Source of the DNA: an uncultured Clostridia bacterium
GTDB taxonomy: Bacteria; Bacillota; Clostridia; Lachnospirales; Cellulosilyticaceae
Assembly (NCBI GenBank): GCA_937981575.1
Contig: CALJNR010000028.1
Location: 1-64,000 of the forward strand
Reading direction: 5' to 3'
Length of the DNA stretch: 64,000 nucleotides
The position numbers and the translations under genes were made by a program. Under the pieces are notes generated by a model, which made no database searches, was not told where the DNA came from, and saw only the letters and a list, made by a program, of their open reading frames with translations. Every line of letters starts with the position of its first letter. The stretch's first letter is position 1. Of this stretch, positions 1 through 64,000 are shown one piece after another.

Positions 1-2
1 TG

Positions 3-95
3 GAGGCTCATGGTCAAGGGAACCGTGGAATAAATGTGGAAGATTTAAATAAAATATGCCTGCAAGCCACACAAAAATTCCCCACCTTGGGGTGA
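3..95 (+). CDS. possible C-terminal tail of a truncated upstream gene
   Basis: Frame 3 is open from the window edge for 30 codons and ends at TGA 93-95. The tail is hydrophilic and ends in FPTLG. I do not recognise a family. The other two forward frames also close within about 50 bases, so this could be chance. No clear terminator follows: a short CCCCA/TGGGG hairpin at 80-92 lacks a T run on this strand. Confidence 0.2.
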   Translation, partial: EAHGQGNRGINVEDLNKICLQATQKFPTLG

Positions 96-282
96 GAAAA
101 AATCTTTGCAAAACTGAGGAATTTTCTCTTGCAAAAAACACTTTGGACTATTTATCCCTATTTTATGTATTTTTAGAGGGAGTTTGATGGATAATAAAAA
201 TAGACACTAATCTACAAAATGATGAAATGTATCATAAAATAGGAGCATAAAGTATATAAAATTTATATTTAACTCACAAATA

Positions 283-311
283 TTGACAAAATATTTTCAT
301 GATTATATAAT
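283..311 (+). promoter_or_regulatory. consensus sigma-A promoter
   Basis: TTGACA (283-288) and TATAAT (306-311) are both perfect and are separated by exactly 17 bases. The expected start is near 318, about 365 bases before cheB, so the transcript would have a long leader or be a separate RNA. Confidence 0.75.
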
Positions 312-380
312 TTTACCATAGGTGTAAGTGGTTACTTGAATAAGTGGTAATAAATGGTTTGGGGTGATGTGTATAGAAAA

Positions 381-431
381 GAAGGCATCTCAGACAGTCT
401 GTTTGATGATGAATACTTGGCACATGCCTTC
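381..431 (+). ncRNA. candidate structured RNA element downstream of a strong promoter
   Basis: GAAGGCAT (381-388) pairs perfectly with ATGCCTTC (424-431). Inside lies a second small hairpin, CAGAC (391-395) with GTCTG (397-401). The element lies about 65 bases after the predicted start of the 283-311 promoter and overlaps a 24-codon ORF (367-441). I match it to no riboswitch class that I know. Confidence 0.3.
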
Positions 432-577
432 GCTTCGGTAATAAGGGGTAATATGTATTAAGCTAGCATGAAGGGGGAGATTATTTATTGGTCACTCAGA
501 ATCATTAAGCCTATCTGAAATAATATCTAAATATATCATGCCAGCTATCTATAAGAAAATCATAAAATGAACTATAC

Positions 578-593
578 TATACTATATAGTATA
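578..593. repeat. 16-bp perfect palindrome upstream of cheB
   Basis: TATACTATATAGTATA reads the same on both strands. It could be an operator or only AT-rich chance. It lies about 90 bases before cheB. Confidence 0.35.
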
Positions 594-684
594 AAAAATG
601 TAAGATGATAAATAAAAAATGTTTGTCATAGCCATTTTAAAAGTAGCAATAGATAGTTTTAATCCTTGATAATGAGGTGCTAGT

Positions 685-1710
685 ATGTATACACATAAAA
701 AGATAAAGGTTTTAGTAGTGGATGACAGTTTGGTATTCCGCGAGGTAATGTCGAGGGGCATTGCAACGGATCCCCAAATTGACGTTGTTGCAAAGGCAGT
801 CGACCCTTTTGATGCCAGAGACAAACTGCTGAAATTTGAGCCGGATGTTATGATATGCGATGTGGAAATGCCAAAAATGAATGGCATTGAGTTTATAAAA
901 AGACTGCTGCCCCAGTATGCTGTTCCCGTGATTGTCGTAAGTACATTAAATGAGGCAGTATTTGATGCGATTAATGCAGGAGCCATTGATTTTATTGCTA
1001 AGCCGGATGCACATTCGGTAAAAGGAGTAGAAGGATTTATTCATGAACTCATTGCTAAAATTAAAATAGTTGTGAATGCAAAAATTATACATGGCAAATC
1101 TACAACAGCTGATATGCCTGCGCAGACAGTAAATCATGCGGATACAATAAAAGTCATTGCTATAGGCGCTTCGACGGGGGGGACTGAAGCTATATTTAAA
1201 ATTCTTAAGCAACTGCCTGTTAATATTCCTGGGATAGTTATTGTTCAGCACATCCCGCCATTGTTTTCGAAGATGTTTGCCGAGAGACTGAATAATCAGA
1301 CGCAGCTAAAAGTCAAAGAAGCAGAGACGGGGGACTGGATTAAATCTGGAAGGGTACTTATTGCTCCTGGAGATAAACATATGAAAATTACTAAAACAGG
1401 TGACCAATTTAGGGTGGAGGTGTTTGAAGGAGATAAGGTTAATGGACATTGTCCATCAGTAGACGTGCTTTTTGAATCTGCAGCAAAAGTATGCGGCAGC
1501 CATGTTATTGGGGTTATACTTACCGGGATGGGCTATGATGGCGCAAAAGGACTACTGACAATGCGCAGGAAAGGAGCTAGGACAATTGGGCAGAATGAAT
1601 CTTCCTCCGTTGTTTATGGTATGCCAAAGGCAGCCTTTGAGATTGGGGCGGTGGAAAAGCAAGCTTCACTCGTGCAAATCCCTCATTTGCTTACAGCGAT
1701 GATCGAATAA
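685..1710 (+). CDS. cheB: chemotaxis response regulator protein-glutamate methylesterase CheB
   Basis: CheB removes methyl groups from, and deamidates, chemoreceptor glutamates to adapt signalling. The protein has the normal two-domain build and length (341 residues). An N-terminal receiver domain carries acidic residues D13-D14 and phospho-acceptor D59 in CDVEMPKMNG. A C-terminal methylesterase domain carries the catalytic triad S163 (GASTGG), H189 (QHIPP) and D285 (GMGYDG). The start follows a GAGGTG ribosome binding site. No other che or flagellar gene is in the window apart from the following receiver, so it may serve a chemoreceptor system elsewhere or a non-motility pathway. Identity is very secure. 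Confidence 0.95.
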   Translation: MYTHKKIKVLVVDDSLVFREVMSRGIATDPQIDVVAKAVDPFDARDKLLKFEPDVMICDVEMPKMNGIEFIKRLLPQYAVPVIVVSTLNEAVFDAINAGAIDFIAKPDAHSVKGVEGFIHELIAKIKIVVNAKIIHGKSTTADMPAQTVNHADTIKVIAIGASTGGTEAIFKILKQLPVNIPGIVIVQHIPPLFSKMFAERLNNQTQLKVKEAETGDWIKSGRVLIAPGDKHMKITKTGDQFRVEVFEGDKVNGHCPSVDVLFESAAKVCGSHVIGVILTGMGYDGAKGLLTMRRKGARTIGQNESSSVVYGMPKAAFEIGAVEKQASLVQIPHLLTAMIE

Positions 1711-1753
1711 CACTGTTTTACTACAAATGATTAATCAAAAAGGAGGCTTTAAA

Positions 1754-2161
1754 ATGTTGAAAATACTCATTGCAGAAGATGATTTTGTAAGCAGAAAGTT
1801 TTTAAGTAAGTTTCTTTCCAGGTTTGGAGAGTGTGACTTGGTAGTTGATGGGCTGGAGGCAATAGATGCTTATATGATCGCATTAAGAGAAAAAGAACAT
1901 TATGACCTTATATGTCTAGATATTATGATGCCCAAGATAGATGGGGTGAAGGTTTTAAAAACAATCAGAGATATAGAGGTTCAAAAGTTTATTCTGCCTG
2001 AAAAAAGAGCAAAGATTATTATGACAACAGCGCTTGCGGAAACAGACCTGGTTGAAATGGCATTTGAATATGGGGGTGATGCTTATGCTCCAAAGCCAAT
2101 TGATACAGAAAGATTTCTAGAGGTTATGAAAAAATTACATTTAATTCAAGATGAAATATAA
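1754..2161 (+). CDS. stand-alone CheY-like response regulator
   Basis: This 135-residue protein is a single receiver domain with no output domain. It has the acidic pair in AEDD, phospho-acceptor D56 (CLDIMMPKIDG), the switch threonine region MTTA (T91-T92) and the conserved lysine K114 (APKPID). I chose ATG 1754 because AAGGAGG lies seven bases upstream; an in-frame start at 1727 lacks such a site. It follows cheB by 43 bases and is probably co-transcribed. It may act as a phosphate carrier or sink, or bind a protein target as CheY does. The partner kinase is not in the window. Confidence 0.9.
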   Translation: MLKILIAEDDFVSRKFLSKFLSRFGECDLVVDGLEAIDAYMIALREKEHYDLICLDIMMPKIDGVKVLKTIRDIEVQKFILPEKRAKIIMTTALAETDLVEMAFEYGGDAYAPKPIDTERFLEVMKKLHLIQDEI

Positions 2162-2195
2162 ATAGCATGTGAATATACATAAAAGGCAATTAGGT

Positions 2196-2240
2196 AAAAG
2201 AGGCATAAGCAAATGAAAGACTTTGCTTATGCTTCTTTTA
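2196..2240. terminator. bidirectional intrinsic terminator
   Basis: An 18-bp stem (2196-2213 with 2222-2239) with one G-T pair and an 8-base loop has A and T runs on its flanks. It can stop the cheB operon from the left and the CO dehydrogenase gene from the right. Confidence 0.85.
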
Positions 2241-2283
2241 TATAGAAAGTAGATAAGAAGTTACTATCTAACTACACCACGGG

Positions 2284-4416
2284 CTAATTTAGGCCAAGTT
2301 CCTTACGTTTCTTTTCAATATGATCAATGTAAATCTGAATGGTTTTTTCTGCGTCCATTTCAACAACAACTTTGCCAAGCGCTAGTGTTTCAGTAGTTTC
2401 GGTCAGAGTTTTTACAACAACCTCACTTCCTGTAATAGAAGGCACAGGAGCGACATGAACAAGCCAGCCAAGTGCAACTGCTGTGCAGGCATCTGCAACA
2501 GCTTTTTGCTCAAGGTATTCGGGGGCACCAATAACTAAAGGCAGTTTGTTGGTATCAACATTTAGGGCATCAGCTAATTCTTTAGCAGTATGGGTCATTT
2601 TGCCGATATCAACACATGCACCATAAGAGAGTACTGGCGGGATGCCTAATTGTTTGCACACAGCTTTTAATCCTTCGCCGCATTCATCAGCTGCTTTGGG
2701 ATTAGTAAGCCCGGTATATTCCATAACAGAGGATGTACATCCTCCCGATAAGACAAGAATATTATTTTCAATCAGTCCTTTAGTGATTTTAAATATATTG
2801 CTGCCGCCTTGACCATAGCGTGCTGTTGTACAGCCTACAATCGTTGCAATACCGCGGATGTTTCCGTTAGCAATCTGTTCGATGAGTGGATCGAAGCTGC
2901 CGCCAAGTGCATTTCGGATAGATTCTGTGCTGAAGCCTACCATGCAGTCTGATACATGTGGAGGAATATAAGTTTTGCGATTTTCTGATTTTCGCTTTTT
3001 AAATGTTTCAATAGCCATATCAAGCGCTTTAGCGGCCTGTTCATTCATTTTTTCAGGTATGAAGTCTAATGTTTCTGTACCTTGGAGTTTTATAACAGGA
3101 TGTGTGCTTAAAAGTTTAGTTCCAAAACGTTTAGCAAAAAGAGGCATAGTTGGAACAGTACAGTTATAGTCAAACATAAAGAGGTCAATAACGCCGGTAG
3201 CTAGTAAATATTCCTGAGACAGCCATTCGCCTTCCTGGCCACCATAAGCTGATTGATTATGGGTGCCTTCATAGTTCATCAGTTGTTGGCCTTCGCAGAC
3301 ATGACCAAGAATTTGTATTCCTTCTGCACCGGCAGCTTTAGCTTTTTGCTGCCATTCGTCTGAAGAAGCCATATCAATGGCAACATGAGCTAGAAGTGGC
3401 ATGTGGCCGTTTGTTATGATATTAATCATATTTTCTTTTAAGAGCCCCATATTTTGTTTTTTATGCACAATTTCTTGAGTACCCATTAAGATTTCCTGGA
3501 TAATATCCAGCATGAAAAGTCCTTGATATTCATTAGCTACGCCAAGTCTTACGCTGTTTAATAAGAATTCAACGGGATCAGAAGTAAAGTTTGTCATACA
3601 CCTTGTCTGAGCATAAGCAACTTCACTGTAACCTCCGCCAGGGAACAAGCCAAGCTGTCTCCAGAGTTCTTTGCGTTTGGTCGGCGCGAAAGCTTCTACT
3701 GTTTTAGAAGGGAGATGGTAGGGTGAGTGAATATCATCAATGACCCAATTAGCAAAATCCACTGCTAACTGTTCGATCGGCTTATTAGCATCAAGACCTG
3801 CCATGTCGGCATATTTTTTGAGCTTTTCCGGATCTCGTATTTTAAGTCCGCTTTCAGGATGTTCTCCAGCTGCTTTTAAAGTTCTCGCAGCTTGATGGCA
3901 GTGAAAGATATTTGCTGATGTACCGATTGTAACGTGACGGTACATAAAGTTTCTCGATACCATTGTATGTGCATCGACGCCACAGGTACCTCTAGGGACT
4001 TTTTCGCTGATGCGGCAAGGGCCATTGGCACAGAGCTGGCAGGAGAGTCCTTCGATACAGAACTTACATTGGATCGGTTGCTGTTCACTGAATCTGTCAA
4101 ATACATTAGTCATGCCAGCATCATGTACGACTTGATACATTTCGCGCATAGCCGGATCAATAATAACATTCAGCGGATAACCAGCTTTTGATTGATCATC
4201 TTTTTTAATATGTTCTCTCTGCCACTTATGCATTTCTTCCATTGACGGTGATTTTTCAATATCTTCATAGTGCACCTTAATACGGTCGTGAATATCAGCA
4301 TGTGTATCGGGATCGTTAGAATGTTCATTCGTTAGCTTGGAGCCAAAAGTTGTTTTATCTCCACGCATACGCTCGCTGCTTCGTTCATATGATTTTTCAA
4401 TGTCTTTATCGGACAT
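2284..4416 (-). CDS. cooS: anaerobic nickel-iron carbon monoxide dehydrogenase catalytic subunit
   Basis: CooS oxidises CO to CO2 with ferredoxin as acceptor, or runs in reverse. All C-cluster ligands are visible: H338, C374, C419, C529, C560 and C601, with the catalytic lysine K638 (APEYLEQK). The B-cluster cysteines are C126, C129, C134 and C145. The D-cluster pair is C117-x2-C120 rather than the classic CX7C; the usual second cysteine position holds S125. The CX2C form is known from Desulfovibrio vulgaris CODH, which carries a [2Fe-2S] D-cluster. The protein is 710 residues, longer than the usual 630-640, because of a charged, His/Asp/Glu-rich N-terminal extension of about 75 residues. No acetyl-CoA synthase, cooF or cooC gene is adjacent. 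AAGGAGG lies 8 bases before the start. Confidence 0.95.
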   Translation of the reverse strand: MSDKDIEKSYERSSERMRGDKTTFGSKLTNEHSNDPDTHADIHDRIKVHYEDIEKSPSMEEMHKWQREHIKKDDQSKAGYPLNVIIDPAMREMYQVVHDAGMTNVFDRFSEQQPIQCKFCIEGLSCQLCANGPCRISEKVPRGTCGVDAHTMVSRNFMYRHVTIGTSANIFHCHQAARTLKAAGEHPESGLKIRDPEKLKKYADMAGLDANKPIEQLAVDFANWVIDDIHSPYHLPSKTVEAFAPTKRKELWRQLGLFPGGGYSEVAYAQTRCMTNFTSDPVEFLLNSVRLGVANEYQGLFMLDIIQEILMGTQEIVHKKQNMGLLKENMINIITNGHMPLLAHVAIDMASSDEWQQKAKAAGAEGIQILGHVCEGQQLMNYEGTHNQSAYGGQEGEWLSQEYLLATGVIDLFMFDYNCTVPTMPLFAKRFGTKLLSTHPVIKLQGTETLDFIPEKMNEQAAKALDMAIETFKKRKSENRKTYIPPHVSDCMVGFSTESIRNALGGSFDPLIEQIANGNIRGIATIVGCTTARYGQGGSNIFKITKGLIENNILVLSGGCTSSVMEYTGLTNPKAADECGEGLKAVCKQLGIPPVLSYGACVDIGKMTHTAKELADALNVDTNKLPLVIGAPEYLEQKAVADACTAVALGWLVHVAPVPSITGSEVVVKTLTETTETLALGKVVVEMDAEKTIQIYIDHIEKKRKELGLN

Positions 4417-4551
4417 GGCGATGCCTCCTTAAATAATAATTTTCTCCAATAGGGTGTGCTTATTGCTGGGTTCATATGCATGATTTACCAAATAAAATAC
4501 CATTATCCTGATGAAAGGCTTGTATCTATACGGGATCGATGAAGTATACGC

Positions 4552-5358
4552 CTAGGGAAGAAGTTCAAAGTTGTATCCCATTTCTCTTGCTTCCTTTATG
4601 AAGTCGCCAAGCACTTCGGTATTTGTTTTAGAAACAGCGTGAAGCAGATAAATTGCCCCATTGTGAAGTCCCGTAATCAGCATTTCTTTAGCTCTGCCAT
4701 GATCGGGCTGCCTATTTACATTCCAGTCAGGATAGGCAAAACTCCAAAATATAGTTTTATAGCCTAAAGCTTTTGTCATTGCCAAAGATTTCTCTGAGTA
4801 ATGCCCCATAGGCGGTCTGAAATAAGGGGGCATGTCTTCAAAAGTTACTTCTTTGTAGCGCTCAGCTACTGTCATGAGCTCAAATTTAAATTTCTCTTTA
4901 TCACCGGTAACTGTTGGCATGGAAGGGTGTGTTGTAGTGTGATTGCCTACGATGTGCCCTTCATCAGCCATGCGTTTTATAATATCGGGGTGTGTTTTGA
5001 TATAGGTGGCTGTTACAAAGAAAGTAGCTTTTACATCATGTTCTTTGAGAACATCTAATATGACAGGCGTATAACCATTTTCATAACCTTCATCAAATGT
5101 CAGGTAAATCACTTGGCGGTTTGTGTCGCCAAGACACATAGCATCATATTGATCAAGGCTGTACTTCAAGTGGGTATTAAATTGCGGCGGCTTATGCTCC
5201 TTGTTTCTTATAAACCACCAGTCATTTTTGCTGTTATCTAAGGTTTCACAATTGATAGTATTGGGGTTAGTGGTATTTGAATTAAATGATTGGGCATAAG
5301 CTGTTTGAGAAAGACACGTGCTGATAAGGAGCAGCGCTAATAACTTTTTTATTATCAT
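4552..5358 (-). CDS. PdaA-type polysaccharide (peptidoglycan) deacetylase, secreted
   Basis: The 268-residue protein has an N-terminal signal peptide (about residues 1-23, ending AYA) and a NodB deacetylase domain. Visible motifs are TFDEGYENG (metal-binding aspartate), HTTTHPS (HxxxH), RPPMG and a late LLHAV histidine. The sequence between signal and domain (WWFIRNKEHKPP) resembles PdaA, the muramic-acid de-N-acetylase needed for delta-lactam formation in spore cortex. That makes a role in cortex peptidoglycan likely, by inference. It lies 135 bases upstream of and parallel to cooS, and is divergent from the CapA-like gene. AAAGGATG precedes the start. Confidence 0.88.
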   Translation of the reverse strand: MIIKKLLALLLISTCLSQTAYAQSFNSNTTNPNTINCETLDNSKNDWWFIRNKEHKPPQFNTHLKYSLDQYDAMCLGDTNRQVIYLTFDEGYENGYTPVILDVLKEHDVKATFFVTATYIKTHPDIIKRMADEGHIVGNHTTTHPSMPTVTGDKEKFKFELMTVAERYKEVTFEDMPPYFRPPMGHYSEKSLAMTKALGYKTIFWSFAYPDWNVNRQPDHGRAKEMLITGLHNGAIYLLHAVSKTNTEVLGDFIKEAREMGYNFELLP

Positions 5359-5475
5359 TTTATATCATCCTTTACTTGTTATGAAAATTAATACATGTAT
5401 TTTAACCAGTCTGTTAAAAAATATAACTTTCATCTAAAAATAATAGAATTAACAACATTGATTTTAATTCTAAAC

Positions 5476-5484
5476 TGCTATACT
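5476..5484 (+). promoter_or_regulatory. extended -10 promoter for the CapA-like gene
   Basis: TGC-TATACT is an extended -10 element about 38 bases before GTG 5522. The best -35 (TTGATT at 5458) has a short 15-base spacer, so the call rests on the extended -10. Confidence 0.45.
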
Positions 5485-5521
5485 ATAAAACTACATGAGA
5501 CGATTAAGCAGGGGGGATGGC

Positions 5522-6649
5522 GTGAAAAAACTTGTTTTTGTAATTGGTATTTTGTTTTTGGTATTGATAGGACTTTTATTAATAGGTGCAAAAGTGATAA
5601 TAAGTCACTCGGATCTTACTAAAGCAGTTTATCTAGCGGAGATAAATCAAAGCGAAGATGAGATAAGGGAAGAAGAACAGACTGTAAACGATGCGCCACT
5701 ACAAGAAGATGGGGTGGCGGATGAAAAAGCAGATATCCCTGCAATGAAGAAAAGAACGATTACGTTGTCAGCAGCCGGTGACTGTACACTTGGGTTTAAT
5801 TATAAACAAAGCTTGTGGAATAGATTTGATACAGTTGCTAAAGAAAATGGTTATGCGTACTTCTTTGAAAACGTAAAAGGAATTTTTGAAAAAGATGATT
5901 TGACCCTTGTTAATCTAGAAGGGCCATTAACTACTGCAGCTATTTTTGCAGATAAAGAATTTGTCTTTAAGGGAGAGCCGGAATATGTCAACATTTTGAC
6001 TTTAGGAAGCGTTGAAGCAGTTAACTTAGCTAATAATCATACAAAGGACTATGGAGAGGCAGGATATAGTGAAACGCAGAGGGTGCTTCAAGAAGCTGGC
6101 ATAGGTTTTTTTGGAGAACAGGCTGTTTTTTATCATGAAGTGAATGACATAAGGGTTGCAGTAATTGGTCTAAAAGGCTGGAGCAATGACAAGTGGATAA
6201 AAGATCAGCTTATGAAACTGATCATCTCTGCCAAAGAGCAAGCAGATTTGATTGTCATTATGTTTCACTGGGGAGAAGAAAATGTGTATTATCCAACAGC
6301 TGTGCAGAAAGACCTTGCAAGATATGCGATTGATGCAGGGGCACATTTAGTTTTAGGGTCGCATCCTCATGTGATTCAAGGCATTGAAAGCTATCAAGGC
6401 AGAAATATTGTATATAGCTTAGGGAACTTCTGTTTTGGAGGAAACAGAAATCCAGCCGATAAGGATACTTTTATTTATCAGGAAACATTTGAACTAACGG
6501 AACAAGGCATTCGATCTGTAAAGCATGAAGTTATTCCATGTGCTATATCTTCTATAAAAGACAGAAATGACTATAGACCAACGCCGCTGGAAGGAGAAGA
6601 CAAGTATTTGTTTGAAAAAAGAATGGAACGCTACAATGAATTAAAATGA
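5522..6649 (+). CDS. CapA family membrane-anchored metallophosphatase-like protein
   Basis: The 375-residue protein begins with a single hydrophobic anchor (residues about 2-26), then an acidic linker, then a CapA (PGA_cap) domain. Hallmarks are AAGDCTLG near residue 83, LVNLEGPLT, ANNHTKDYG, MFHWGEE, LGSHPHVIQG and YSLGNF, so the calcineurin-like metal-binding core looks intact. The family includes CapA of poly-gamma-glutamate capsule synthesis, but no capB/C genes are nearby, so the substrate is unknown. I chose GTG 5522, which follows a GGGGGGA ribosome binding site, over an in-frame ATG at 5495 that has none. Confidence 0.85.
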   Translation: MKKLVFVIGILFLVLIGLLLIGAKVIISHSDLTKAVYLAEINQSEDEIREEEQTVNDAPLQEDGVADEKADIPAMKKRTITLSAAGDCTLGFNYKQSLWNRFDTVAKENGYAYFFENVKGIFEKDDLTLVNLEGPLTTAAIFADKEFVFKGEPEYVNILTLGSVEAVNLANNHTKDYGEAGYSETQRVLQEAGIGFFGEQAVFYHEVNDIRVAVIGLKGWSNDKWIKDQLMKLIISAKEQADLIVIMFHWGEENVYYPTAVQKDLARYAIDAGAHLVLGSHPHVIQGIESYQGRNIVYSLGNFCFGGNRNPADKDTFIYQETFELTEQGIRSVKHEVIPCAISSIKDRNDYRPTPLEGEDKYLFEKRMERYNELK

Positions 6650-6729
6650 TTCTATACGCACCAGCCAAAACACCTTGTAAACTTTTATAAATGACTACTC
6701 AAATAAATGGATACATGTTAAAATATAGT

Positions 6730-6801
6730 TATACCTCTAAGAGAATATAGCAGGCGATAGGTATACTTGACAGCTTAGCTGGAGTATCTAGGCTGGAGTA
6801 T
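6730..6801 (+). repeat. inverted and direct repeats in the leader of the cysteine-rich ORF
   Basis: TATACCT (6730-6736) pairs with AGGTATA (6759-6765). Just downstream, GCTGGAGTAT occurs twice (6778-6787 and 6792-6801) with a 14-base period. Together they suggest a structured leader or operator ahead of the small gene at 6837. I do not recognise a known RNA class. Confidence 0.35.
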
Positions 6802-6836
6802 TTTATAAATAATAATATTTAGAGGGGGTAGCTGTC

Positions 6837-7004
6837 ATGACAGAAAAACAGCTGAATAAGACATGCACTATGTGTAAGTATTATCAAAATACAGGGTTTC
6901 CGGAGGAGTACTTATGCGGAAAAACAATGGAGTGGTTTAATAAAAGCTGTATTTTAGAAAGAGCTGCAAATTGTGATTATTATGCGAAGAAATTAAAGAT
7001 CTAG
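6837..7004 (+). CDS. small cysteine-rich protein of unknown function
   Basis: This 55-residue ORF is supported by a GAGGGGG ribosome binding site 9 bases before ATG and by a strong terminator 3 bases after the stop. It has five cysteines (C10, C13, C27, C38, C46), including CTMC near the start, and ends in a lysine-rich stretch. The spacing suggests metal binding, for example zinc or an Fe-S cluster, but this is inference. I recognise no family. Its leader has unusual repeats (6730-6801). It appears monocistronic. Confidence 0.7.
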   Translation: MTEKQLNKTCTMCKYYQNTGFPEEYLCGKTMEWFNKSCILERAANCDYYAKKLKI

Positions 7005-7007
7005 AAT

Positions 7008-7038
7008 AAGAGATGAGCTGACTCATCTCTTGTTTTTT
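7008..7038 (+). terminator. intrinsic terminator after the cysteine-rich ORF
   Basis: A perfect 10-bp stem (7008-7017 with 7022-7031) and 4-base loop is followed by G and six Ts. Confidence 0.9.
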
Positions 7039-7128
7039 GATAAACAGCTTGACTTAATAAAGTTTCCAGGGGTTGTAAAAAAATATAATGTGTAAAAGAT
7101 ATAAATTTTTAAAAGATTAAAAAACTTA

Positions 7129-7157
7129 TTCGACTAAGTAGGAAATCCTATGATAAT
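7129..7157 (+). promoter_or_regulatory. probable promoter of the binding protein-yesM-yesN operon
   Basis: TTCGAC (7129-7134) and GATAAT (7152-7157) have a 17-base spacer. A second overlapping AT-rich -10-like run follows. It lies about 93 bases upstream of the solute-binding protein start. Confidence 0.45.
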
Positions 7158-7249
7158 ATGATAATATAAAATAAAGAAAGTTAAAGAATATTATATTAAG
7201 CTTAAATTAGATTAAAAAAATGAAATTTATTTAAAAAGGGTTGGGGTAT

Positions 7250-8578
7250 ATGCAGAAAAAATATATAGTATCGCTAATGATTATTATACTATCCTTTATT
7301 TTTTTGATTATAATCTATTTATCAAGTAATAAACAAGATATTACCCCAGTACCGATTTCTTCCACTAATCAGTCGACAAATATACAATTTATAAGCTGCT
7401 GGGCAGGGTATGACAGCAAATCTGTAAGGCTTAAAACTGTGCTTAAAAATTTCAGTAACAACTATCCTAGTATTGAAGTTATTAATAAATCTATGGCTGG
7501 AGAAGACTTTTTATTTATTTTAAAAACGGATTTTGCGAGCGGCAATGAACCGGATGTTTTTGGACTATGGCCGGGATCAGATTTTAGGTTGTTGGTTGAA
7601 CATGGGAAAGTTGCTGATCTTACAGATCTGCTTAAGGAGAATCCTAAGTGGTATGCCGAGTTTCGTGAAGCAACATGGGATTATGTTACAGTTAATGATA
7701 GGATTTATGGGCTGCCACTAGAAATTATTTATGAAGGATTATTTCTTAATAAAGATCTATTTGAAAAGTATAATGTCAAAATCCCTACAAACTTTGAGGA
7801 GCTTTTAGAGGCGGTTCGCATATTTAAGAATAATAACATTATTCCAATAGCATATAATGCTACGCCTGAAGGGAGTTATATTTATCAAAATATTATTATG
7901 AAGTTGGGCGGCAAAGGAGATGTTGAGCATCCATTTGATGAGAATGGAAAAGTCAAAGACTGTTATGTACAGGGCATGCATTATATGAAACAGCTTTATG
8001 ATGCAGGGGCCTTTCCGGAAAAACATTATCTAATAGATGATAAAACAAGAAATGAACTTTTTCTCAATAAAAAAGCAGCTATGATTGTTCAGGGGTCATG
8101 GTTTATTGGAGATAATGCATTAAATAGTTATGATCCTACCGTAGAGGTGATTCGTTTTCCGAATATTGACGGAGGAAAGGCGCATGAAACATCTATTATA
8201 TATGGATGCGGGAACGGTATTTTTCATATCAGCCAGAAAGCGTGGGATAACAAAGAGGTAAGAGAAGCTTGCATATTATTACTGAAAGAATTAGCCTCCG
8301 TAAAAACAGCTAAGTTGTTCGCAGATGATTCTGGGTTTATAAGTAATATTAACCTGCCGCAAAAAGATCAGAACGCGCCGAGCATATCTCAAAAAGGTGA
8401 AGAACTTGTTAACAGCGCTGAAGAGTTAGTTGGTCCTGTAGATAGCTTTATAGACAGAGTTTTATGGGAAAAAATTGTCATTCAAAAATTTCCACAAGTT
8501 CTTGAAGGTAAAATTTTGCCTGAAGAAGTCTATGGGGAAGTGCAGGAAGCTATGAAAGATAGGACAATAAAAGACTAA
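7250..8578 (+). CDS. membrane-anchored extracellular solute-binding protein (ABC type 1, sugar family)
   Basis: About 442 residues. The fold is the family 1 carbohydrate-binding type: FISCWAGYDSK opening strand, SGNEPDVFGLWPG, YGLPLEI hinge region, and KKAAMIVQGSWFIGDN. An N-terminal hydrophobic segment (residues about 6-25) is followed by no lipobox cysteine, so the protein is probably held by an uncleaved helix. That is unusual for a Gram-positive binding protein. It is 18 bases upstream of a YesM-type kinase and distant from the permeases, which have their own lipoprotein (14183). A sensory partner of the kinase is therefore plausible. ATG 7250 follows AAAGGG with 9-base spacing; an in-frame TTG at 7241 is the alternative. 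Confidence 0.85.
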   Translation: MQKKYIVSLMIIILSFIFLIIIYLSSNKQDITPVPISSTNQSTNIQFISCWAGYDSKSVRLKTVLKNFSNNYPSIEVINKSMAGEDFLFILKTDFASGNEPDVFGLWPGSDFRLLVEHGKVADLTDLLKENPKWYAEFREATWDYVTVNDRIYGLPLEIIYEGLFLNKDLFEKYNVKIPTNFEELLEAVRIFKNNNIIPIAYNATPEGSYIYQNIIMKLGGKGDVEHPFDENGKVKDCYVQGMHYMKQLYDAGAFPEKHYLIDDKTRNELFLNKKAAMIVQGSWFIGDNALNSYDPTVEVIRFPNIDGGKAHETSIIYGCGNGIFHISQKAWDNKEVREACILLLKELASVKTAKLFADDSGFISNINLPQKDQNAPSISQKGEELVNSAEELVGPVDSFIDRVLWEKIVIQKFPQVLEGKILPEEVYGEVQEAMKDRTIKD

Positions 8579-8596
8579 CTTACTGCGGAGGGGAAA

Positions 8597-10375
8597 ATGC
8601 TGAACTACTTATTAAGATTTTATAAAAAGACGTCTATTAAACAAAAGCTCCTTTTGCTGTTTTCTATACAAATTATTATTCCTCTTATTTTTATGGGTGT
8701 TATGCTTTACCGTAATACGGGAATGATTATACAAAAGAATTCGATTATTAATACGATTGAAAAGCTGAAAAATATCGAGCTTAGAATTAATGATTTCTCC
8801 AAAAATGTTGTCGATATAACTGAAGATTTAATCTATGATACGAATATTTACCGGACATTAAATGAAGAAGAAAGTGTTGAAAAGGATTATAGCTATTATA
8901 CAGCAAGTACATATGTGCATAGCTTAGTAAGAAAAATATGCTTATCACGAAAAGAGATACAATCGATAGCCCTTATATCGAAAAATAAAATGTATTATCC
9001 CTATGATTTAAATAGTGGAAGAGCCAGTCTGCAGGATGTGATCCCCTATGAAAAAGTTCTTCAGGCGGCAAGAGATGCCAATCAGAAACCTGTCTGGTTT
9101 TTAGATAAAGATGTACACGGCAATATCAAAAATCTATATCTCATACGAATGATCTATGATGTAAACAATTTTAATGAAGTAGGGATTATTGTGTTATGCA
9201 TTAACCGGGAATATCTAAAGGAGTCTTACGGCGGGGTTTCTGCTGAAAGCATGCAGGATATTAACATTATATCAAAAGATAATGTTTGGATTACTGGTAC
9301 AAGGCCTTATTTTAAAAGCAGATTTGAAAATATATTAGTGAAGGATGAGCAGAAGCATTATGATTATGTAGTCGATAAGAAAAATAATCAACTGCTTGCT
9401 TATATGAAAGCAAACAACGGAGAATGGGTTATTGTTACGGAAACCTCTTTAAGCAAAATGAATGAGGAGCTTGATAAGTTTAGAATGCTTTTCATTATTA
9501 TTACAATATGCACCATTTTGATCTTATCCGTTTTTAGTATTTTGATGGCAATGGATATTATTGAGCCCATTAAACGTTTGGTAGAAGGGATAAAAAAAGT
9601 TGAAGAAGAAAATGTTCACCAGGAAGTTATTGTAGACCGAAGCGATGAATTAGGGTATTTAAGCAAATGCTTTAATAAAATGACACAGGAGATTGATATC
9701 TTAGTGAATAGAGTCTACAAAGAAGAGTTGACACGAAAAGAAGCAGAACTTAAGGCGCTTCAGGCTCAGATTAATCCACATTTTTTATTTAATACACTGG
9801 AATCGATCAATTGGATGGCGCAGCTTAATAATGTTCCAGAAATTCGGGATATGGTTGCTTCTTTAGCATCAATTATGGAAGCGAGTATCGGAAAGGGGAA
9901 TCCGCTTATTCCTCTGAAACAAGAATTGAAATATATTGACAGCTATATTTTGATTATGAAAAATCGTTATGGGGAAAGACTTGCGTACGAAAGTGACATT
10001 GATGAAAGTCTGCTTGGAAGCAAAGTACCTAAACTGCTTTTGCAGCCGCTGGTTGAAAATGCCATTTATCATGGTATAGACCGTATACGCAAAAAAGGTG
10101 AAATCAAATTGACAATCAAAAAAGCTCAAGAGACTATATATATTGAAGTCATGGACAATGGAAAAGGGATCGAAGAAGATGACCTCACTGCACTGAATAA
10201 AAAGTTTGAAGAAGTCAATGATGATTATCTGCTGCTTAAGCATAGAAGGGGCATTGGACTTGAAAACGTCAATAAGCGCATTAAGCTCTTTTTTGGACAG
10301 CAGTATGGCCTTAGGGTTGAAAGCGAATATGAACACTATACTAAAATGATACTTACCATTCCAATAAACGAATAA
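8597..10375 (+). CDS. YesM-type sensor histidine kinase
   Basis: The 592-residue kinase has two transmembrane helices (about residues 18-40 and 297-320) bracketing a large extracellular sensor region, then HAMP, then the His_kinase/HATPase module. The H-box is AQINPHFLFNTLE with phospho-acceptor H395. QPLVENAIYHG is the N box and MDNGKGI plus GIGLENV the G boxes. This family pairs with AraC-type regulators and senses carbohydrates or cell-wall-related ligands. It sits between a binding protein and its cognate regulator, with short gaps of 18 and 16 bases, so one operon is likely. A GGAGGGGA ribosome binding site supports the start. Confidence 0.93.
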   Translation: MLNYLLRFYKKTSIKQKLLLLFSIQIIIPLIFMGVMLYRNTGMIIQKNSIINTIEKLKNIELRINDFSKNVVDITEDLIYDTNIYRTLNEEESVEKDYSYYTASTYVHSLVRKICLSRKEIQSIALISKNKMYYPYDLNSGRASLQDVIPYEKVLQAARDANQKPVWFLDKDVHGNIKNLYLIRMIYDVNNFNEVGIIVLCINREYLKESYGGVSAESMQDINIISKDNVWITGTRPYFKSRFENILVKDEQKHYDYVVDKKNNQLLAYMKANNGEWVIVTETSLSKMNEELDKFRMLFIIITICTILILSVFSILMAMDIIEPIKRLVEGIKKVEEENVHQEVIVDRSDELGYLSKCFNKMTQEIDILVNRVYKEELTRKEAELKALQAQINPHFLFNTLESINWMAQLNNVPEIRDMVASLASIMEASIGKGNPLIPLKQELKYIDSYILIMKNRYGERLAYESDIDESLLGSKVPKLLLQPLVENAIYHGIDRIRKKGEIKLTIKKAQETIYIEVMDNGKGIEEDDLTALNKKFEEVNDDYLLLKHRRGIGLENVNKRIKLFFGQQYGLRVESEYEHYTKMILTIPINE

Positions 10376-10391
10376 AAAAGGGGAAATCGAA

Positions 10392-12008
10392 ATGTTTAAA
10401 GTCTTGATAATTGATGATGAGCCAACGATTCGAAAAGGGTTGATTAATATTATAAATTGGAAGAAATTCCAATGTGAAGTGTGCGGAGAAGCATGGGACG
10501 GCGTAGATGGACTCGAAAAAATGGAAGAGCTGAAACCGGACATTGTTTTTGTTGATATCAGTATGCCTGAGATTGATGGTCTGACACTTATTAAACGAGC
10601 AAAATCAATTGTCCCTAATAGCAAGTTTATTATTCTATCAGGTTACAGAGAATTTACTTATATGCAGGAAGCCATCAAAATTGGAGCCTTTGATTATATT
10701 TTAAAGCCTTCCAGTATTGAAGAATTATGTGAAGTCATTAAAAGAGCTGTGATTGAACTGAAATATCAAAAAGAGGATCAGATGGAAATCAAAAAGCTTA
10801 AAAGGTGTTTTGAAGAAAGCATTCCTCTTCTCAAAGAAAAGTTGCTTTATGACATTATCTTTCAGATCAATATCAATGAGGAAGAGATTAATGAAGGATT
10901 TGAACTTTACGGGCTTCATATTAAAGATTTTGTGATGATGATTATAGAAATTGATGAGCAGGCAGAGAAAAAGGAACCTTATCAAAGACAGCTGTATCAA
11001 TTTGGTATTATGAACACAGTAGAAGAAATGTTTGCAGAAGATTTTAAAGTGGAAAAAGTTGTACTTAACAGCAAGCAGATTGCTTTTATTATCCTGCCTG
11101 TACAGGATCGGGAACTGCTGGTTGAAAGTGTCTATAAAAAAGCTAACAGCGTACAGCAACTTATTGAGAGCTGTTTTGATTTTACAGTTACTATCTCGAT
11201 TAGTACTAAAGGAAAAGGCATAGAAAAGCTCCATGAAAAGATGATAGAGTGTAAAAATGGCTTATCTTACAGATTTTATATGGGAGACAGTTCAATTATT
11301 TTGTATAGAGACCTTGATGCCTTTTATAAAACAGAAAATCACTGGATATCAGAAGGATATGATAAAAACTTGTACGAGGCTATCAAAACAGGAAATGAAG
11401 AAAACGTAAGGCGTATCTTGCTTCAAATTAAGAATAAGGTCATGGAAACAAATATTGAACCTGAACAAATTAAGACTTTTTATTGGAATCTTATTTATGA
11501 GATAAACAACATTCGTATTGCAATCAAAAACCTTGAAACAACAACGAGAGATCTTAATAAAGATATTTCAAGCCTATATAAGATGATTGAATCAGCTACG
11601 CATATTCGAGATCTGCATGAACTTTTGGAACAAGTGGCTGTTAATATAGTAGATCGCATTAATAAATACAACAAAAAAAGTATCAACCAAATTCTTCAAA
11701 ATGCTATGAAATATATATGTGATAATTATGCAATGTCCATTACGCTGAATGAACTAGCAGAACATACTTATGTGAGTACTTATTACTTAAGCAGAATGTT
11801 TAAAAAGGAGTTAGGTAAAAATTTCGTAGAGTATCTTAGTGAAATACGTATTGAAAAAGCAAAAGAGCTGCTAAAGGACAATAAATATAAGACTTATGAA
11901 GTGGCTGAACTTGTGGGCATTCAAGATCCTCATTACTTTTCTAAGATATTTAAAAAATACGTTAATATGACACCTACTGAATACAAAGAGAAATATTCAG
12001 TCCATTAA
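10392..12008 (+). CDS. YesN-type response regulator with AraC-family DNA-binding domain
   Basis: The 538-residue regulator has an N-terminal receiver with D55 as phospho-acceptor (FVDISMPEIDG), lysine in ILKPSS, a long central linker of about 300 residues, and a C-terminal double helix-turn-helix AraC domain (about residues 435-535; LNELAEHTYVSTYYLSRMFK and VAELVGIQDPHYFSKIFKK). It should activate uptake genes when phosphorylated by the upstream kinase. The likely target is the permease operon at 12232, just past a terminator. Confidence 0.93.
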   Translation: MFKVLIIDDEPTIRKGLINIINWKKFQCEVCGEAWDGVDGLEKMEELKPDIVFVDISMPEIDGLTLIKRAKSIVPNSKFIILSGYREFTYMQEAIKIGAFDYILKPSSIEELCEVIKRAVIELKYQKEDQMEIKKLKRCFEESIPLLKEKLLYDIIFQININEEEINEGFELYGLHIKDFVMMIIEIDEQAEKKEPYQRQLYQFGIMNTVEEMFAEDFKVEKVVLNSKQIAFIILPVQDRELLVESVYKKANSVQQLIESCFDFTVTISISTKGKGIEKLHEKMIECKNGLSYRFYMGDSSIILYRDLDAFYKTENHWISEGYDKNLYEAIKTGNEENVRRILLQIKNKVMETNIEPEQIKTFYWNLIYEINNIRIAIKNLETTTRDLNKDISSLYKMIESATHIRDLHELLEQVAVNIVDRINKYNKKSINQILQNAMKYICDNYAMSITLNELAEHTYVSTYYLSRMFKKELGKNFVEYLSEIRIEKAKELLKDNKYKTYEVAELVGIQDPHYFSKIFKKYVNMTPTEYKEKYSVH

Positions 12009-12064
12009 AATAAAATACACCTTATTTACCAGTAGTGGTTTTGGTAAATAAGGTGTATTTTATT
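12009..12064 (+). terminator. strong intrinsic terminator after yesN-type gene
   Basis: A perfect 22-bp inverted repeat (12009-12030 with 12043-12064) with a 12-base loop ends in a T-rich arm. It separates the sensing operon from the transport operon. Confidence 0.85.
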
Positions 12065-12072
12065 ATATATTT

Positions 12073-12135
12073 TTGGCCTAATTGTCCAAAAATATATCGG
12101 CTGTAAATAGAATATCTTGTTGTAAATTTATACAA
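12073..12135 (+). promoter_or_regulatory. candidate operator repeats upstream of the permease operon
   Basis: Two imperfect inverted repeats lie in the 165-base gap before the permease: TTGGCC/GTCCAA arms at 12073-12089 and TTGTA/TACAA arms at 12120-12135. They are centred about 46 bases apart. They may be binding sites for the AraC-type regulator. No clear sigma-A promoter could be assigned, which would fit an activator-dependent promoter. Confidence 0.3.
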
Positions 12136-12231
12136 AGGGTGAAATAAAACAATATATACAAAAAGACAACAAATTCTATTAATTAAAATGTTAAAAAGTA
12201 ATAATATGTGGGTGAGGAGAGGTGAGAGCAA

Positions 12232-13212
12232 ATGAATAGTCAAACTAAAACAAACCAAGTAGTAACAGCAAATAAAGCGAATATGAAGGCTAACAAAAAA
12301 GAGGGATTTAAGCATGAATTCAATAAAAATGCTGCACTGTTTCTCATGTTATTGCCAGGGTTAATCGTTATGTTGATTAACAATTATTTGCCGATGTTTG
12401 GACTTGTGTTCGCTTTTAGAAAAATGGATAATTACAGAAATCTGTTTGGAACAGCATGGGTAGGATTAAAAAACTTTGAGTACTTATTTGGTTCAAACAC
12501 AGCATGGGTCATTACAAGAAATACAATTGGGTATAACCTGGTATTTATCATTATTGGGATTGTATTTCCAGTTGTTATGGCAATAGGACTTAATGAACTG
12601 CGTAACAAAAGAGCCGGGAAATTATATCAGAGTTTGTTTTTTATTCCTTACTTTCTTTCCTGGGTGGTTATTAGTTATTTAACAATGGGACTTTTAAGCT
12701 CAGAGTTTGGTGTAATAAACCGCCTGCTGGAATCAGTGGGTAAAGAGAGAATAGCTTGGTATACATCACCAGAATACTGGCCTTATATTATTGTTCTAGT
12801 TAATACATGGAAATGGACGGGATATGATACTATCGTTTATCTTGCTTCAGTTGTCGGCATCAACAAAGAGCTTTTTGAAGCAGCAGCCGTTGACGGGGCA
12901 TCAAGAATGCAGCAGATTTGGTATATCACAATACCGAGCTTGATCCCACTTGCTATTGTACTTGTACTCATTAGGCTGGGACGAATGTTTTATACCGATA
13001 TGGGACTCTTTTATTCAGTGCCAAGAAACATGGGACCGCTTATTAATGCCACGAACACAATAGATACATATGTATATCGTGCTTTTGTTCAGACAGGGGA
13101 TGTAGGGTTAGCGTCAGCTGCAGGATTTTACCAAGCAGTATTAGGGTTAGTTGTTATTCTTACTTTCAATGCTATCGTTCGAAAATACGACAAAGACAGT
13201 GCAATTATTTAG
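12232..13212 (+). CDS. carbohydrate ABC transporter permease, LplB/UgpA type
   Basis: This 326-residue integral membrane protein has about six hydrophobic segments and the cytoplasmic EAA loop EAAAVDGASRMQQIWYITIP near residue 220, which docks the ATPase. The N-terminal 30 residues are polar and lysine-rich. It is followed after 12 bases by a second permease and then a lipoprotein binding protein, the usual order of a YesM/YesN-controlled importer of the LplB-YtcP type. Substrate is probably an oligosaccharide or a sugar derivative (inference). No ATPase gene is present, so a shared MsmX-like ATPase is expected. Confidence 0.92.
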   Translation: MNSQTKTNQVVTANKANMKANKKEGFKHEFNKNAALFLMLLPGLIVMLINNYLPMFGLVFAFRKMDNYRNLFGTAWVGLKNFEYLFGSNTAWVITRNTIGYNLVFIIIGIVFPVVMAIGLNELRNKRAGKLYQSLFFIPYFLSWVVISYLTMGLLSSEFGVINRLLESVGKERIAWYTSPEYWPYIIVLVNTWKWTGYDTIVYLASVVGINKELFEAAAVDGASRMQQIWYITIPSLIPLAIVLVLIRLGRMFYTDMGLFYSVPRNMGPLINATNTIDTYVYRAFVQTGDVGLASAAGFYQAVLGLVVILTFNAIVRKYDKDSAII

Positions 13213-13224
13213 GGGGTGATGATA

Positions 13225-14133
13225 GTGAAAATAGGAAAAAATCATGATAGCGAAGCGGGCATACAAATATCTAAAGGAGCCAATTTAATCCTCAACATCT
13301 TGTTTATTCTCATAGCAGCAGCATGTGTATATCCGCTTTTTTTAGTCTTTGCTGTATCATTTACGGATGAGACATCTCTGGCATTTAACGGCTATGCATT
13401 AATCCCAAAGGAATTCAGCTTATCAGCTTATACGTATATACTCAAAACTATGAATACCATAGTTAATGCTTACGGGGTTTCAATATTTGTTACTATTGTG
13501 GGAAGTATAATAGGTCTTTTTGTTATGGCAATGTATGCGTATCCTTTAGCCCGTGATGATTTTAAGTACCGGGGCATATTTAATGTTATTATCGTTGTTA
13601 CCATGCTGTTTTCAGGCGGACTTGTTCCAACTTATATGGTTTATGTAAATGTACTTCACTTAAAAAACAGTTTGGCAGCACTTATACTGATGTATTTATT
13701 CAGTGCCTTCTATGTCATGATTATTAGGACATTTTATAAAACGAATGTTTCAAAATCACTTATAGAAGCAGCGCAGATAGACGGAGCCCATGAGTTTAAG
13801 ATCTTTTTTCAAATTGTCATGCCGCTGGCTAAACCTGCACTGGCAACCATTATGATGTTCAGCATGCTGGTATATTGGAATGACTGGTATGGGCCGCTTT
13901 TATATATTGAAAAAACCAACCTTTATAACCTGCAGTACTTAATGTATACGGTTCAGGCTAAAATCGCAAATCTTGCAATTCTTTCACGCGGAAATGTAAG
14001 TCTTCAAGATATTCCGTCTGAAACAGCCAGAATGGCTTTGGCTATTGTTGCTATTGGACCAATTATTCTCGCGTACCCGTTCTTTCAGCGTTATTTCGAA
14101 AAAGGAATTACGCTTGGGGCTACAAAAGAATAA
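13225..14133 (+). CDS. carbohydrate ABC transporter permease, YtcP/MalG type
   Basis: About 302 residues and six membrane segments. The EAA loop is IEAAQIDGAHEFKIFFQIVM near residue 190. This is the second half of the heterodimeric channel with the preceding permease. Possible starts are GTG 13216, ATG 13219 and GTG 13225. I prefer 13225 because the AGGGGGTG ribosome binding site covers the first two and ends 6 bases before it. It ends 49 bases before the binding-protein gene. Confidence 0.9.
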   Translation: MKIGKNHDSEAGIQISKGANLILNILFILIAAACVYPLFLVFAVSFTDETSLAFNGYALIPKEFSLSAYTYILKTMNTIVNAYGVSIFVTIVGSIIGLFVMAMYAYPLARDDFKYRGIFNVIIVVTMLFSGGLVPTYMVYVNVLHLKNSLAALILMYLFSAFYVMIIRTFYKTNVSKSLIEAAQIDGAHEFKIFFQIVMPLAKPALATIMMFSMLVYWNDWYGPLLYIEKTNLYNLQYLMYTVQAKIANLAILSRGNVSLQDIPSETARMALAIVAIGPIILAYPFFQRYFEKGITLGATKE

Positions 14134-14182
14134 TTGGTTTAATATAAATATTTTAATCTCATTTAAATTAGGAGGAGTTTGT

Positions 14183-15739
14183 ATGAAATTAATGAAAAAG
14201 GGGTTAGTCGCTTTCTTAGGTACTGCATGTGCATTAAGCATGGTGCTCTCTGGTTGTACTAAACCAGCAGACGCAACAGCATCTAACGGTGATAAAGTAA
14301 CAACAGAAGAAACTAAAGCTCCAGAAGCATCAAGTGAAAGCGGATCTAAAGTTGACACATCAAAAGCAGTAGAACTTACTTGGTATTTTATCGGTAATGG
14401 ACCTCAGGAAGATGTGGCTAAAGTTGAAGAAGCAGTTAATAAATATATTGCAGAAAATACAGATCTAAATTGTACTATTAAGCTTAATTGCTATGACTGG
14501 GGTACATATCCAGATAAGATGCAGGCTATGATAGCTGCAGGTGAAAAATTTGATATTTGCTTTACAGCTAACTGGGCAAACAATTACTTCCAACAATCAG
14601 CAAAAGGTGCATTTGTTCCTTTAAATGATCTTCTCCCAGTTTATGCACCAAAAACGATGGAACTGCTTGGAGATGACTTTATTAAAGGATCTCAAATCCA
14701 AGGCGTTAACTATGCTATACCTGCGAACAAAGAAAAAGCACATCAATGGGGGCTTGTAATCCGCAAAGATATTGCTGAAAAACACAATATGGATTTTTCA
14801 AATGTAAAAACACTTGCTGACATGGAACCATTCTTCCAAATCATCAAAGAAAAAGAAAAAGGCATGTATGCTTTAGAAGCAGCTGGCGGAGAATCTCCGT
14901 TCAGATTAATGGACTTTGACAGAATCGGCGATGAAAAATATCCAGGCGTTGTATGGAATGATTCAAAAGATATGAAAGTATTTAATGAATTAGAAGCTCC
15001 AGAAACGATGGAAATGTTTAAGCTGCTTCGCAAATTCTACCAAGCTGGATATATTCGTGAAGATGCTGCAACTGTAACAGATTACACTGCAGATCAAAAA
15101 GCCGGTAAAATGTTTGCAGCAGTTAGATCTTTAAAACCAGGAAAAGATGCAGAAGAAAGTAATGCTATGGGGCACCCATATATTCAAATTGAACTCACAC
15201 CTGCTGTTATTTCTAATAGAGAAACAACTGGTTCAATGCAGGCTATTTCAGCTACTTCTCCAAACCCAGAAAGAGCATTAATGTTCTTAGAAGCATTTAA
15301 TACAGATCCAGTGCTTAATAACTTAATTAACTTCGGTATCGAAGGGACTCACTATGAAAAAGTAAGTGACAATGTTATTAAAGCAGGTCCAAGTGGGGCT
15401 AAATACAACCCAGGTACTGGCTGGATGTTCGGTAACCAATTTATTAACTACCTGTGGGATAATGAAGATCCAAACAAGTGGGAAAACTTCAAGAAATTCA
15501 ATGACAATGCTACAGGTACAAAAACACTTGGATTTGTATTTGATCCAGAACCCGTTAAAACTGAAATTGCTCAGTGTGTAAACATTTGGGATCAATACGT
15601 TCTTCCAATGGAATCAGGTACTATCGATCCAGAAAAAGGTGTGCAAGAAGCTATTAAAGCATTAAATGCTGCAGGGGCAGAAAAGATTCTTGCTGAAAAA
15701 CAAAAACAGTTAGAAGCATGGTTAGCAGCAACTAAATAG
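14183..15739 (+). CDS. extracellular solute-binding lipoprotein of the YtcQ/LplA type
   Basis: The 518-residue precursor has a lipoprotein signal ending in VLSGC (lipid-modified C26), then a Thr/Ser/Glu-rich linker, then a long family 1 binding fold (MIAAGEKFDICFTANW, VWNDSKDMKVF). The length, about 500 residues, fits the large binding proteins that partner LplB/YtcP permeases. ATG 14183 follows TTAGGAGGAG; the frame runs open upstream to 14045 but overlaps the permease gene with no ribosome binding site. It is the last gene of the operon and ends just before a terminator. Confidence 0.92.
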   Translation: MKLMKKGLVAFLGTACALSMVLSGCTKPADATASNGDKVTTEETKAPEASSESGSKVDTSKAVELTWYFIGNGPQEDVAKVEEAVNKYIAENTDLNCTIKLNCYDWGTYPDKMQAMIAAGEKFDICFTANWANNYFQQSAKGAFVPLNDLLPVYAPKTMELLGDDFIKGSQIQGVNYAIPANKEKAHQWGLVIRKDIAEKHNMDFSNVKTLADMEPFFQIIKEKEKGMYALEAAGGESPFRLMDFDRIGDEKYPGVVWNDSKDMKVFNELEAPETMEMFKLLRKFYQAGYIREDAATVTDYTADQKAGKMFAAVRSLKPGKDAEESNAMGHPYIQIELTPAVISNRETTGSMQAISATSPNPERALMFLEAFNTDPVLNNLINFGIEGTHYEKVSDNVIKAGPSGAKYNPGTGWMFGNQFINYLWDNEDPNKWENFKKFNDNATGTKTLGFVFDPEPVKTEIAQCVNIWDQYVLPMESGTIDPEKGVQEAIKALNAAGAEKILAEKQKQLEAWLAATK

Positions 15740-15761
15740 TGAAATAAATAAAGTTAAATTT

Positions 15762-15795
15762 AGCCTAAGTGTCATCAGACATTTAGGCTTTTTTT
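15762..15795 (+). terminator. intrinsic terminator after the transport operon
   Basis: A 12-bp stem (15762-15773 with 15778-15789, one G-T pair) with ATCA loop is followed by seven Ts. Confidence 0.9.
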
Positions 15796-15847
15796 AATTC
15801 TACATGTCCTACTCCGTGCATATGATTAGTTATAAGGAGGATGTATG

Positions 15848-16150
15848 ATGATGAGAAAAAATAAAACACTAGGGACCCTTAAAAAAGAAAATATAAGAGA
15901 ACAACTTACAGAAGCATTAGATCTTCCAAAAGAAGTTGTTATTAACCTGCCGGTTATTACGCTCACCGGCAATAAAGAAATAAATATTGAGAACTTCAGC
16001 GGTTTGCTTGAATATACAAGTCAAAAGATCAGACTAAATACCCGGTCAGGTATCGTTGTAATCGATGGGATTAATCTTGAAGCCAGAAATATGACTGCTG
16101 AGAAAATATGCATCAAAGGAAACATACTTCATGTCAGTTTTGTTATATAA
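15848..16150 (+). CDS. yqfC: sporulation protein YqfC (YabP family)
   Basis: The roughly 100-residue protein matches the YabP/YqfC family. It has the conserved LTGNKEINIENFSGLLEY core followed by the INTRSG-like LNTRSGIVVIDG and a hydrophobic end. It lies directly upstream of yqfD, the arrangement seen throughout spore formers, where both are expressed in the mother cell. Three in-frame ATGs (15845, 15848, 15851) follow AAGGAGG. I chose the middle one for its 7-base spacing. CATATGAT at 15819-15826 resembles a sigma-E -10 element, but no -35 match was found. Confidence 0.9.
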   Translation: MMRKNKTLGTLKKENIREQLTEALDLPKEVVINLPVITLTGNKEINIENFSGLLEYTSQKIRLNTRSGIVVIDGINLEARNMTAEKICIKGNILHVSFVI

Positions 16151-16167
16151 TATAAGGAGGAGAGACA

Positions 16168-17352
16168 TTGTTTTTAACATTGTGGAATTATTTACGGGGG
16201 TATGTTATAGTAGAGGTAAGCGGTTATTCAATGGAAAGATTTATCAATCTTGCTGTTAATAATCATATTTACTTATGGGACATACAGGAAAAAGACCATA
16301 AAATATATTTTAAAACCAGTATACAGGATTTTAAAAGACTTAAACCCTATGGAAAGAAAACAAGATGCCGTTTTAAAATTAAGCTGAAACAAGGGGTTCC
16401 TTTTGTGGCTCATAAATATAAAAAAAGAAAAATGTTTACTATGGGAAGTATTATATTTATTCTTATACTTTGGGTTCTTACATCATTTGTATGGCTTGTA
16501 GAAGTGGAGGGCAATAAGCGGATAAACAGTCTCGATATTATTAAGGCGCTTGAGCAAAAAGGGTACGGAACGGGCAGTCTTAAAGCTAAGCTTCACTTAC
16601 GAGATGCAGAAGCCTATCTTATTAATCTATATCCCGATATTATCTGGGTAGGCATAAAGTTTGAAGGAACAAGAATGGTCGTACAAGTGGCAGAATCTGT
16701 ACCAAAGCCCGAAAATAAAGATGTAAATGTTCCATGCAATATTATTGCAAAAAGAGATGCACTTATTACATATATTGCTACCCATAAAGGAATGCCGTTA
16801 GTAAAAAAAGGGGATACTGTGAAAAAGGGAGAACTTCTGGTTTCAGGTCAAATGCAGCTTAGTCCAGATGATCCAACGATTTATTATACGCCATCGAAAG
16901 CAATTATTAGAGGGAAAACAAATTACAGCGCGAAGGGAACCATTCCGCTTCAAAAGCTTACTAAAGATTATACAGACAATGTAAGAAAAAAGTATAGTTT
17001 AAAAGTATTTAATCGGATTGTCCCTTTATACAATCAAAAGGTACCCTTTCAGCATTTTGACCGTGTCATTACAAATAATCAGTTAAGGGTAACGAAGCTG
17101 TTTCCTCTTCCTTTTGCACTCGAGGTTGAAGAAAGAGTTGAATATATACCTAAAACTACCGAGATTTCGGAACAGGATGCTAAAGACGAGCTAGTGGCGA
17201 AGCTGTGGGGTGAAATGAGCAGCTATTTATCAGAAAGTGCAGTTGTTCAGTATCGGGAGGTTTTTTTTACTAAAACAGAAAATAGTGTAAGTGCAACAAT
17301 AAATATCATTGTAGAAGAAGACATTGGATATGTCACTTTAATTGCAAAATAA
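16168..17352 (+). CDS. yqfD: sporulation protein YqfD
   Basis: The 394-residue protein has the YqfD layout: an N-terminal domain beginning with a conserved YLRGYVIVEVSGYS segment, one transmembrane helix (about residues 90-112), and a large extracytoplasmic part starting VEGNKRI. The function in the forespore engulfment or mother-cell programme is not fully known. It starts with TTG, 6-7 bases after AAGGAGGAG, and is 17 bases downstream of yqfC. phoH follows by 15 bases. Confidence 0.92.
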   Translation: MFLTLWNYLRGYVIVEVSGYSMERFINLAVNNHIYLWDIQEKDHKIYFKTSIQDFKRLKPYGKKTRCRFKIKLKQGVPFVAHKYKKRKMFTMGSIIFILILWVLTSFVWLVEVEGNKRINSLDIIKALEQKGYGTGSLKAKLHLRDAEAYLINLYPDIIWVGIKFEGTRMVVQVAESVPKPENKDVNVPCNIIAKRDALITYIATHKGMPLVKKGDTVKKGELLVSGQMQLSPDDPTIYYTPSKAIIRGKTNYSAKGTIPLQKLTKDYTDNVRKKYSLKVFNRIVPLYNQKVPFQHFDRVITNNQLRVTKLFPLPFALEVEERVEYIPKTTEISEQDAKDELVAKLWGEMSSYLSESAVVQYREVFFTKTENSVSATINIIVEEDIGYVTLIAK

Positions 17353-17367
17353 AGGAGCAAACTAAGA

Positions 17368-18333
17368 ATGGGTATTGTAGAAAGAAAGTTGGAGGTAACT
17401 TCCAGCTCTATCGCAAGCATTTTTGGCAAATTTGATGAACATGTTATTTTGCTTGAAAAAGAGCTCGGTGTAAGCTTTGTAGTAAGAGATGACAAAATCA
17501 AGATTTCCGGTGAAGAGGAAAAAGTAACGCTTGCTGCTCAGATCATTAAGAAGCTGGCTGGATTTGCTGAAAACGGAGATACCATTGATACTCAGATGGT
17601 AAATTATACGATGGATACATTAAAAAACAAACAGGAAAAAGAACTAAAAGATATGTCGCAGAATACTGTAACACTTACACATTTAGGCAAGCCTATTAAG
17701 TGTAAGACAATAGGTCAAAGTGATTATGTTAAAAATATAAGGGATAATGTTGTTGTTTTTGGAGTAGGGCCTGCTGGAACAGGAAAAACATATTTAGCTA
17801 TGGCCATGGCTGTTAATGCTTTTCGAAGAAATGAAATCAGTAAGATCATTCTTACAAGGCCTGCAATTGAAGCAGGTGAAAAGCTTGGTTTTCTGCCTGG
17901 AGATCTTCAAAGCAAAGTTGATCCTTATTTAAGGCCGTTATATGATGCTCTTTTTGAAATTATGGGTTCAGATAACTTTGAGAAGAATATGGAAAAAGGG
18001 TTGATAGAAGTGGCTCCGCTTGCTTATATGCGCGGCCGAACACTTAATAATGCTTTTATTGTACTAGATGAAGCTCAAAATACAACACCGCAGCAAATGA
18101 AGATGTTTTTAACACGAATAGGATTTAACTCAAAAGCCGTTATTACAGGGGACCTGACTCAAGTAGATCTGCCAAGCGAAAAAAGCAGTGGATTAAAAGA
18201 AGCACTTAAGGTACTTAAGGATGTAAATGGTATTGGATTTACCTATTTGGATAGAAATGATGTTGTAAGACATCCGCTGGTACAGAAAATTGTAGATGCC
18301 TATGATGTGTTTGAAAATAGAAAGGGGAAGTAA
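17368..18333 (+). CDS. phoH: PhoH family ATPase
   Basis: The 321-residue protein has a P-loop ATPase domain with Walker A GPAGTGKT (about residues 133-140), the family signature RPAIEAGEKLGFLPGD, and Walker B IVLDEAQN. The N-terminal 100 residues form the PhoL-type extension. The family is linked to RNA metabolism, and this gene neighbours the RNase ybeY as in most bacteria. It is co-directional with yqfD and pgpH, probably in one operon. Confidence 0.95.
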   Translation: MGIVERKLEVTSSSIASIFGKFDEHVILLEKELGVSFVVRDDKIKISGEEEKVTLAAQIIKKLAGFAENGDTIDTQMVNYTMDTLKNKQEKELKDMSQNTVTLTHLGKPIKCKTIGQSDYVKNIRDNVVVFGVGPAGTGKTYLAMAMAVNAFRRNEISKIILTRPAIEAGEKLGFLPGDLQSKVDPYLRPLYDALFEIMGSDNFEKNMEKGLIEVAPLAYMRGRTLNNAFIVLDEAQNTTPQQMKMFLTRIGFNSKAVITGDLTQVDLPSEKSSGLKEALKVLKDVNGIGFTYLDRNDVVRHPLVQKIVDAYDVFENRKGK

Positions 18334-18361
18334 GGGGTTTTACTAGAGGGGGTTACAAAGG

Positions 18362-20389
18362 ATGAATAAAAAGGTATACCTAAAGATAGTATGTTTGGCA
18401 ATTTGTGTTATCAGCACCTTTTTAGCTGTCATATCAGGTAATTTTTTTACTAAAAAAGTCTCGCTTCAGATAGGACAAATTGCAAAAGAAACAGTATACG
18501 CTCCTTTTCAAGTTGAAAATGAAATAGCAACCAATAGAAAAAGGGAATTATCTGAAAAAGGGGTTTTGCCAAAGTATAAAGTCGATATCAAAGTCCAGGA
18601 AAAGGCTGTTTCAGATATTGAGATGCTGTTTGAGTATGCCATTTCAGTTAACACAACGGATATTGCAGAAAGACTAGGAAAAACACCTCTGGAGGTATTA
18701 AGGAGTAGATCGCCCATTGGCCTCTATCGGGACGAATTTGATACACTCCTTGCAGCAAATAGTGATGATTTAAATACATTAAAAGAAGTGTGCATTCAGA
18801 CAGCTGCAATGCTCTTTGAACAAGGCATCCAAGAAGATGATGTGCAAAAGACACAAGAAATCAGAAATTATCTTGTGGAAACACAGCTCAATGTCACTTA
18901 TCAAAAAGTTGCAGAAGGCATTTTGTCCGGGGTCATTCGACCAAATGTTATTTTGGATGAAGTAGCAACAAATGCAGCAAAGAAACTTGAAAGAGAAAAG
19001 GTTGATCCTGTCTTTATCCTGCAAGGTGAAAAGATTATAGAAAGAGGAACACGGGTTACTGAAGAGACTTATAATGTTCTAGAAAAAGTAGGTTACTTAG
19101 AAACCAATAAAAACACAAAATACAAACATTATTTAGGAATAGGCGTGCTCATTTTTTTAGTTTTAATATTTCTGCTTAGATATAGTAAGCGTATGCCTAA
19201 TAAAAAGGAATTACAAGATAAACACATTTACTTGATGGTGATATTATATTTATTATCCCTTGCTATAACCCGAATGATGCTTGGGCGCCCCTTTGTCTAT
19301 TTGCCACTTGCTGTTATCCCTATTATTATTGCCCTGCTCATAGATATTGATATGGCTGTTATCATGCATATGGTCCTTGTAATATTTGTTTCTATTATAT
19401 TTAAAGGGGACATTTTATTCATTGTTTATCTTATGATTACCGGTATCATGAATACATTGGTAGTAGGAAATATGCAGGAACGTAAGAAAACAATGCAAAG
19501 TGCACTTATCGTTGGCTCTATTCAGCTTGTTACTTATCTGGCACTTAAACTTTTTATTGGCGCCGAAATGAATATGAATATTGTTATTGAATCAGGGATT
19601 GCTTTTGCAATAGGAATGATTTGTGTCATAGTAGTTGTTGGAACTATGCCGCTCTTGGAATCAGCATTTGGATTTGTTACGCCGATGCAGCTTCTTGAAC
19701 TTACAAATCCCAATCAGCCTCTTTTAAAACGGCTGCTTTTAGAAGCAACGGGGACTTATTATCATAGTCTCTTGGTAGCCAATCTAGCTGAAACAGCTGC
19801 TGATGCAATCGGGGCCAATCCGCTCCTGGCAAGAGTAGGAGGCTATTATCATGATATCGGGAAAATCACTTGCAGCAATTATTTTAAAGAAAATCAAACG
19901 CTTGATAATCCTCATGAAGCCATGGATCCTATTAAAAGTTATCAGATGATTATTTCGCATATAACCTGCGGTCTTAATTTAGCATCAGAATATAATCTGC
20001 CAGTTTATATTAAAGATATTATTAAAGAGCATCATGGGACAAGCGTTATGCAATATTTTTACATGAAAGCTAGAGAACAAAAAGGCTCCTTTATTAAAGA
20101 AGAACAGTTTCGCTACAAAGGGCCTAAACCAAGAACTAAAGAGGCTGCTCTCGTTATGCTTGCCGATGTGGTAGAAGCAACAATCAGGGCCATGCAGGAT
20201 AAATTAGGGCTCGAGGTGACAATTGAACAGATTGTAACAAGAATGGTTAAACAGAAGTTGGAAGAAGGGCAGTTAGATGACTGTGAGCTTTATATATCCG
20301 ATATAGACAAAATTATTGACTCTTTTATTAAAATGCTAAAAGGCATGTATCATGAAAGAATACAATATCCGGAAAGGGATGAAAAATAA
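18362..20389 (+). CDS. PgpH-type HD-domain membrane phosphohydrolase (cyclic di-AMP phosphodiesterase)
   Basis: The 675-residue protein has an N-terminal membrane helix, an extracellular 7TMR-HDED region, a block of seven transmembrane segments (about residues 255-445), and a cytoplasmic HD domain with H468, the H497-D498 pair (YYHDIGKI) and EHHGTS. PgpH proteins degrade cyclic di-AMP to pApA. It is homologous to B. subtilis YqfF and occupies the same place between phoH and ybeY. Its stop codon abuts the ybeY start. Confidence 0.93.
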   Translation: MNKKVYLKIVCLAICVISTFLAVISGNFFTKKVSLQIGQIAKETVYAPFQVENEIATNRKRELSEKGVLPKYKVDIKVQEKAVSDIEMLFEYAISVNTTDIAERLGKTPLEVLRSRSPIGLYRDEFDTLLAANSDDLNTLKEVCIQTAAMLFEQGIQEDDVQKTQEIRNYLVETQLNVTYQKVAEGILSGVIRPNVILDEVATNAAKKLEREKVDPVFILQGEKIIERGTRVTEETYNVLEKVGYLETNKNTKYKHYLGIGVLIFLVLIFLLRYSKRMPNKKELQDKHIYLMVILYLLSLAITRMMLGRPFVYLPLAVIPIIIALLIDIDMAVIMHMVLVIFVSIIFKGDILFIVYLMITGIMNTLVVGNMQERKKTMQSALIVGSIQLVTYLALKLFIGAEMNMNIVIESGIAFAIGMICVIVVVGTMPLLESAFGFVTPMQLLELTNPNQPLLKRLLLEATGTYYHSLLVANLAETAADAIGANPLLARVGGYYHDIGKITCSNYFKENQTLDNPHEAMDPIKSYQMIISHITCGLNLASEYNLPVYIKDIIKEHHGTSVMQYFYMKAREQKGSFIKEEQFRYKGPKPRTKEAALVMLADVVEATIRAMQDKLGLEVTIEQIVTRMVKQKLEEGQLDDCELYISDIDKIIDSFIKMLKGMYHERIQYPERDEK

Positions 20390-20866
20390 GTGCAGATTTA
20401 CATGGAAGACGAAAAGAAGTTTCTTAGCCATGAACCAGAACTTCTAGAAACAATTTATAAGGTGATAGAACTGAGTCTTAAGGAAGAAGGGGCACCAGAT
20501 GAAGCTGAAATAAGTTTAACTTTTGTTGATGCCAAAGAAATTCAGGAAATAAATAGAGTCTATAGGCAGATAGATAAAGTAACTGATGTTCTGTCTTTTC
20601 CGCAAATAGAACCTATTAGTCAGGGGAAAATTGATTGGAGCATGGTAGCACCCCATGAGATGATGCTGGGTGATATTATTTTATGTTATGAAAAAGCCAT
20701 AGAGCAGGCTGAATCCTATGGACACAGCTTAAAAAGGGAAGTATGCTTTTTGATTGCGCATAGTATGTTGCACTTGTTAGGTTATGATCATATGAATGAT
20801 GAGGATGACAAAGTAATGATTGATAAGCAGGAACACCTGCTTGGTTTGCTAAATATATCAAGATGA
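20390..20866 (+). CDS. ybeY: endoribonuclease YbeY, rRNA maturation
   Basis: The 158-residue protein ends with the zinc site H124-x3-H128-x5-H134 (HSMLHLLGYDH), the YbeY signature. YbeY takes part in 16S rRNA 3' end maturation and ribosome quality control. GTG 20390 begins immediately after the pgpH stop, with AAAGGGATG about 10 bases upstream inside pgpH, suggesting translational coupling. Many Firmicutes have a diacylglycerol kinase gene between ybeY and cdd; it is missing here. Confidence 0.95.
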   Translation: MQIYMEDEKKFLSHEPELLETIYKVIELSLKEEGAPDEAEISLTFVDAKEIQEINRVYRQIDKVTDVLSFPQIEPISQGKIDWSMVAPHEMMLGDIILCYEKAIEQAESYGHSLKREVCFLIAHSMLHLLGYDHMNDEDDKVMIDKQEHLLGLLNISR

Positions 20867-20879
20867 GGGATGAAAGAAA

Positions 20880-21275
20880 ATGGATAAATACAAGGAATTG
20901 CTCCAAAAAGCTAAGGAAGCTATGGCATATGCCTATACCCCATATTCTAAGTTTAATGTTGGAGCTGCTGTTCTGACGAAAAACGGAAAGATCTATACAG
21001 GCTGCAATATTGAAAATGCGGCTTATGGAGCGACCAATTGTGCAGAGCGAACGGCCCTTTTTAAAGCGATATCAGAAGGGGAAAAAGAAATTACAGATAT
21101 AGCAGTAGTAAGCAGCTCCGGAGATTTTACGTACCCTTGTGGAATATGCAGGCAGGTTATCTCAGAATTTATGACAGAGGGTAATCTTATTTTTGAAAAC
21201 AATCAAGGGGAGATTAAAGTAATCAGCTTAAGCGATATCTATCCCTATTCATTTACAAAAGAAAATTTATTCTAG
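20880..21275 (+). CDS. cdd: cytidine deaminase
   Basis: The 131-residue protein has the homotetrameric cytidine deaminase motifs. TNCAERTA supplies a zinc cysteine and the catalytic glutamate, PCGICRQ supplies two more zinc cysteines, and NIENAAYG lies in the substrate pocket. It converts cytidine and deoxycytidine to uridine forms for pyrimidine salvage. It begins 13 bases after ybeY and is followed by era. Confidence 0.96.
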   Translation: MDKYKELLQKAKEAMAYAYTPYSKFNVGAAVLTKNGKIYTGCNIENAAYGATNCAERTALFKAISEGEKEITDIAVVSSSGDFTYPCGICRQVISEFMTEGNLIFENNQGEIKVISLSDIYPYSFTKENLF

Positions 21276-21308
21276 GAATAGAGTATTGAAACTCTAAGGA
21301 GGAAACGA

Positions 21309-22217
21309 ATGAAAGAACATTTTAAGTCAGGCTTCGTATCAATTATAGGAAGGCCTAACGTAGGTAAGTCTACTTTAATGAACAGACTTATAGGTGAAAA
21401 AATAGCAATTATGTCTAATAAGCCGCAGACTACTAGAAACAGGATCCAAACTATCCTTACTACAGATGATTTTCAGGCTGTTTTTATTGACACCCCTGGT
21501 ATTCACACGCCTAAAAACAAATTAGGAGAGTATATGGTTAAGGCAGCAGTCACTACATTAAATGAGGTTGATGTGCTGTTTTATCTGGTAGAGGCAGAAC
21601 CTTTTATAGGAAAACAAGATCAAGAAATCATTGATAAATTACAGTCCATTCGCACACCAGTTTTTCTATGCATTAATAAAATAGATGGTGTTTCTAAGGA
21701 GCAGGTATTGAAAACTATTGGTGTTTATAGGGGAGCGTACTCATTTGCTGAGATTATTCCTTTATCAGCCTATGAAGGAACCAATGTCCAAGCGCTTTTA
21801 ATGAGTATTCCAAAATATCTTCCGGAGGGGCCGAGGTTTTTCCCGGAAGATATGATTACAGATCAGCCCGAAAGGCAATTGGTTGCAGAAATCATCCGTG
21901 AAAAATCACTGCATTTTCTTGACAAAGAAATTCCTCATGGCATTGCTGTTGAAATAGAAAGCATGTCAAAACGTGAAAATGCAGAAATTGTCGATATTGA
22001 AGCAACGATAGTTTGTGAAAGAGACTCGCACAAGCGTATTATCATTGGTAAGCAAGGGCAAATGATCAAAGAAATTGGACAGAAAGCCAGATATGATATT
22101 GAAAGGCTTTTAGGTTCGAAAATCTATCTCAATCTTTGGGTGAAAATTAAGAAGAACTGGAGAGACAGTGATTTTCTGCTTAAGAATTATGGATATAATG
22201 GCAAGGATATGCTTTAA
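21309..22217 (+). CDS. era: GTPase Era
   Basis: The 302-residue GTPase has G1 GRPNVGKST, G3 DTPGIH, G4 NKID and a C-terminal KH domain with GKQGQMIKEIG. Era binds the 3' end of 16S rRNA and acts in 30S assembly. Its position after ybeY and cdd and before recO is conserved. An AAGGAGG site precedes the start by 6 bases. Confidence 0.97.
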   Translation: MKEHFKSGFVSIIGRPNVGKSTLMNRLIGEKIAIMSNKPQTTRNRIQTILTTDDFQAVFIDTPGIHTPKNKLGEYMVKAAVTTLNEVDVLFYLVEAEPFIGKQDQEIIDKLQSIRTPVFLCINKIDGVSKEQVLKTIGVYRGAYSFAEIIPLSAYEGTNVQALLMSIPKYLPEGPRFFPEDMITDQPERQLVAEIIREKSLHFLDKEIPHGIAVEIESMSKRENAEIVDIEATIVCERDSHKRIIIGKQGQMIKEIGQKARYDIERLLGSKIYLNLWVKIKKNWRDSDFLLKNYGYNGKDML

Positions 22218-22316
22218 CTATTTTGTCAAGGTATTTCGCACTGGTAGATTTTTTGTAGCATAGTAATGCTTAAGTTGTGCACCTTATATATAAAGACATT
22301 TATAGGGGGTTTAACC

Positions 22317-22454
22317 ATGCTGCAACAATTATGGCGTTGTTTTGAAACAACAGGTGATATCAATATGTATCTAGGATTTAAAGAATATGAATTAGAATAC
22401 AGCAGACGTCTGTCAAATTTAGAAGATTCAGCGCATGCTGATGAAGTAGGATGA
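22317..22454 (+). CDS. YqzL-like small protein
   Basis: This 45-residue protein (opening MLQQLWRCFETTGDINMYLG) resembles YqzL, a small protein encoded between era and recO in many Firmicutes. Function is unknown. ATG 22317 follows TAGGGGG by 6-7 bases; the upstream in-frame ATG at 22266 has no such site. The C-terminal third is charged and polar. The stop precedes the recO start by 4 bases, so translational coupling is likely. Confidence 0.75.
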   Translation: MLQQLWRCFETTGDINMYLGFKEYELEYSRRLSNLEDSAHADEVG

Positions 22455-22458
22455 TAGC

Positions 22459-23214
22459 ATGATTATAAAAACGAAAGCATTAGTGATTAAAGAGTACATT
22501 GTAGGAGAGAGTGATAAATATATCACTCTTTTCACAAAAGACTTAGGAAAAATTCAGGTTATAGCAGCTAAGGCTAAAAAACATGATAAGGGACTCGCTT
22601 CAAGTACTCAGCTTTTTGTTTACGGAGAATTTATATTAGCCAGATATCATGATACTTATAGACTCATGAATGTTGAGATGATTAGGATGTTTCATGAACT
22701 AAGAGATGACTTGGCAGTTTTAAGTTATGGCAGCTATGTGTTAGAATTTTTAGCTGAACTGGTTCAGGCAGAAGAGAGCAGTGAGGAAGTATTTATACTT
22801 ACACTATTTACATTGCATTCGCTTATCAAGAGAACTTCATCTCTTACACTCATTCGCCGTATATTTGAATTAAGAGCAATGAGTCTATTGGGGTTTATGC
22901 CAGAGCTTAGTAAGTGTGCAGACTGTGGCAGCGTTTTAGAGGAAAATCCTAAAAGTACTTACTATTTTGTATCCGAAGCAGGGGGAACTGTGTGCAGTGT
23001 ATGCAGAAGCAGTTATTTAAAAAGCCTATTTATAAGCTATAGTACACTTTATACACTAAAATATATTATTCATATGCCTCTTAAGCAGCTCTTTAGCTTT
23101 GATGTACATAATGCGATTCTAAATGAACTTGAAGAGGTATGTGACCATTATATTGCTTATTATACTGATAAGTCATTTAAAACACTTGAATTTATCAAGC
23201 AAATAGATATTTAG
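22459..23214 (+). CDS. recO: DNA repair protein RecO
   Basis: The 251-residue protein has an N-terminal OB-fold (IIKTKALVIKEYIVGESDKYITLFT), a helical middle and a C4 zinc finger (CADCG...CSVCR, from about residue 154). RecO loads RecA onto SSB-coated DNA with RecR in recombinational repair. It is the last gene of the yqfC-recO run, followed by a strong terminator. Confidence 0.95.
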   Translation: MIIKTKALVIKEYIVGESDKYITLFTKDLGKIQVIAAKAKKHDKGLASSTQLFVYGEFILARYHDTYRLMNVEMIRMFHELRDDLAVLSYGSYVLEFLAELVQAEESSEEVFILTLFTLHSLIKRTSSLTLIRRIFELRAMSLLGFMPELSKCADCGSVLEENPKSTYYFVSEAGGTVCSVCRSSYLKSLFISYSTLYTLKYIIHMPLKQLFSFDVHNAILNELEEVCDHYIAYYTDKSFKTLEFIKQIDI

Positions 23215-23224
23215 ACTTTAGCAG

Positions 23225-23256
23225 CAAGTGATTTCCTATAAATCACTTGTTTTTTT
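23225..23256 (+). terminator. intrinsic terminator after recO
   Basis: A perfect 10-bp stem (23225-23234 with 23240-23249) and 5-base loop is followed by seven Ts. Confidence 0.92.
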
Positions 23257-23295
23257 ATCAGTCACTGCTAAAATTCTTTAAACCTGACCTAAATA

Positions 23296-23304
23296 TGTTA
23301 TAAT
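23296..23304 (+). promoter_or_regulatory. extended -10 promoter for polA
   Basis: TGT-TATAAT forms a consensus extended -10 element. The -35 is weak (TTTAAC at 23277 with a 16-base spacer). It lies 68 bases before the polA start. Confidence 0.6.
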
Positions 23305-23371
23305 ACTATCAATGAATAGAAATAATGATAATAAATCGTAAGGGTTCTATATTATTATAAAGAGGTGCATT

Positions 23372-26014
23372 GTGAAACAAAAGTTGCTTTTATTTGATGG
23401 ACATAGTATCGCTAACAGGGCATTTTATGGTGTTCCCCTTCTTACCAATAAGGGAGGGATCTATACAAATGCTGTTTATGGTTTTATTAATATCATGCTG
23501 AGTATTATTGAAAAAGAAAAACCTGATCTTTTAGGTGTTACTTTTGATGTGAGCGCGCCTACTTTCAGACACGAATTTTCTAAAGACTATAAAGGGAATC
23601 GTAAAGGAATGCCAGAGGAGCTTCGCCCGCAGATTCCTCTTCTCAAGAAGGTACTAAAACTTCTGGATATTCATGTGATCGAGAAGGAAGGCTATGAAGC
23701 GGATGATGTACTTGGAACACTTGCTAGAACTGCTGAGGCTAATCAGCTGGATGTTATTGTTGTATCAGGTGATCGGGATTTATTTCAAATTGCATCTGAT
23801 CATATACAAATTAAAATACCAAGAACCAAAAAGACTGGAACCGAAATCGAAAGCTTCTATGCGAAGAATGTTATAGAAACCTACGGTGTAACGCCTAGTC
23901 AATTTATAGATGTAAAAGGGCTCATGGGAGATCCGTCAGACAATATTAAGGGTGTTCCAGGCATTGGAGAAAAAACAGCTGTAAAGCTTATCAAGGCGTA
24001 TGGAAGTATAGAAAATCTCCTTGAGAACTTAAGCAGTATTTCTCAGAAAAAACTTAAAGAAAACTTAGAAACCTATGCACAAGATGCTAGGGACAGCAAG
24101 ATGCTCGCTACAATTGTATGCGATGTGCCGCTTCAGTATCAGTGGTCAGATTTTGCTTACGACTTGGCACTTAGTGATGAGGCCTATGAAATTTTTAGAG
24201 AGCTTGAATTCAAATCACTGCTTAATAAGCTGCCAAAAGCTATAAAGCCTGAGGAGCAAAAGTTAATACAAGTCTCCGAATGGGATAAGGATGCATTTGC
24301 AGCATTTTTGAATCAGACTGAGCAGCAAGAGATAGGCGTAGAGTATTTTGTTGAAGAAACTCGGTTGGGTTTTGCCTTTGACTACGATGGGCAGACAGCT
24401 TACCTCGAACTGGAAGCAAATGAGATAGGGGTAATGGATCTTTTCAAGGCATTTTGGAGCAGCAGTGACTATAAAAAGATTGTTCATGACAGCAAACGTC
24501 TTAGACATTTGTTAGGCCGTTTTGAAATAGTAACAGAAGGTATTGTATTTGATACATTTATTGCAGCTTATTTACTTAATCCTACTCAAACTACTTATGA
24601 TGTATCTGAGATACAAGAAGCCTTTGTAGGAGGGGGAACTATTCCTTCGCTTGAAGAACTGCTAGGTAAAGGTAGAAATCAAAAAAAATGGATAGACTTA
24701 CCTAAAGAAGAGAGGATGCTGCAGCTTGGCAGGAGGGCATCTATTATCAAAAGCGCTCAGTCAAATTTGGACAAAAAGTTAGAAGAGTATGGAATGGCTA
24801 AGCTTTTTTATGAAATTGAAATGCCTCTTATAGAGGTGTTGTTTAACATGGAGATACAAGGGATAAAAGTAGATATTGAAAGCTTAAGAGTATACGGCGA
24901 TGAACTTCAAACTCTTATTGATGCTTTATCTGAACAAATATATGCTGAATCAGGAGAACGGTTCAATATTAATTCTCCGAAACAGTTGGGAGTAATACTC
25001 TTTGAGAAAATGGGAATCCATTCAGTTAAGAAAACCAAAACCGGATATTCAACGGCAGCAGAAGTACTGGAAACACTGAAAGAAGATTACCCCGTTGTTC
25101 AGAAGATACTTGAATACAGACAATACATTAAGTTAAAATCAACCTATGTTGATGGACTCATGAATGTGCTGGGTGAAGATAGTAAGATTCATTCAACCTT
25201 TAATCAGACTATCACGGCTACAGGGCGCCTAAGCAGTACAGAACCAAATCTGCAAAACATCCCTGTTAAGTTCGAAATGGGAAAAAAAATTCGTAAAATG
25301 TTTATACCTACATCTGAGGAGTATGTATTTTTAGATGGCGATTACTCTCAAATTGAGCTTAGAGTTTTAGCGCATATGGCACAGGATAAAACACTTATTG
25401 AAGCCTTTAAAGAAGGAATAGATATTCATGCACTTACTGCTTCACAAGTGTTTCATATACCGTTTAATGAAGTAACCCCTCTGCAAAGAAGCAATGCAAA
25501 GGCAGTTAATTTTGGTATTGTATATGGAATAAGTGCTTTTGCTCTGGCAGATGATCTTAAGATTACCCAAAAAGCTGCTCAAAGGTATATTGATGGTTAT
25601 TTTGAAAAGTACCCACAGGTTAAAAGCTATCTTGATTCTATTATTGATCTGGCTATGCAGCAAGGTTATGTCACAACACTATTCAATAGAAAAAGAGAAA
25701 TTCCTGAAATTTTAGCAAGTAATTATAATATGAGAGAGTTCGGCAAACGTGTAGCGATGAATACGCCTATTCAGGGAACATCTGCTGATATTATTAAGAT
25801 TGCAATGATTAAAGTACATCAAAAGTTAAAAACAAATCATATGAAATCCAGACTTATTCTAACTGTACACGATGAATTACTTGTTGAAGCGCATTTAAAT
25901 GAAGTAGAAGAGGTTAAAATGATTTTGAAAAATGAGATGGAGAATGCTGCTGAATTACTCGTTCCATTAAGTGTAGATGTGCATAGGGGAGATAACTGGA
26001 TGGAAGTTAAATAG
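23372..26014 (+). CDS. polA: DNA polymerase I
   Basis: The 880-residue enzyme has three parts: an N-terminal 5'-nuclease domain (DGHSIANRAFYG; DVKGLMGDPSDNIKGVPGIG), a central 3'-5' exonuclease-like domain (about 295-470), and a C-terminal polymerase with motif A DGDYSQIEL (D657), motif B RSNAKAVNFGIVYG and motif C VHDE (D834). The exonuclease-like domain lacks the usual Exo I Asp-x-Glu, so proofreading is probably lost, as in Bacillus-type enzymes. It fills gaps in excision repair and Okazaki fragment maturation. GTG start follows AGAGGTG. Confidence 0.97.
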   Translation: MKQKLLLFDGHSIANRAFYGVPLLTNKGGIYTNAVYGFINIMLSIIEKEKPDLLGVTFDVSAPTFRHEFSKDYKGNRKGMPEELRPQIPLLKKVLKLLDIHVIEKEGYEADDVLGTLARTAEANQLDVIVVSGDRDLFQIASDHIQIKIPRTKKTGTEIESFYAKNVIETYGVTPSQFIDVKGLMGDPSDNIKGVPGIGEKTAVKLIKAYGSIENLLENLSSISQKKLKENLETYAQDARDSKMLATIVCDVPLQYQWSDFAYDLALSDEAYEIFRELEFKSLLNKLPKAIKPEEQKLIQVSEWDKDAFAAFLNQTEQQEIGVEYFVEETRLGFAFDYDGQTAYLELEANEIGVMDLFKAFWSSSDYKKIVHDSKRLRHLLGRFEIVTEGIVFDTFIAAYLLNPTQTTYDVSEIQEAFVGGGTIPSLEELLGKGRNQKKWIDLPKEERMLQLGRRASIIKSAQSNLDKKLEEYGMAKLFYEIEMPLIEVLFNMEIQGIKVDIESLRVYGDELQTLIDALSEQIYAESGERFNINSPKQLGVILFEKMGIHSVKKTKTGYSTAAEVLETLKEDYPVVQKILEYRQYIKLKSTYVDGLMNVLGEDSKIHSTFNQTITATGRLSSTEPNLQNIPVKFEMGKKIRKMFIPTSEEYVFLDGDYSQIELRVLAHMAQDKTLIEAFKEGIDIHALTASQVFHIPFNEVTPLQRSNAKAVNFGIVYGISAFALADDLKITQKAAQRYIDGYFEKYPQVKSYLDSIIDLAMQQGYVTTLFNRKREIPEILASNYNMREFGKRVAMNTPIQGTSADIIKIAMIKVHQKLKTNHMKSRLILTVHDELLVEAHLNEVEEVKMILKNEMENAAELLVPLSVDVHRGDNWMEVK

Positions 26015-26023
26015 GTGATAATA

Positions 26024-26617
26024 ATGAAAGTTATAGGAATTATTGGAGGAATGGGGGCTGGTAAAACCACAGTCGTTTCTCTTATAACTGCAATGAAAAA
26101 AACTTATGTTATATCTGCCGATGAAATTGGTCATCAGCTTTTATTAAAAGAAAATCAGGGATATCATTTAGTTGTGCAGGCTTTTGGCAAAGCTGTTTTA
26201 TCAGATGACGGAGAAATTGTAAGAAGTAAGCTGGGACAAATGGTGTTCGAAGATAAGGCTAAACTTCAGCTGCTTAATGAGATAATGCATCCGCTGATCT
26301 ATAAAGAAGTAAAAAGACAGGTTGATGCATATAAAATGGGCAGCCAGCTTGAGCTTGTTATTATTGATGCCGCTCTGCTTATTGAAATAGGTCTTACACG
26401 TCTTACGGATTATATCATAGCAGTATATGCTGACGATGAGGTAAGGATCCAGAGAATTATGCAAAGGCAAGGACTTACAAGAAAGCAGACGACAGAAAGG
26501 TTTAAAGTACAAAAAAAGTGGGAAGAATTTATGAATATTGCAGATTATGTTATTCATAACAATTTATCCATTGAAGATACCAAAGCACAGATTAAAAATT
26601 TGATAAGTTGCATTTAA
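26024..26617 (+). CDS. coaE: dephospho-CoA kinase
   Basis: The 197-residue kinase has the P-loop GGMGAGKTT, SADEIGHQLL for dephospho-CoA binding, and an adenine-region RIMQRQGLTRKQ. It catalyses the last step of coenzyme A synthesis. I start at ATG 26024 because AGGTGAT lies just upstream; an in-frame GTG at 26015 would add three residues and abut the polA stop. The polA-coaE-transglycosylase order is common in Clostridia. Confidence 0.95.
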   Translation: MKVIGIIGGMGAGKTTVVSLITAMKKTYVISADEIGHQLLLKENQGYHLVVQAFGKAVLSDDGEIVRSKLGQMVFEDKAKLQLLNEIMHPLIYKEVKRQVDAYKMGSQLELVIIDAALLIEIGLTRLTDYIIAVYADDEVRIQRIMQRQGLTRKQTTERFKVQKKWEEFMNIADYVIHNNLSIEDTKAQIKNLISCI

Positions 26618-26629
26618 GGAGTTTTTGTT

Positions 26630-27175
26630 TTGAAAAAATCTATAATCTGGCGTATTATAATAATTGTTTTAGTAATTTTTTCAGTTTCTGTTATAGGGAT
26701 TTACCGTTTGTACCCAAAAGCCTATCAAGCTATAGTCTATCATTATGCCAATCAGTATGAAGTCGATCCGCTCCTGGTTTACGCTATAATAAGAACAGAA
26801 AGCAGATACAATGCCAATGCGGTCTCTAGAAGCGGCGCAAAAGGCCTAATGCAGATTATGGATCGGACTGGGGCATGGGGAGCAAAACAAATACAAATGG
26901 ATAACTACAGTCATGATATTTTATTTAAACCGGAAGTTAACGTACAGATCGGCTGCTGGTATATTTCAAAACTGCTAGAGCAATATCAGGGAGACCTTGA
27001 AACAGCACTGGCAGCTTATAATGCAGGAACAGGGAATGTTGCTAAATGGCGCAGTGATACTAGATATAGTTCTGACGGACAGAGGATTGATCATATTCCT
27101 TTTAAAGAAACTGAATTATATGTAGAACGTGTTTTGTTTCATTATAAAGTTTATAAATGTTTGTATAGGGACTAA
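26630..27175 (+). CDS. membrane-anchored lytic transglycosylase (SLT domain)
   Basis: The 181-residue protein has one N-terminal membrane helix (about residues 7-25) and a goose-type/SLT lysozyme domain. The catalytic glutamate is E57 (IIRTESRYN), followed by GAKGLMQIM and LAAYNAGTGNV. It cleaves peptidoglycan glycan strands with anhydro-ring formation outside the membrane. TTG start follows AAGGAG by about 9 bases. It is 12 bases after coaE and 15 bases before the next gene. Confidence 0.93.
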   Translation: MKKSIIWRIIIIVLVIFSVSVIGIYRLYPKAYQAIVYHYANQYEVDPLLVYAIIRTESRYNANAVSRSGAKGLMQIMDRTGAWGAKQIQMDNYSHDILFKPEVNVQIGCWYISKLLEQYQGDLETALAAYNAGTGNVAKWRSDTRYSSDGQRIDHIPFKETELYVERVLFHYKVYKCLYRD

Positions 27176-27190
27176 GGAGGAGAGTGGAAG

Positions 27191-28804
27191 ATGCTTAAGA
27201 AATATAAAGGGCTGCTGATAGGATTGGTTATATGTCTATTTGCTGCAGGCTGCGGCGTAAATGATTTGGTGATAAATGATGAACCTGTTAATAATACGTC
27301 AAGTAGTGTAGAAGAAATGCCTCTAGTTAAAGCCAATAAAAATATCGAAAACAAGCTGACTATTGCCATGAATGTACCTCGGACACTTAATCCGCTTTAT
27401 AGTACGCAGGATAATGTGCAGCAAGCCTTATATCTGGTATTCAGTCCGCTTGTTAATGTTGAGGAAAACGGGACAATAAGTGCAAATGTTGCGCACTCAT
27501 GGATACTTAATGAATCTAATACTGCCGTGACCTTGACACTCAATAATCATATTATGTGGCATGACGGTAAGCAGCTTACTACAGATGATGTTTTATTTAG
27601 TATTGAGCAGATAAAAAAGATTAATGACAGCCCTTACAAAAAAGCTGTAGAAAATATAGCCAGTTTAGAAAGAATCGATGAGACCACTCTGAAGATTTTA
27701 TATAGACAGCCTTTTAGCAGTGTGCTTCAAACCTTGTGTTTCCCGATTATTCCCAAACATATTTATGATGTTCCAGCTAATGATGCAGTAAGCATCCAGC
27801 CTATTGGATCTGGCCCTTATATTTTTAAATCAATGACACCGCTGAAAAACATTCAACTGGAGGCGAACCCCAGCTACTTTAAAGGGATGCCGCATATTAA
27901 AGAGATTGACATCAGTATTATTCCTGACGAAGAAAGCAGCTTACATGCGTATAAACAAAATCTCATTGATGTCGTTTACACGCCAATTACCGAGTGGGGG
28001 AAATATGCAAATGATAAGTCGTCTAAGGTATATGAGTTCACATCTAATATATATGAATTTTTAGGACTTAATTTTAACAAAGTAATGTTTCAAAACAGCA
28101 ATGTACGCAAAGCACTGCTTTATGCGATAGACAGAGAAAAGCTTGTTCATCTTTATTATTTAGATCATGCTGTTGTAACAGATACACCCATTAGTCCTAT
28201 GTCTTATCTTTTTGATAATACACTTAAGATGCAGCAGTATGATAAGGAGAAAGCTAAACTGCTCTTGACCCAGGAGGGCTATGAAAGAGATCCTAAAACA
28301 GATATGCTTATAAAAAATGATATTCCATTTTCTTTTACGTTATTAGTTAATACAGAAAATAAAGACCGTGTTAAAATCGCAAAAGAAATACAGAAAATGT
28401 ATAAAGAAATTGGTATTGAAGTAAGTGTTGAAATGGCTGGCAAAGAGGATTACTTATCTAAAATAGAAGCAAAACAGTACGATGCTTTTTTAGGAGGCTG
28501 GCAGCTTTCTTATGCACTTGACTTAAGTTTTGCGTTGCACTCAGCCAAAATAGTCAGCGGACAGAATTTTGTCAATTACAAAGATGAAAAGATGGATGAG
28601 CTTCTGCAGCAGGCATTTGTAGCGCCAGAAAATAATAAAGCAAGCAGTTACAGCAAACTTCAGCAATATTTCGTTCAAGAGAACCCTTACATTAGTTTAT
28701 ATTTTAAAAATAAAGTACTTATTACAAAAGCTAAACTAAGTGGTAATATCAAACCAACACCGTTAAATATTTTTGCTAATATAGAAGAATGGTTAATAGA
28801 GTAG
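27191..28804 (+). CDS. ABC transporter solute-binding lipoprotein, family 5 (oligopeptide/nickel type)
   Basis: The 537-residue precursor has a lipobox AAGC (C21), then a family 5 binding fold with MNVPRTLNPLYST, WHDGKQLTTDDVLFSI, LYAIDREKLV and a C-terminal QQYFVQENPYISLYFKNK. No permease or ATPase gene is adjacent; it is in the same run as the transglycosylase, so it may capture muropeptides or other peptides released from the wall (inference). AAGGAGGAG precedes the start. Confidence 0.88.
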   Translation: MLKKYKGLLIGLVICLFAAGCGVNDLVINDEPVNNTSSSVEEMPLVKANKNIENKLTIAMNVPRTLNPLYSTQDNVQQALYLVFSPLVNVEENGTISANVAHSWILNESNTAVTLTLNNHIMWHDGKQLTTDDVLFSIEQIKKINDSPYKKAVENIASLERIDETTLKILYRQPFSSVLQTLCFPIIPKHIYDVPANDAVSIQPIGSGPYIFKSMTPLKNIQLEANPSYFKGMPHIKEIDISIIPDEESSLHAYKQNLIDVVYTPITEWGKYANDKSSKVYEFTSNIYEFLGLNFNKVMFQNSNVRKALLYAIDREKLVHLYYLDHAVVTDTPISPMSYLFDNTLKMQQYDKEKAKLLLTQEGYERDPKTDMLIKNDIPFSFTLLVNTENKDRVKIAKEIQKMYKEIGIEVSVEMAGKEDYLSKIEAKQYDAFLGGWQLSYALDLSFALHSAKIVSGQNFVNYKDEKMDELLQQAFVAPENNKASSYSKLQQYFVQENPYISLYFKNKVLITKAKLSGNIKPTPLNIFANIEEWLIE

Positions 28805-28833
28805 TCTGCTTAAAGAGTAGACTATTTCTTGTA
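28802..28833 (+). terminator. weak hairpin terminator after the family 5 binding protein
   Basis: TAGTCT (28802-28807) pairs with AGACTA (28819-28824), followed by a TTTCTT tract. The stem starts in the stop codon and is short. Confidence 0.4.
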
Positions 28834-28906
28834 TTAATTCTTATAATTACTTTTCATTTAACAAAGGATATAGTAAAATGATAAAAAAGAAAGGCACGAT
28901 ATATGT

Positions 28907-29818
28907 ATGATTCAGGAAGATCCTTACTTATTAAGAAATTGTATTGTTGCTGAAAATAGAAAAAAAAGACCAATTATAAGAGATGTAGCAGATAAGTGTC
29001 CTTTTTGCGAGGGCAATGAAAAATATATTGATCAAATCAAGCTGGAAGTTAGTTCAGAAGAAAATAAGTTTTTGGTACGAATTGTTAATAATAAATATCC
29101 AATATGTGATACTCTAAGCAGCCCTTATGGCGTACATGATGTTGTGATAGATACGCCAAGGCACTTAGAACATCCAAAAGACTTTTCGATCAATCATTGG
29201 GAGAGTCTGCTTGGCGCAATGCAAAGAAGATGGGAAGAGATAGCTCATGATCCTAAAATAAAGTTTATTCAAATATTTAAAAACTATGGTAAAGAAGCTG
29301 GTGCGAGTATCAGCCATTCTCATTGGCAGATTATTGGCCTTGGGGATATTCCTTACCACATGAATTTGCAGTATGAGCATTATAATGCTTTTTACAAAGA
29401 AAAAGGCAGTTGCTATTTATGCAGCAAGCTCCAGAAGCTGGAAAGCGATTATATTATTACTGAATGTGATGACTGGATTGCAGCAGCTCCCTATATTTCT
29501 GAATTTGCTCATGAAACATGGCTTGTGCCAAAACGTCACAAAAAACATTATGGCGAGTTAACAGCTGAGGAGCTTAAGTCATGCGGGCGTTTACTAAAGA
29601 AAATTTTGAGGGGCTACGATGCACTTGAAGCTGGGGGTGCATTTAATATTTGTTTTATGAGCAGCGGCGTTAAAGATTCATTTGACTATCATTTTTATAT
29701 CAAGATTATTCCAAGACTGTCGAATTGGGCTGGATTTGAATTAGCAACGCGTTGTTATATCAATACTGTTCATCCTAAGACTCATGTACAAATGATGAGA
29801 AACACACTTAAAAAGTAG
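28907..29818 (+). CDS. GalT/HIT-superfamily nucleotidyltransferase-like protein (DUF4931 type)
   Basis: The 303-residue protein resembles galactose-1-phosphate uridylyltransferases. It has a CPFC pair near the N-terminus, a CYLC pair at mid-length, and the active-site-like H137-S-H139-W-Q141 in place of the GalT HPHGQ. A second HIT-like half contains HFYIKIIPR. It probably transfers a nucleotidyl group or hydrolyses a nucleotide, but the substrate is unknown and no galactose genes are nearby. It precedes the FtsA-like gene by 11 bases. The ribosome binding site (AAAGG) is distant, so the start is less certain. Confidence 0.8.
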   Translation: MIQEDPYLLRNCIVAENRKKRPIIRDVADKCPFCEGNEKYIDQIKLEVSSEENKFLVRIVNNKYPICDTLSSPYGVHDVVIDTPRHLEHPKDFSINHWESLLGAMQRRWEEIAHDPKIKFIQIFKNYGKEAGASISHSHWQIIGLGDIPYHMNLQYEHYNAFYKEKGSCYLCSKLQKLESDYIITECDDWIAAAPYISEFAHETWLVPKRHKKHYGELTAEELKSCGRLLKKILRGYDALEAGGAFNICFMSSGVKDSFDYHFYIKIIPRLSNWAGFELATRCYINTVHPKTHVQMMRNTLKK

Positions 29819-29829
29819 GAGGCATAGAC

Positions 29830-31854
29830 GTGAGAAATTATACTGAAGAAGAATTAATCTTTGGCCTTGATATCGGAACGAGAACGGTTATAGGAATTGT
29901 GGGTTATAAAGAAAATAATAAGTTTATGATTCTTGCTTTTGAGAGTATCGAGCATGAAGAGCGAGCAATGTTAGACGGACAGATTCATGATATTCAAAAA
30001 GTATCCAGAGCTGTTTATGAGGTTAAAATGGCCCTTGAAAGCAGACTGAACGTCAAACTGAAGGATGCTGCTATAGCAGCAGCGGGAAGAGCCTTAAATA
30101 CTCAGATTGTTTCAGTTGAAAATACCTATGATGACATTCAGGAGTTTACGCTGACAGATGTACATAATCTAGAACTTTACGGCGTAGAAAAGGCAAAAGA
30201 AGAGCAACAGAAATTAAGTGCCAATATGGATTATTTTTGCGTGGCCTATTCGGTAATCAACTATTATCTTGATGGCTATATTATTACTAATTTAGAAGGA
30301 CATAAAGGGACAAGTATTGGTGCTAAAATTATAGCGACTTTTCTGCCTAAGCTTGTAATCGATAGTTTATATGCCGTAACTGAACGTGCAGGGCTTAAGG
30401 TAGTTAATCTTACGCTTGAACCTATTGCAGCAATCAATGCTGTTATTCCAGATAACCTAAGACTTCTGAATTTAGCATTGGTTGACATTGGCGCAGGTAC
30501 GTCGGATATAGCCATTACAAGAGGTGGGAGTGTTATTGCCTATGGGATGATTCCGATAGCTGGTGACGAGGTAACAGAGGCCATACTGCATAAATATTTA
30601 GTAGATTTCCATACTGCTGAAAAAATCAAACAACAGCTTACAGTTTCAGGTGAGATCACATTTGAAGATATATTAGGTATCAGTTATCAGGTAACAGCAG
30701 AGGAAGTTAAACGAGTTATCTTACCAACGCTTGATCATTTAACACAAAATATTTCTCGTAAAATTTTAGAGCTGAATGGTGAAAATGCTCCAAATGCAGT
30801 ATTTTGTGTAGGTGGAGGTAGTCAAATGGTATCCGTTACAGAAAATATTGCGATGACCTTAGGCTTGCCGGAGCAAAGAGTGGCTGTCAGAACGGCAGAA
30901 CATGTTACCCAGGTTATCGATAATATTGGAATCATTAATGGACCTCAGATGATCACACCGCTAGGAATTTGTCTTACAAGCATGCAGGACAGATACAGTC
31001 AATTTACTACTATTACTTTGAATCACACGAAAATTGAACTTTTAAATGCAAAAAAACTTACTATTCTGGATGCGATTGTTGCAGCTGGAATTGAGCATAC
31101 AGATATCTTCCCTAAAAAAGGCAAAACCTTAATGTTTAAGCTTAATGGGGAACGAATACGTGTTAAAGGGCAGAATGGCACGCCTGCAACTTTGCTCCTT
31201 AATGGAAAGGCTGCTACTATTAATGATTCCATTTGTGAAGGAGATATGATACAAGTTGAAATAGCAGCTAAAGGAATGGATGGGGAAGCATCTCTTAATA
31301 GTTATATAAAAGACATTTTTGCTGTACATGTCAATGGAAAGCTTTATACAATCCCGCTTATTAAAGTAAATGATGTGTGGGAGACAGCGGAGTATGAGAT
31401 AAAGGATCAAGATACTATTGAGATTATATCGCCGAAGTCCGTGGGAGAGCTTTTGGGTTATCTTAGCATAAGCTGTAAAGATAAAATACTGACTGTTAAC
31501 TTTAATCAGGTTACAGAAGCTTATACCATTAAGGAGGGAGACTCCATACTGGTTGATGAAGTTCATACAGTAGGGGAGGAACAGGAGATACACGAATCAA
31601 AATTAGAGGAAGATTCACCGGTTGCTAATCAAAAAACAAAAGCAGATGAATGTATATTCCTTACTGTAAACAAAGAGGTTGTCTCTCTTCAGAAGAAGGA
31701 TTCACCCTATATGCTTGCAAGCATATTTGATTATATTACATTTGATCTAACAAAGCCGCAGGGAACCATCCAGCTTGTTAAAAATGGTCTGCCTGCTGCG
31801 TTAACAGATAATTTATTTGATGGAGATACGTTAGAAATTTATTGGAAAAAATAA
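29830..31854 (+). CDS. long FtsA-like actin-fold protein
   Basis: The 674-residue protein has a FtsA-type actin fold over about residues 8-385: phosphate 1 loop DIGTRT (14-19), the SHS2-like insertion, phosphate 2 VDIGAGTSDIAI (218-229) and GGGSQ (328-332). The C-terminal half (about 430-674) is unlike classical FtsA (about 420 residues). It carries four similar strands ending in a Gly/Gln-Asp turn: 469-478, 526-533, 568-575 and 664-671. No amphipathic FtsZ-membrane-targeting tail is evident and no ftsZ is nearby, so it is likely a paralogue with a different job. It starts with GTG after AGGAGG. Confidence 0.85.
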   Translation: MRNYTEEELIFGLDIGTRTVIGIVGYKENNKFMILAFESIEHEERAMLDGQIHDIQKVSRAVYEVKMALESRLNVKLKDAAIAAAGRALNTQIVSVENTYDDIQEFTLTDVHNLELYGVEKAKEEQQKLSANMDYFCVAYSVINYYLDGYIITNLEGHKGTSIGAKIIATFLPKLVIDSLYAVTERAGLKVVNLTLEPIAAINAVIPDNLRLLNLALVDIGAGTSDIAITRGGSVIAYGMIPIAGDEVTEAILHKYLVDFHTAEKIKQQLTVSGEITFEDILGISYQVTAEEVKRVILPTLDHLTQNISRKILELNGENAPNAVFCVGGGSQMVSVTENIAMTLGLPEQRVAVRTAEHVTQVIDNIGIINGPQMITPLGICLTSMQDRYSQFTTITLNHTKIELLNAKKLTILDAIVAAGIEHTDIFPKKGKTLMFKLNGERIRVKGQNGTPATLLLNGKAATINDSICEGDMIQVEIAAKGMDGEASLNSYIKDIFAVHVNGKLYTIPLIKVNDVWETAEYEIKDQDTIEIISPKSVGELLGYLSISCKDKILTVNFNQVTEAYTIKEGDSILVDEVHTVGEEQEIHESKLEEDSPVANQKTKADECIFLTVNKEVVSLQKKDSPYMLASIFDYITFDLTKPQGTIQLVKNGLPAALTDNLFDGDTLEIYWKK

Positions 31855-31867
31855 TAGGAGGTTTGTA

Positions 31868-32137
31868 ATGAAAGGTATAATTACAGTTATTGGAAAAGAT
31901 AAGGTAGGAATTATAGGAAAGGTATGTACACTTTTAAGTGATCAGAATGTTAATATTTTAGATATATCTCAAACTATCTTACAAGGTTATTTTAACATGC
32001 TTATGGTAGTAGATCTTACGCATACCCATACAGATTTTGTAGAATTGGTTGATAAATTATCAGAACTTGGGAAAGCGATAGAAGTGGATATTAAGCTTCA
32101 GCATCAAGACATTTTTGACAGCATGCATAGAATATAA
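31868..32137 (+). CDS. ACT domain-containing protein, UPF0237 family
   Basis: The 89-residue protein is a single ACT domain (GKDKVGIIGKVCTLLSDQNVNILDIS, then HTDFVELVDKLSELG). ACT domains bind amino acids or related ligands to regulate a partner. It precedes a PFL/UPF0210 gene by 36 bases, an arrangement widespread in bacteria and archaea. No biochemical role is firmly established. AGGAGG precedes the start. Confidence 0.92.
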   Translation: MKGIITVIGKDKVGIIGKVCTLLSDQNVNILDISQTILQGYFNMLMVVDLTHTHTDFVELVDKLSELGKAIEVDIKLQHQDIFDSMHRI

Positions 32138-32173
32138 TAGCTGTATAACCAGCGTATAGAAAGGAACAACATA

Positions 32174-33532
32174 ATGATATCAAGATTTGAAGTACAAGAG
32201 ACTAACAAGATGATTCAAGAAGAAAATTTAGATATACGTACGATTACAATGGGGATCAATCTTCTTGACTGCATCACAGATGATATGGATAAGTTATGCA
32301 ATAATATATATGATAAAATTACGAGTAAGGCAGAAAACCTAGTATCAACGGGTGAGAATATTTCGAAAAAGTATGGGATACCTATTGTAAATAAACGTAT
32401 TTCGGTTACACCAATAGCGCTTGTGGGGGGAGCAACAAAGGCTGCTTCTTATGTTCCCATTGCAAAGGCATTAGATCGTGCAGCAAAAACTGTAGGCATA
32501 AATTTTATCGGCGGTTTTTCTGCGCTCGTGCATAAAGGCTGTTCAGCTGCAGATACTGTACTTATAGAATCAATTCCAGAAGCATTAGATATTACTGAAA
32601 GAGTATGTTCTTCTGTTAACCTCGGAAGTACACGTACGGGGATTAATATGGATGCGGTTAAAAGAATGGGTGAAATTATAAAAGAAACCTCTATCCGTAC
32701 TGCTGACCGCGATAGTATTGGATGTGCAAAATTTGTAGTATTTTGCAATGCTCCGGAAGATAATCCTTTTATGGCAGGGGCATTTCATGGCGTTGGGGAA
32801 AGAGATGTTGTCATTAACGTAGGGGTAAGCGGACCAGGAGTAGTTAAAAAAGCTTTGGAAAATGTTAAGGGAGTAGATTTTGAAACAATGTGCGAGATGG
32901 TTAAACGTACTGCTTTCAAAATTACAAGAGCAGGGCAGATGGTAGCACGTGAAGCATCAGAAGTATTGGGTGTGCCATTTGGTATTATAGACTTGTCTTT
33001 AGCCCCTACTCCGGCTATAGGTGATAGTATTGCTGAGATTATTGAGGAAATGGGCATTGAAATGGTGGGGGGACCCGGAACAACTGCAGCGCTTGCAATT
33101 TTAAATGACTGTGTAAAAAAAGGCGGAGTAATGGCATCTTCTTATGTAGGAGGTTTAAGCGGGGCCTTTATCCCAGTTAGCGAAGATCATGGTATGATCC
33201 GGGCGGCTGAAAAAGGAGCGCTTACTCTAGAAAAGTTAGAGGCTATGACTTGTGTATGTTCCGTAGGGCTCGATATGATTGCGATACCAGGATCGACAAG
33301 CGCAGCAACCATCTCAGGCATTATAGCAGATGAAATGGCCATTGGAATGATTAATGCCAAAACAACTGCAGTACGTATTATTCCTGTAGAAGGCAAAAGC
33401 GTTGGAGATCAAGTCGAATTTGGAGGACTTTTAGGGTATGCTCCTATTATGTCTGTTAACCCCTATAGCTGCGAAAAATTTATTGCACGAGGTGGAAGAA
33501 TTCCGGCTCCTATTCATAGTTTTAAAAACTAA
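32174..33532 (+). CDS. PFL family protein, UPF0210 (DUF711)
   Basis: The 452-residue protein matches the UPF0210 family, which has a pyruvate-formate-lyase-like fold but no established reaction. Visible conserved stretches are [49 protein letters not shown], and [15 protein letters not shown] near residue 280. It is paired with the ACT-domain protein upstream, which is probably its regulatory partner. AAAGGAA precedes the start. Confidence 0.92.
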
Positions 33533-33562
33533 TTCTTATTTATAGAGAAACCATACTAAAAG

Positions 33563-33632
33563 TTAATTTATTCATCTACGTGGAGGCGTTTCCCCAAATG
33601 ATTTCACAGAAGATACCTTATGAATAAATTAA
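33563..33632 (+). ncRNA. candidate structured RNA between the PFL gene and pepD
   Basis: A 13-bp perfect inverted repeat (33563-33575 with 33620-33632) encloses 44 bases holding a further small hairpin (TGGAGG with CCCCA around 33581-33596). It starts 30 bases after the PFL stop and is followed by a terminator at 33688, so it could be a 3' UTR structure or a separate small RNA. I match it to no family. Confidence 0.35.
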
Positions 33633-33687
33633 ACTGTATAGTGTGAGATCTATACACATATACTTACTTAATAAGATATTTCCTGCT

Positions 33688-33728
33688 AAAAACGATTTAG
33701 GTCTATCACTAGGCCTTTCGTTTTTTTC
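33688..33728 (+). terminator. intrinsic terminator before pepD
   Basis: AAAAACGA (33688-33695) pairs with TCGTTTTT (33718-33725), with an inner AGGTC/GGCCT stem and a run of Ts. It lies 155 bases after the PFL gene. Confidence 0.8.
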
Positions 33729-33803
33729 TTTTATAGAGCGTATATGTGGCATTAAGTAGTATTAGCAGATAGGTATTCATTTTGCAAAGTAAGGAGCATG
33801 TTT

Positions 33804-35264
33804 ATGGCAAATGTATTGAAGAATTTAAAGCCACAGAATGTTTTTGAATATTTTGAGGCGATAAGCAGTATTCCAAGAGGATCTGGTAATGAAAAAGCGA
33901 TAAGTGACTACATGATAAAATTCGCAAAAGAGCAAGGGCTCTGGGCTGTGCAGGATGAGGCTTATAATGTTTATATTAAAAAACCTGCTTCCACAGGGTA
34001 TGAACATGTCCCACCAGTTATTTTGCAAGGGCATATGGATATGGTATGTGAAAAGAACAAAGATGTAAGACACGACTTTGAAAAGGACGCACTAAAGCTT
34101 AGTGTGGACGGAGATTACATTCGCGCATTAGGCACAACACTGGGAGCAGACAATGGCGTGGCTATTGCCTATCAAATGGCTGTTTTGGCTGATAAACAGA
34201 TTAAGCATCCAAGCCTTGAAATTCTAATGACAACAGATGAAGAGAGAGGGATGAATGGAGCTTCTAATATTCATCCAGAATATTTAGAAGGAAGAATGCT
34301 GATTAACTTAGATACAGATGTAGAAGGGGAATTTTTAGTAAGCTGTGCTGGGGGTGTTAAAACAAGTATTGACTTAAAGCTTGATTATGCTGCCGATTCT
34401 AAGTATCAAGAAAGATATCGTATCACAGTAAGTGGGCTGCAAGGGGGACACTCGGGGGCAGATATACATTTTGAAAGAGCCAATGCACACATTATTATGG
34501 GAAGGGTCCTTGATTTGCTGCGCCGAAGCATAGATTTTAATTTGTGCGAGTTAAACGGAGGCGGCAAAGACAATGTCATAACAAGAGAGTGTGAATGTGT
34601 GATAGCTTTAGAGCCATCTGAAGTTTCTTTGCTGAAACAGCTTATTATAACATGTCATACTGTTATTCAAAAGGAATATAGTATCCAAGATCCCCTAATC
34701 AGTATTACTACCAACAAAGAGTCAGAAAAGCCTGCAGTATATTCAAAAAAAATGACCAATGATATTATTGATTTGCTGATCCTTATACCAAATGGTATCA
34801 TAGGCTACAGTCAGTCAATGAAAGGCCTTGTAGAAACATCATTAAATTTAGGTATTGTCGGAGAATACGAAGGAAGTTTTAGATTTGGAAGTGCCATTAG
34901 AAGTTCAGTGCCTTCTAGAAAACAAGAATTGGTGAATAAGCTTGAAGTTTTAAGCAGAAGATTCGATGCAAGCTTTAGCTTATCAGGAGATTATCCTGCT
35001 TGGGAATATTGTGATAAGTCCAGCCTTAGAGAGCTGGCTGTAAGCGTATATCAGGAAATGTATGGGTGTTCACCGGACATTAAATCGATTCATGCTGGAC
35101 TTGAGTGTGGATTCATTGCACAGAAACTTCTTGGAATAGACATGATTGCCTTTGGCCCTAACGTTAGTGATATCCATTCTCCGAATGAGCGGGTTAGTAT
35201 TTCTTCAATGGCAAGAGTTTATGAATATCTCATAAAACTTTTGGAGAAAATAACTTCCTATTAG
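33804..35264 (+). CDS. pepD: aminoacyl-histidine dipeptidase (Xaa-His dipeptidase, M20 family)
   Basis: The 486-residue enzyme has the M20 metallopeptidase motifs: QGHMDMV, LGADNGVAIAY, TTDEERGMNGA with the catalytic glutamate pair, LDTDVEGEF, and a C-terminal HAGLECGF. It hydrolyses dipeptides such as carnosine-type Xaa-His, using two zinc ions in the cytoplasm. ATG 33804 has AAGGAG 7 bases upstream; ATG 33798 is too close to that site. Confidence 0.94.
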   Translation: MANVLKNLKPQNVFEYFEAISSIPRGSGNEKAISDYMIKFAKEQGLWAVQDEAYNVYIKKPASTGYEHVPPVILQGHMDMVCEKNKDVRHDFEKDALKLSVDGDYIRALGTTLGADNGVAIAYQMAVLADKQIKHPSLEILMTTDEERGMNGASNIHPEYLEGRMLINLDTDVEGEFLVSCAGGVKTSIDLKLDYAADSKYQERYRITVSGLQGGHSGADIHFERANAHIIMGRVLDLLRRSIDFNLCELNGGGKDNVITRECECVIALEPSEVSLLKQLIITCHTVIQKEYSIQDPLISITTNKESEKPAVYSKKMTNDIIDLLILIPNGIIGYSQSMKGLVETSLNLGIVGEYEGSFRFGSAIRSSVPSRKQELVNKLEVLSRRFDASFSLSGDYPAWEYCDKSSLRELAVSVYQEMYGCSPDIKSIHAGLECGFIAQKLLGIDMIAFGPNVSDIHSPNERVSISSMARVYEYLIKLLEKITSY

Positions 35265-35283
35265 AACGTATGGAGGTCCGAGC

Positions 35284-36516
35284 ATGAGAGTAGAAAAAAA
35301 CAATAAATATTTTACAATTTCGGTGTATGTCTTATGTACGAGCATTGCTATTATTTTAGCTGCCGTAACTATTTTCAATTTCCAGACGGTTATCAGCTGG
35401 ATTGTAGGTTTATTTAGAAATATATGCAGGCTTATTAAGCCGCTTATCATTGGTGGTATTATAGCTTATTTGTTCGATCCCATTGTAGAGTTTTATGAAA
35501 AACGCTGTAAGAATGCTCGGTTTAATTTATTTAATGTAGATATTTTTCATTTAGTAAGAAAAAACAAACGTACTAAAAATGACCCCAGGCCTAAAAATCA
35601 TAAAAATTATCTAAGAACAATCCCTACCTTACTGACGGTGTTTACAGTTATTGCTTTTTTGGGACTGTTTATACTTGTTGTAGTCATGAATGTCAGAAAT
35701 GTTATTGGTTCAGCAGGGATAAAAAATATATCCCTAAGTATCAATAGGTATATTGCCTATTTCGAGAATATGCTTGTAGAAATGACTAACTTCACTGATA
35801 GATTTCCTTTTTTTGCTAATAGTCGTGCGCTTATTGAGCTTCTTTACAGCTATATCAATTTGTTCGTTTCGCGCGTATCTGATAAAACGCTAGGCGTATT
35901 TACAACACTTGGGGCTAATGTTGTGAATATAGCTCTTGCTTTCGTTATTGCGTTTTATCTGCTTCAAGATAAAAGAAGAATACTGCTTTTTATCAATAAA
36001 GCATGGGATACAGTTTTGCCTGACAGAATGGCTAAAAATTTAAAATTGATAGGACATGATATCGATCACGTTTTTTCTAACTATATTAGAGGACAATTAA
36101 TAGATGCACTTATAATAGGCGTGTTGGCTTCCCTAGCCTTAACACTGATTCGATTAGATTTTGCAATTATTATCGGTATTATAGCAGGAATATTTAACCT
36201 TATTCCCTATTTTGGCCCTGTCGTAGGCTTTGTGCTTGCAGGACTCATTGGTCTTATAGATGCCAATCCGATGAAAGCTGTGTACGGTGTTTTGGCATTA
36301 GTGCTTATTCAGCAGATTGATGGATGGGTTATTGTTCCTAAAGTTATTGGAAACAGCGTGAAGCTTCATCCAGTTGTTGTTCTTTTATCAATACTCGTTG
36401 GCGGGAAGCTTTTTGGGCTTGTCGGCATGCTTCTTGGCGTTCCGATAGCAGCATTTATACGTGTTCTTATCTTAAGATACATGAAAGATGATTTTGAAAC
36501 AAAAGAAAAAGCATAA
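35284..36516 (+). CDS. AI-2E family (PerM/YtvI-like) membrane transporter
   Basis: The 410-residue protein has about seven to eight membrane segments, including two near the N-terminus, a variable extracytoplasmic loop, and the conserved C-terminal block LDFAIIIGIIAGIFNLIPYFGP and GGKLFGLVGMLLGVPIAA. The family exports diverse solutes (some members are Na+/H+ antiporters); substrate is unknown here. GGAGGTC precedes the start by 6 bases. Confidence 0.9.
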   Translation: MRVEKNNKYFTISVYVLCTSIAIILAAVTIFNFQTVISWIVGLFRNICRLIKPLIIGGIIAYLFDPIVEFYEKRCKNARFNLFNVDIFHLVRKNKRTKNDPRPKNHKNYLRTIPTLLTVFTVIAFLGLFILVVVMNVRNVIGSAGIKNISLSINRYIAYFENMLVEMTNFTDRFPFFANSRALIELLYSYINLFVSRVSDKTLGVFTTLGANVVNIALAFVIAFYLLQDKRRILLFINKAWDTVLPDRMAKNLKLIGHDIDHVFSNYIRGQLIDALIIGVLASLALTLIRLDFAIIIGIIAGIFNLIPYFGPVVGFVLAGLIGLIDANPMKAVYGVLALVLIQQIDGWVIVPKVIGNSVKLHPVVVLLSILVGGKLFGLVGMLLGVPIAAFIRVLILRYMKDDFETKEKA

Positions 36517-36543
36517 AAAAAGAGAGGAATCCTCTCTTTTTTT
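36515..36543. terminator. bidirectional terminator between the AI-2E family gene and tyrS
   Basis: A 13-bp stem (36515-36527 with 36531-36543) with a 3-base loop is A-rich on the left and T-rich on the right, serving the converging genes. It overlaps the ends of both. Confidence 0.9.
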
Positions 36544-37765
36544 ATTGCAAGCTTACTCTATGGAATGATTTCTTTCCTTTTTGTATCATCAAACTGTTAT
36601 CTTTGAAGTCTTTAAGTTCTACACGATAATTTAAGTCAGTAATAGGGTTTCCTTCAAGTTTAATGCCATTTTGTGTAATGAGTCGCCTTGCTTCGGAACG
36701 TGATGGAACAAGTTTGGTTTTTTCTAAGAGTGAAATAATATCCATACCTTCAGCAAAATGACTGCTGTCAAGTGTCGTTGTTGGGATTGATCCCCCTACA
36801 GCTCCACCTACAAATAAAGCTTTTGCTGCAGTATCAGCTTTTATAGCTTCTTCCTCACCATGAACAATTTTAGTTACTTCAAAAGCTAACTTTTCTTTAG
36901 CCTTATTGATTTCAGCACCTTCGAGAGCGCCTAGAGCATTTACTTCTTCCATTGGCAAGAATGTAAGAAGTGCTAAACATTTTTTAACATCTGTATCATC
37001 AACGTTTCTCCAATATTGATAAAACTCATAAGGGCTGGTTTTATCAGGATCGAGCCAAAGCGCACCTTTTTCTGTTTTTCCCATTTTTTTGCCTTCGCTT
37101 GTAGTGAGAAGCGCAAAAGTCATACCAAAGGATGTATCGCCATGAAGTTTTCTAACAAGCTCAACGCCACCTAAAATATTTGACCACTGATCATTTCCAC
37201 CGAGCTGAAGTTTGCAATTGTATTTACGGTAAAGTTCTAAGAAGTCATAGGACTGCATAAGCATATAATTAAACTCTAAAAATGACAGTCCTTTTTCAAG
37301 GCGTTGCTTAAAGCATTCAAATGTTAACATACGGTTTACTGAAAAGTGTACACCAATTTCTCTAAGAAACTCAACATAATTAAGATGTAAAAGCCAGTCG
37401 CCGTTATTAACCATAATGGCAGCATCGTTTTCAAAGGAAATAAATTTGGAAAGTTGTTTTTTGAAGCAGCTCACGTTATGATCAATAATTTCTTTTGTCA
37501 TCATTTTTCTCATATCCGATTTACCGGTTGGATCTCCGACCATAGCTGTTCCACCGCCAATAAGCACAATTGGTCTGTGCCCAGCTTTCTGCATGTGAGA
37601 CATAGCCATTACTGTTACAAAATGTCCGACATGCAGACTGTCTGCAGTAGGATCAAATCCTATATAGAAAGTAACTTTTTCTTTGCTTAAGAGTTCTTTA
37701 ATTTCTTTTTCGTGGGTTGTCTGTTGTGTGAAGCCTCTTTCGAGTAAAATATCATATGCATTCAT
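36542..37765 (-). CDS. tyrS: tyrosyl-tRNA synthetase
   Basis: The 407-residue class I synthetase has the HIGH-like HVGHF after [19 protein letters not shown] in the tyrosine site, the KMSKS-like KMGKTEKG, and a C-terminal S4 RNA-binding domain ([16 protein letters not shown]). It charges tRNA-Tyr. AGGAGGT precedes the start by 9 bases. The 5' region holds a T-box riboswitch with a TAC specifier. Confidence 0.97.
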
Positions 37766-37784
37766 ATTTACTACCTCCTGGTAT

Positions 37785-38024
37785 TTTCAAATAATAAAAG
37801 GGTTATCACATCCGCTAAGGACGAGATAACCCGTGGTACCACCTTAATTTACAGATAATAACTATCTGCCTCTAAGTCATTTTAACGGATGACGGCCGGA
37901 GTAACTCAACTCAAAAGATGTAATTCATATAAAATGCTGTATGTGTTTGCACCATCCACACACTCTCTGTAACAAAACATATTATATTACTAGGTCTTTA
38001 TCAAAGTCTTTAATATATAACATT
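37785..38024 (-). promoter_or_regulatory. T-box riboswitch leader of tyrS (specifier UAC)
   Basis: Read on the minus strand, the leader holds a stem I region with GAGAGUGUGUGG and GGUGCAAACAC, a specifier-loop GAAUUACAUC with UAC (plus-strand 37920-37922), the conserved CCGUUA, and the T-box AAGGTGGTACCACG (37832-37845). A terminator stem follows (GGGTTATC 37825-37832 with GATAACCC 37800-37807) and then TTTTATTATT. Uncharged tRNA-Tyr should stabilise the antiterminator. The TAC specifier agrees with tyrS. Confidence 0.92.
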
Positions 38025-38031
38025 AATGTAT

Positions 38032-38060
38032 ATGATAGCATAAGCATAAAATATTTTCAA
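38032..38060 (-). promoter_or_regulatory. sigma-A promoter of the tyrS T-box transcript
   Basis: On the minus strand TTGAAA (38060-38055) and TATCAT (38037-38032) have exactly 17 bases between. It lies directly upstream of the T-box leader. Confidence 0.65.
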
Positions 38061-38221
38061 GTCACTAAGGCGTGAGAAGTATCATACAATATTTATCTGG
38101 AAATCTTGTGCGATTTCATATAAGATATGGATAGACAGAGATTAAGTGTATACAAATTAGTATAAGATGAAATATTACTGTATATACTCATAGTTATAAA
38201 ATATTTTAGGGGGCTTGTGAC

Positions 38222-40180
38222 ATGTATAGCTTAAAAAAAGGTGAACCTAAATTAGGATGTTCGTTAGATCAATTGGGTGCTAATTTTGCAGTTTTTTCCG
38301 ATACTGCTTATAATATGGTTTTAGAAATTTATCATTCCGCTAAAGAGATTGTCCCACTCATTAAGGTTGTATTAAATAGAGAGTATTACACAACAGGCGA
38401 TATTTTTCATGTTTATGTTGAAGATGTCAGGGATGGCATGAGCTATACCTGGAAGGTAATGAATGCAGACGGAGCCTTATCTCATGAACTTATCGATCCT
38501 TATGCCTGCTGTATTGAGGAAGATATTAATCATCCATTAAAATACAGAAATATCATTGTTCGCACAGAATATGATACTTCTTTGAAGCCGGGCATACCTT
38601 GGGAACAGACAATTGTTTATGAAATACATGTGGGAAGCTTTACTAAGCATCCATCCTCCAAGGTGAGGGAAGAGGAGAGAGGAACTTTTTTGGCACTAAC
38701 TGATAAGTTGCCTTATCTAAAAGAGTTAGGAATCACTACGATTGAATTATTACCTGTTTTTAAATGGAATCCTTATACCATTCAGAATAAAAATCCTTTT
38801 ACAGGTGAAAGTCTCCGAGACGTGTGGGGGTATAACCCAATATCCTTCTTTGCATTAGATGAAAGATTTGGAGTCCAAAAAGATAGTATAAAAGTAATGA
38901 AAGAATTTAAAAAATTTGTTCATGCTGCTCATGAATTAGGGATAGAAGTACTTTTAGACGTTGTTTATAATCATACAGGTGAAGGGGGCTTTGCAGGGAA
39001 GATTTTCAACTTTAAATATCTTTCTAATCATACTTACTATAAGTTTAATGAAAATAGAGAGTATGCAAACCATTCTGGAACAGGGAATACACTAAACACC
39101 AACCACTATGTTGTTAAACAGCTTATTCTCGACAGCTTAAGATATTGGACGATTAACATGGGGGTTGATGGGTTTCGGTTTGATTTAGCTTCTATTTTAG
39201 GGCAGGATCAACATGGAAAATGGTTAATTCATTCTGTATTAAATGATATATCTGAAGATCCAGTACTTTCACATGTTAAGCTGATTGCTGAAAGCTGGGA
39301 TGCAAAAGGAAGCTATGATGTAGGCCGAATGCCCTGTCACTTCAGAGAATGGAGTGATTATTTTAGAGATACTATTAGAAAATTTATTAGAGGAGATCAG
39401 GGGCTTACCAAATCAGTAGCTGATTGCTTGCTGGGCAAAGAAATATATTTTACAGATCCTAGAAAGAACAATACACACACCATTCATTTCGTTACGGCAC
39501 ATGATGGGTTTACTATGTGGGATTTATTATGTTATGAGTATAAGCATAATGAGGCAAATGGAGAAGATAACAGAGACGGGCACAATGCTAATTATAGTAA
39601 TAACTGTGGTATTGAAGGAGAAACTGATGATTTTAAGATTATGAGTATGAGAAAGCGCAGAATGAAAAATTATATGTGTCTGCTCTTACTATCTAAGGGG
39701 GTCCCTATGCTTTTAATGGGAGATGAATTAGGCAGAACGCAAAAGGGGAACAATAACGCTTATTGTCAGGATAATGAGATTGTATGGGTAGATTGGGATA
39801 GAGGAAAAGGCTTTGATGATGTATTCAGGTTTGCTAAAAGCTTAATTCATATTAGAAAGAACATGAAGTACTTATCAGAACGATCTGAGTCACAGTATAG
39901 CATAACTTGGCATGGCGTAATTTATAACAAGCCGGATTGGTCTTATTATTCAAGAACCATTGCTTGTCATATCAAGGGAGAAAAGGAAAGCGTCTATATG
40001 GTTATCAATAGTTATGATGAGGCTCTGGTTTTTGAGCTTCCGCCTACATCTTCAGTATGGATGAGGATTATTGATACAAATCTAGCTTCTCCCAAAGATG
40101 CAGTAATAGTGGGTGAGAGTGTTTATGATAACCGCTACTTGGTTGAAAGCTTTAGTGTCTGTGTTTTTATAGAACAATAA
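38222..40180 (+). CDS. glycogen debranching enzyme / isoamylase-type GH13 (GlgX-like)
   Basis: The 652-residue enzyme has an N-terminal CBM48-like domain (about 10-110) and a GH13 barrel with YEIHVGSF, LLDVVYNHT, nucleophile D321 (GFRFD), acid/base E357 (IAESWD) and D428 (TAHDG). The pattern fits alpha-1,6 glucosidases of the GlgX/isoamylase group; pullulanase is an alternative. No signal peptide is seen, so it acts on intracellular glycogen. No glg cluster is adjacent. The 456-base gap before it is mainly the tyrS leader. A GGGGGC ribosome binding site precedes the ATG. Confidence 0.9.
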   Translation: MYSLKKGEPKLGCSLDQLGANFAVFSDTAYNMVLEIYHSAKEIVPLIKVVLNREYYTTGDIFHVYVEDVRDGMSYTWKVMNADGALSHELIDPYACCIEEDINHPLKYRNIIVRTEYDTSLKPGIPWEQTIVYEIHVGSFTKHPSSKVREEERGTFLALTDKLPYLKELGITTIELLPVFKWNPYTIQNKNPFTGESLRDVWGYNPISFFALDERFGVQKDSIKVMKEFKKFVHAAHELGIEVLLDVVYNHTGEGGFAGKIFNFKYLSNHTYYKFNENREYANHSGTGNTLNTNHYVVKQLILDSLRYWTINMGVDGFRFDLASILGQDQHGKWLIHSVLNDISEDPVLSHVKLIAESWDAKGSYDVGRMPCHFREWSDYFRDTIRKFIRGDQGLTKSVADCLLGKEIYFTDPRKNNTHTIHFVTAHDGFTMWDLLCYEYKHNEANGEDNRDGHNANYSNNCGIEGETDDFKIMSMRKRRMKNYMCLLLLSKGVPMLLMGDELGRTQKGNNNAYCQDNEIVWVDWDRGKGFDDVFRFAKSLIHIRKNMKYLSERSESQYSITWHGVIYNKPDWSYYSRTIACHIKGEKESVYMVINSYDEALVFELPPTSSVWMRIIDTNLASPKDAVIVGESVYDNRYLVESFSVCVFIEQ

Positions 40181-40240
40181 AAAATACTTATTAGCATGAG
40201 AAAATTATTTTTTGGCATAACTCATGTTAATAAGTATTTT
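40181..40240 (+). terminator. long intrinsic terminator after the GlgX-like gene
   Basis: A 20-bp stem (40181-40200 with 40221-40240, one G-T pair) with a 20-base loop is followed by ATTTTAT. It can also serve the converging minus-strand gene. Confidence 0.85.
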
Positions 40241-40253
40241 ATTTTATATAGGG

Positions 40254-40667
40254 TTATGCAATGAGGTAAGGGGTGAGGGTTTCAGGAAGATCTTTATTGG
40301 AGCATGAGGTGCCTACGATAAATTCTACCGCATATTCATCAGATAGTTTTTTTAATTTATCAAAGAATACAATAAGTTCATCTAGACTTGCATGGGTAAT
40401 TTTAAGGAGTTCGTCAATGAATACGACTTCGATATCATGGTTACTTGATAAAATGCCACAGAGAAAACCAAAGAAGTCATTTTGAGAATAGAGCGGAAAT
40501 GTAGAAGCTTCGATTAAACGAATACGATGGGATAAAGCATAACGGTGAGTAGTAGAACTATCAATATAAACAACATGACCTTTATGATTCGATACTTTGT
40601 GATTAGCAGCATCAATCATTTTCTTAGTTTTTCCTTCTCCTGTTTGACCTGTAATAATCTTTATCAT
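40254..40667 (-). CDS. small P-loop ATP-binding protein of unknown function
   Basis: The 137-residue protein is a minimal P-loop module: Walker A GQTGEGKT (residues 7-14) and a Walker B-like VVFIDEL near residue 83. It has no obvious extra domain. The order of motifs resembles ATP-binding cores of AAA/RecA-type proteins, and the Walker A is glycine-rich as in thymidine-kinase-like or twitching-type ATPases, but I do not recognise the family. A GAGGTGAT site precedes the start. It appears monocistronic, convergent to the GlgX-like gene. Confidence 0.75.
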   Translation of the reverse strand: MIKIITGQTGEGKTKKMIDAANHKVSNHKGHVVYIDSSTTHRYALSHRIRLIEASTFPLYSQNDFFGFLCGILSSNHDIEVVFIDELLKITHASLDELIVFFDKLKKLSDEYAVEFIVGTSCSNKDLPETLTPYLIA

Positions 40668-40810
40668 AACACATCACCTCTTAGATAATTGTTTTATTAA
40701 TATATTTATTCAATTTCATTCTCGAAATACCTCTTTTTTTATGAAAAAAATAAATTTTTTTTCTCTATACACAGAACATCTTGGTAAAATCATACAAATG
40801 TTTAAATTAT

Positions 40811-40841
40811 AAAAGAACCACTTTTAAAGATAAAAGTGGTT
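40811..40841 (-). terminator. intrinsic terminator after the DUF378 gene
   Basis: AACCACTTTTA (40816-40826) pairs with TAAAAGTGGTT (40831-40841). On the minus strand the stem is followed by CTTTT. Confidence 0.85.
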
Positions 40842-40852
40842 TGCAATAATTA

Positions 40853-41074
40853 TTAACTATTAGTATAAGGGTGATCGTATACTCTTCCGTATAATGTAAG
40901 AGCATAAATGCCAGCAATACCTACGATAGCATAAATAACTCTACTTATCCAAGAAGTCATTCCGCCAAATAAAAATGCAACTAAATCAAATTGAAAGAAA
41001 CCAATAAGTCCCCAGTTAAGAGCCCCTATTATAATTAGTGTAATTGCAACATAATCAAAACTTCTAGATCTCAT
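40853..41074 (-). CDS. DUF378 family small membrane protein (YuzA-like)
   Basis: The 73-residue protein has two hydrophobic helices and the DUF378 pattern: ALNWGLIGFFQFDLVA after the first helix and SRVIYAIVGIAGIYAL in the second. The function of the family is unknown. AAAGGCGG precedes the start on the minus strand. It is a single-gene unit with its own terminator. Confidence 0.9.
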   Translation of the reverse strand: MRSRSFDYVAITLIIIGALNWGLIGFFQFDLVAFLFGGMTSWISRVIYAIVGIAGIYALTLYGRVYDHPYTNS

Positions 41075-41269
41075 ATTTATTGAACCGCCTTTCTAAATAT
41101 TTAATAGCAAAGCATGATGATACCCTTATTATTGCTCGATCCTTTTATTTTATACATGGCTTTTTATATTGCACGATGGGTATTTTTGGCTAATAATTTA
41201 AAAATCGGACATAATTAGTAAAACAACCAAATATAAATAAGATAAGCAAAATAATGAAAGGATTTTATC

Positions 41270-42190
41270 ATGCAATTTAATACACATACAGTTATCACTC
41301 AGCTTGAAAACAACACCTATCCCTTTAAAGTAATGGAAAAACAAATGCTGGAGCTTGTTAAAAAGTATCCTTTCCTCACATTAGAGCGGATTGGCTGGAG
41401 TTTACTTGGACGACCACTTTACACTTTAAAACTTGGTAAAGGCCCCAGAAAAATTCATGTTAATGGAAGTCATCATGCTAATGAGTGGATTACATCTATA
41501 ATTATTATGAAAAGTATAGAAATTATTTGTGAACTCGTGGAGCATAAGATGCGGCAAAGTGGTGATTGCATAGAAAAATTGCTATCGGCTGCAACATTCG
41601 ATTTCGTTCCGATGGTTAATCCAGATGGGGTTGAACTATGTACAAACAACAGTCTAAAAGACTATGATATGACCAGACTTATCAAACTTAATGAAGGACA
41701 GTCTGATTTTTCAAAATGGAAAGCAAATATACGTGGTGTAGATCTGAATCGTAATTATGATGCTGGCTTTGAAGATTATAAGAAGATTACAGAAAAAAAA
41801 GAGCCAAGTTATGCCTATTATCAAGGGATGTATCCAGAATCAGAGCCTGAGACAAAAGCTATTGCGCAGTTAACAAGAAAACAGAATTATGATATGGTAT
41901 TTGCATATCATACACAAGGCGAAGTAATCTATTGGACTTATCAGGATATTTATATTGCAGAAGCTGAAAAATATGCTAAAATGTTTTCAAAGACGAGTGG
42001 ATATGACTTAGATGTTCCAGGACCAGAAGCTGCTTCGGGAGGCTATAAAGATTGGTTTATCCTTCATTTTAAGAAGCCGGGATTTACTATTGAGTGTGGT
42101 TATGGGGAGAACCCAATTGATATAAGGCAGGTTGACACTATAGTCGTTAAGACACTGCCTATCTTACTTATGTCATCTGATATGTTATGA
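41270..42190 (+). CDS. M14 family zinc carboxypeptidase (gamma-D-glutamyl-diamino acid endopeptidase type)
   Basis: The 306-residue enzyme has the M14 zinc site H69-x2-E72 (HHANEW) and H214 (AYHTQG), the substrate-binding VDLNRNYD, and catalytic E275 (TIECGYG). This subfamily cleaves peptidoglycan stem peptides at D-glutamyl-diamino acid bonds. It has neither a signal peptide nor LysM repeats, so it may act on imported muropeptides or in the spore. An AAAGGA site precedes the ATG. The next gene begins 16 bases after the stop. Confidence 0.9.
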   Translation: MQFNTHTVITQLENNTYPFKVMEKQMLELVKKYPFLTLERIGWSLLGRPLYTLKLGKGPRKIHVNGSHHANEWITSIIIMKSIEIICELVEHKMRQSGDCIEKLLSAATFDFVPMVNPDGVELCTNNSLKDYDMTRLIKLNEGQSDFSKWKANIRGVDLNRNYDAGFEDYKKITEKKEPSYAYYQGMYPESEPETKAIAQLTRKQNYDMVFAYHTQGEVIYWTYQDIYIAEAEKYAKMFSKTSGYDLDVPGPEAASGGYKDWFILHFKKPGFTIECGYGENPIDIRQVDTIVVKTLPILLMSSDML

Positions 42191-42205
42191 AAAGAGGAAA
42201 ATACA

Positions 42206-43150
42206 GTGGAAGTATATAATAAATATGCAGCATATCTTAAAGAAAGATATGGAGATAAAGTTTATAAAATACCGGTCAATCTTCCGGTAACATGTCCAAA
42301 TAGAGATGGGACATGTGGCAAGGGAGGATGCTCTTTTTGCGGAGAAGAAGGCACGGGATATGAAATGAGGGATGCTTATGAAGATATTATTAGTCAAATA
42401 GAGACAAATAAGTCCTACATTGGGAAGAAGTATAAAGCTAAGTATTTTATTGCTTATTTACAAAATTACAGTAATACGTATATGCCGATAGATGACTTTT
42501 ATGCTATGCTGGAGAAGGTAGGAAACACTGATGTTGTTGGTATTGCTGTATCGACGAGACCTGACTGTATACATAGCAGATACCTTGATATTCTCCAAAA
42601 ATGGGCCGAAAAGTATAAAAAAGATGTATGCATTGAACTCGGACTTCAGACCGTCAATTATCATTCGTTAAAAAAGGTAAACCGTGGACATACTTTAGCT
42701 GAATATTTGGATGCAGTACTTCAAGTCAAAAAATATTCATTTGAAATATGTACGCATCTTATTTTGAATCTGCCTTGGGATACGATGGAAGATGTCATAG
42801 AAAATGCAAAATGTATGACTGTACTTGAAAGCACTTATGTAAAGCTTCATGCACTCTATATTGTCAAGGAGACTGAACTTGCAAAAGCTTATTTAAACGG
42901 GCAAATTCAACTTGTTTCACTAGATGAGTATAAACAGCGCGTTATAACATTTTTAAGATATCTTTCGAAAGATATCGTTGTGCAGCGGCTTATTGGAAGA
43001 GCCCCTGAAGCGCATACGTTATTTTCAAATTGGGATACAAGCTGGTGGAAAATACATGATGATATTGTAGAAGAAATGACCGAAAAGAATTATACACAAG
43101 GAGACTTATGTGATTATACTGCCGGCAAGGCCGTACGAAAATATATCTAA
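42206..43150 (+). CDS. TIGR01212 family radical SAM protein (YhcC-like)
   Basis: The 314-residue protein matches the TIGR01212 radical SAM family: CPNRDGTCGKGGCSFCGEEG supplies the cysteines for the [4Fe-4S] cluster, then IAYLQNYSNTYMP, STRPDC and ELGLQTVN. The reaction is unknown in this family. GTG 42206 follows AGAGGAA. It is 15 bases after the M14 gene, so the two are probably co-transcribed. Confidence 0.92.
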   Translation: MEVYNKYAAYLKERYGDKVYKIPVNLPVTCPNRDGTCGKGGCSFCGEEGTGYEMRDAYEDIISQIETNKSYIGKKYKAKYFIAYLQNYSNTYMPIDDFYAMLEKVGNTDVVGIAVSTRPDCIHSRYLDILQKWAEKYKKDVCIELGLQTVNYHSLKKVNRGHTLAEYLDAVLQVKKYSFEICTHLILNLPWDTMEDVIENAKCMTVLESTYVKLHALYIVKETELAKAYLNGQIQLVSLDEYKQRVITFLRYLSKDIVVQRLIGRAPEAHTLFSNWDTSWWKIHDDIVEEMTEKNYTQGDLCDYTAGKAVRKYI

Positions 43151-43157
43151 CTACTTA

Positions 43158-43186
43158 CAAAAGAAGCATAATATATGCTTCTTTTT
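43158..43186 (+). terminator. intrinsic terminator after the radical SAM gene
   Basis: AAAGAAGCATA (43160-43170) pairs with the following TATGCTTCTTT arm around 43174, ending in five Ts. Confidence 0.8.
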
Positions 43187-43206
43187 GCATAAAAAAGGAG
43201 AAGAGT

Positions 43207-44193
43207 ATGCAGATCGAACGCTTAATCAGAGAACAAATTTATTTGGTTAAAAGAAGAAGCAAGGGAAGATTAGTAAGAAGGCATGCTGCCTCCTATGGCG
43301 GCCAGCGAAAGCTTTGGGGCTTACTATTTATTTTAGTAGGTATGATCCTGGTTTTTACAAAGTGCAGCCGTGGATCTTCGGCTAAAGAAAAATCAGAGAA
43401 TCAATCATCCCAAAATAGTATTGTCAAGGAACGAGTACAGGATCAAAATATAAATAATGAGCATGTGGGAAGTTTTCTTGAGTACATACAAGATTTTGAT
43501 ATTAATGAAAACACATTAGTACAGCTTCAAAGGCAGTCTATTAAATATAGAAGGCCGTTTTCCGATACTCTGGCAATATGGGAGGCAGAAAATTATAAAG
43601 GTTCAAAAGTGAGAAAGATTAACAAATTAATTAAGCAAAAGGAAGATATTAATGTCATGACAAATGCATCGAGTTATGAAGATGCGGCTCAAATCTACAG
43701 GCAGTTTATCTATGATATAGTGAGTTTTCCGCTGGCTGGCAACATACGCTATACCTTTGAAAATGGGTGGAAAGAAGGAAGAACATATAAAGGGACACGA
43801 AAGCATTATGGTATTGATATTATGGATCCAGATAATATCCCGGGGAAAATTAAAATATACAGTGTAACAGATGGAGTGATAGAAAACATTGGATGGAATG
43901 AAGTAGGAGGATACCGTGTTGGAATAAGAAGTAACGGAGGGGCCTACTTTTACTATGCTCACCTTTATGAGAATCCATCCCACATTAAAAAAGGAGACAG
44001 AGTATGTGCTGGGGATTATATTGGAGATATGGGGAATACTGGTTATGGAGAAGAAGGAACAAAAGGACTGTTTCCTGTTCATCTGCATATCGGTATTGCT
44101 GTAAAGATAAAAGGAAATGAAGAATTTTGGGTTAATCCGTATTATATTCTTAAATACCTTGAACTAAAAGATTTCACTTACTATGGGATATAA
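43207..44193 (+). CDS. M23 family metallopeptidase, membrane-anchored
   Basis: The 328-residue protein begins with a basic cytoplasmic stretch, a single membrane helix (about residues 37-54), a linker, and a C-terminal LytM-type domain. The zinc ligands are H200 and D204 (HYGID) and H294 in HLH (292-294), with H252 (YAHLY) as catalytic histidine, so the enzyme looks active. It should cut peptidoglycan crosslinks outside the membrane. Several spore-formers have such anchored M23 proteins, but no engulfment role can be shown from sequence alone. Confidence 0.92.
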   Translation: MQIERLIREQIYLVKRRSKGRLVRRHAASYGGQRKLWGLLFILVGMILVFTKCSRGSSAKEKSENQSSQNSIVKERVQDQNINNEHVGSFLEYIQDFDINENTLVQLQRQSIKYRRPFSDTLAIWEAENYKGSKVRKINKLIKQKEDINVMTNASSYEDAAQIYRQFIYDIVSFPLAGNIRYTFENGWKEGRTYKGTRKHYGIDIMDPDNIPGKIKIYSVTDGVIENIGWNEVGGYRVGIRSNGGAYFYYAHLYENPSHIKKGDRVCAGDYIGDMGNTGYGEEGTKGLFPVHLHIGIAVKIKGNEEFWVNPYYILKYLELKDFTYYGI

Positions 44194-44199
44194 GTTTAA

Positions 44200-44228
44200 T
44201 TGTTCACCTAAATATGCTATGCTATAAT
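44200..44228 (+). promoter_or_regulatory. sigma-A promoter with extended -10 for the phosphoesterase gene
   Basis: TTGTTC (44200-44205) and TATAAT (44223-44228) are 17 bases apart, and TGC precedes the -10. It lies 22 bases before the chosen ATG. Confidence 0.75.
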
Positions 44229-44249
44229 AAAAAACTAAGGAGATACCTT

Positions 44250-44939
44250 ATGAGAATTTTTGCCATCGGAGATCTGCATCTATCAGGCTCGGGCAATAAA
44301 CCAATGAATGTATTTGGCGCAGCGTGGGATGCCCATGAGAAGCGCTTGATAGAACACTGGATGCAAAGTGTTCAAGAAGAAGATTTGGTCCTCATACCAG
44401 GGGATATTTCATGGGGTATGAGAATCGATGAAGCTGAACTGGATTTAAAGAGACTTGAGAGGCTGCCAGGACAGAAAATATGTATTAAAGGTAATCATGA
44501 TTATTGGTGGGACAGACCTGGCAAGCTGAATGCCCGTTATCAAAGGATGTATTTTCTGCAGAACACATGTTATTTTGCAAGCGAGTATGCCATCTGCGGA
44601 TCAAGAGGCTGGACATGCCCGTCAAGTCCAGGATTTAGTGAAGAAGACACTAGAATATTAAATAGAGAGCTGATACGGCTGAGACTTTCACTAGCGGAAG
44701 CTGTAAAAAGGTCTGATAAGCCGATCATTGTTATGATGCATTATCCTCCGGCAGATATAAATAATAAGGAATCGCCGTTCACTAATCTTTTTGAGGATTA
44801 CCCTATTAGGCATGTTGTCTATGGTCATCTGCATGATGAGGGATCTTGGCAGGAAGCTTTGCAAGGAGATTACAAGGGCATTCAATATCACTTGGTTTCG
44901 GCCGATTATTTGAAATTTATTCCGCTTAGAATTAGGTAA
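44250..44939 (+). CDS. calcineurin-like metallophosphoesterase
   Basis: The 229-residue protein has the full metallophosphoesterase motif set: GDLHL, PGDISWG, KGNHDYWW, MMHYPP and YGHLH. The substrate is unknown; the soluble form resembles YpbG-type proteins. ATG 44250 follows AAGGAG by 6-7 bases. An in-frame ATG at 44214 overlaps the promoter at 44200-44228 and is unlikely. Confidence 0.92.
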   Translation: MRIFAIGDLHLSGSGNKPMNVFGAAWDAHEKRLIEHWMQSVQEEDLVLIPGDISWGMRIDEAELDLKRLERLPGQKICIKGNHDYWWDRPGKLNARYQRMYFLQNTCYFASEYAICGSRGWTCPSSPGFSEEDTRILNRELIRLRLSLAEAVKRSDKPIIVMMHYPPADINNKESPFTNLFEDYPIRHVVYGHLHDEGSWQEALQGDYKGIQYHLVSADYLKFIPLRIR

Positions 44940-45099
44940 CAGCCAGAGTCTAAGACGAATGTTGGTAAGCGGCAAAAAATAGAATTAGAGGGATAGAATG
45001 AGAGCCTAAGATTTTTTTGGCGTGTTCAGTCCTGCTCGGGTGGAAAACAACCTATTTGCGAGAACAATAATTAATTACTATAAACGATGAGAGGTAAAA
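44940..45099. other. 160-base unassigned intergenic stretch
   Basis: No gene, clear terminator or promoter is visible. Near-repeats GAGTCTAAGA (about 44946) and GAGCCTAAGA (about 45002) occur 56 bases apart, and the G+C content after 45020 is higher than in most gaps in the window. Confidence 0.4.
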
Positions 45100-46467
45100 A
45101 TGGAACTGCCAGAAGCATTTGAAAAAAAGATGAAAGTTTTACTTGGTGATGAATATGATGCGTATATTAAGTCTTATGATATGCCAAGATATCAGGGGAT
45201 TAGGATCAATACACTTAAAGTTGATTTAGAAAAATGGGGAGACATTAATCCTTTTAAGGATGTTAAAAAGGTACCATGGTGCAATGAAGGATTTTATTAT
45301 AGTTTGCAAGAAAGGCCGGCTAAGCATCCCTACTACTTTGCAGGTCTTTATTATATACAAGAACCAAGTGCAATGGCTCCCGGCAGTTATCTGCCAATTG
45401 ATTCAGGAGACAGGGTTTTGGACTTATGTGCAGCACCAGGTGGGAAATCCACACAGATAGCAGCTAAACTTTCAGGAACGGGGGTGCTGATAGCTAATGA
45501 TATCAGTAACTCAAGAGCTAAAGGACTGCTTAAAAATATTGAAAACTTTGGGGCAGGAAATGTTATTGTTACCAATGAATCGCCCGAAAGACTTGCCAAG
45601 AAATGCCAAGGATTTTTTGATAAAATTATCATCGATGCGCCCTGTTCAGGAGAAGGCATGTTCAGAAAAAGTGAAGAGGCCATAAAAAATTGGAATGCTT
45701 ATGGGCCTCAGCACTGCTGCAGTTTGCAGCGCAGTATATTAAATCATGCAGCCAGCATGTTAAGAGATCAGGGGATGATTTTGTACTCTACATGTACTTT
45801 TTCACCAGAAGAGAATGAAGGCATGATTGATGAGTTTCTTAAAGATCATTCTGATTTTCATATTATCCCGCTTCAGCCTGCCTATGGGATTAAAGAGGCT
45901 AAACCAGAGTGGGTCGATGCTGATCCTCAAATCAGTGGGGCACTTAGATTATGGCCTCAGCACATAGAAGGCGAGGGGCATTTTGTTTGTCTGATGCAGA
46001 AGGTTGCAAGTCAGCAGCAAGAAGACTATAGCAGACAAAAGTATAAAAAAAGTATAAGAGATTATAAAGAAGCGGCTGAATTTATCCAGGAATATACTTA
46101 TATTCCGTTAGATGAAAAGGTTCAGGAAATTGGCGGGAAGCTGTATTTAGCTATTGATGATGCTCCAGACTTGTCCGGATTGAGAATTATAAGAAGCGGC
46201 CTCTTGATTGGAGAAATCAAAAACAAAAGATTTGAGCCGCATCATGCTCTTGTTCTTGCTTATTCAAGAGAAATGTTTAAAAGAGTTATCAGCTTTAAGG
46301 AAAGTGATGAACAGGTTACAAGATACTTAAAAGGTGAAACGCTGTTATATGAAGCAGCTAAAGGGTATCATGTAATCTGTATAGGGGATTATCCCCTTGG
46401 ATGGATTAAAGCCCAAAATGGATTTCTTAAAAACCAATACCCTCCAAGCTGGAGAATGATGGGGTGA
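45100..46467 (+). CDS. 16S rRNA (cytosine-C5) methyltransferase, RsmF type (NOL1/NOP2/Sun family)
   Basis: The 455-residue enzyme has an N-terminal RNA-binding part, a SAM-binding core (LCAAPGGKSTQIAA) and two active-site cysteines, C182 (DAPCSGEG) and C232 (STCTF), as in m5C methyltransferases with a covalent intermediate. The C-terminal part resembles the RsmF PUA-like domain. It methylates a cytosine in rRNA. It overlaps no neighbour, but rsuA begins 5 bases after its stop. Confidence 0.9.
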   Translation: MELPEAFEKKMKVLLGDEYDAYIKSYDMPRYQGIRINTLKVDLEKWGDINPFKDVKKVPWCNEGFYYSLQERPAKHPYYFAGLYYIQEPSAMAPGSYLPIDSGDRVLDLCAAPGGKSTQIAAKLSGTGVLIANDISNSRAKGLLKNIENFGAGNVIVTNESPERLAKKCQGFFDKIIIDAPCSGEGMFRKSEEAIKNWNAYGPQHCCSLQRSILNHAASMLRDQGMILYSTCTFSPEENEGMIDEFLKDHSDFHIIPLQPAYGIKEAKPEWVDADPQISGALRLWPQHIEGEGHFVCLMQKVASQQQEDYSRQKYKKSIRDYKEAAEFIQEYTYIPLDEKVQEIGGKLYLAIDDAPDLSGLRIIRSGLLIGEIKNKRFEPHHALVLAYSREMFKRVISFKESDEQVTRYLKGETLLYEAAKGYHVICIGDYPLGWIKAQNGFLKNQYPPSWRMMG

Positions 46468-46471
46468 AAAG

Positions 46472-47200
46472 ATGCAGACTAGTAAAATAAGATTAGATAA
46501 GTTCTTAGTGCACATAGGTTATGGAAGCCGAAGTGAAGTTCAAAAGATAATTAAACAAAAACGGGTAACAGTTAATAGTCAAATAATAAGTAAACCTGAG
46601 CATAGCTTTGTGATTAATGATTCAAATGTCTATGTTGATGGTAAAGAAGCAGTATACTCAGAATTTTACTATTATATTTTAAATAAGCCACAGGGAGTTA
46701 TTACTGCAACAGAAGATAATCGCCATCAAACAGTTCTTGATCTGTTAGATCCTATAGATAAACGCAAATCGTTAGCACCGGTAGGGCGATTAGATAAAGA
46801 TACAGAAGGGCTGCTGATCCTTACCAATGATGGCAAGCTGACCCACGAATTATTGTCCCCTAAAAAACATGTGAATAAGGTTTATTATGCTAAGCTTAGT
46901 GGACAAGTTACACCTGACGACGTTTTGAAATTCGCGACAGGTATTGAGCTAAGTGATGGGACAAAGTACCGTCCGGCGAAGTTAGAAATTATTCGTGCAT
47001 CGGATACATCAGAGGTCTTTGTTACAATCAGCGAAGGAAAGTTTCATCAGGTTAAGCGCATGGCCCTTTCTATTGGAAAAGAAGTTATTTATTTAAAGCG
47101 TATTAAAATGGGAAATCTTCTGCTTCCAGAAGATCTGCAGCTTGGAGCATATAGATCCCTTACAAGTCAGGAACTTAAAAAGCTGAAAGGAGAGGAATAA
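46472..47200 (+). CDS. rRNA pseudouridine synthase, RsuA/RluB family
   Basis: The 242-residue enzyme has an N-terminal S4 domain (IRLDKFLVHIGYGSRSEVQKII) and a catalytic domain with the nucleophile D108 (GRLDKDTEG). KFHQVKRM near the end is typical of the RsuA subfamily. It isomerises a uridine in rRNA. A GGGGTGA ribosome binding site overlaps the stop of the preceding gene. Confidence 0.92.
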   Translation: MQTSKIRLDKFLVHIGYGSRSEVQKIIKQKRVTVNSQIISKPEHSFVINDSNVYVDGKEAVYSEFYYYILNKPQGVITATEDNRHQTVLDLLDPIDKRKSLAPVGRLDKDTEGLLILTNDGKLTHELLSPKKHVNKVYYAKLSGQVTPDDVLKFATGIELSDGTKYRPAKLEIIRASDTSEVFVTISEGKFHQVKRMALSIGKEVIYLKRIKMGNLLLPEDLQLGAYRSLTSQELKKLKGEE

Positions 47201-47201
47201 G

Positions 47202-47870
47202 GTGGATAACAGATTTGACGCCATTATTTTTGACCTTGATGGAACACTTATAGATTCAATGTGGGTATGGCCTGAAATAGATCAGGCTTTTCTAAAAAAA
47301 TACAATCTTACAGTACCGGATGATCTTGAAGAAGAGCTTGAAGGGATGAGTTTTACTGAATCTGCTGTATATTTTAAAAATAGATTTCATATTGAGGACA
47401 GCGTAGAAGTGATAAAAAAAACATGGAATGAGATGGCATGGAACTTTTATACTAATCATATTCAGCTTAAAGAAGGAGCCGCTCAATTTTTGGACTTAGT
47501 AAGAAAAAGACATCTTAAATTAGGGATTGCAACAAGCAACAGCATCGAACTTGTAACAGCAATACTTGAGCGTTTTGGTATTACAGACTTTTTTCATTCA
47601 ATACGTACATCCTGTGAAGTTGAGAAAGGAAAGCCTCATCCTTATATTTTTTTAAAAGTAGCTGAAGATTTAGAGGTGGCTCCTGATAGGTGTCTTGTAT
47701 TTGAAGACATTCCTAATGGTGTGATAGCTGCTAAAGCAGCAGGGATGGAAGTATGGGCTATTGAAGACAGGCAAGACGAAAAGATCAGAAAAGAGCTTAA
47801 GCGTCTTGCTGATAGATTTATTCAAGATTATCAGGAAGCTATACAAAGGTTTATTAACAGTAAAGAGTAA
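47202..47870 (+). CDS. HAD family hydrolase (beta-phosphoglucomutase-like)
   Basis: The 222-residue protein has the HAD motifs FDLDGT (D10 and D12), a cap insertion after motif I, ATSNS, K in EKGKPHP and FEDIPNG. The build fits the beta-phosphoglucomutase/phosphatase subfamily; the substrate is unknown. GTG start is 1 base after the rsuA stop, with GGAGAGG upstream, so the last three genes form an operon. Confidence 0.9.
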   Translation: MDNRFDAIIFDLDGTLIDSMWVWPEIDQAFLKKYNLTVPDDLEEELEGMSFTESAVYFKNRFHIEDSVEVIKKTWNEMAWNFYTNHIQLKEGAAQFLDLVRKRHLKLGIATSNSIELVTAILERFGITDFFHSIRTSCEVEKGKPHPYIFLKVAEDLEVAPDRCLVFEDIPNGVIAAKAAGMEVWAIEDRQDEKIRKELKRLADRFIQDYQEAIQRFINSKE

Positions 47871-47913
47871 CCTGATAAACGATTTATTACATTTACAATA
47901 ATTAAATTACATA

Positions 47914-47941
47914 TTGTAAAAATATGAATATAGTGTATAAT
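47914..47941 (+). promoter_or_regulatory. promoter of argF
   Basis: TTGTAA (47914-47919) and TATAAT (47936-47941) have a 16-base spacer. Two 15-bp direct repeats begin 2 bases after the -10. Confidence 0.6.
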
Positions 47942-47943
47942 GT

Positions 47944-47977
47944 ATTAATAAATATACAATTAATTAATAAATATACA
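47944..47977 (+). promoter_or_regulatory. two ArgR-like operator boxes at argF
   Basis: ATTAATAAATATACA occurs at 47944-47958 and 47963-47977, 19 bases apart. Read on the other strand each is TGTATATTTATTAA-like, close to the ARG-box pattern TGNATWWWWATNCA. The position over the transcription start fits repression by an ArgR/AhrC protein (not in this window). Confidence 0.55.
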
Positions 47978-47992
47978 TTAGGAGGCGGTATG

Positions 47993-48928
47993 ATGTTTGG
48001 CTTAAAAGGAAAATCTCTATTAACATTACACGACTTTACAAAAGAACAAATTACTTATTTGCTGGATCTGGCAAGCGAACTCAAATCAAAAAAAAGAATG
48101 GGAATAAAGGGAGACTTACTTAAAGGCAAAAATATTGCACTTATATTTGAAAAACCCTCTACAAGAACGAGATGCGCTTTTACAGTAGCATGTGTAGATG
48201 AGGGGGCACATCCTGAGTACCTTGGAAAGAATGATATCCAGCTGGGCTATAAAGAAAGCGTAGAGGATACGGCAAGAGTGCTTGGAAGACTATTTGACGC
48301 TATTGAATTCAGAGGATTTTCACAAAAGGTTGTTGAAGGTTTAGCAAAGTATAGCGGGGTTCCAGTTTACAATGGTCTAACAGACATGTATCATCCAACG
48401 CAAATCCTGGCAGATCTTCTTACTATGAAAGAACATCTTGGTAATTTAGAAGGCAAAAAGTTTGTTTATATTGGTGATGGAAGAAATAATATGGCTAACA
48501 GTTTGCTTATTGGATGCAGCAAAATGGGTATTAATGTTTTTATCGTAGCACCTAAAATGCTCTGGCCTGATGAGGAGCACATAAATAAATGCAAAGACTA
48601 TGCAAAAGAAAGTGGTTCCCAAGTCGTTGTAACAGAGTGCATTGACGAAGTTGCCGGCGCAGATGTTGTTTATACCGATGTTTGGTGCTCGATGGGAGAG
48701 GAAGATAAGGCTAAAGAACGTATCAATATGTTAAAACCTTATCAAGTAAATGCCGAACTTATTCAGAGGGTAGATAACTCTAAGATGATTTTTATGCACT
48801 GTCTTCCTGCTGTAAAAGGAAATGAGGTAACAGAAGAAGTCTTTGAAAGCAAGTATTCTGTAGTATTTGATGAAGCAGAAAATAGAATGCACACAATCAA
48901 GGCTGTTATGGTTGCAACATTAGCATAA
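47993..48928 (+). CDS. argF: ornithine carbamoyltransferase
   Basis: The roughly 311-residue enzyme has the carbamoyl-phosphate site STRTR, FRGF, the HPTQ motif and the ornithine-site HCLPA. It makes citrulline from ornithine and carbamoyl phosphate. AGGAGG (47980-47985) is best spaced for ATG 47993; ATG 47990 is an alternative, and the open frame to 47924 overlaps the promoter. A catabolic role (arcB) is not excluded, but the ArgR-like boxes and the lack of arcA or arcC nearby favour arginine synthesis. Confidence 0.93.
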
Positions 48929-48970
48929 GAAAAAACATTTTGAGTTTAGAGACTAATATATACTAAATGA

Positions 48971-48999
48971 TTGACTAATGTTAAAAAGTTATCTATAAT
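48971..48999 (+). promoter_or_regulatory. sigma-A promoter of serC-serA
   Basis: TTGACT (48971-48976) and TATAAT (48994-48999) have an exact 17-base spacer, 62 bases before serC. Confidence 0.8.
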
Positions 49000-49061
49000 T
49001 TTATCATTAATATTTTATTTATGTGATTAATATATTTAGACATTTTTTAGGAGGGTATAAA

Positions 49062-50138
49062 ATGCGTGTTTATAATTTTTCAGCAGGACCAGCTGTGCTG
49101 CCGCTAGAAGTTTTAGAAAAGGCACAAAAAGAACTTGTATGCTATCAGGATAGTGGTATGAGTGTTATGGAAATGAGCCACCGTTCAAAAGTTTATGAAG
49201 CAATTATTGCAGAAACAGAAGCAAAATTAAGAAAGATTATGGGAATACCTGATAATTACTCAGTGCTGTTTTTGCAAGGAGGTGCATCAATGCAATTTGC
49301 AATGATTCCTCTCAATTTATTTAGAAATTCAGGCAAAGCAGATTATATCGACTCCGGAATGTTTGCTTCAAAGGCACTAAAAGAAGCTAAAAAGTTCGGG
49401 GAAGTGAATGTTGTAGCTTCATCCAAACCAGATAACTATTCTTGCATACCAAGTTATAGTAAAGATCAATTTACAAAAGATGCAGATTATTTCTATATAT
49501 GTGCAAATAATACAATATTCGGAACAAAATTTAATACCTTCCCAGATACAGGAGATGTTCCGCTTGTAGCAGATATGTCTTCATGTATTTTGTCAGAAAA
49601 AATAGATGTGAGCAAATTTGGACTTATTTTTGCCGGAGCACAGAAAAATTTAGGACCAGCAGGGGTAACGCTTGTTATTATCAGAAATGATTTGTTAGGT
49701 TTTGCAAAAGAAAATGTTCCAACGATGCTAGATTATAAAGTAATGGTAGAAAATGATTCAATGTATAATACTCCGCCTACATATGGTATTTATATGCTTA
49801 AGCTTATGTTTGAGTGGATTGAGTCAAAAGGCGGTGTAGACGGCATCGAAAAGATGAACCGTGAGAAAGCAGCCGTTTTATATGATTTTCTTGATCAATC
49901 CACATTATTTAAAGGAACAGCAGCTAAGGAAGACAGATCTCTTATGAATGTAACATTCGTTACAGGAGATGAGGATTTAGATGCGAAATTTGTAAAAGAA
50001 GCAACAGCAGCTGGTTTTGTGAACTTAAAAGGACATAGAAGTGTTGGCGGAATGAGAGCTAGTATCTACAATGCTATGCCAACTGAAGGGATCAAAGCGC
50101 TTGTTGAGTTTATGAAAAAATTCGAAAGCGAAAATTAG
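49062..50138 (+). CDS. serC: phosphoserine aminotransferase
   Basis: The 358-residue enzyme has the class V aminotransferase features: FSAGPA at the N-terminus, EMSHRS, LQGGAS, and the pyridoxal-phosphate lysine in AGAQKNLGP. It makes 3-phosphoserine from 3-phosphohydroxypyruvate in serine synthesis. ATG 49062 follows TTAGGAGGG; the frame runs open to 49023 without a site. serA follows after 12 bases. Confidence 0.96.
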   Translation: MRVYNFSAGPAVLPLEVLEKAQKELVCYQDSGMSVMEMSHRSKVYEAIIAETEAKLRKIMGIPDNYSVLFLQGGASMQFAMIPLNLFRNSGKADYIDSGMFASKALKEAKKFGEVNVVASSKPDNYSCIPSYSKDQFTKDADYFYICANNTIFGTKFNTFPDTGDVPLVADMSSCILSEKIDVSKFGLIFAGAQKNLGPAGVTLVIIRNDLLGFAKENVPTMLDYKVMVENDSMYNTPPTYGIYMLKLMFEWIESKGGVDGIEKMNREKAAVLYDFLDQSTLFKGTAAKEDRSLMNVTFVTGDEDLDAKFVKEATAAGFVNLKGHRSVGGMRASIYNAMPTEGIKALVEFMKKFESEN

Positions 50139-50150
50139 GAGGGTTCATCA

Positions 50151-51308
50151 GTGTATACGATTCAAACATTAAATAAGATTTCTAAAAACGGTCTTGCATT
50201 ATTTGATAATCAATATCAAATCACAGATGCAATGGATAATGCAGATGCTATATTAGTAAGAAGTGCTAAAATGCATGATATCAGTTTGCCTGCTTCAGTT
50301 AAAGCGATTGCAAGAGCAGGGGCTGGCGTAAACAATATTCCTATTGAAAAGTGCGCAGAAGATGGCATTGTTGTTTTTAATACGCCAGGAGCTAATGCTA
50401 ATGCCGTTAAAGAATTAGTGATTGCTGGATTACTCCTTTCTTCTCGTAAAGTTGTAGAGGGGATTAATTGGGCAAAAACATTAACAACAGATGTTGCGAA
50501 AGAAGTAGAAAAAGGCAAAGGCGAATTTACAGGTCCTGAAATATTGGGTAAAAAACTAGGGGTTATAGGACTTGGGGCAATTGGCGTTATGGTTGCTAAC
50601 TCAGCTCAGGCATTAGGGATGGAAGTAATAGGCTATGATCCTTACATTTCAATTAGCGCAGCTTGGGGGCTGTCAAGACATATTAAACAAGCAACATCAT
50701 TAGAGGAAGTATTAGCAGAAGCAGATTATATCTCAGTACATGTACCCCTTGTAGATGCAACAAAACATATGTTTAATAAAGACGCTTTTGCCAAAATGAA
50801 ACCAGGCGTACGTATTCTTAACTTCTCAAGAGATACGCTGGTAAATAATAAAGACATTATTGAGGCCATTGAAGAAGGTATTGTAGCTAGATATGTTACA
50901 GATTTTCCAGTAGAAGGGGTTATGAATAATGATGCCATTATTACAATCCCGCATTTAGGAGCTTCTACGCCTGAGTCAGAAGAAAATTGTGCATACATGG
51001 CAGTTAAGCAAGTCATGGACTATCTTGAAAATGGTAATATTGTAAATTCGGTTAATTTCCCAGAATGTATTATGGCATGGGGGGCAGATTGTAGATTAAC
51101 TATTATTCATAAAAACGTTCCTGCAATTATAGGAAAGATTACAGCGATTATTGCTCAGGAAGGTATTAATATTCAAGATATGACTAATAGAAGTAAAGGT
51201 GAATTTGCTTATACTATTATTGATACCAATACCAATGTTTCAGAAGATAATATTAAGAGTATAGAAAATCTTGAGGGAATCATCAAGGTTCGCGTTTTAA
51301 CAAAATAA
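50151..51308 (+). CDS. serA: D-3-phosphoglycerate dehydrogenase
   Basis: The 385-residue enzyme has the NAD-binding GLGAIG, a catalytic arginine in NFSRDTLV, a glutamate in DFPVEG, and histidine in PHLGAST. A C-terminal ACT domain (about residues 310-385) probably binds serine for feedback. It is the short, ACT-only form common in Clostridia. It catalyses the first step of serine synthesis and is followed by serC's product in the pathway; the two genes form an operon. GTG start after AGGAGGG. Confidence 0.95.
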   Translation: MYTIQTLNKISKNGLALFDNQYQITDAMDNADAILVRSAKMHDISLPASVKAIARAGAGVNNIPIEKCAEDGIVVFNTPGANANAVKELVIAGLLLSSRKVVEGINWAKTLTTDVAKEVEKGKGEFTGPEILGKKLGVIGLGAIGVMVANSAQALGMEVIGYDPYISISAAWGLSRHIKQATSLEEVLAEADYISVHVPLVDATKHMFNKDAFAKMKPGVRILNFSRDTLVNNKDIIEAIEEGIVARYVTDFPVEGVMNNDAIITIPHLGASTPESEENCAYMAVKQVMDYLENGNIVNSVNFPECIMAWGADCRLTIIHKNVPAIIGKITAIIAQEGINIQDMTNRSKGEFAYTIIDTNTNVSEDNIKSIENLEGIIKVRVLTK

Positions 51309-51323
51309 TAAATATGATAAAAT

Positions 51324-51356
51324 AAAGGAATTAAGAGATGATCTTAATTCCTTTTT
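51324..51356 (+). terminator. intrinsic terminator after serA
   Basis: A 13-bp stem (51324-51336 with 51342-51354) with a 5-base loop is followed by a T run. Confidence 0.9.
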
Positions 51357-51431
51357 GTTTGTTTAAAAATAAACATTTTTTGTCCTTAATAACAGTTTTT
51401 TAAAATTTATTTCATTTTTGGAGGAGAATTT

Positions 51432-51977
51432 ATGAAAGAATTGGCACTTCATTTATTAGATATTACGCAAAATAGTGTGAGAGCAGAAGCAACAGAAATA
51501 AGTATAATAGTTAATGAAAATGTAAAAGATAACCAATTAATTATTATCATTCAAGACGATGGCAAGGGCATGCCAGAGGAACTCGTACAGACAATTAAGA
51601 ACCCATTTGTAACAAGCAGAACACTTAGAAAAGTTGGCCTGGGCATTCCGCTTCTTAACCAACTTTGCGAAGAATGTGCAGGAAGCCTTGAAGTTGAAAG
51701 TATACTGGGCAAAGGCACCAAGGTTACTGCAATTATGCAGTACAATCATATCGACAGACTGCCCATAGGAGATATGCCAAGTACGCTTACAACACTTATC
51801 CTTGCTAAACCAGAGATAGAATATTATTATAAGCATATTTATAATGAGAAAGATTTTATTTTTGATACGAAAGAAATTAAAAAATTGCTGGAAGGAGCGC
51901 CTATTTCTGACTTGGAAATTATCCACTGGATAGGTAATTATTTGAAAGAAAATATTGATGAAATACACAGCTTATAA
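51432..51977 (+). CDS. orphan HATPase domain protein
   Basis: The 181-residue protein consists of a GHKL ATPase domain: LDITQNSVRAEA (N box-like), DDGKGMPEEL and GLGIPLLNQL (G boxes). No DHp histidine or membrane segment is present, so it is not a standard sensor kinase. In Clostridia similar proteins often sit beside [FeFe]-hydrogenase or Nuo-type genes; here the next operon is rnf, 141 bases downstream. It may act as an anti-sigma or protein kinase of the SpoIIAB type (inference). GGAGGAG precedes the start. Confidence 0.8.
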   Translation: MKELALHLLDITQNSVRAEATEISIIVNENVKDNQLIIIIQDDGKGMPEELVQTIKNPFVTSRTLRKVGLGIPLLNQLCEECAGSLEVESILGKGTKVTAIMQYNHIDRLPIGDMPSTLTTLILAKPEIEYYYKHIYNEKDFIFDTKEIKKLLEGAPISDLEIIHWIGNYLKENIDEIHSL

Positions 51978-52029
51978 ACTAAGGAATATTTTGGGCATAG
52001 CCATACAATAGTTAAAAAATAAACTAATG

Positions 52030-52057
52030 TTGTATATCTCTCATAAGGTGTTATAAT
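52030..52057 (+). promoter_or_regulatory. promoter of the rnf operon
   Basis: TTGTAT (52030-52035) and TATAAT (52052-52057) have a 16-base spacer, and TGT precedes the -10, making an extended -10. It lies 61 bases before rnfC. Confidence 0.65.
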
Positions 52058-52118
52058 TTTTACTGTAGTTAATTACTTTATATAATTACTTAAAATTAAG
52101 ATTCGAAGGGGGATATAT

Positions 52119-53438
52119 ATGAGAGGCTTAACCTTTAAAAGAGGAATTCACCCAAATTATAATAAAGAAGCTACAAGCTCAAAAATCATAGAGACATTGA
52201 TGCCAAAAGGTGAAGTTGTATTTCCTATGTCCCAGCATTTAGGAGGATCATGTACGCCTATAGTGAAAAAGGGAGACAGGGTACTTGTTGGGCAAAAAGT
52301 AGGTGATTCTGCTGCATTTGTTTCTGCACCTATCCATAGCAGTGTGTCAGGGACTGTAAAGGCAATAGAGGAAAGAAGAATATTTAGAGGAACTAAAGAT
52401 CTTTGTGTTGTTATAGAAAATGATTTCACTTATGAGGATGCGCCTTATATGTCTGAAAATGCAATTTCTTCTTATACAGACCTTACAAAGGAACAACTCA
52501 TACAGATTGTAAAAGACGCGGGGCTTGTTGGTATGGGAGGAGCGGGATTTCCGACTCATGTAAAACTTGCAGTTCCTCCAGATAAAGAGATAAACACAAT
52601 TATTATCAATGGCGCTGAGTGTGAACCCTATCTTACCTCTGATCATCGGGTAATGATTGAAGAGACCGACAGAGTAATAGAGGGAATGGAAATTCTGCTG
52701 CGGGTGTTCAAGAAAGCAGAAGCTGTTATTTGTGTTGAAGATAATAAAAAAGATGCTTATGAAATGCTGACACAGGGAGTAAAAGAGAAAGAGCGTTTAA
52801 AAACAGCTTTAGTACACACTAAATATCCCCAAGGGTCAGAAAAGCATCTTATTTATGCTGTTACAGGCAAGGAGGTCCCTATAGGCAAGCTTCCTATTGA
52901 TATCGGATGTGCTGTTTTTAATATTGATTCTGTTATCGCTGTATGGCGTGCTGTTACAAAAGGAAGGCCTATAATGAGAAGGATTGTAACGGTAGCTGGA
53001 GGGGGAGTAGACAACCCATGTAATATAAAAGTAAGACTCGGAACTTCTTACAGAGAACTGCTTGAATATGCTAAGTGGGATTCGGCGCGCACTGTTAAAA
53101 TTATTTCCGGAGGGCCTATGATGGGAACAGCTATCTCTGATATTGATGTTCCTGTTGTGAAAGGGACATCAGCCATTTTATGTTTTACAGAAAAAGAAAT
53201 GGGACGAGATCAAATATCAAATTGTATCAGATGCGGCAAGTGTGTGGATGTCTGTCCAATGCAGCTTGTTCCGAATACGCTTCAAGCGTCTGCACTCAAT
53301 CATAAATATGAAGAATTTTTATCTTATGATGGCATGAGCTGTATTGAATGTGGCTGCTGTTCTTATATTTGCCCGGCCAAAAGACAGCTTGTTCAGAGCA
53401 TTCGAACAGCTAAAACAGCGATTCGCTCTAGAAAATAA
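52119..53438 (+). CDS. rnfC: electron transport complex subunit RnfC
   Basis: The 439-residue subunit is the cytoplasmic NADH-side part of Rnf. It has GMGGAGFPTHVKL (NAD/FMN region), a SLBB-like domain, and two [4Fe-4S] motifs near the C-terminus, C369-C372-C375-C379 and C408-C411-C414-C418. Rnf couples ferredoxin oxidation by NAD+ to Na+ or H+ export. It opens a six-gene operon in the usual clostridial order C-D-G-E-A-B. A GAAGGGGG site precedes the ATG. Confidence 0.97.
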   Translation: MRGLTFKRGIHPNYNKEATSSKIIETLMPKGEVVFPMSQHLGGSCTPIVKKGDRVLVGQKVGDSAAFVSAPIHSSVSGTVKAIEERRIFRGTKDLCVVIENDFTYEDAPYMSENAISSYTDLTKEQLIQIVKDAGLVGMGGAGFPTHVKLAVPPDKEINTIIINGAECEPYLTSDHRVMIEETDRVIEGMEILLRVFKKAEAVICVEDNKKDAYEMLTQGVKEKERLKTALVHTKYPQGSEKHLIYAVTGKEVPIGKLPIDIGCAVFNIDSVIAVWRAVTKGRPIMRRIVTVAGGGVDNPCNIKVRLGTSYRELLEYAKWDSARTVKIISGGPMMGTAISDIDVPVVKGTSAILCFTEKEMGRDQISNCIRCGKCVDVCPMQLVPNTLQASALNHKYEEFLSYDGMSCIECGCCSYICPAKRQLVQSIRTAKTAIRSRK

Positions 53439-53458
53439 GTAAAAAGGAGACAACTAAC

Positions 53459-54415
53459 ATGGAAAGAATTTTAAATGTTTCATCATCCCCGCATGTCAAA
53501 GCAGACCATACAACAACAAGCATTATGCGGGATGTAGTTATCGCCTTAATGCCTGCACTATTTGCAGGAGTATTTTTCTTTGGCATTAGGGTACTGTTTG
53601 TTACACTTATCAGTGTTATTTCATGTGTTTTATTTGAATGGATTTGGCAGAAGTCATTCAAAAAAACTGTTACAATAGTAGACTTAAGTGCTGTGGTAAC
53701 AGGAATACTGCTGGCTTTTAACTTGCCTTCAAGCATTCCGTTTTACATGGTCATTATCGGAGCTTTTGTAGCTATTATCCTTGTTAAACAGATCTTTGGG
53801 GGAATAGGACAAAATTTTATAAATCCAGCATTAGCAGCAAGAGCTTTTTTGCTCGCGGCTTATTCAACAGCTCTTACTGATTTTTCACTCCCAGTCAAAT
53901 GGGGAAGCAGTGTTGATGCTGTCTCATCAGCTACGCCGCTTGCACTTATCAAACAGGGAAATTTAGAGCAGCTCCCAAGCCTTATGGATGCATTTATTGG
54001 AAATATTCCTGGAAGTTTAGGGGAAGTTTCAGCTTTAGCAATACTTCTTGGTGCTGCTTACTTGTTTTATAAAAAGATTATAAAATGGCATATTCCTCTA
54101 TTTTATATTGCAACTATTTTTATCTTAACAACACTGCTTAATGGGTTTGATATCAATGCAAGCTTTTATGGTTTGTTTGCAGGTGGCATTATGCTTGGAG
54201 CCTTTTTTATGGCAACTGATTATACTACTTCACCTATGACTGAAAAGGGCCAAATATTATTTGCTATTGGGGCGGGAGTTATTACATCTGTTATACGACT
54301 ATATGGAGGCTATCCTGAAGGGGTAAGCTATAGTATTTTAATCATGAATCTTGCAGTACCTCTCATTGACAGATATGTGAAGACAAAACCTTTTGGGGGA
54401 GGGAAGAAAGCATGA
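53459..54415 (+). CDS. rnfD: electron transport complex subunit RnfD
   Basis: The 318-residue membrane protein has about nine to ten helices and the covalent FMN site SSATPL with T159. It carries electrons within the membrane complex and contributes to ion transport. rnfG overlaps its stop by four bases (ATGA), indicating translational coupling. AAGGAG lies upstream. Confidence 0.96.
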   Translation: MERILNVSSSPHVKADHTTTSIMRDVVIALMPALFAGVFFFGIRVLFVTLISVISCVLFEWIWQKSFKKTVTIVDLSAVVTGILLAFNLPSSIPFYMVIIGAFVAIILVKQIFGGIGQNFINPALAARAFLLAAYSTALTDFSLPVKWGSSVDAVSSATPLALIKQGNLEQLPSLMDAFIGNIPGSLGEVSALAILLGAAYLFYKKIIKWHIPLFYIATIFILTTLLNGFDINASFYGLFAGGIMLGAFFMATDYTTSPMTEKGQILFAIGAGVITSVIRLYGGYPEGVSYSILIMNLAVPLIDRYVKTKPFGGGKKA

Positions 54416-54978
54416 AAGAATCACTGAAACTTGGTATAATTTTGTTTTTTATTACTGCTTTATGCGCAGGACTGTTGGGACTTATTAATAATGTAACAAG
54501 TCCAGTCATTTCACAAAACATTATCGATTCTCAGCAGCAGGCAATGAAGATGCTTGTACAGGAAGCGGAAGTATTTGAACAAGTAGAAAATTTATCTGAA
54601 GATATGATTAAAGAAGTATATATAGCAAAAACAGGCGGTATCGCCATAGGAACTGTAGTAAAGGTGATGCCAAACGGCTATGGCGGAACGATTGCCATAC
54701 TCGTTGGACTTAATTTAGAAGCAGAAATTCAAGGGATTAAAATCCTGTCTCATACTGAAACGCCGGGCTTTGGGGCAAATGCGACCAAAGAAAACTTTAC
54801 CGGACAGTTTTTGCAGAAAGTTCCGCCGTTAAGTGTTGTTAAATCTGCCCCAGAGGCTGATGACATTGTTGCACTTACAGGAGCTACAATTACTTCTGAT
54901 GCCATTGTAGAGGGGGTTAATCAAGCTGCAAAGTATGTATTAGAACACCAAGCTGTATTAACGGAGGGAGGAAATTAA
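54412..54978 (+). CDS. rnfG: electron transport complex subunit RnfG
   Basis: The 188-residue protein has one N-terminal membrane helix and an FMN-binding domain facing outside. The covalent FMN threonine is T159 in LTGATITSD. HTETPGFGANAT matches the family. rnfE starts at the base right after its stop codon. Confidence 0.96.
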   Translation: MKESLKLGIILFFITALCAGLLGLINNVTSPVISQNIIDSQQQAMKMLVQEAEVFEQVENLSEDMIKEVYIAKTGGIAIGTVVKVMPNGYGGTIAILVGLNLEAEIQGIKILSHTETPGFGANATKENFTGQFLQKVPPLSVVKSAPEADDIVALTGATITSDAIVEGVNQAAKYVLEHQAVLTEGGN

Positions 54979-55575
54979 ATGAATGCATTAAAAGATAGGC
55001 TGAAAGCAGGCATTATTCTGGATAATCCTATTTTTTCGCAGGTATTGGGAATGTGTCCGACTTTAGCTGTTACGACCAGCGGAACCAATGCGGTAGGGAT
55101 GGGCCTTGCAACGACTTCTGTACTTATATGTTCCAATTTGGTTATTTCTCTGCTTAGGAAATTCATTCCTTCTAAAATCCGTATCCCTGCGTTCATTGTT
55201 ATTATTGCAAGTTTCGTAACGATGGTGGATTTGCTGCTTCAAGCCTATATGACTGATCTGCATGCAGCACTGGGTTTATTTATTCCTCTTATCGTTGTTA
55301 ACTGTATTATTCTCGGAAGAGCAGAAGCTTATGCATCTAAAAATAAAATAATACCTTCTGTTTTTGATGCAGTTGGTATGGGAATAGGATTTACAGCGGC
55401 ACTTACGATTATTGGCGTAATCAGAGAAATACTAGGGACTGGAGAACTTTTTGGCAGAGCCTTTCTGCCGGCCGGGTATACCCCAGCTAATATTATGATA
55501 CTTGCTCCTGGAGCCTTTTTTACACTAGGCTTATTGATGGCAGCTTTAAACGCATTTAAAGCTAGAAAACGCTAG
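54979..55575 (+). CDS. rnfE: electron transport complex subunit RnfE
   Basis: The 198-residue membrane protein has six helices. C26 (GMCPTLA) and C109 (VNCIILG) are the conserved cysteines that, with the pair in RnfA, hold an intramembrane [2Fe-2S] cluster in Rnf/Nqr complexes. GGAGGGAGG ribosome binding site lies in the end of rnfG. Confidence 0.96.
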   Translation: MNALKDRLKAGIILDNPIFSQVLGMCPTLAVTTSGTNAVGMGLATTSVLICSNLVISLLRKFIPSKIRIPAFIVIIASFVTMVDLLLQAYMTDLHAALGLFIPLIVVNCIILGRAEAYASKNKIIPSVFDAVGMGIGFTAALTIIGVIREILGTGELFGRAFLPAGYTPANIMILAPGAFFTLGLLMAALNAFKARKR

Positions 55576-55587
55576 GAGGAATGGACA

Positions 55588-56160
55588 ATGAACTTATTTT
55601 TATTATTCTTAGGAGCAGCACTTGTTAACAATTTTGTACTTTCAAGGTTTTTAGGGATATGTCCTTTTCTTGGGGTTTCTAAAAAAGTAGAAACTTCGTT
55701 AGGAATGGGGGCTGCTGTTACATTTGTTATGGGACTTGCATCAATGATATCTTATATTGTCTATGCCTATATCCTAAAACCATTGCAAATCGAGTATCTA
55801 TACACTGTAGCCTTTATTTTGGTTATAGCTTCACTTGTTCAGTTTGTTGAAATGGTCATTCAAAAAATGAGCCCATCACTTTATAGCGCACTAGGTGTTT
55901 ACCTGCCGCTTATTACAACAAATTGTGCCGTTTTGGGAGTCGCAATACTTAATATGCAGAAAAACTATTCGCTTATTGAATCTATTGTAAACGGCGTAGG
56001 AGGTGCTGTGGGCTTTACGCTTGTTATGGTACTTTTTGCAGGGATTAGAGAAAGAATAGAAAATAATGAACTATTGGCTGCTTTTAAAGGACTGCCTATT
56101 GCACTTCTTACAGCAGGCTTTATGGCTATTGCGTTTGCAGGCTTTCAAAATATGATATAA
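55588..56160 (+). CDS. rnfA: electron transport complex subunit RnfA
   Basis: The 190-residue membrane protein is homologous to RnfE in inverted topology. C25 (GICPFLG) and C113 (TNCAVLG) are the cluster cysteines. Six helices are visible. It starts 12 bases after rnfE, with an AGGAGGA site. Confidence 0.96.
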   Translation: MNLFLLFLGAALVNNFVLSRFLGICPFLGVSKKVETSLGMGAAVTFVMGLASMISYIVYAYILKPLQIEYLYTVAFILVIASLVQFVEMVIQKMSPSLYSALGVYLPLITTNCAVLGVAILNMQKNYSLIESIVNGVGGAVGFTLVMVLFAGIRERIENNELLAAFKGLPIALLTAGFMAIAFAGFQNMI

Positions 56161-56180
56161 CTTATGAAAGGGGAATACAA

Positions 56181-56984
56181 ATGGATATTACAGCAATTAT
56201 ATACCCTGTTTTATCTATAGGCGGGATTGGCCTATTGTTTGGAATCGGGCTAGGTATAGCAGCTAAGAAATTTGCTGTTCCTGTCGATGAACGCGTGCAA
56301 GGCGTTAAAGATAGCCTTCCGGGAGCAAACTGTGGAGGATGCGGCTTTGCGGGATGCGAAGCATTTGCTAAAGCTGTCGTAAGCGAAGAAGCAAAAATCA
56401 GCGGATGTCCAGTATGTAATCAAGATCAAATTAATACAATTGCAAAAATTATGGGTATAGAAGCATCTAGCAGTGAGAAGTACCGAGCTGTTGTAAGATG
56501 CCAAGGTAATCATACGAATGCTAAGCCTAAATATGATTATTCAGGCATCCAGAGCTGCCATGATGCAGCGCTCGTTGGGGGTGGAAACAAAGTCTGCGGC
56601 TATGGGTGCCTTGGGTTTGGAAGTTGCTATGGTGTGTGTGTTTTTGATGCCATTACGATGGTGGATGGACTGCCGATTATCAATGCCGAAAAATGTGTTG
56701 GATGCGGAGCATGCAAAAATACCTGTCCCAGAAGTATTATTACCATTTTACCTGCCTATGCAAGTTACAATGTAAACTGTATTTCTAAAGATAAAGGAAA
56801 AGAAGTAAAAGCAGGCTGCAGCGTGGGATGTATTGGCTGTGGAATTTGCCAAAAGCAATGCGAAGCAGATGCAATCACTATCGCTAATAATTTGGCAGAA
56901 ATTGATATTGAAAAGTGTACACGCTGCGGCAAATGTGAGCAGAAGTGTCCTACTAAGGCAATTTCTAACCTTCTGAATATATAA
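56181..56984 (+). CDS. rnfB: electron transport complex subunit RnfB
   Basis: The 267-residue subunit is the ferredoxin-side entry of Rnf. An N-terminal helix (about 7-29) is followed by a [4Fe-4S] motif (C51, C54, C59, C76) and a C-terminal polyferredoxin part. Cysteine sets include C172-C175-C178-C182, C217-C220-C223-C227 and C246-C249-C252-C256, plus further cysteines at 126, 139, 143, 149 and 153. It ends the operon, followed by a terminator. Confidence 0.97.
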   Translation: MDITAIIYPVLSIGGIGLLFGIGLGIAAKKFAVPVDERVQGVKDSLPGANCGGCGFAGCEAFAKAVVSEEAKISGCPVCNQDQINTIAKIMGIEASSSEKYRAVVRCQGNHTNAKPKYDYSGIQSCHDAALVGGGNKVCGYGCLGFGSCYGVCVFDAITMVDGLPIINAEKCVGCGACKNTCPRSIITILPAYASYNVNCISKDKGKEVKAGCSVGCIGCGICQKQCEADAITIANNLAEIDIEKCTRCGKCEQKCPTKAISNLLNI

Positions 56985-57003
56985 TAGAATCAAAAAAATA
57001 TTT

Positions 57004-57048
57004 AAGAATCTTTAAAGAGTCATTACATTTAAAGGTTCTTTTTGTTTT
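57004..57048 (+). terminator. intrinsic terminator after rnfB
   Basis: A 13-bp stem (57004-57016 with 57028-57040, one G-T pair) is followed by five Ts. Confidence 0.85.
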
Positions 57049-57139
57049 GGTGAACTTATTTTTCTAACTTATTCTATGTATTTCATGACATTTATGATAA
57101 AATGTATAAAAATGTGTTATTACAGCAGGGGGACGATTT

Positions 57140-57403
57140 ATGGGAAATAATAAAATAACAAGTTTTTGGGTACTTATATTATGTATGCTTGCTGGTTTAA
57201 CTGTCGGCAATTTTATTGGTGAACTGTGTAGTCAGATAAGCTTCCTGAAGTGGATGAATTATGCTGGGCACTTTGGCCTTGATCAACCCCTTCAGCTGGA
57301 TCTAGGTGTCATTTGGTTTTCTTTTCAAGTCAAGCTGAATATTACACTTGCTGCTATTATAGGAATGATAGGCAGTATTGTTGTATATAAAAAAATTAAG
57401 TAG
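57140..57403 (+). CDS. DUF4321 domain-containing membrane protein
   Basis: The 87-residue protein has two hydrophobic helices (about 8-27 and 66-84) separated by a loop with the DUF4321-type LQLDLGVIWFSFQVKLNIT. Family function is unknown, but it is regularly next to maf, radC and mre genes in Clostridia, which hints at a cell envelope role. A CAGGGGGA site precedes the ATG. maf follows after 16 bases. Confidence 0.88.
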   Translation: MGNNKITSFWVLILCMLAGLTVGNFIGELCSQISFLKWMNYAGHFGLDQPLQLDLGVIWFSFQVKLNITLAAIIGMIGSIVVYKKIK

Positions 57404-57419
57404 ATAGGGATGAGACAGA

Positions 57420-58010
57420 ATGGATATCATACTAGCGTCATCTTCACCAAGAAGACATGAACTTATGAAGCTATTAAATGTTTCTTTTAAAATCATCACA
57501 CAGGAAGTAGAAGAGTATATTGATAACAGTCTTTCACCTGAAGAAAATGTGCAGCAGTTAGCCATGAAAAAAGCTATGGCAGTTGCATGTCGGCAGCCTG
57601 AAGATATAGTAATAGGCTGTGACACGATCGTTGTTCTAGAGGATCAAATACTTGGGAAGCCGCTAGATGCTACAGATGCCGAAACTACGCTGATAAAGCT
57701 TTCAGGCAGGATACACCGGGTATGTACGGGTGTTGCAATAATCTGTAAACTGAAAAACATTGAAACCAGTTTTGCGGAAACAACCTATGTCAAAATGGAT
57801 GTTTTAACGCGCAAAGAGGTAGCAGATTATATAGCTACGGGTGAACCGATGGATAAAGCTGGCTCCTATGGCATTCAGGGCAGGGGTGCTGTTTTTATCG
57901 CAGGGATAGAGGGCGATTACTATAATGTTATGGGGCTGCCAATACACAGGATTTATAAAGAGTTTATCAATCTTAATATTTTAAACACTAAAAACAAGTT
58001 CTCTGAATAA
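57420..58010 (+). CDS. maf: Maf family nucleotide pyrophosphatase
   Basis: The 196-residue protein has the Maf motifs SSSPRRHELM, GCDTIV, LGKP and GSYGIQGRGA. Maf proteins hydrolyse non-canonical or canonical nucleoside triphosphates and were linked to septum formation. The terminator at 57991 lies within its last codons. It follows the DUF4321 gene in what is probably a two-gene operon. Confidence 0.95.
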   Translation: MDIILASSSPRRHELMKLLNVSFKIITQEVEEYIDNSLSPEENVQQLAMKKAMAVACRQPEDIVIGCDTIVVLEDQILGKPLDATDAETTLIKLSGRIHRVCTGVAIICKLKNIETSFAETTYVKMDVLTRKEVADYIATGEPMDKAGSYGIQGRGAVFIAGIEGDYYNVMGLPIHRIYKEFINLNILNTKNKFSE

Positions 58011-58024
58011 ACTTGTTTTTTTTT
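57991..58024 (+). terminator. intrinsic terminator overlapping the 3' end of maf
   Basis: AAAACAAGTT (57991-58000) pairs perfectly with AACTTGTTTT (58010-58019), followed by further Ts to 58024. The left arm is inside the maf coding sequence. Confidence 0.85.
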
Positions 58025-58089
58025 ATGGGGAAAATTGGTATGGATTATAAGGAATAAGGCAATAATTTTAAAAGTAGGAGGGGTAGAGT

Positions 58090-58773
58090 ATGCGTATTCA
58101 GGATAAACCGGCTGACATGAGGCCTTATGAGAAATTCGAAAAATATGGAAAAAGGGCATTAACAGACAGTGAACTTTTAGCTATTCTTCTTCGAAGTGGT
58201 ACAAAAGACTGCAATGCCGAGGAACTAGCTGCAAAAATTCTTTGTTTGTATAAAAAAGAGTCTTCACTTGTTTCACTGTACCAAGTTTCTTTTGAAGAAC
58301 TATATAAGGTCAAGGGAATAGGGAAAATAAAGGCCATACAGATACTTGCACTTCTAGAACTAAGTCAGAGAATATCAAAACAGAGATATGCATGTCATGT
58401 TAAGGCATCGTCGCCAGAAAGTATATCGAACTATTTTATGGAAGAGATGAGACATGTAAAGGAAGAGAAATTTATAGTGGTCCTGCTGGATGCAAAATGC
58501 AGAATGATAGGCTATGAAGTTATTTCAAAAGGAAGTCTTACAGCATCTATTGTCCATCCAAGAGAAGTGTATAAAACGGCAGTACAAAAGTCTGCTCATA
58601 GTATTATCGTTTTGCATAATCACCCAAGCGGTGATCCGTCGCCAAGTCGGGAAGATATACAAATTACAGCGCGGCTTAAGGAAGTTGGAGGAATTATGGG
58701 CATTCCACTTTTGGACCACATCATTATAGGAGATGGCAGTTATATCAGCCTGAAAGAAAAAAGTTTTATTTAA
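58090..58773 (+). CDS. radC: RadC family (JAB/MPN domain) protein
   Basis: The 227-residue protein has an N-terminal helix-hairpin-helix-like part (DSELLAILLRSGT, VKGIGKIKA) and a C-terminal JAB domain with the zinc motif HNHPSGDPSPSREDI. It was named for DNA repair, but its biochemical role is unsettled. It sits between maf and mreB as in many bacteria. GGAGGGG precedes the start. Confidence 0.95.
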   Translation: MRIQDKPADMRPYEKFEKYGKRALTDSELLAILLRSGTKDCNAEELAAKILCLYKKESSLVSLYQVSFEELYKVKGIGKIKAIQILALLELSQRISKQRYACHVKASSPESISNYFMEEMRHVKEEKFIVVLLDAKCRMIGYEVISKGSLTASIVHPREVYKTAVQKSAHSIIVLHNHPSGDPSPSREDIQITARLKEVGGIMGIPLLDHIIIGDGSYISLKEKSFI

Positions 58774-58831
58774 ACTGTATCCGATAATCTTACAAAATTT
58801 AACTTTTATTTGTTTATTTAGTATCAACCTG

Positions 58832-58860
58832 TTGAAAAAGGTAAAAAAAAACTGTATGAT
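58832..58860 (+). promoter_or_regulatory. sigma-A promoter of the mre operon
   Basis: TTGAAA (58832-58837) and TATGAT (58855-58860) have exactly 17 bases between. It lies about 62 bases before mreB. Confidence 0.65.
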
Positions 58861-58922
58861 GGTAAATATGAGATTTTGTCAATAAAGATATAAATATAGA
58901 TTGAATTAGGAGGATTTTAAGT

Positions 58923-59933
58923 ATGTTTGGAAAAGATATGGGCATTGACCTTGGAACAGCTAATACGCTTGTATTTGTTAAAGGAAAAGGTATAGTGGTT
59001 AACGAACCATCTGTAGTTGCTATAAAAGAAAAAACAAATGAAGTACTTGCAGTAGGAGATGAAGCAAAACAAATGATCGGGAGAACCCCTGGCAGCATCG
59101 TTGCAATCAGGCCTTTAAAAGATGGGGTAATTGCTGATTTTGCAACAACTGAGGCCATGTTGAGATATTTTATAGGTAAAGCTTATAAACAGTCACTTTT
59201 TACTCCAAAACCAAGGGTTATTGTATGTGTGCCCTCTGGCGTAACATCTGTTGAAAAGCGCGCCGTTGAAGAAGCAACTGAAAAAGCAGGGGCCAAAAAA
59301 GCACTAATTATGGAAGAACCTATGGCTGCGGCTATTGGAGCCCATTTAAGAGTAGAGGAGCCTACAGGGAATATGGTTGTAGATATAGGCGGAGGGACTA
59401 CGGATGTTGCGGTTATTTCATTAGGAGGAATAGTTGCAAGCAAGTCACTTCGTATTGCTGGAGATGAATTTGATGAATACATTGTGTCCTATATTAAAAG
59501 AGAATATAATCTAATGATAGGTGAAAGAACGGCAGAGCAGATTAAGATCAATATTGGAGCAGCCTATCCTATAGGGGAAGATGCGACAATGGAAATAAGA
59601 GGTCGAGACTTAGTGACAGGTCTTCCTAAAATCCTTACAATTACGTCTACAGAAGTAACTGAAGCTATCAAAGAACCTGTTAATGCTATTATTGATGCTA
59701 TAAAATATACACTTGAAAAAACGCCGCCAGAGCTTTCAGCAGATATTATCGAAAGTGGGATTATGCTTACTGGCGGAGGCGCACTTCTTACAGGGTTAGA
59801 TACACTCATTAGTTTAGAAACTGGCATGCCTGTTAAAATTGCTGAGGATCCGCTGGACTGCGTTGCTAAAGGGACTGGGTATGCACTTGAAGATATTGAG
59901 AAATGGGCAGCTCTTTTTGCAGAAGATAAGTAA
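58923..59933 (+). CDS. mreB: rod shape-determining protein MreB
   Basis: The 336-residue actin homologue has [11 protein letters not shown], the phosphate 2 loop [11 protein letters not shown] and GGGALL. It polymerises under the membrane and directs lateral wall synthesis. The start has AGGAGG 10 bases upstream. It opens mreBCD-PBP2. Confidence 0.98.
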
Positions 59934-59950
59934 AACAAGGAGAGAGTACC

Positions 59951-60769
59951 TTGAAATTTAATAAGAAATTTAAAAAAATGGGATTAGTGATAGGTTCGGT
60001 TTGTATAATAATAGGTGTTGTTGGTGCAAGGTACAATATACCTATTATAAGTACAACTGTAAGTTATGTTTTATATCCGCTGCAAAAATCAATTGTTTTT
60101 ATATCGAATCAATCCAGCGGAATTGTGTATCATTTTAAAAGCATACAGGCGTTAACGGACGAAAATAACAAGCTTAAACAGGAAAATGAGAAGCTAGTTT
60201 ATGAGAATTCTATTTTATCCGAGCATAAAAGAGAAAATGGCAACCTCAAGAATCTTCTAGAAATGAAACAGCGTTATCAGGAGTATGCTGGTGCTGGTGC
60301 TAATGTAATTGGCAAAGAGCCTGGGAATTGGTATAAGATTTTCAGCGTTGATAAAGGACTGCAGCACAGCGTCAGTGAGAACAGTGTTATACTTGCAAAC
60401 GGAGGCTTAGCAGGGCGGGTATTAAGTTCAAATGCTATATCTTCAAAAGTACTTTCTATAATTGATGATAGAAGTTCAGTAAGTGCCAAGATTGCTAGGA
60501 CAGGGGACACAGGTATTTTGCGTGGAGATATAGAACTCGCAAATAGAGGATTATGCAAGCTTGAAATCAATATTGAATCAGAAGTTGTAAAGGGCGATCA
60601 GGTGATTACGTCGCATCTTAGTTCAATATATCCTCCGGGAATACCTATAGGACTTGTTGAAGAAATTGTTCAGGGGAAAAACGGCCTGACACAATATGCT
60701 TATATCAAGCCTATCGTAGATTTTAAACACATTGAACAGGTTTTAGTCATTAAGAATAATGACAATTAG
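59951..60769 (+). CDS. mreC: rod shape-determining protein MreC
   Basis: The 272-residue protein has one membrane helix (about 11-28), a coiled coil (about 70-110, DENNKLKQENEKL), and the extracytoplasmic beta-barrel part (VIGKEPGNWYKIFSVDKG, SSIYPPGIPIG). It links MreB to the elongation synthases. TTG start after GGAGAGAG. Confidence 0.95.
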   Translation: MKFNKKFKKMGLVIGSVCIIIGVVGARYNIPIISTTVSYVLYPLQKSIVFISNQSSGIVYHFKSIQALTDENNKLKQENEKLVYENSILSEHKRENGNLKNLLEMKQRYQEYAGAGANVIGKEPGNWYKIFSVDKGLQHSVSENSVILANGGLAGRVLSSNAISSKVLSIIDDRSSVSAKIARTGDTGILRGDIELANRGLCKLEINIESEVVKGDQVITSHLSSIYPPGIPIGLVEEIVQGKNGLTQYAYIKPIVDFKHIEQVLVIKNNDN

Positions 60770-60783
60770 CGGGGAGGGGTAAA

Positions 60784-61293
60784 ATGAGGATATCAATTAT
60801 AGGCATTTTGCTGCTTTTAGTGCACGCTCTCAGTGCGACCCTTTTCCAAGTTTTGAGAATTGGGGACATAGCTCCTAATTTTTTGATCATGCTTATCGTG
60901 TCATTTGCTCTTCTCAGAGGAAGTAAAGAAGGAAGTATCATTGGCATTGCTGCTGGGTTTTTAAATGATATTTCCTTTGGGACCTTTTTAGGGCCAACTG
61001 CTGCAATTTATGGCATCATAGGTTATATATGCGGAAGATTTAATAAAAACTTTTATAGAGAAAACTTCATCATTCCATTTATTTGTACATTATTTAGTAG
61101 TTTATTTTATAGTGTATTTGTTATGCTTGGTTTTATACTTAGGGGTAAAATCAATTTTATATTCTTTTTTAAAGCGATTATTATTCCTGAACTTATCTAT
61201 ACAATTACTCTATCTTTAGTTGTTTATCAGTTTGCGTATGTTATTAATGAAAAGATAGAATACCACGAGAGAAAAACTAGAAATATATTTTAG
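60784..61293 (+). CDS. mreD: rod shape-determining protein MreD
   Basis: The 169-residue membrane protein has five hydrophobic helices and the MreD-like APNFLIMLIVSFALLRG and GFLNDISFG. It works with MreC and PBP2. GGGGAGGGG precedes the ATG; 14 bases separate it from mreC. Confidence 0.93.
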   Translation: MRISIIGILLLLVHALSATLFQVLRIGDIAPNFLIMLIVSFALLRGSKEGSIIGIAAGFLNDISFGTFLGPTAAIYGIIGYICGRFNKNFYRENFIIPFICTLFSSLFYSVFVMLGFILRGKINFIFFFKAIIIPELIYTITLSLVVYQFAYVINEKIEYHERKTRNIF

Positions 61294-61308
61294 TAGGGAG
61301 GAAATGAA

Positions 61309-64000
61309 GTGAAAAAAGGTTTAAATAAACTCCTGCTAATCTTCAAAAATAGAATCTTTATTATGTTTGTAACCATATGTTTGATGTTTATTGTACTATT
61401 TTTTAAGTTCTATACGCTTCAGATTATCAATTATGATAAGTATTCAAATGATTTAAGAGCAAGTGTTCAAAGACAAATCGAAATTCCTGCTACCAGGGGG
61501 CTGATTTTTGACCGCTATGGACGTCCGCTTGCACTAAATAAACCAACAAATGTTTTGAAGTTTGATCAACAGGTTAGAATGAAAAAAAATGAACTTAATA
61601 AGGTTCTTTTGGATGTTGTTCATGTTATAGAAAAAAATGGAGATACCTATATTGATAATGTTCCTATATCTAAGGAAGCTCCCTTTAAATTCACAATGAA
61701 TACTCAACATATTAAAAGCTTTATTTATACTATTCCCTATAGTGGGGAAGACCATCGGCAGGAGCTTCTTACTTATACGGCTGACGAACTCATTACTTAC
61801 TTAAAAAAACAATTTGAAATCAGTGATACTATCTCTGATCAAGATGCTAGAAAGATTATTGCACTCCGCGCCGAAATCTATAAACTAGCTTATTATAAAT
61901 ATAAGCTGGTGAATGTTGCCTTCAATATATCCGAACGGACTGTTAATGAAATAGAAGAAAATCATTCAAAGTTTCCTGGGGTTACAGTAGAGGTTGAGCC
62001 TATTAGGTACTATCCAGAATCTCAGCTTTTTGGAAATATACTTGGCTATACAAGGACTATAACAGATGCACAATACGAGCAATTTAAGAGTCTCGGATAT
62101 GATAAAGATGACGTTGTAGGACAAGTAGGCATTGAACAGTCTATGGAGAAAGAACTGCGTGGAAAAAAGGGGAGCGAAATAGTTGAGGTGGATAATGTAG
62201 GCAGACGGGTACATACTATTACCCGTGAAGATCAAATACAAGGAAACAATGTATTTTTAACGATAGACCTGGATTTTCAGCGCGATACCTATGAAAGTAT
62301 AGAGAGAAGGCTGAGTGATGCCCTTATTGAAAGGCTGAAAGGTGGATCTAAATATGTTAAAGCCCTGAAAAGTAAGGAATTGATAATCTCACTTATTGAA
62401 AGTAATCAGCTAAGTATCGATAAGATGAAAATAGCCGCTCCATCAAGCAGTCAAAAGACAATATATGATAAATTATTTGCATCTTATGAAGAGATAGACA
62501 CGCTTATAAGAAAAGATCTGACACTTAAAGAATTACTTATTCAATGGCTTGAGGAAGACTCTAATTATGTGACAGAAAAAGAGATCTTGCTGGCTATGCA
62601 TGAACAGCAAAGTATTAAATTAAGTGACCAGACAATTAATGCGATAATACGAAATATGAAGGGAAGTAGTGAACAAATTCTTATTGAACAGCTTGAAGAG
62701 GGACACTTAAAACCGAATCAATTAGCTGTGGACCCTTTTAGTGCGGCGGCAGTAGCTGTTGATGTTAATACAGGCGAAGTACTTAGCATAGTAGGATATC
62801 CATCTTTTGACAGCAATGAAATGATTATGAACTTTAATCAGTATTATTCTATGCTTTTTGATGGTCTTGATAAGCGAAGCATGTTATGGAACAGAGCACT
62901 TATGACAACAAAAGCACCAGGTTCTACATTTAAGATGATCACTGGCATTGCAGGGCTTGAAGAAGGGGTTATTACCCCTTCAACTACGATATTTGATACG
63001 GGAACTTTTACTAAAGCCGGTGAGCCTTATCCAAGATGCTGGGTATTGTCAAGATCAGGAGGCGGGCACGGCAATACAAACCTTTCCAGAGCGATTGAGG
63101 TATCGTGCAACTACTTTTTTTATGAAGTAGCTTACCGTTTAAGCCGCGGGGCAGTTAATCCGTATGTAAATATTGATACCTTAACTAAGTATGTACAAAT
63201 ATTTGGACTAGATCAGCCAACTGGCATTGAACTTGCCGAAACACCTCCAAATGTTTCAACCCCAAGAAATCTAGTGCAAAGAAAAGTAACTGAAGGACTA
63301 AATGCCTTACGGGCTATGGACTCTGAAGGGACACTAAAACGCATAAATGATATTAAAGATAGTCTAAGTAAGGGGATTTATCCGGTCGTTGATTCAAGTA
63401 ATGATAACATAGATGCACAGATAGACTATTTGATTCAATATGAACTTAAACGAAATTTAGAACCTATTCTTCAGCAAGCGCTTGCTGAACAATATGATGA
63501 ACTGCTGGGACAGTTCTATACAGAGATTGGTACTTATCTTACGGCTAATCGTAATGAAGCAATCAGTAATATTGTATCCGGCACGATGAATGATGTCTCC
63601 AAGAAATCTCTAAAGAGCAAGACCAAAGCCCATATGCTTTTGGAATTAGATAAGATGGTAGGAAGCGCTTCCGAAAAACAAATTAAACAGATTGTTAATA
63701 GCGTTGATCCTAACAGTATTATGGATGCCTATGATCACGCTTATACGGTAGCTTACCGCAATGAAATCAGAAGAAATAACAGCAGTGACATAGCCAAAGA
63801 ACTTAATAAGCGTTTAGATGAGCTAGACAGCAAAAAAGACGAGTACAAAAAATATATTATGCTTAAGGTAAGACAAAATATTTTAAACGCTATTGCCAAT
63901 AATCTCCTGAGCGGAGCAGAACTTGACTGGACAGATGGACTTACTGTTCGTACAGCAATCGGACAAGGCAATAATGCTTTTTCACCACTTCAGATGTCCC
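61309..64000 (+). CDS. penicillin-binding protein 2 (class B transpeptidase), 3' end beyond the window
   Basis: The frame is open from GTG 61309 to the window edge (897 codons). It has a short cytoplasmic tail, one membrane helix (about 17-33), the PBP dimerisation start IEIPATRGLIFDRYG, active-site S539 of STFK, and the SxN motif S599-C-N601. The KTG motif must lie beyond the edge. Two insertions enlarge the transpeptidase domain: about residues 335-475 and 650-875, both charged and mostly helical. An ordinary PBP2 is about 650-700 residues. It closes the mreBCD operon and should be the elongation crosslinking enzyme. AGGGAGG is 8 bases upstream. Confidence 0.92.
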   Translation, partial: MKKGLNKLLLIFKNRIFIMFVTICLMFIVLFFKFYTLQIINYDKYSNDLRASVQRQIEIPATRGLIFDRYGRPLALNKPTNVLKFDQQVRMKKNELNKVLLDVVHVIEKNGDTYIDNVPISKEAPFKFTMNTQHIKSFIYTIPYSGEDHRQELLTYTADELITYLKKQFEISDTISDQDARKIIALRAEIYKLAYYKYKLVNVAFNISERTVNEIEENHSKFPGVTVEVEPIRYYPESQLFGNILGYTRTITDAQYEQFKSLGYDKDDVVGQVGIEQSMEKELRGKKGSEIVEVDNVGRRVHTITREDQIQGNNVFLTIDLDFQRDTYESIERRLSDALIERLKGGSKYVKALKSKELIISLIESNQLSIDKMKIAAPSSSQKTIYDKLFASYEEIDTLIRKDLTLKELLIQWLEEDSNYVTEKEILLAMHEQQSIKLSDQTINAIIRNMKGSSEQILIEQLEEGHLKPNQLAVDPFSAAAVAVDVNTGEVLSIVGYPSFDSNEMIMNFNQYYSMLFDGLDKRSMLWNRALMTTKAPGSTFKMITGIAGLEEGVITPSTTIFDTGTFTKAGEPYPRCWVLSRSGGGHGNTNLSRAIEVSCNYFFYEVAYRLSRGAVNPYVNIDTLTKYVQIFGLDQPTGIELAETPPNVSTPRNLVQRKVTEGLNALRAMDSEGTLKRINDIKDSLSKGIYPVVDSSNDNIDAQIDYLIQYELKRNLEPILQQALAEQYDELLGQFYTEIGTYLTANRNEAISNIVSGTMNDVSKKSLKSKTKAHMLLELDKMVGSASEKQIKQIVNSVDPNSIMDAYDHAYTVAYRNEIRRNNSSDIAKELNKRLDELDSKKDEYKKYIMLKVRQNILNAIANNLLSGAELDWTDGLTVRTAIGQGNNAFSPLQMS

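Follow-up and report, generated by a model that had tools for sequence, protein, structure and literature searches.

The gene considered here lies in a window of 64,000 nt, by which we mean the whole stretch of DNA that was analysed, and its features are collected in Table 1. The open reading frame begins with ATG, and its product belongs to the CooS-type CO dehydrogenases (CODHs), scoring 672 bits with TIGR01702 (cut-off 478) in a match that spans residues 87 to 709. The start is sound, because a Shine-Dalgarno sequence precedes the ATG and the N-terminal extension is aligned in 76 of 80 homologues. The AlphaFold model of the protein, made with 57 sequences from the window and the related loci, has a mean pLDDT of 81.8 and a pTM of 0.85, and can be superposed on CooS-type CODHs of solved structure at Z scores of roughly 45 to 57, which reflect the core and barely test residues before 77.

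Table 1. Features at and around the cooS-family gene, in window coordinates
Feature	Position	Strand	Evidence or remark
cooS-family gene, clade D / structural group D-2, 710 aa	2284..4416	-	TIGR01702, D-2 motif set, tree
D-cluster pair C117-x2-C120	4057..4068	-	invariant, 78/78 homologues having the region
N-terminal extension, residues 1-84; conserved N34, P36, H39, D41, W65-Q-R, H69	4165..4416	-	80 homologues
Shine-Dalgarno AAGGAGG	4424..4430	-	7 nt ahead of cooS ATG
Forespore-type promoter-like element GCATA-N18-CACCCTA	4450..4479	-	begins 63 nt before cooS ATG
pdaA (spore cortex delta-lactam deacetylase)	4552..5358	-	TIGR02884 310 bits, cut-off 298
Rnf gene cluster	52119-56984	+	RnfC, D, A above cut-off; RnfB-like below

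An earlier note on this DNA had reported no acetyl-CoA synthase (ACS), cooF or cooC near the gene, which holds at the locus, and neither ACS nor CooC was found in the whole draft genome (92.7% complete), in which this gene is the only CODH. The same note had suggested that Rnf at 52 to 57 kb could use ferredoxin reduced by the enzyme; the Rnf genes exist, but nothing ties them to cooS. Across the flanks of 80 loci, no family besides cooS occurs in more than 14. The two most widespread families, an ABC ATPase at 14 loci and a Crp/Fnr regulator at 9, stand at varying offsets and were rejected as conserved partners, their names being taken from one sequence each, and pdaA, which lies directly upstream of cooS in the same direction, was rejected as well, being kept as a neighbor only in the sister locus L004. 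Rfam finds no riboswitch at the cooS gene, and its only match elsewhere in the window is a T-box leader at 37814-38013 (-) with 133 bits.

The protein can be placed in an established group. Structural group D-2, as defined in Table 2 of PMC6344411, has a type III D-cluster, the C-cluster series H C C C C C, and Asn and Lys at the catalytic positions, and the window protein has all of these, namely H338, C374, C419, C529, C560, C601, N169 and K638 with a type III D-cluster. To place the group we built a tree of 66 CODHs picked from 219, with clade and group labels drawn from residue signatures and not from a reference tree. Groups D-1, D-2, D-3/4, C and E/F each form one side of a branch, D-1 and D-2 are sisters with support 99/98, and all D groups come together, the window protein among them, with support 93/74.

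The cysteines of the window protein include those at 117, 120, 126, 129, 134 and 145. The type III D-cluster has its pair in C117 and C120, which together with C126 make up the motif C-x2-C-x5-C, and C126/129/134/145 align with the B-cluster cysteines. The CX2C D-cluster with Ser at 125 that the earlier note had described is borne out: of the 80 homologues, 78 have the region, and all of these keep both cysteines and Ser125. A second CX7C cysteine at another place, which the note would have counted against itself, does not appear in the alignment. A [2Fe-2S] cluster at this pair is plausible on grounds of homology, since the D. vulgaris CODH and CooS-V both carry a [2Fe-2S] D-cluster at a CX2C motif (PMC9311411).

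At the active site, the six C-cluster ligands and Lys638 are kept in the window protein and in 80/80 homologues. The statement that all C-cluster ligands remain was thus right for the six, but it overlooked that Asn169 stands where CODH-II has the acid-base residue His93, with Asn in 79/79 homologues having the position, and it overlooked Glu636 too. The latter is invariant in 80/80 homologues and aligns with Glu556 of CooS-V, which is a ligand of the CooS-V hybrid cluster (PMC9311411). Asn418 also matches CooS-V, and by residue signatures from 219 distinct CODHs, in which one D-1 row is misaligned, Glu636 and Asn418 are common to clades C and D and not found in E/F. The Glu that D-1 and CooS-V have at the Cys295 position is not present here: Cys374, the equivalent of Cys295 of CODH-II, stands in 80/80 homologues, so that, unlike in CooS-V, a Ni,Fe cluster is possible in D-2.

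The N-terminal extension is genuine and not the product of a wrong start, since all but four of the 80 homologues can be aligned with 75 or more of its 84 residues; the exceptions are L066 (72 residues), L028 (37) and the fragments L067 and L082. It diverges more than the core, with a mean identity among homologues of 0.60 vs 0.85. The description of it as rich in Asp, Glu and His was correct as far as it went (D10 E9 H6), but K10 and R5 are there as well, so the extension is charged in both signs. Among 57 sequences, N34, W65, Q66, R67, H69, Q75, P81 and N83 are invariant, and the motif WQRxH is found in 92/92 D-2 proteins vs 0/127 CODHs from other groups. The model has pLDDT 71 to 83 at residues 31 to 70, residues 1 to 26 are probably disordered as modeled, and a Pfam search with the extension alone gives no family above cut-off. 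We propose that the extension, with its conserved His, Asp and Trp residues, would serve on the core as an element specific to D-2, be it a lid, a docking surface or a metal-binding site.

Upstream of the gene is an element resembling a forespore promoter. The consensus of forespore sigma-G promoters is GHATR-N17/18-CATNHTA. The pattern GHATR-N18-CAnnnTA occurs in 11/72 D-2 upstreams vs 5/697 other genes. A relaxed pattern, G[ACT]ATA-N17/18-VAnnnTA at 50 to 95 nt before the start, was fitted by eye on the D-2 upstreams before counting, and in that same fitting set it occurs in 40/72 vs 13/558 other genes, a comparison that may be blurred because the control upstreams belong to mechanically chosen ORF starts and have a lower A+T content (GC 0.34 vs 0.30). 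The enlarged D-2 set has it in 48/92 (other genes 13/560), where the p-value of 5.6e-35 is optimistic because of the fitting, so that more weight falls on the counts in other gene sets. The sister group D-1, CooS-V included, has it in 17/59 (p 2e-11), while D-3/4 has 0/13 and E/F 0/42; clade C has 2/12, with the wrong-spacer control likewise raised (3/12). Removal of similar upstreams leaves 43/85 in D-2 and 15/55 in D-1. Among the 72 D-2 upstreams, spacers of 12 to 16 and 20 to 24 are not enriched to a similar degree and a spacer of 19 is enriched slightly at most, and wrong spacers are not enriched in the enlarged D-2 or the D-1 set. The Negativicutes D-2 genes have the relaxed pattern in 5/18. 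The gene at locus L227, whose product is the crystallised CooS-V (628/628 residues identical to 7b7q), has GTATA-N18-CAATCTA 62 nt ahead of its start, so the solved, CO-inactive CooS-V also has a forespore-type promoter-like element.

Known forespore genes served as positive controls. The pattern is found at a similar distance before spoVT of the same genomes in 22/30 cases and before gpr in 6/24 (p 4.8e-5), but SASP upstreams fail (2/16 and 1/7), which may reflect a weaker -35 in SASP promoters, and the upstream of the window pdaA is also without the relaxed pattern. With spoVT and gpr positive and SASP mostly negative, the pattern has specificity but lacks sensitivity. Patterns for sigma-E, sigma-K and a B. 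subtilis-style sigma-F show no enrichment at D-2 upstreams, and consensus patterns for FNR/Crp, Rex, PerR, Fur, NsrR and NikR match 0 or 1 of 72 upstreams each. Sporomusa-group D-2 upstreams (L060, L061, L068 and others) lack the pattern and have another upstream block in common; several Sporomusa-group spoVT upstreams are likewise without it.

The genomes holding D-2 genes also carry spore genes. SASP genes (PF00269) are in 51/51 D-2 genomes, and among 398 genomes sampled evenly across the phylum they are in 81/81 D-1/D-2 holders vs 74/82 other CODH holders (p 0.0034) and vs 263/317 of all other genomes (p 1.7e-6), both p-values being uncorrected for kinship. The window genome itself has sigG (466 bits, cut-off 457), spoVT, gpr and SASP genes. 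By hand count, D-2 is the sole CODH above cut-off in 33/50 D-2 genomes; CooC is found in 0/22 genomes with D-2 as the only CODH vs 6/6 with another CODH. ACS is in 11/51 D-2 genomes, a count from which a 52nd genome, G046, was left out as a D-1 holder without a match. The distribution is patchy: among five genomes of the genus, the gene is present in G000 and G001 and absent in G002 (rated 100% complete). Geosporobacter ferrireducens has two D-2 copies (L010, L012), each 89% identical to the window protein. The type sequence of D-2 is that of Ruminiclostridium cellulolyticum, a spore former that can be handled in the laboratory. A same-family relative has a locus (L090; G018, C8:85037-86876) where a CODH with a His-rich N-terminus like that of clade B groups is split over several frames, perhaps as a pseudogene or through misassembly. 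CODH matches in open frames of 910 to 924 aa occur in G085:C157, G090:C13 and G092:C19, each with a weaker CODH-like frame of 778 to 793 aa about 5 kb off.

It is fairly probable, in our estimate, that the D-1/D-2 branch with CooS-V is a forespore protein family, in which a CODH scaffold was recruited into the endospore programme. For D-2 itself the evidence leans toward a CooS-family protein transcribed in the forespore via sigma-G or sigma-F and serving the spore programme, not CO metabolism; neither the SASP promoters nor the pdaA next to cooS conform to the forespore pattern. Those two misfits, together with the fitting of the pattern on data, speak for a rival account in which the upstream element is an A+T-rich coincidence or serves another sigma factor, and clade D is an HCP-related vegetative stress enzyme. 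Against this stand the enrichment at the correct spacer only, the fixed distance, the independent D-1 set, the positive spoVT and gpr controls and the empty count in E/F, and we think such an account quite improbable. The earlier note's own reading, a vegetative CODH reducing ferredoxin for Rnf, we rate as very improbable: the Rnf genes are in the window and the C-cluster ligands are complete, but there is no gene link, CooC or ACS, the promoter-like element is of forespore type, the catalytic His has become Asn, and the nearest solved relative is without CO activity.

On chemistry, the main rival is a true Ni,Fe cluster, which Cys374 would allow. The gene would then encode a forespore-expressed true Ni,Fe-CODH, with CO/CO2 chemistry supplying electrons to the spore or taking them up, for instance in germination. 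The same promoter evidence serves it as serves the forespore reading that we prefer, and the invariance of the six ligands and Lys638 speaks for it, but the acid-base His is uniformly Asn, CooC was found in none of the 22 genomes with D-2 alone, and the sister CooS-V is inactive with CO. Some CODHs mature without CooC. We judge this account unlikely, and prefer D-2 as probably a forespore-expressed, stand-alone redox enzyme that is not a CO dehydrogenase. The loss of the catalytic His, the retention of the CooS-V-type Glu and the absence of CooC would place its chemistry nearer to CooS-V and HCP than to CO oxidation. In the scheme we propose, cooS would be switched on in the forespore and its product would form a CODH-type homodimer with a bridging [2Fe-2S] D-cluster, through which electrons from a small carrier would pass by way of the B-cluster to the C-site. 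The chemistry there would be like that of CooS-V or HCP, either the reduction of small oxidised N or O species or the work of a redox buffer or sensor, so that the site may reduce a small molecule or store redox equivalents while the spore forms, lies dormant or germinates.

Among the CODH clades it is clade D for which genome context gave no answer. In the eLife 2026 survey (PMC13056359), clade D genes mostly stand alone (64%), and PMC6557876 describes the physiological function of CODH-V as unknown. Among open-licence papers, we found none that ties clade D cooS to sporulation by title or abstract, and a C. difficile sigma-factor paper (PMC3789822) makes no mention of 'cooS' or 'carbon monoxide'. 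Within that literature, the hallmark extension of D-2 and the forespore-type promoter-like element of D-1/D-2 appear new. A forespore promoter, if real, would account for how little vegetative contexts and CO tests have revealed and would direct attention to sporulating cells and purified spores, and the reading as a forespore family would explain solitary genes without an assigned role. Forespore expression would offer a first testable role for enzymes whose purpose is unknown. Surveys may then be misled where clade D genes are counted as evidence of CO use, a point sharpened by D-2, which is often its host's only CODH, in hosts without detectable CooC.

Compared with D-2 as tabulated by Inoue et al. 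2019 (PMC6344411), nothing that defines the group differs and all motifs of the D-2 row are shared. The literature already has both group D-2 and the type III D-cluster, and since the motif set is that of D-2 the D-cluster itself is not new; that row gives no N-terminal motif, and what is added here is the extension and the forespore-type promoter. CooS-V-type genes are said to occur only alongside other CODHs (PMC9311411), and clade D has in PMC13056359 a purely auxiliary role; D-2, often the sole CODH, differs from both statements. HCP shares with the window protein the Prismane/CODH superfamily (PF03063) and, through Glu636, the position of the CooS-V hybrid-cluster ligand. In contrast to HCP, the window protein has a D-cluster and Cys374, both characteristic of CODHs, and it is not an HCP by score (35 and 33.5 bits vs cut-offs of 367 and 360.8). 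The window genome holds two separate hybrid-cluster-protein-like genes (L002 at G000:C19:79373 and L003 at G000:C32:14013). The D. vulgaris CODH (group E-2, PDB 6b6v), to which the earlier note had drawn its parallel, shares the CX2C D-cluster, reported as [2Fe-2S] and linked to oxygen tolerance in that enzyme as cited in PMC9311411, but it is distant at 323 bits, keeps the catalytic His, and has Gln and Ser at positions 418 and 636. That parallel is not supported: the nearest solved protein, at 462 bits, is CooS-V of Carboxydothermus hydrogenoformans (PDB 7b7q), which has no CO activity and is a very slow hydroxylamine reductase, with a kcat of 0.13 per s (PMC9311411). CooS-V belongs to the sister group D-1 and has in common with D-2 the CX2C D-cluster, the equivalents of Glu636 and Asn418 and the promoter-like element; unlike D-2, it lacks the extension and carries Glu at the Cys295 position and Tyr where the acid-base His would be, and its genome also holds other CODHs, whereas the window gene is the sole CODH of its host.
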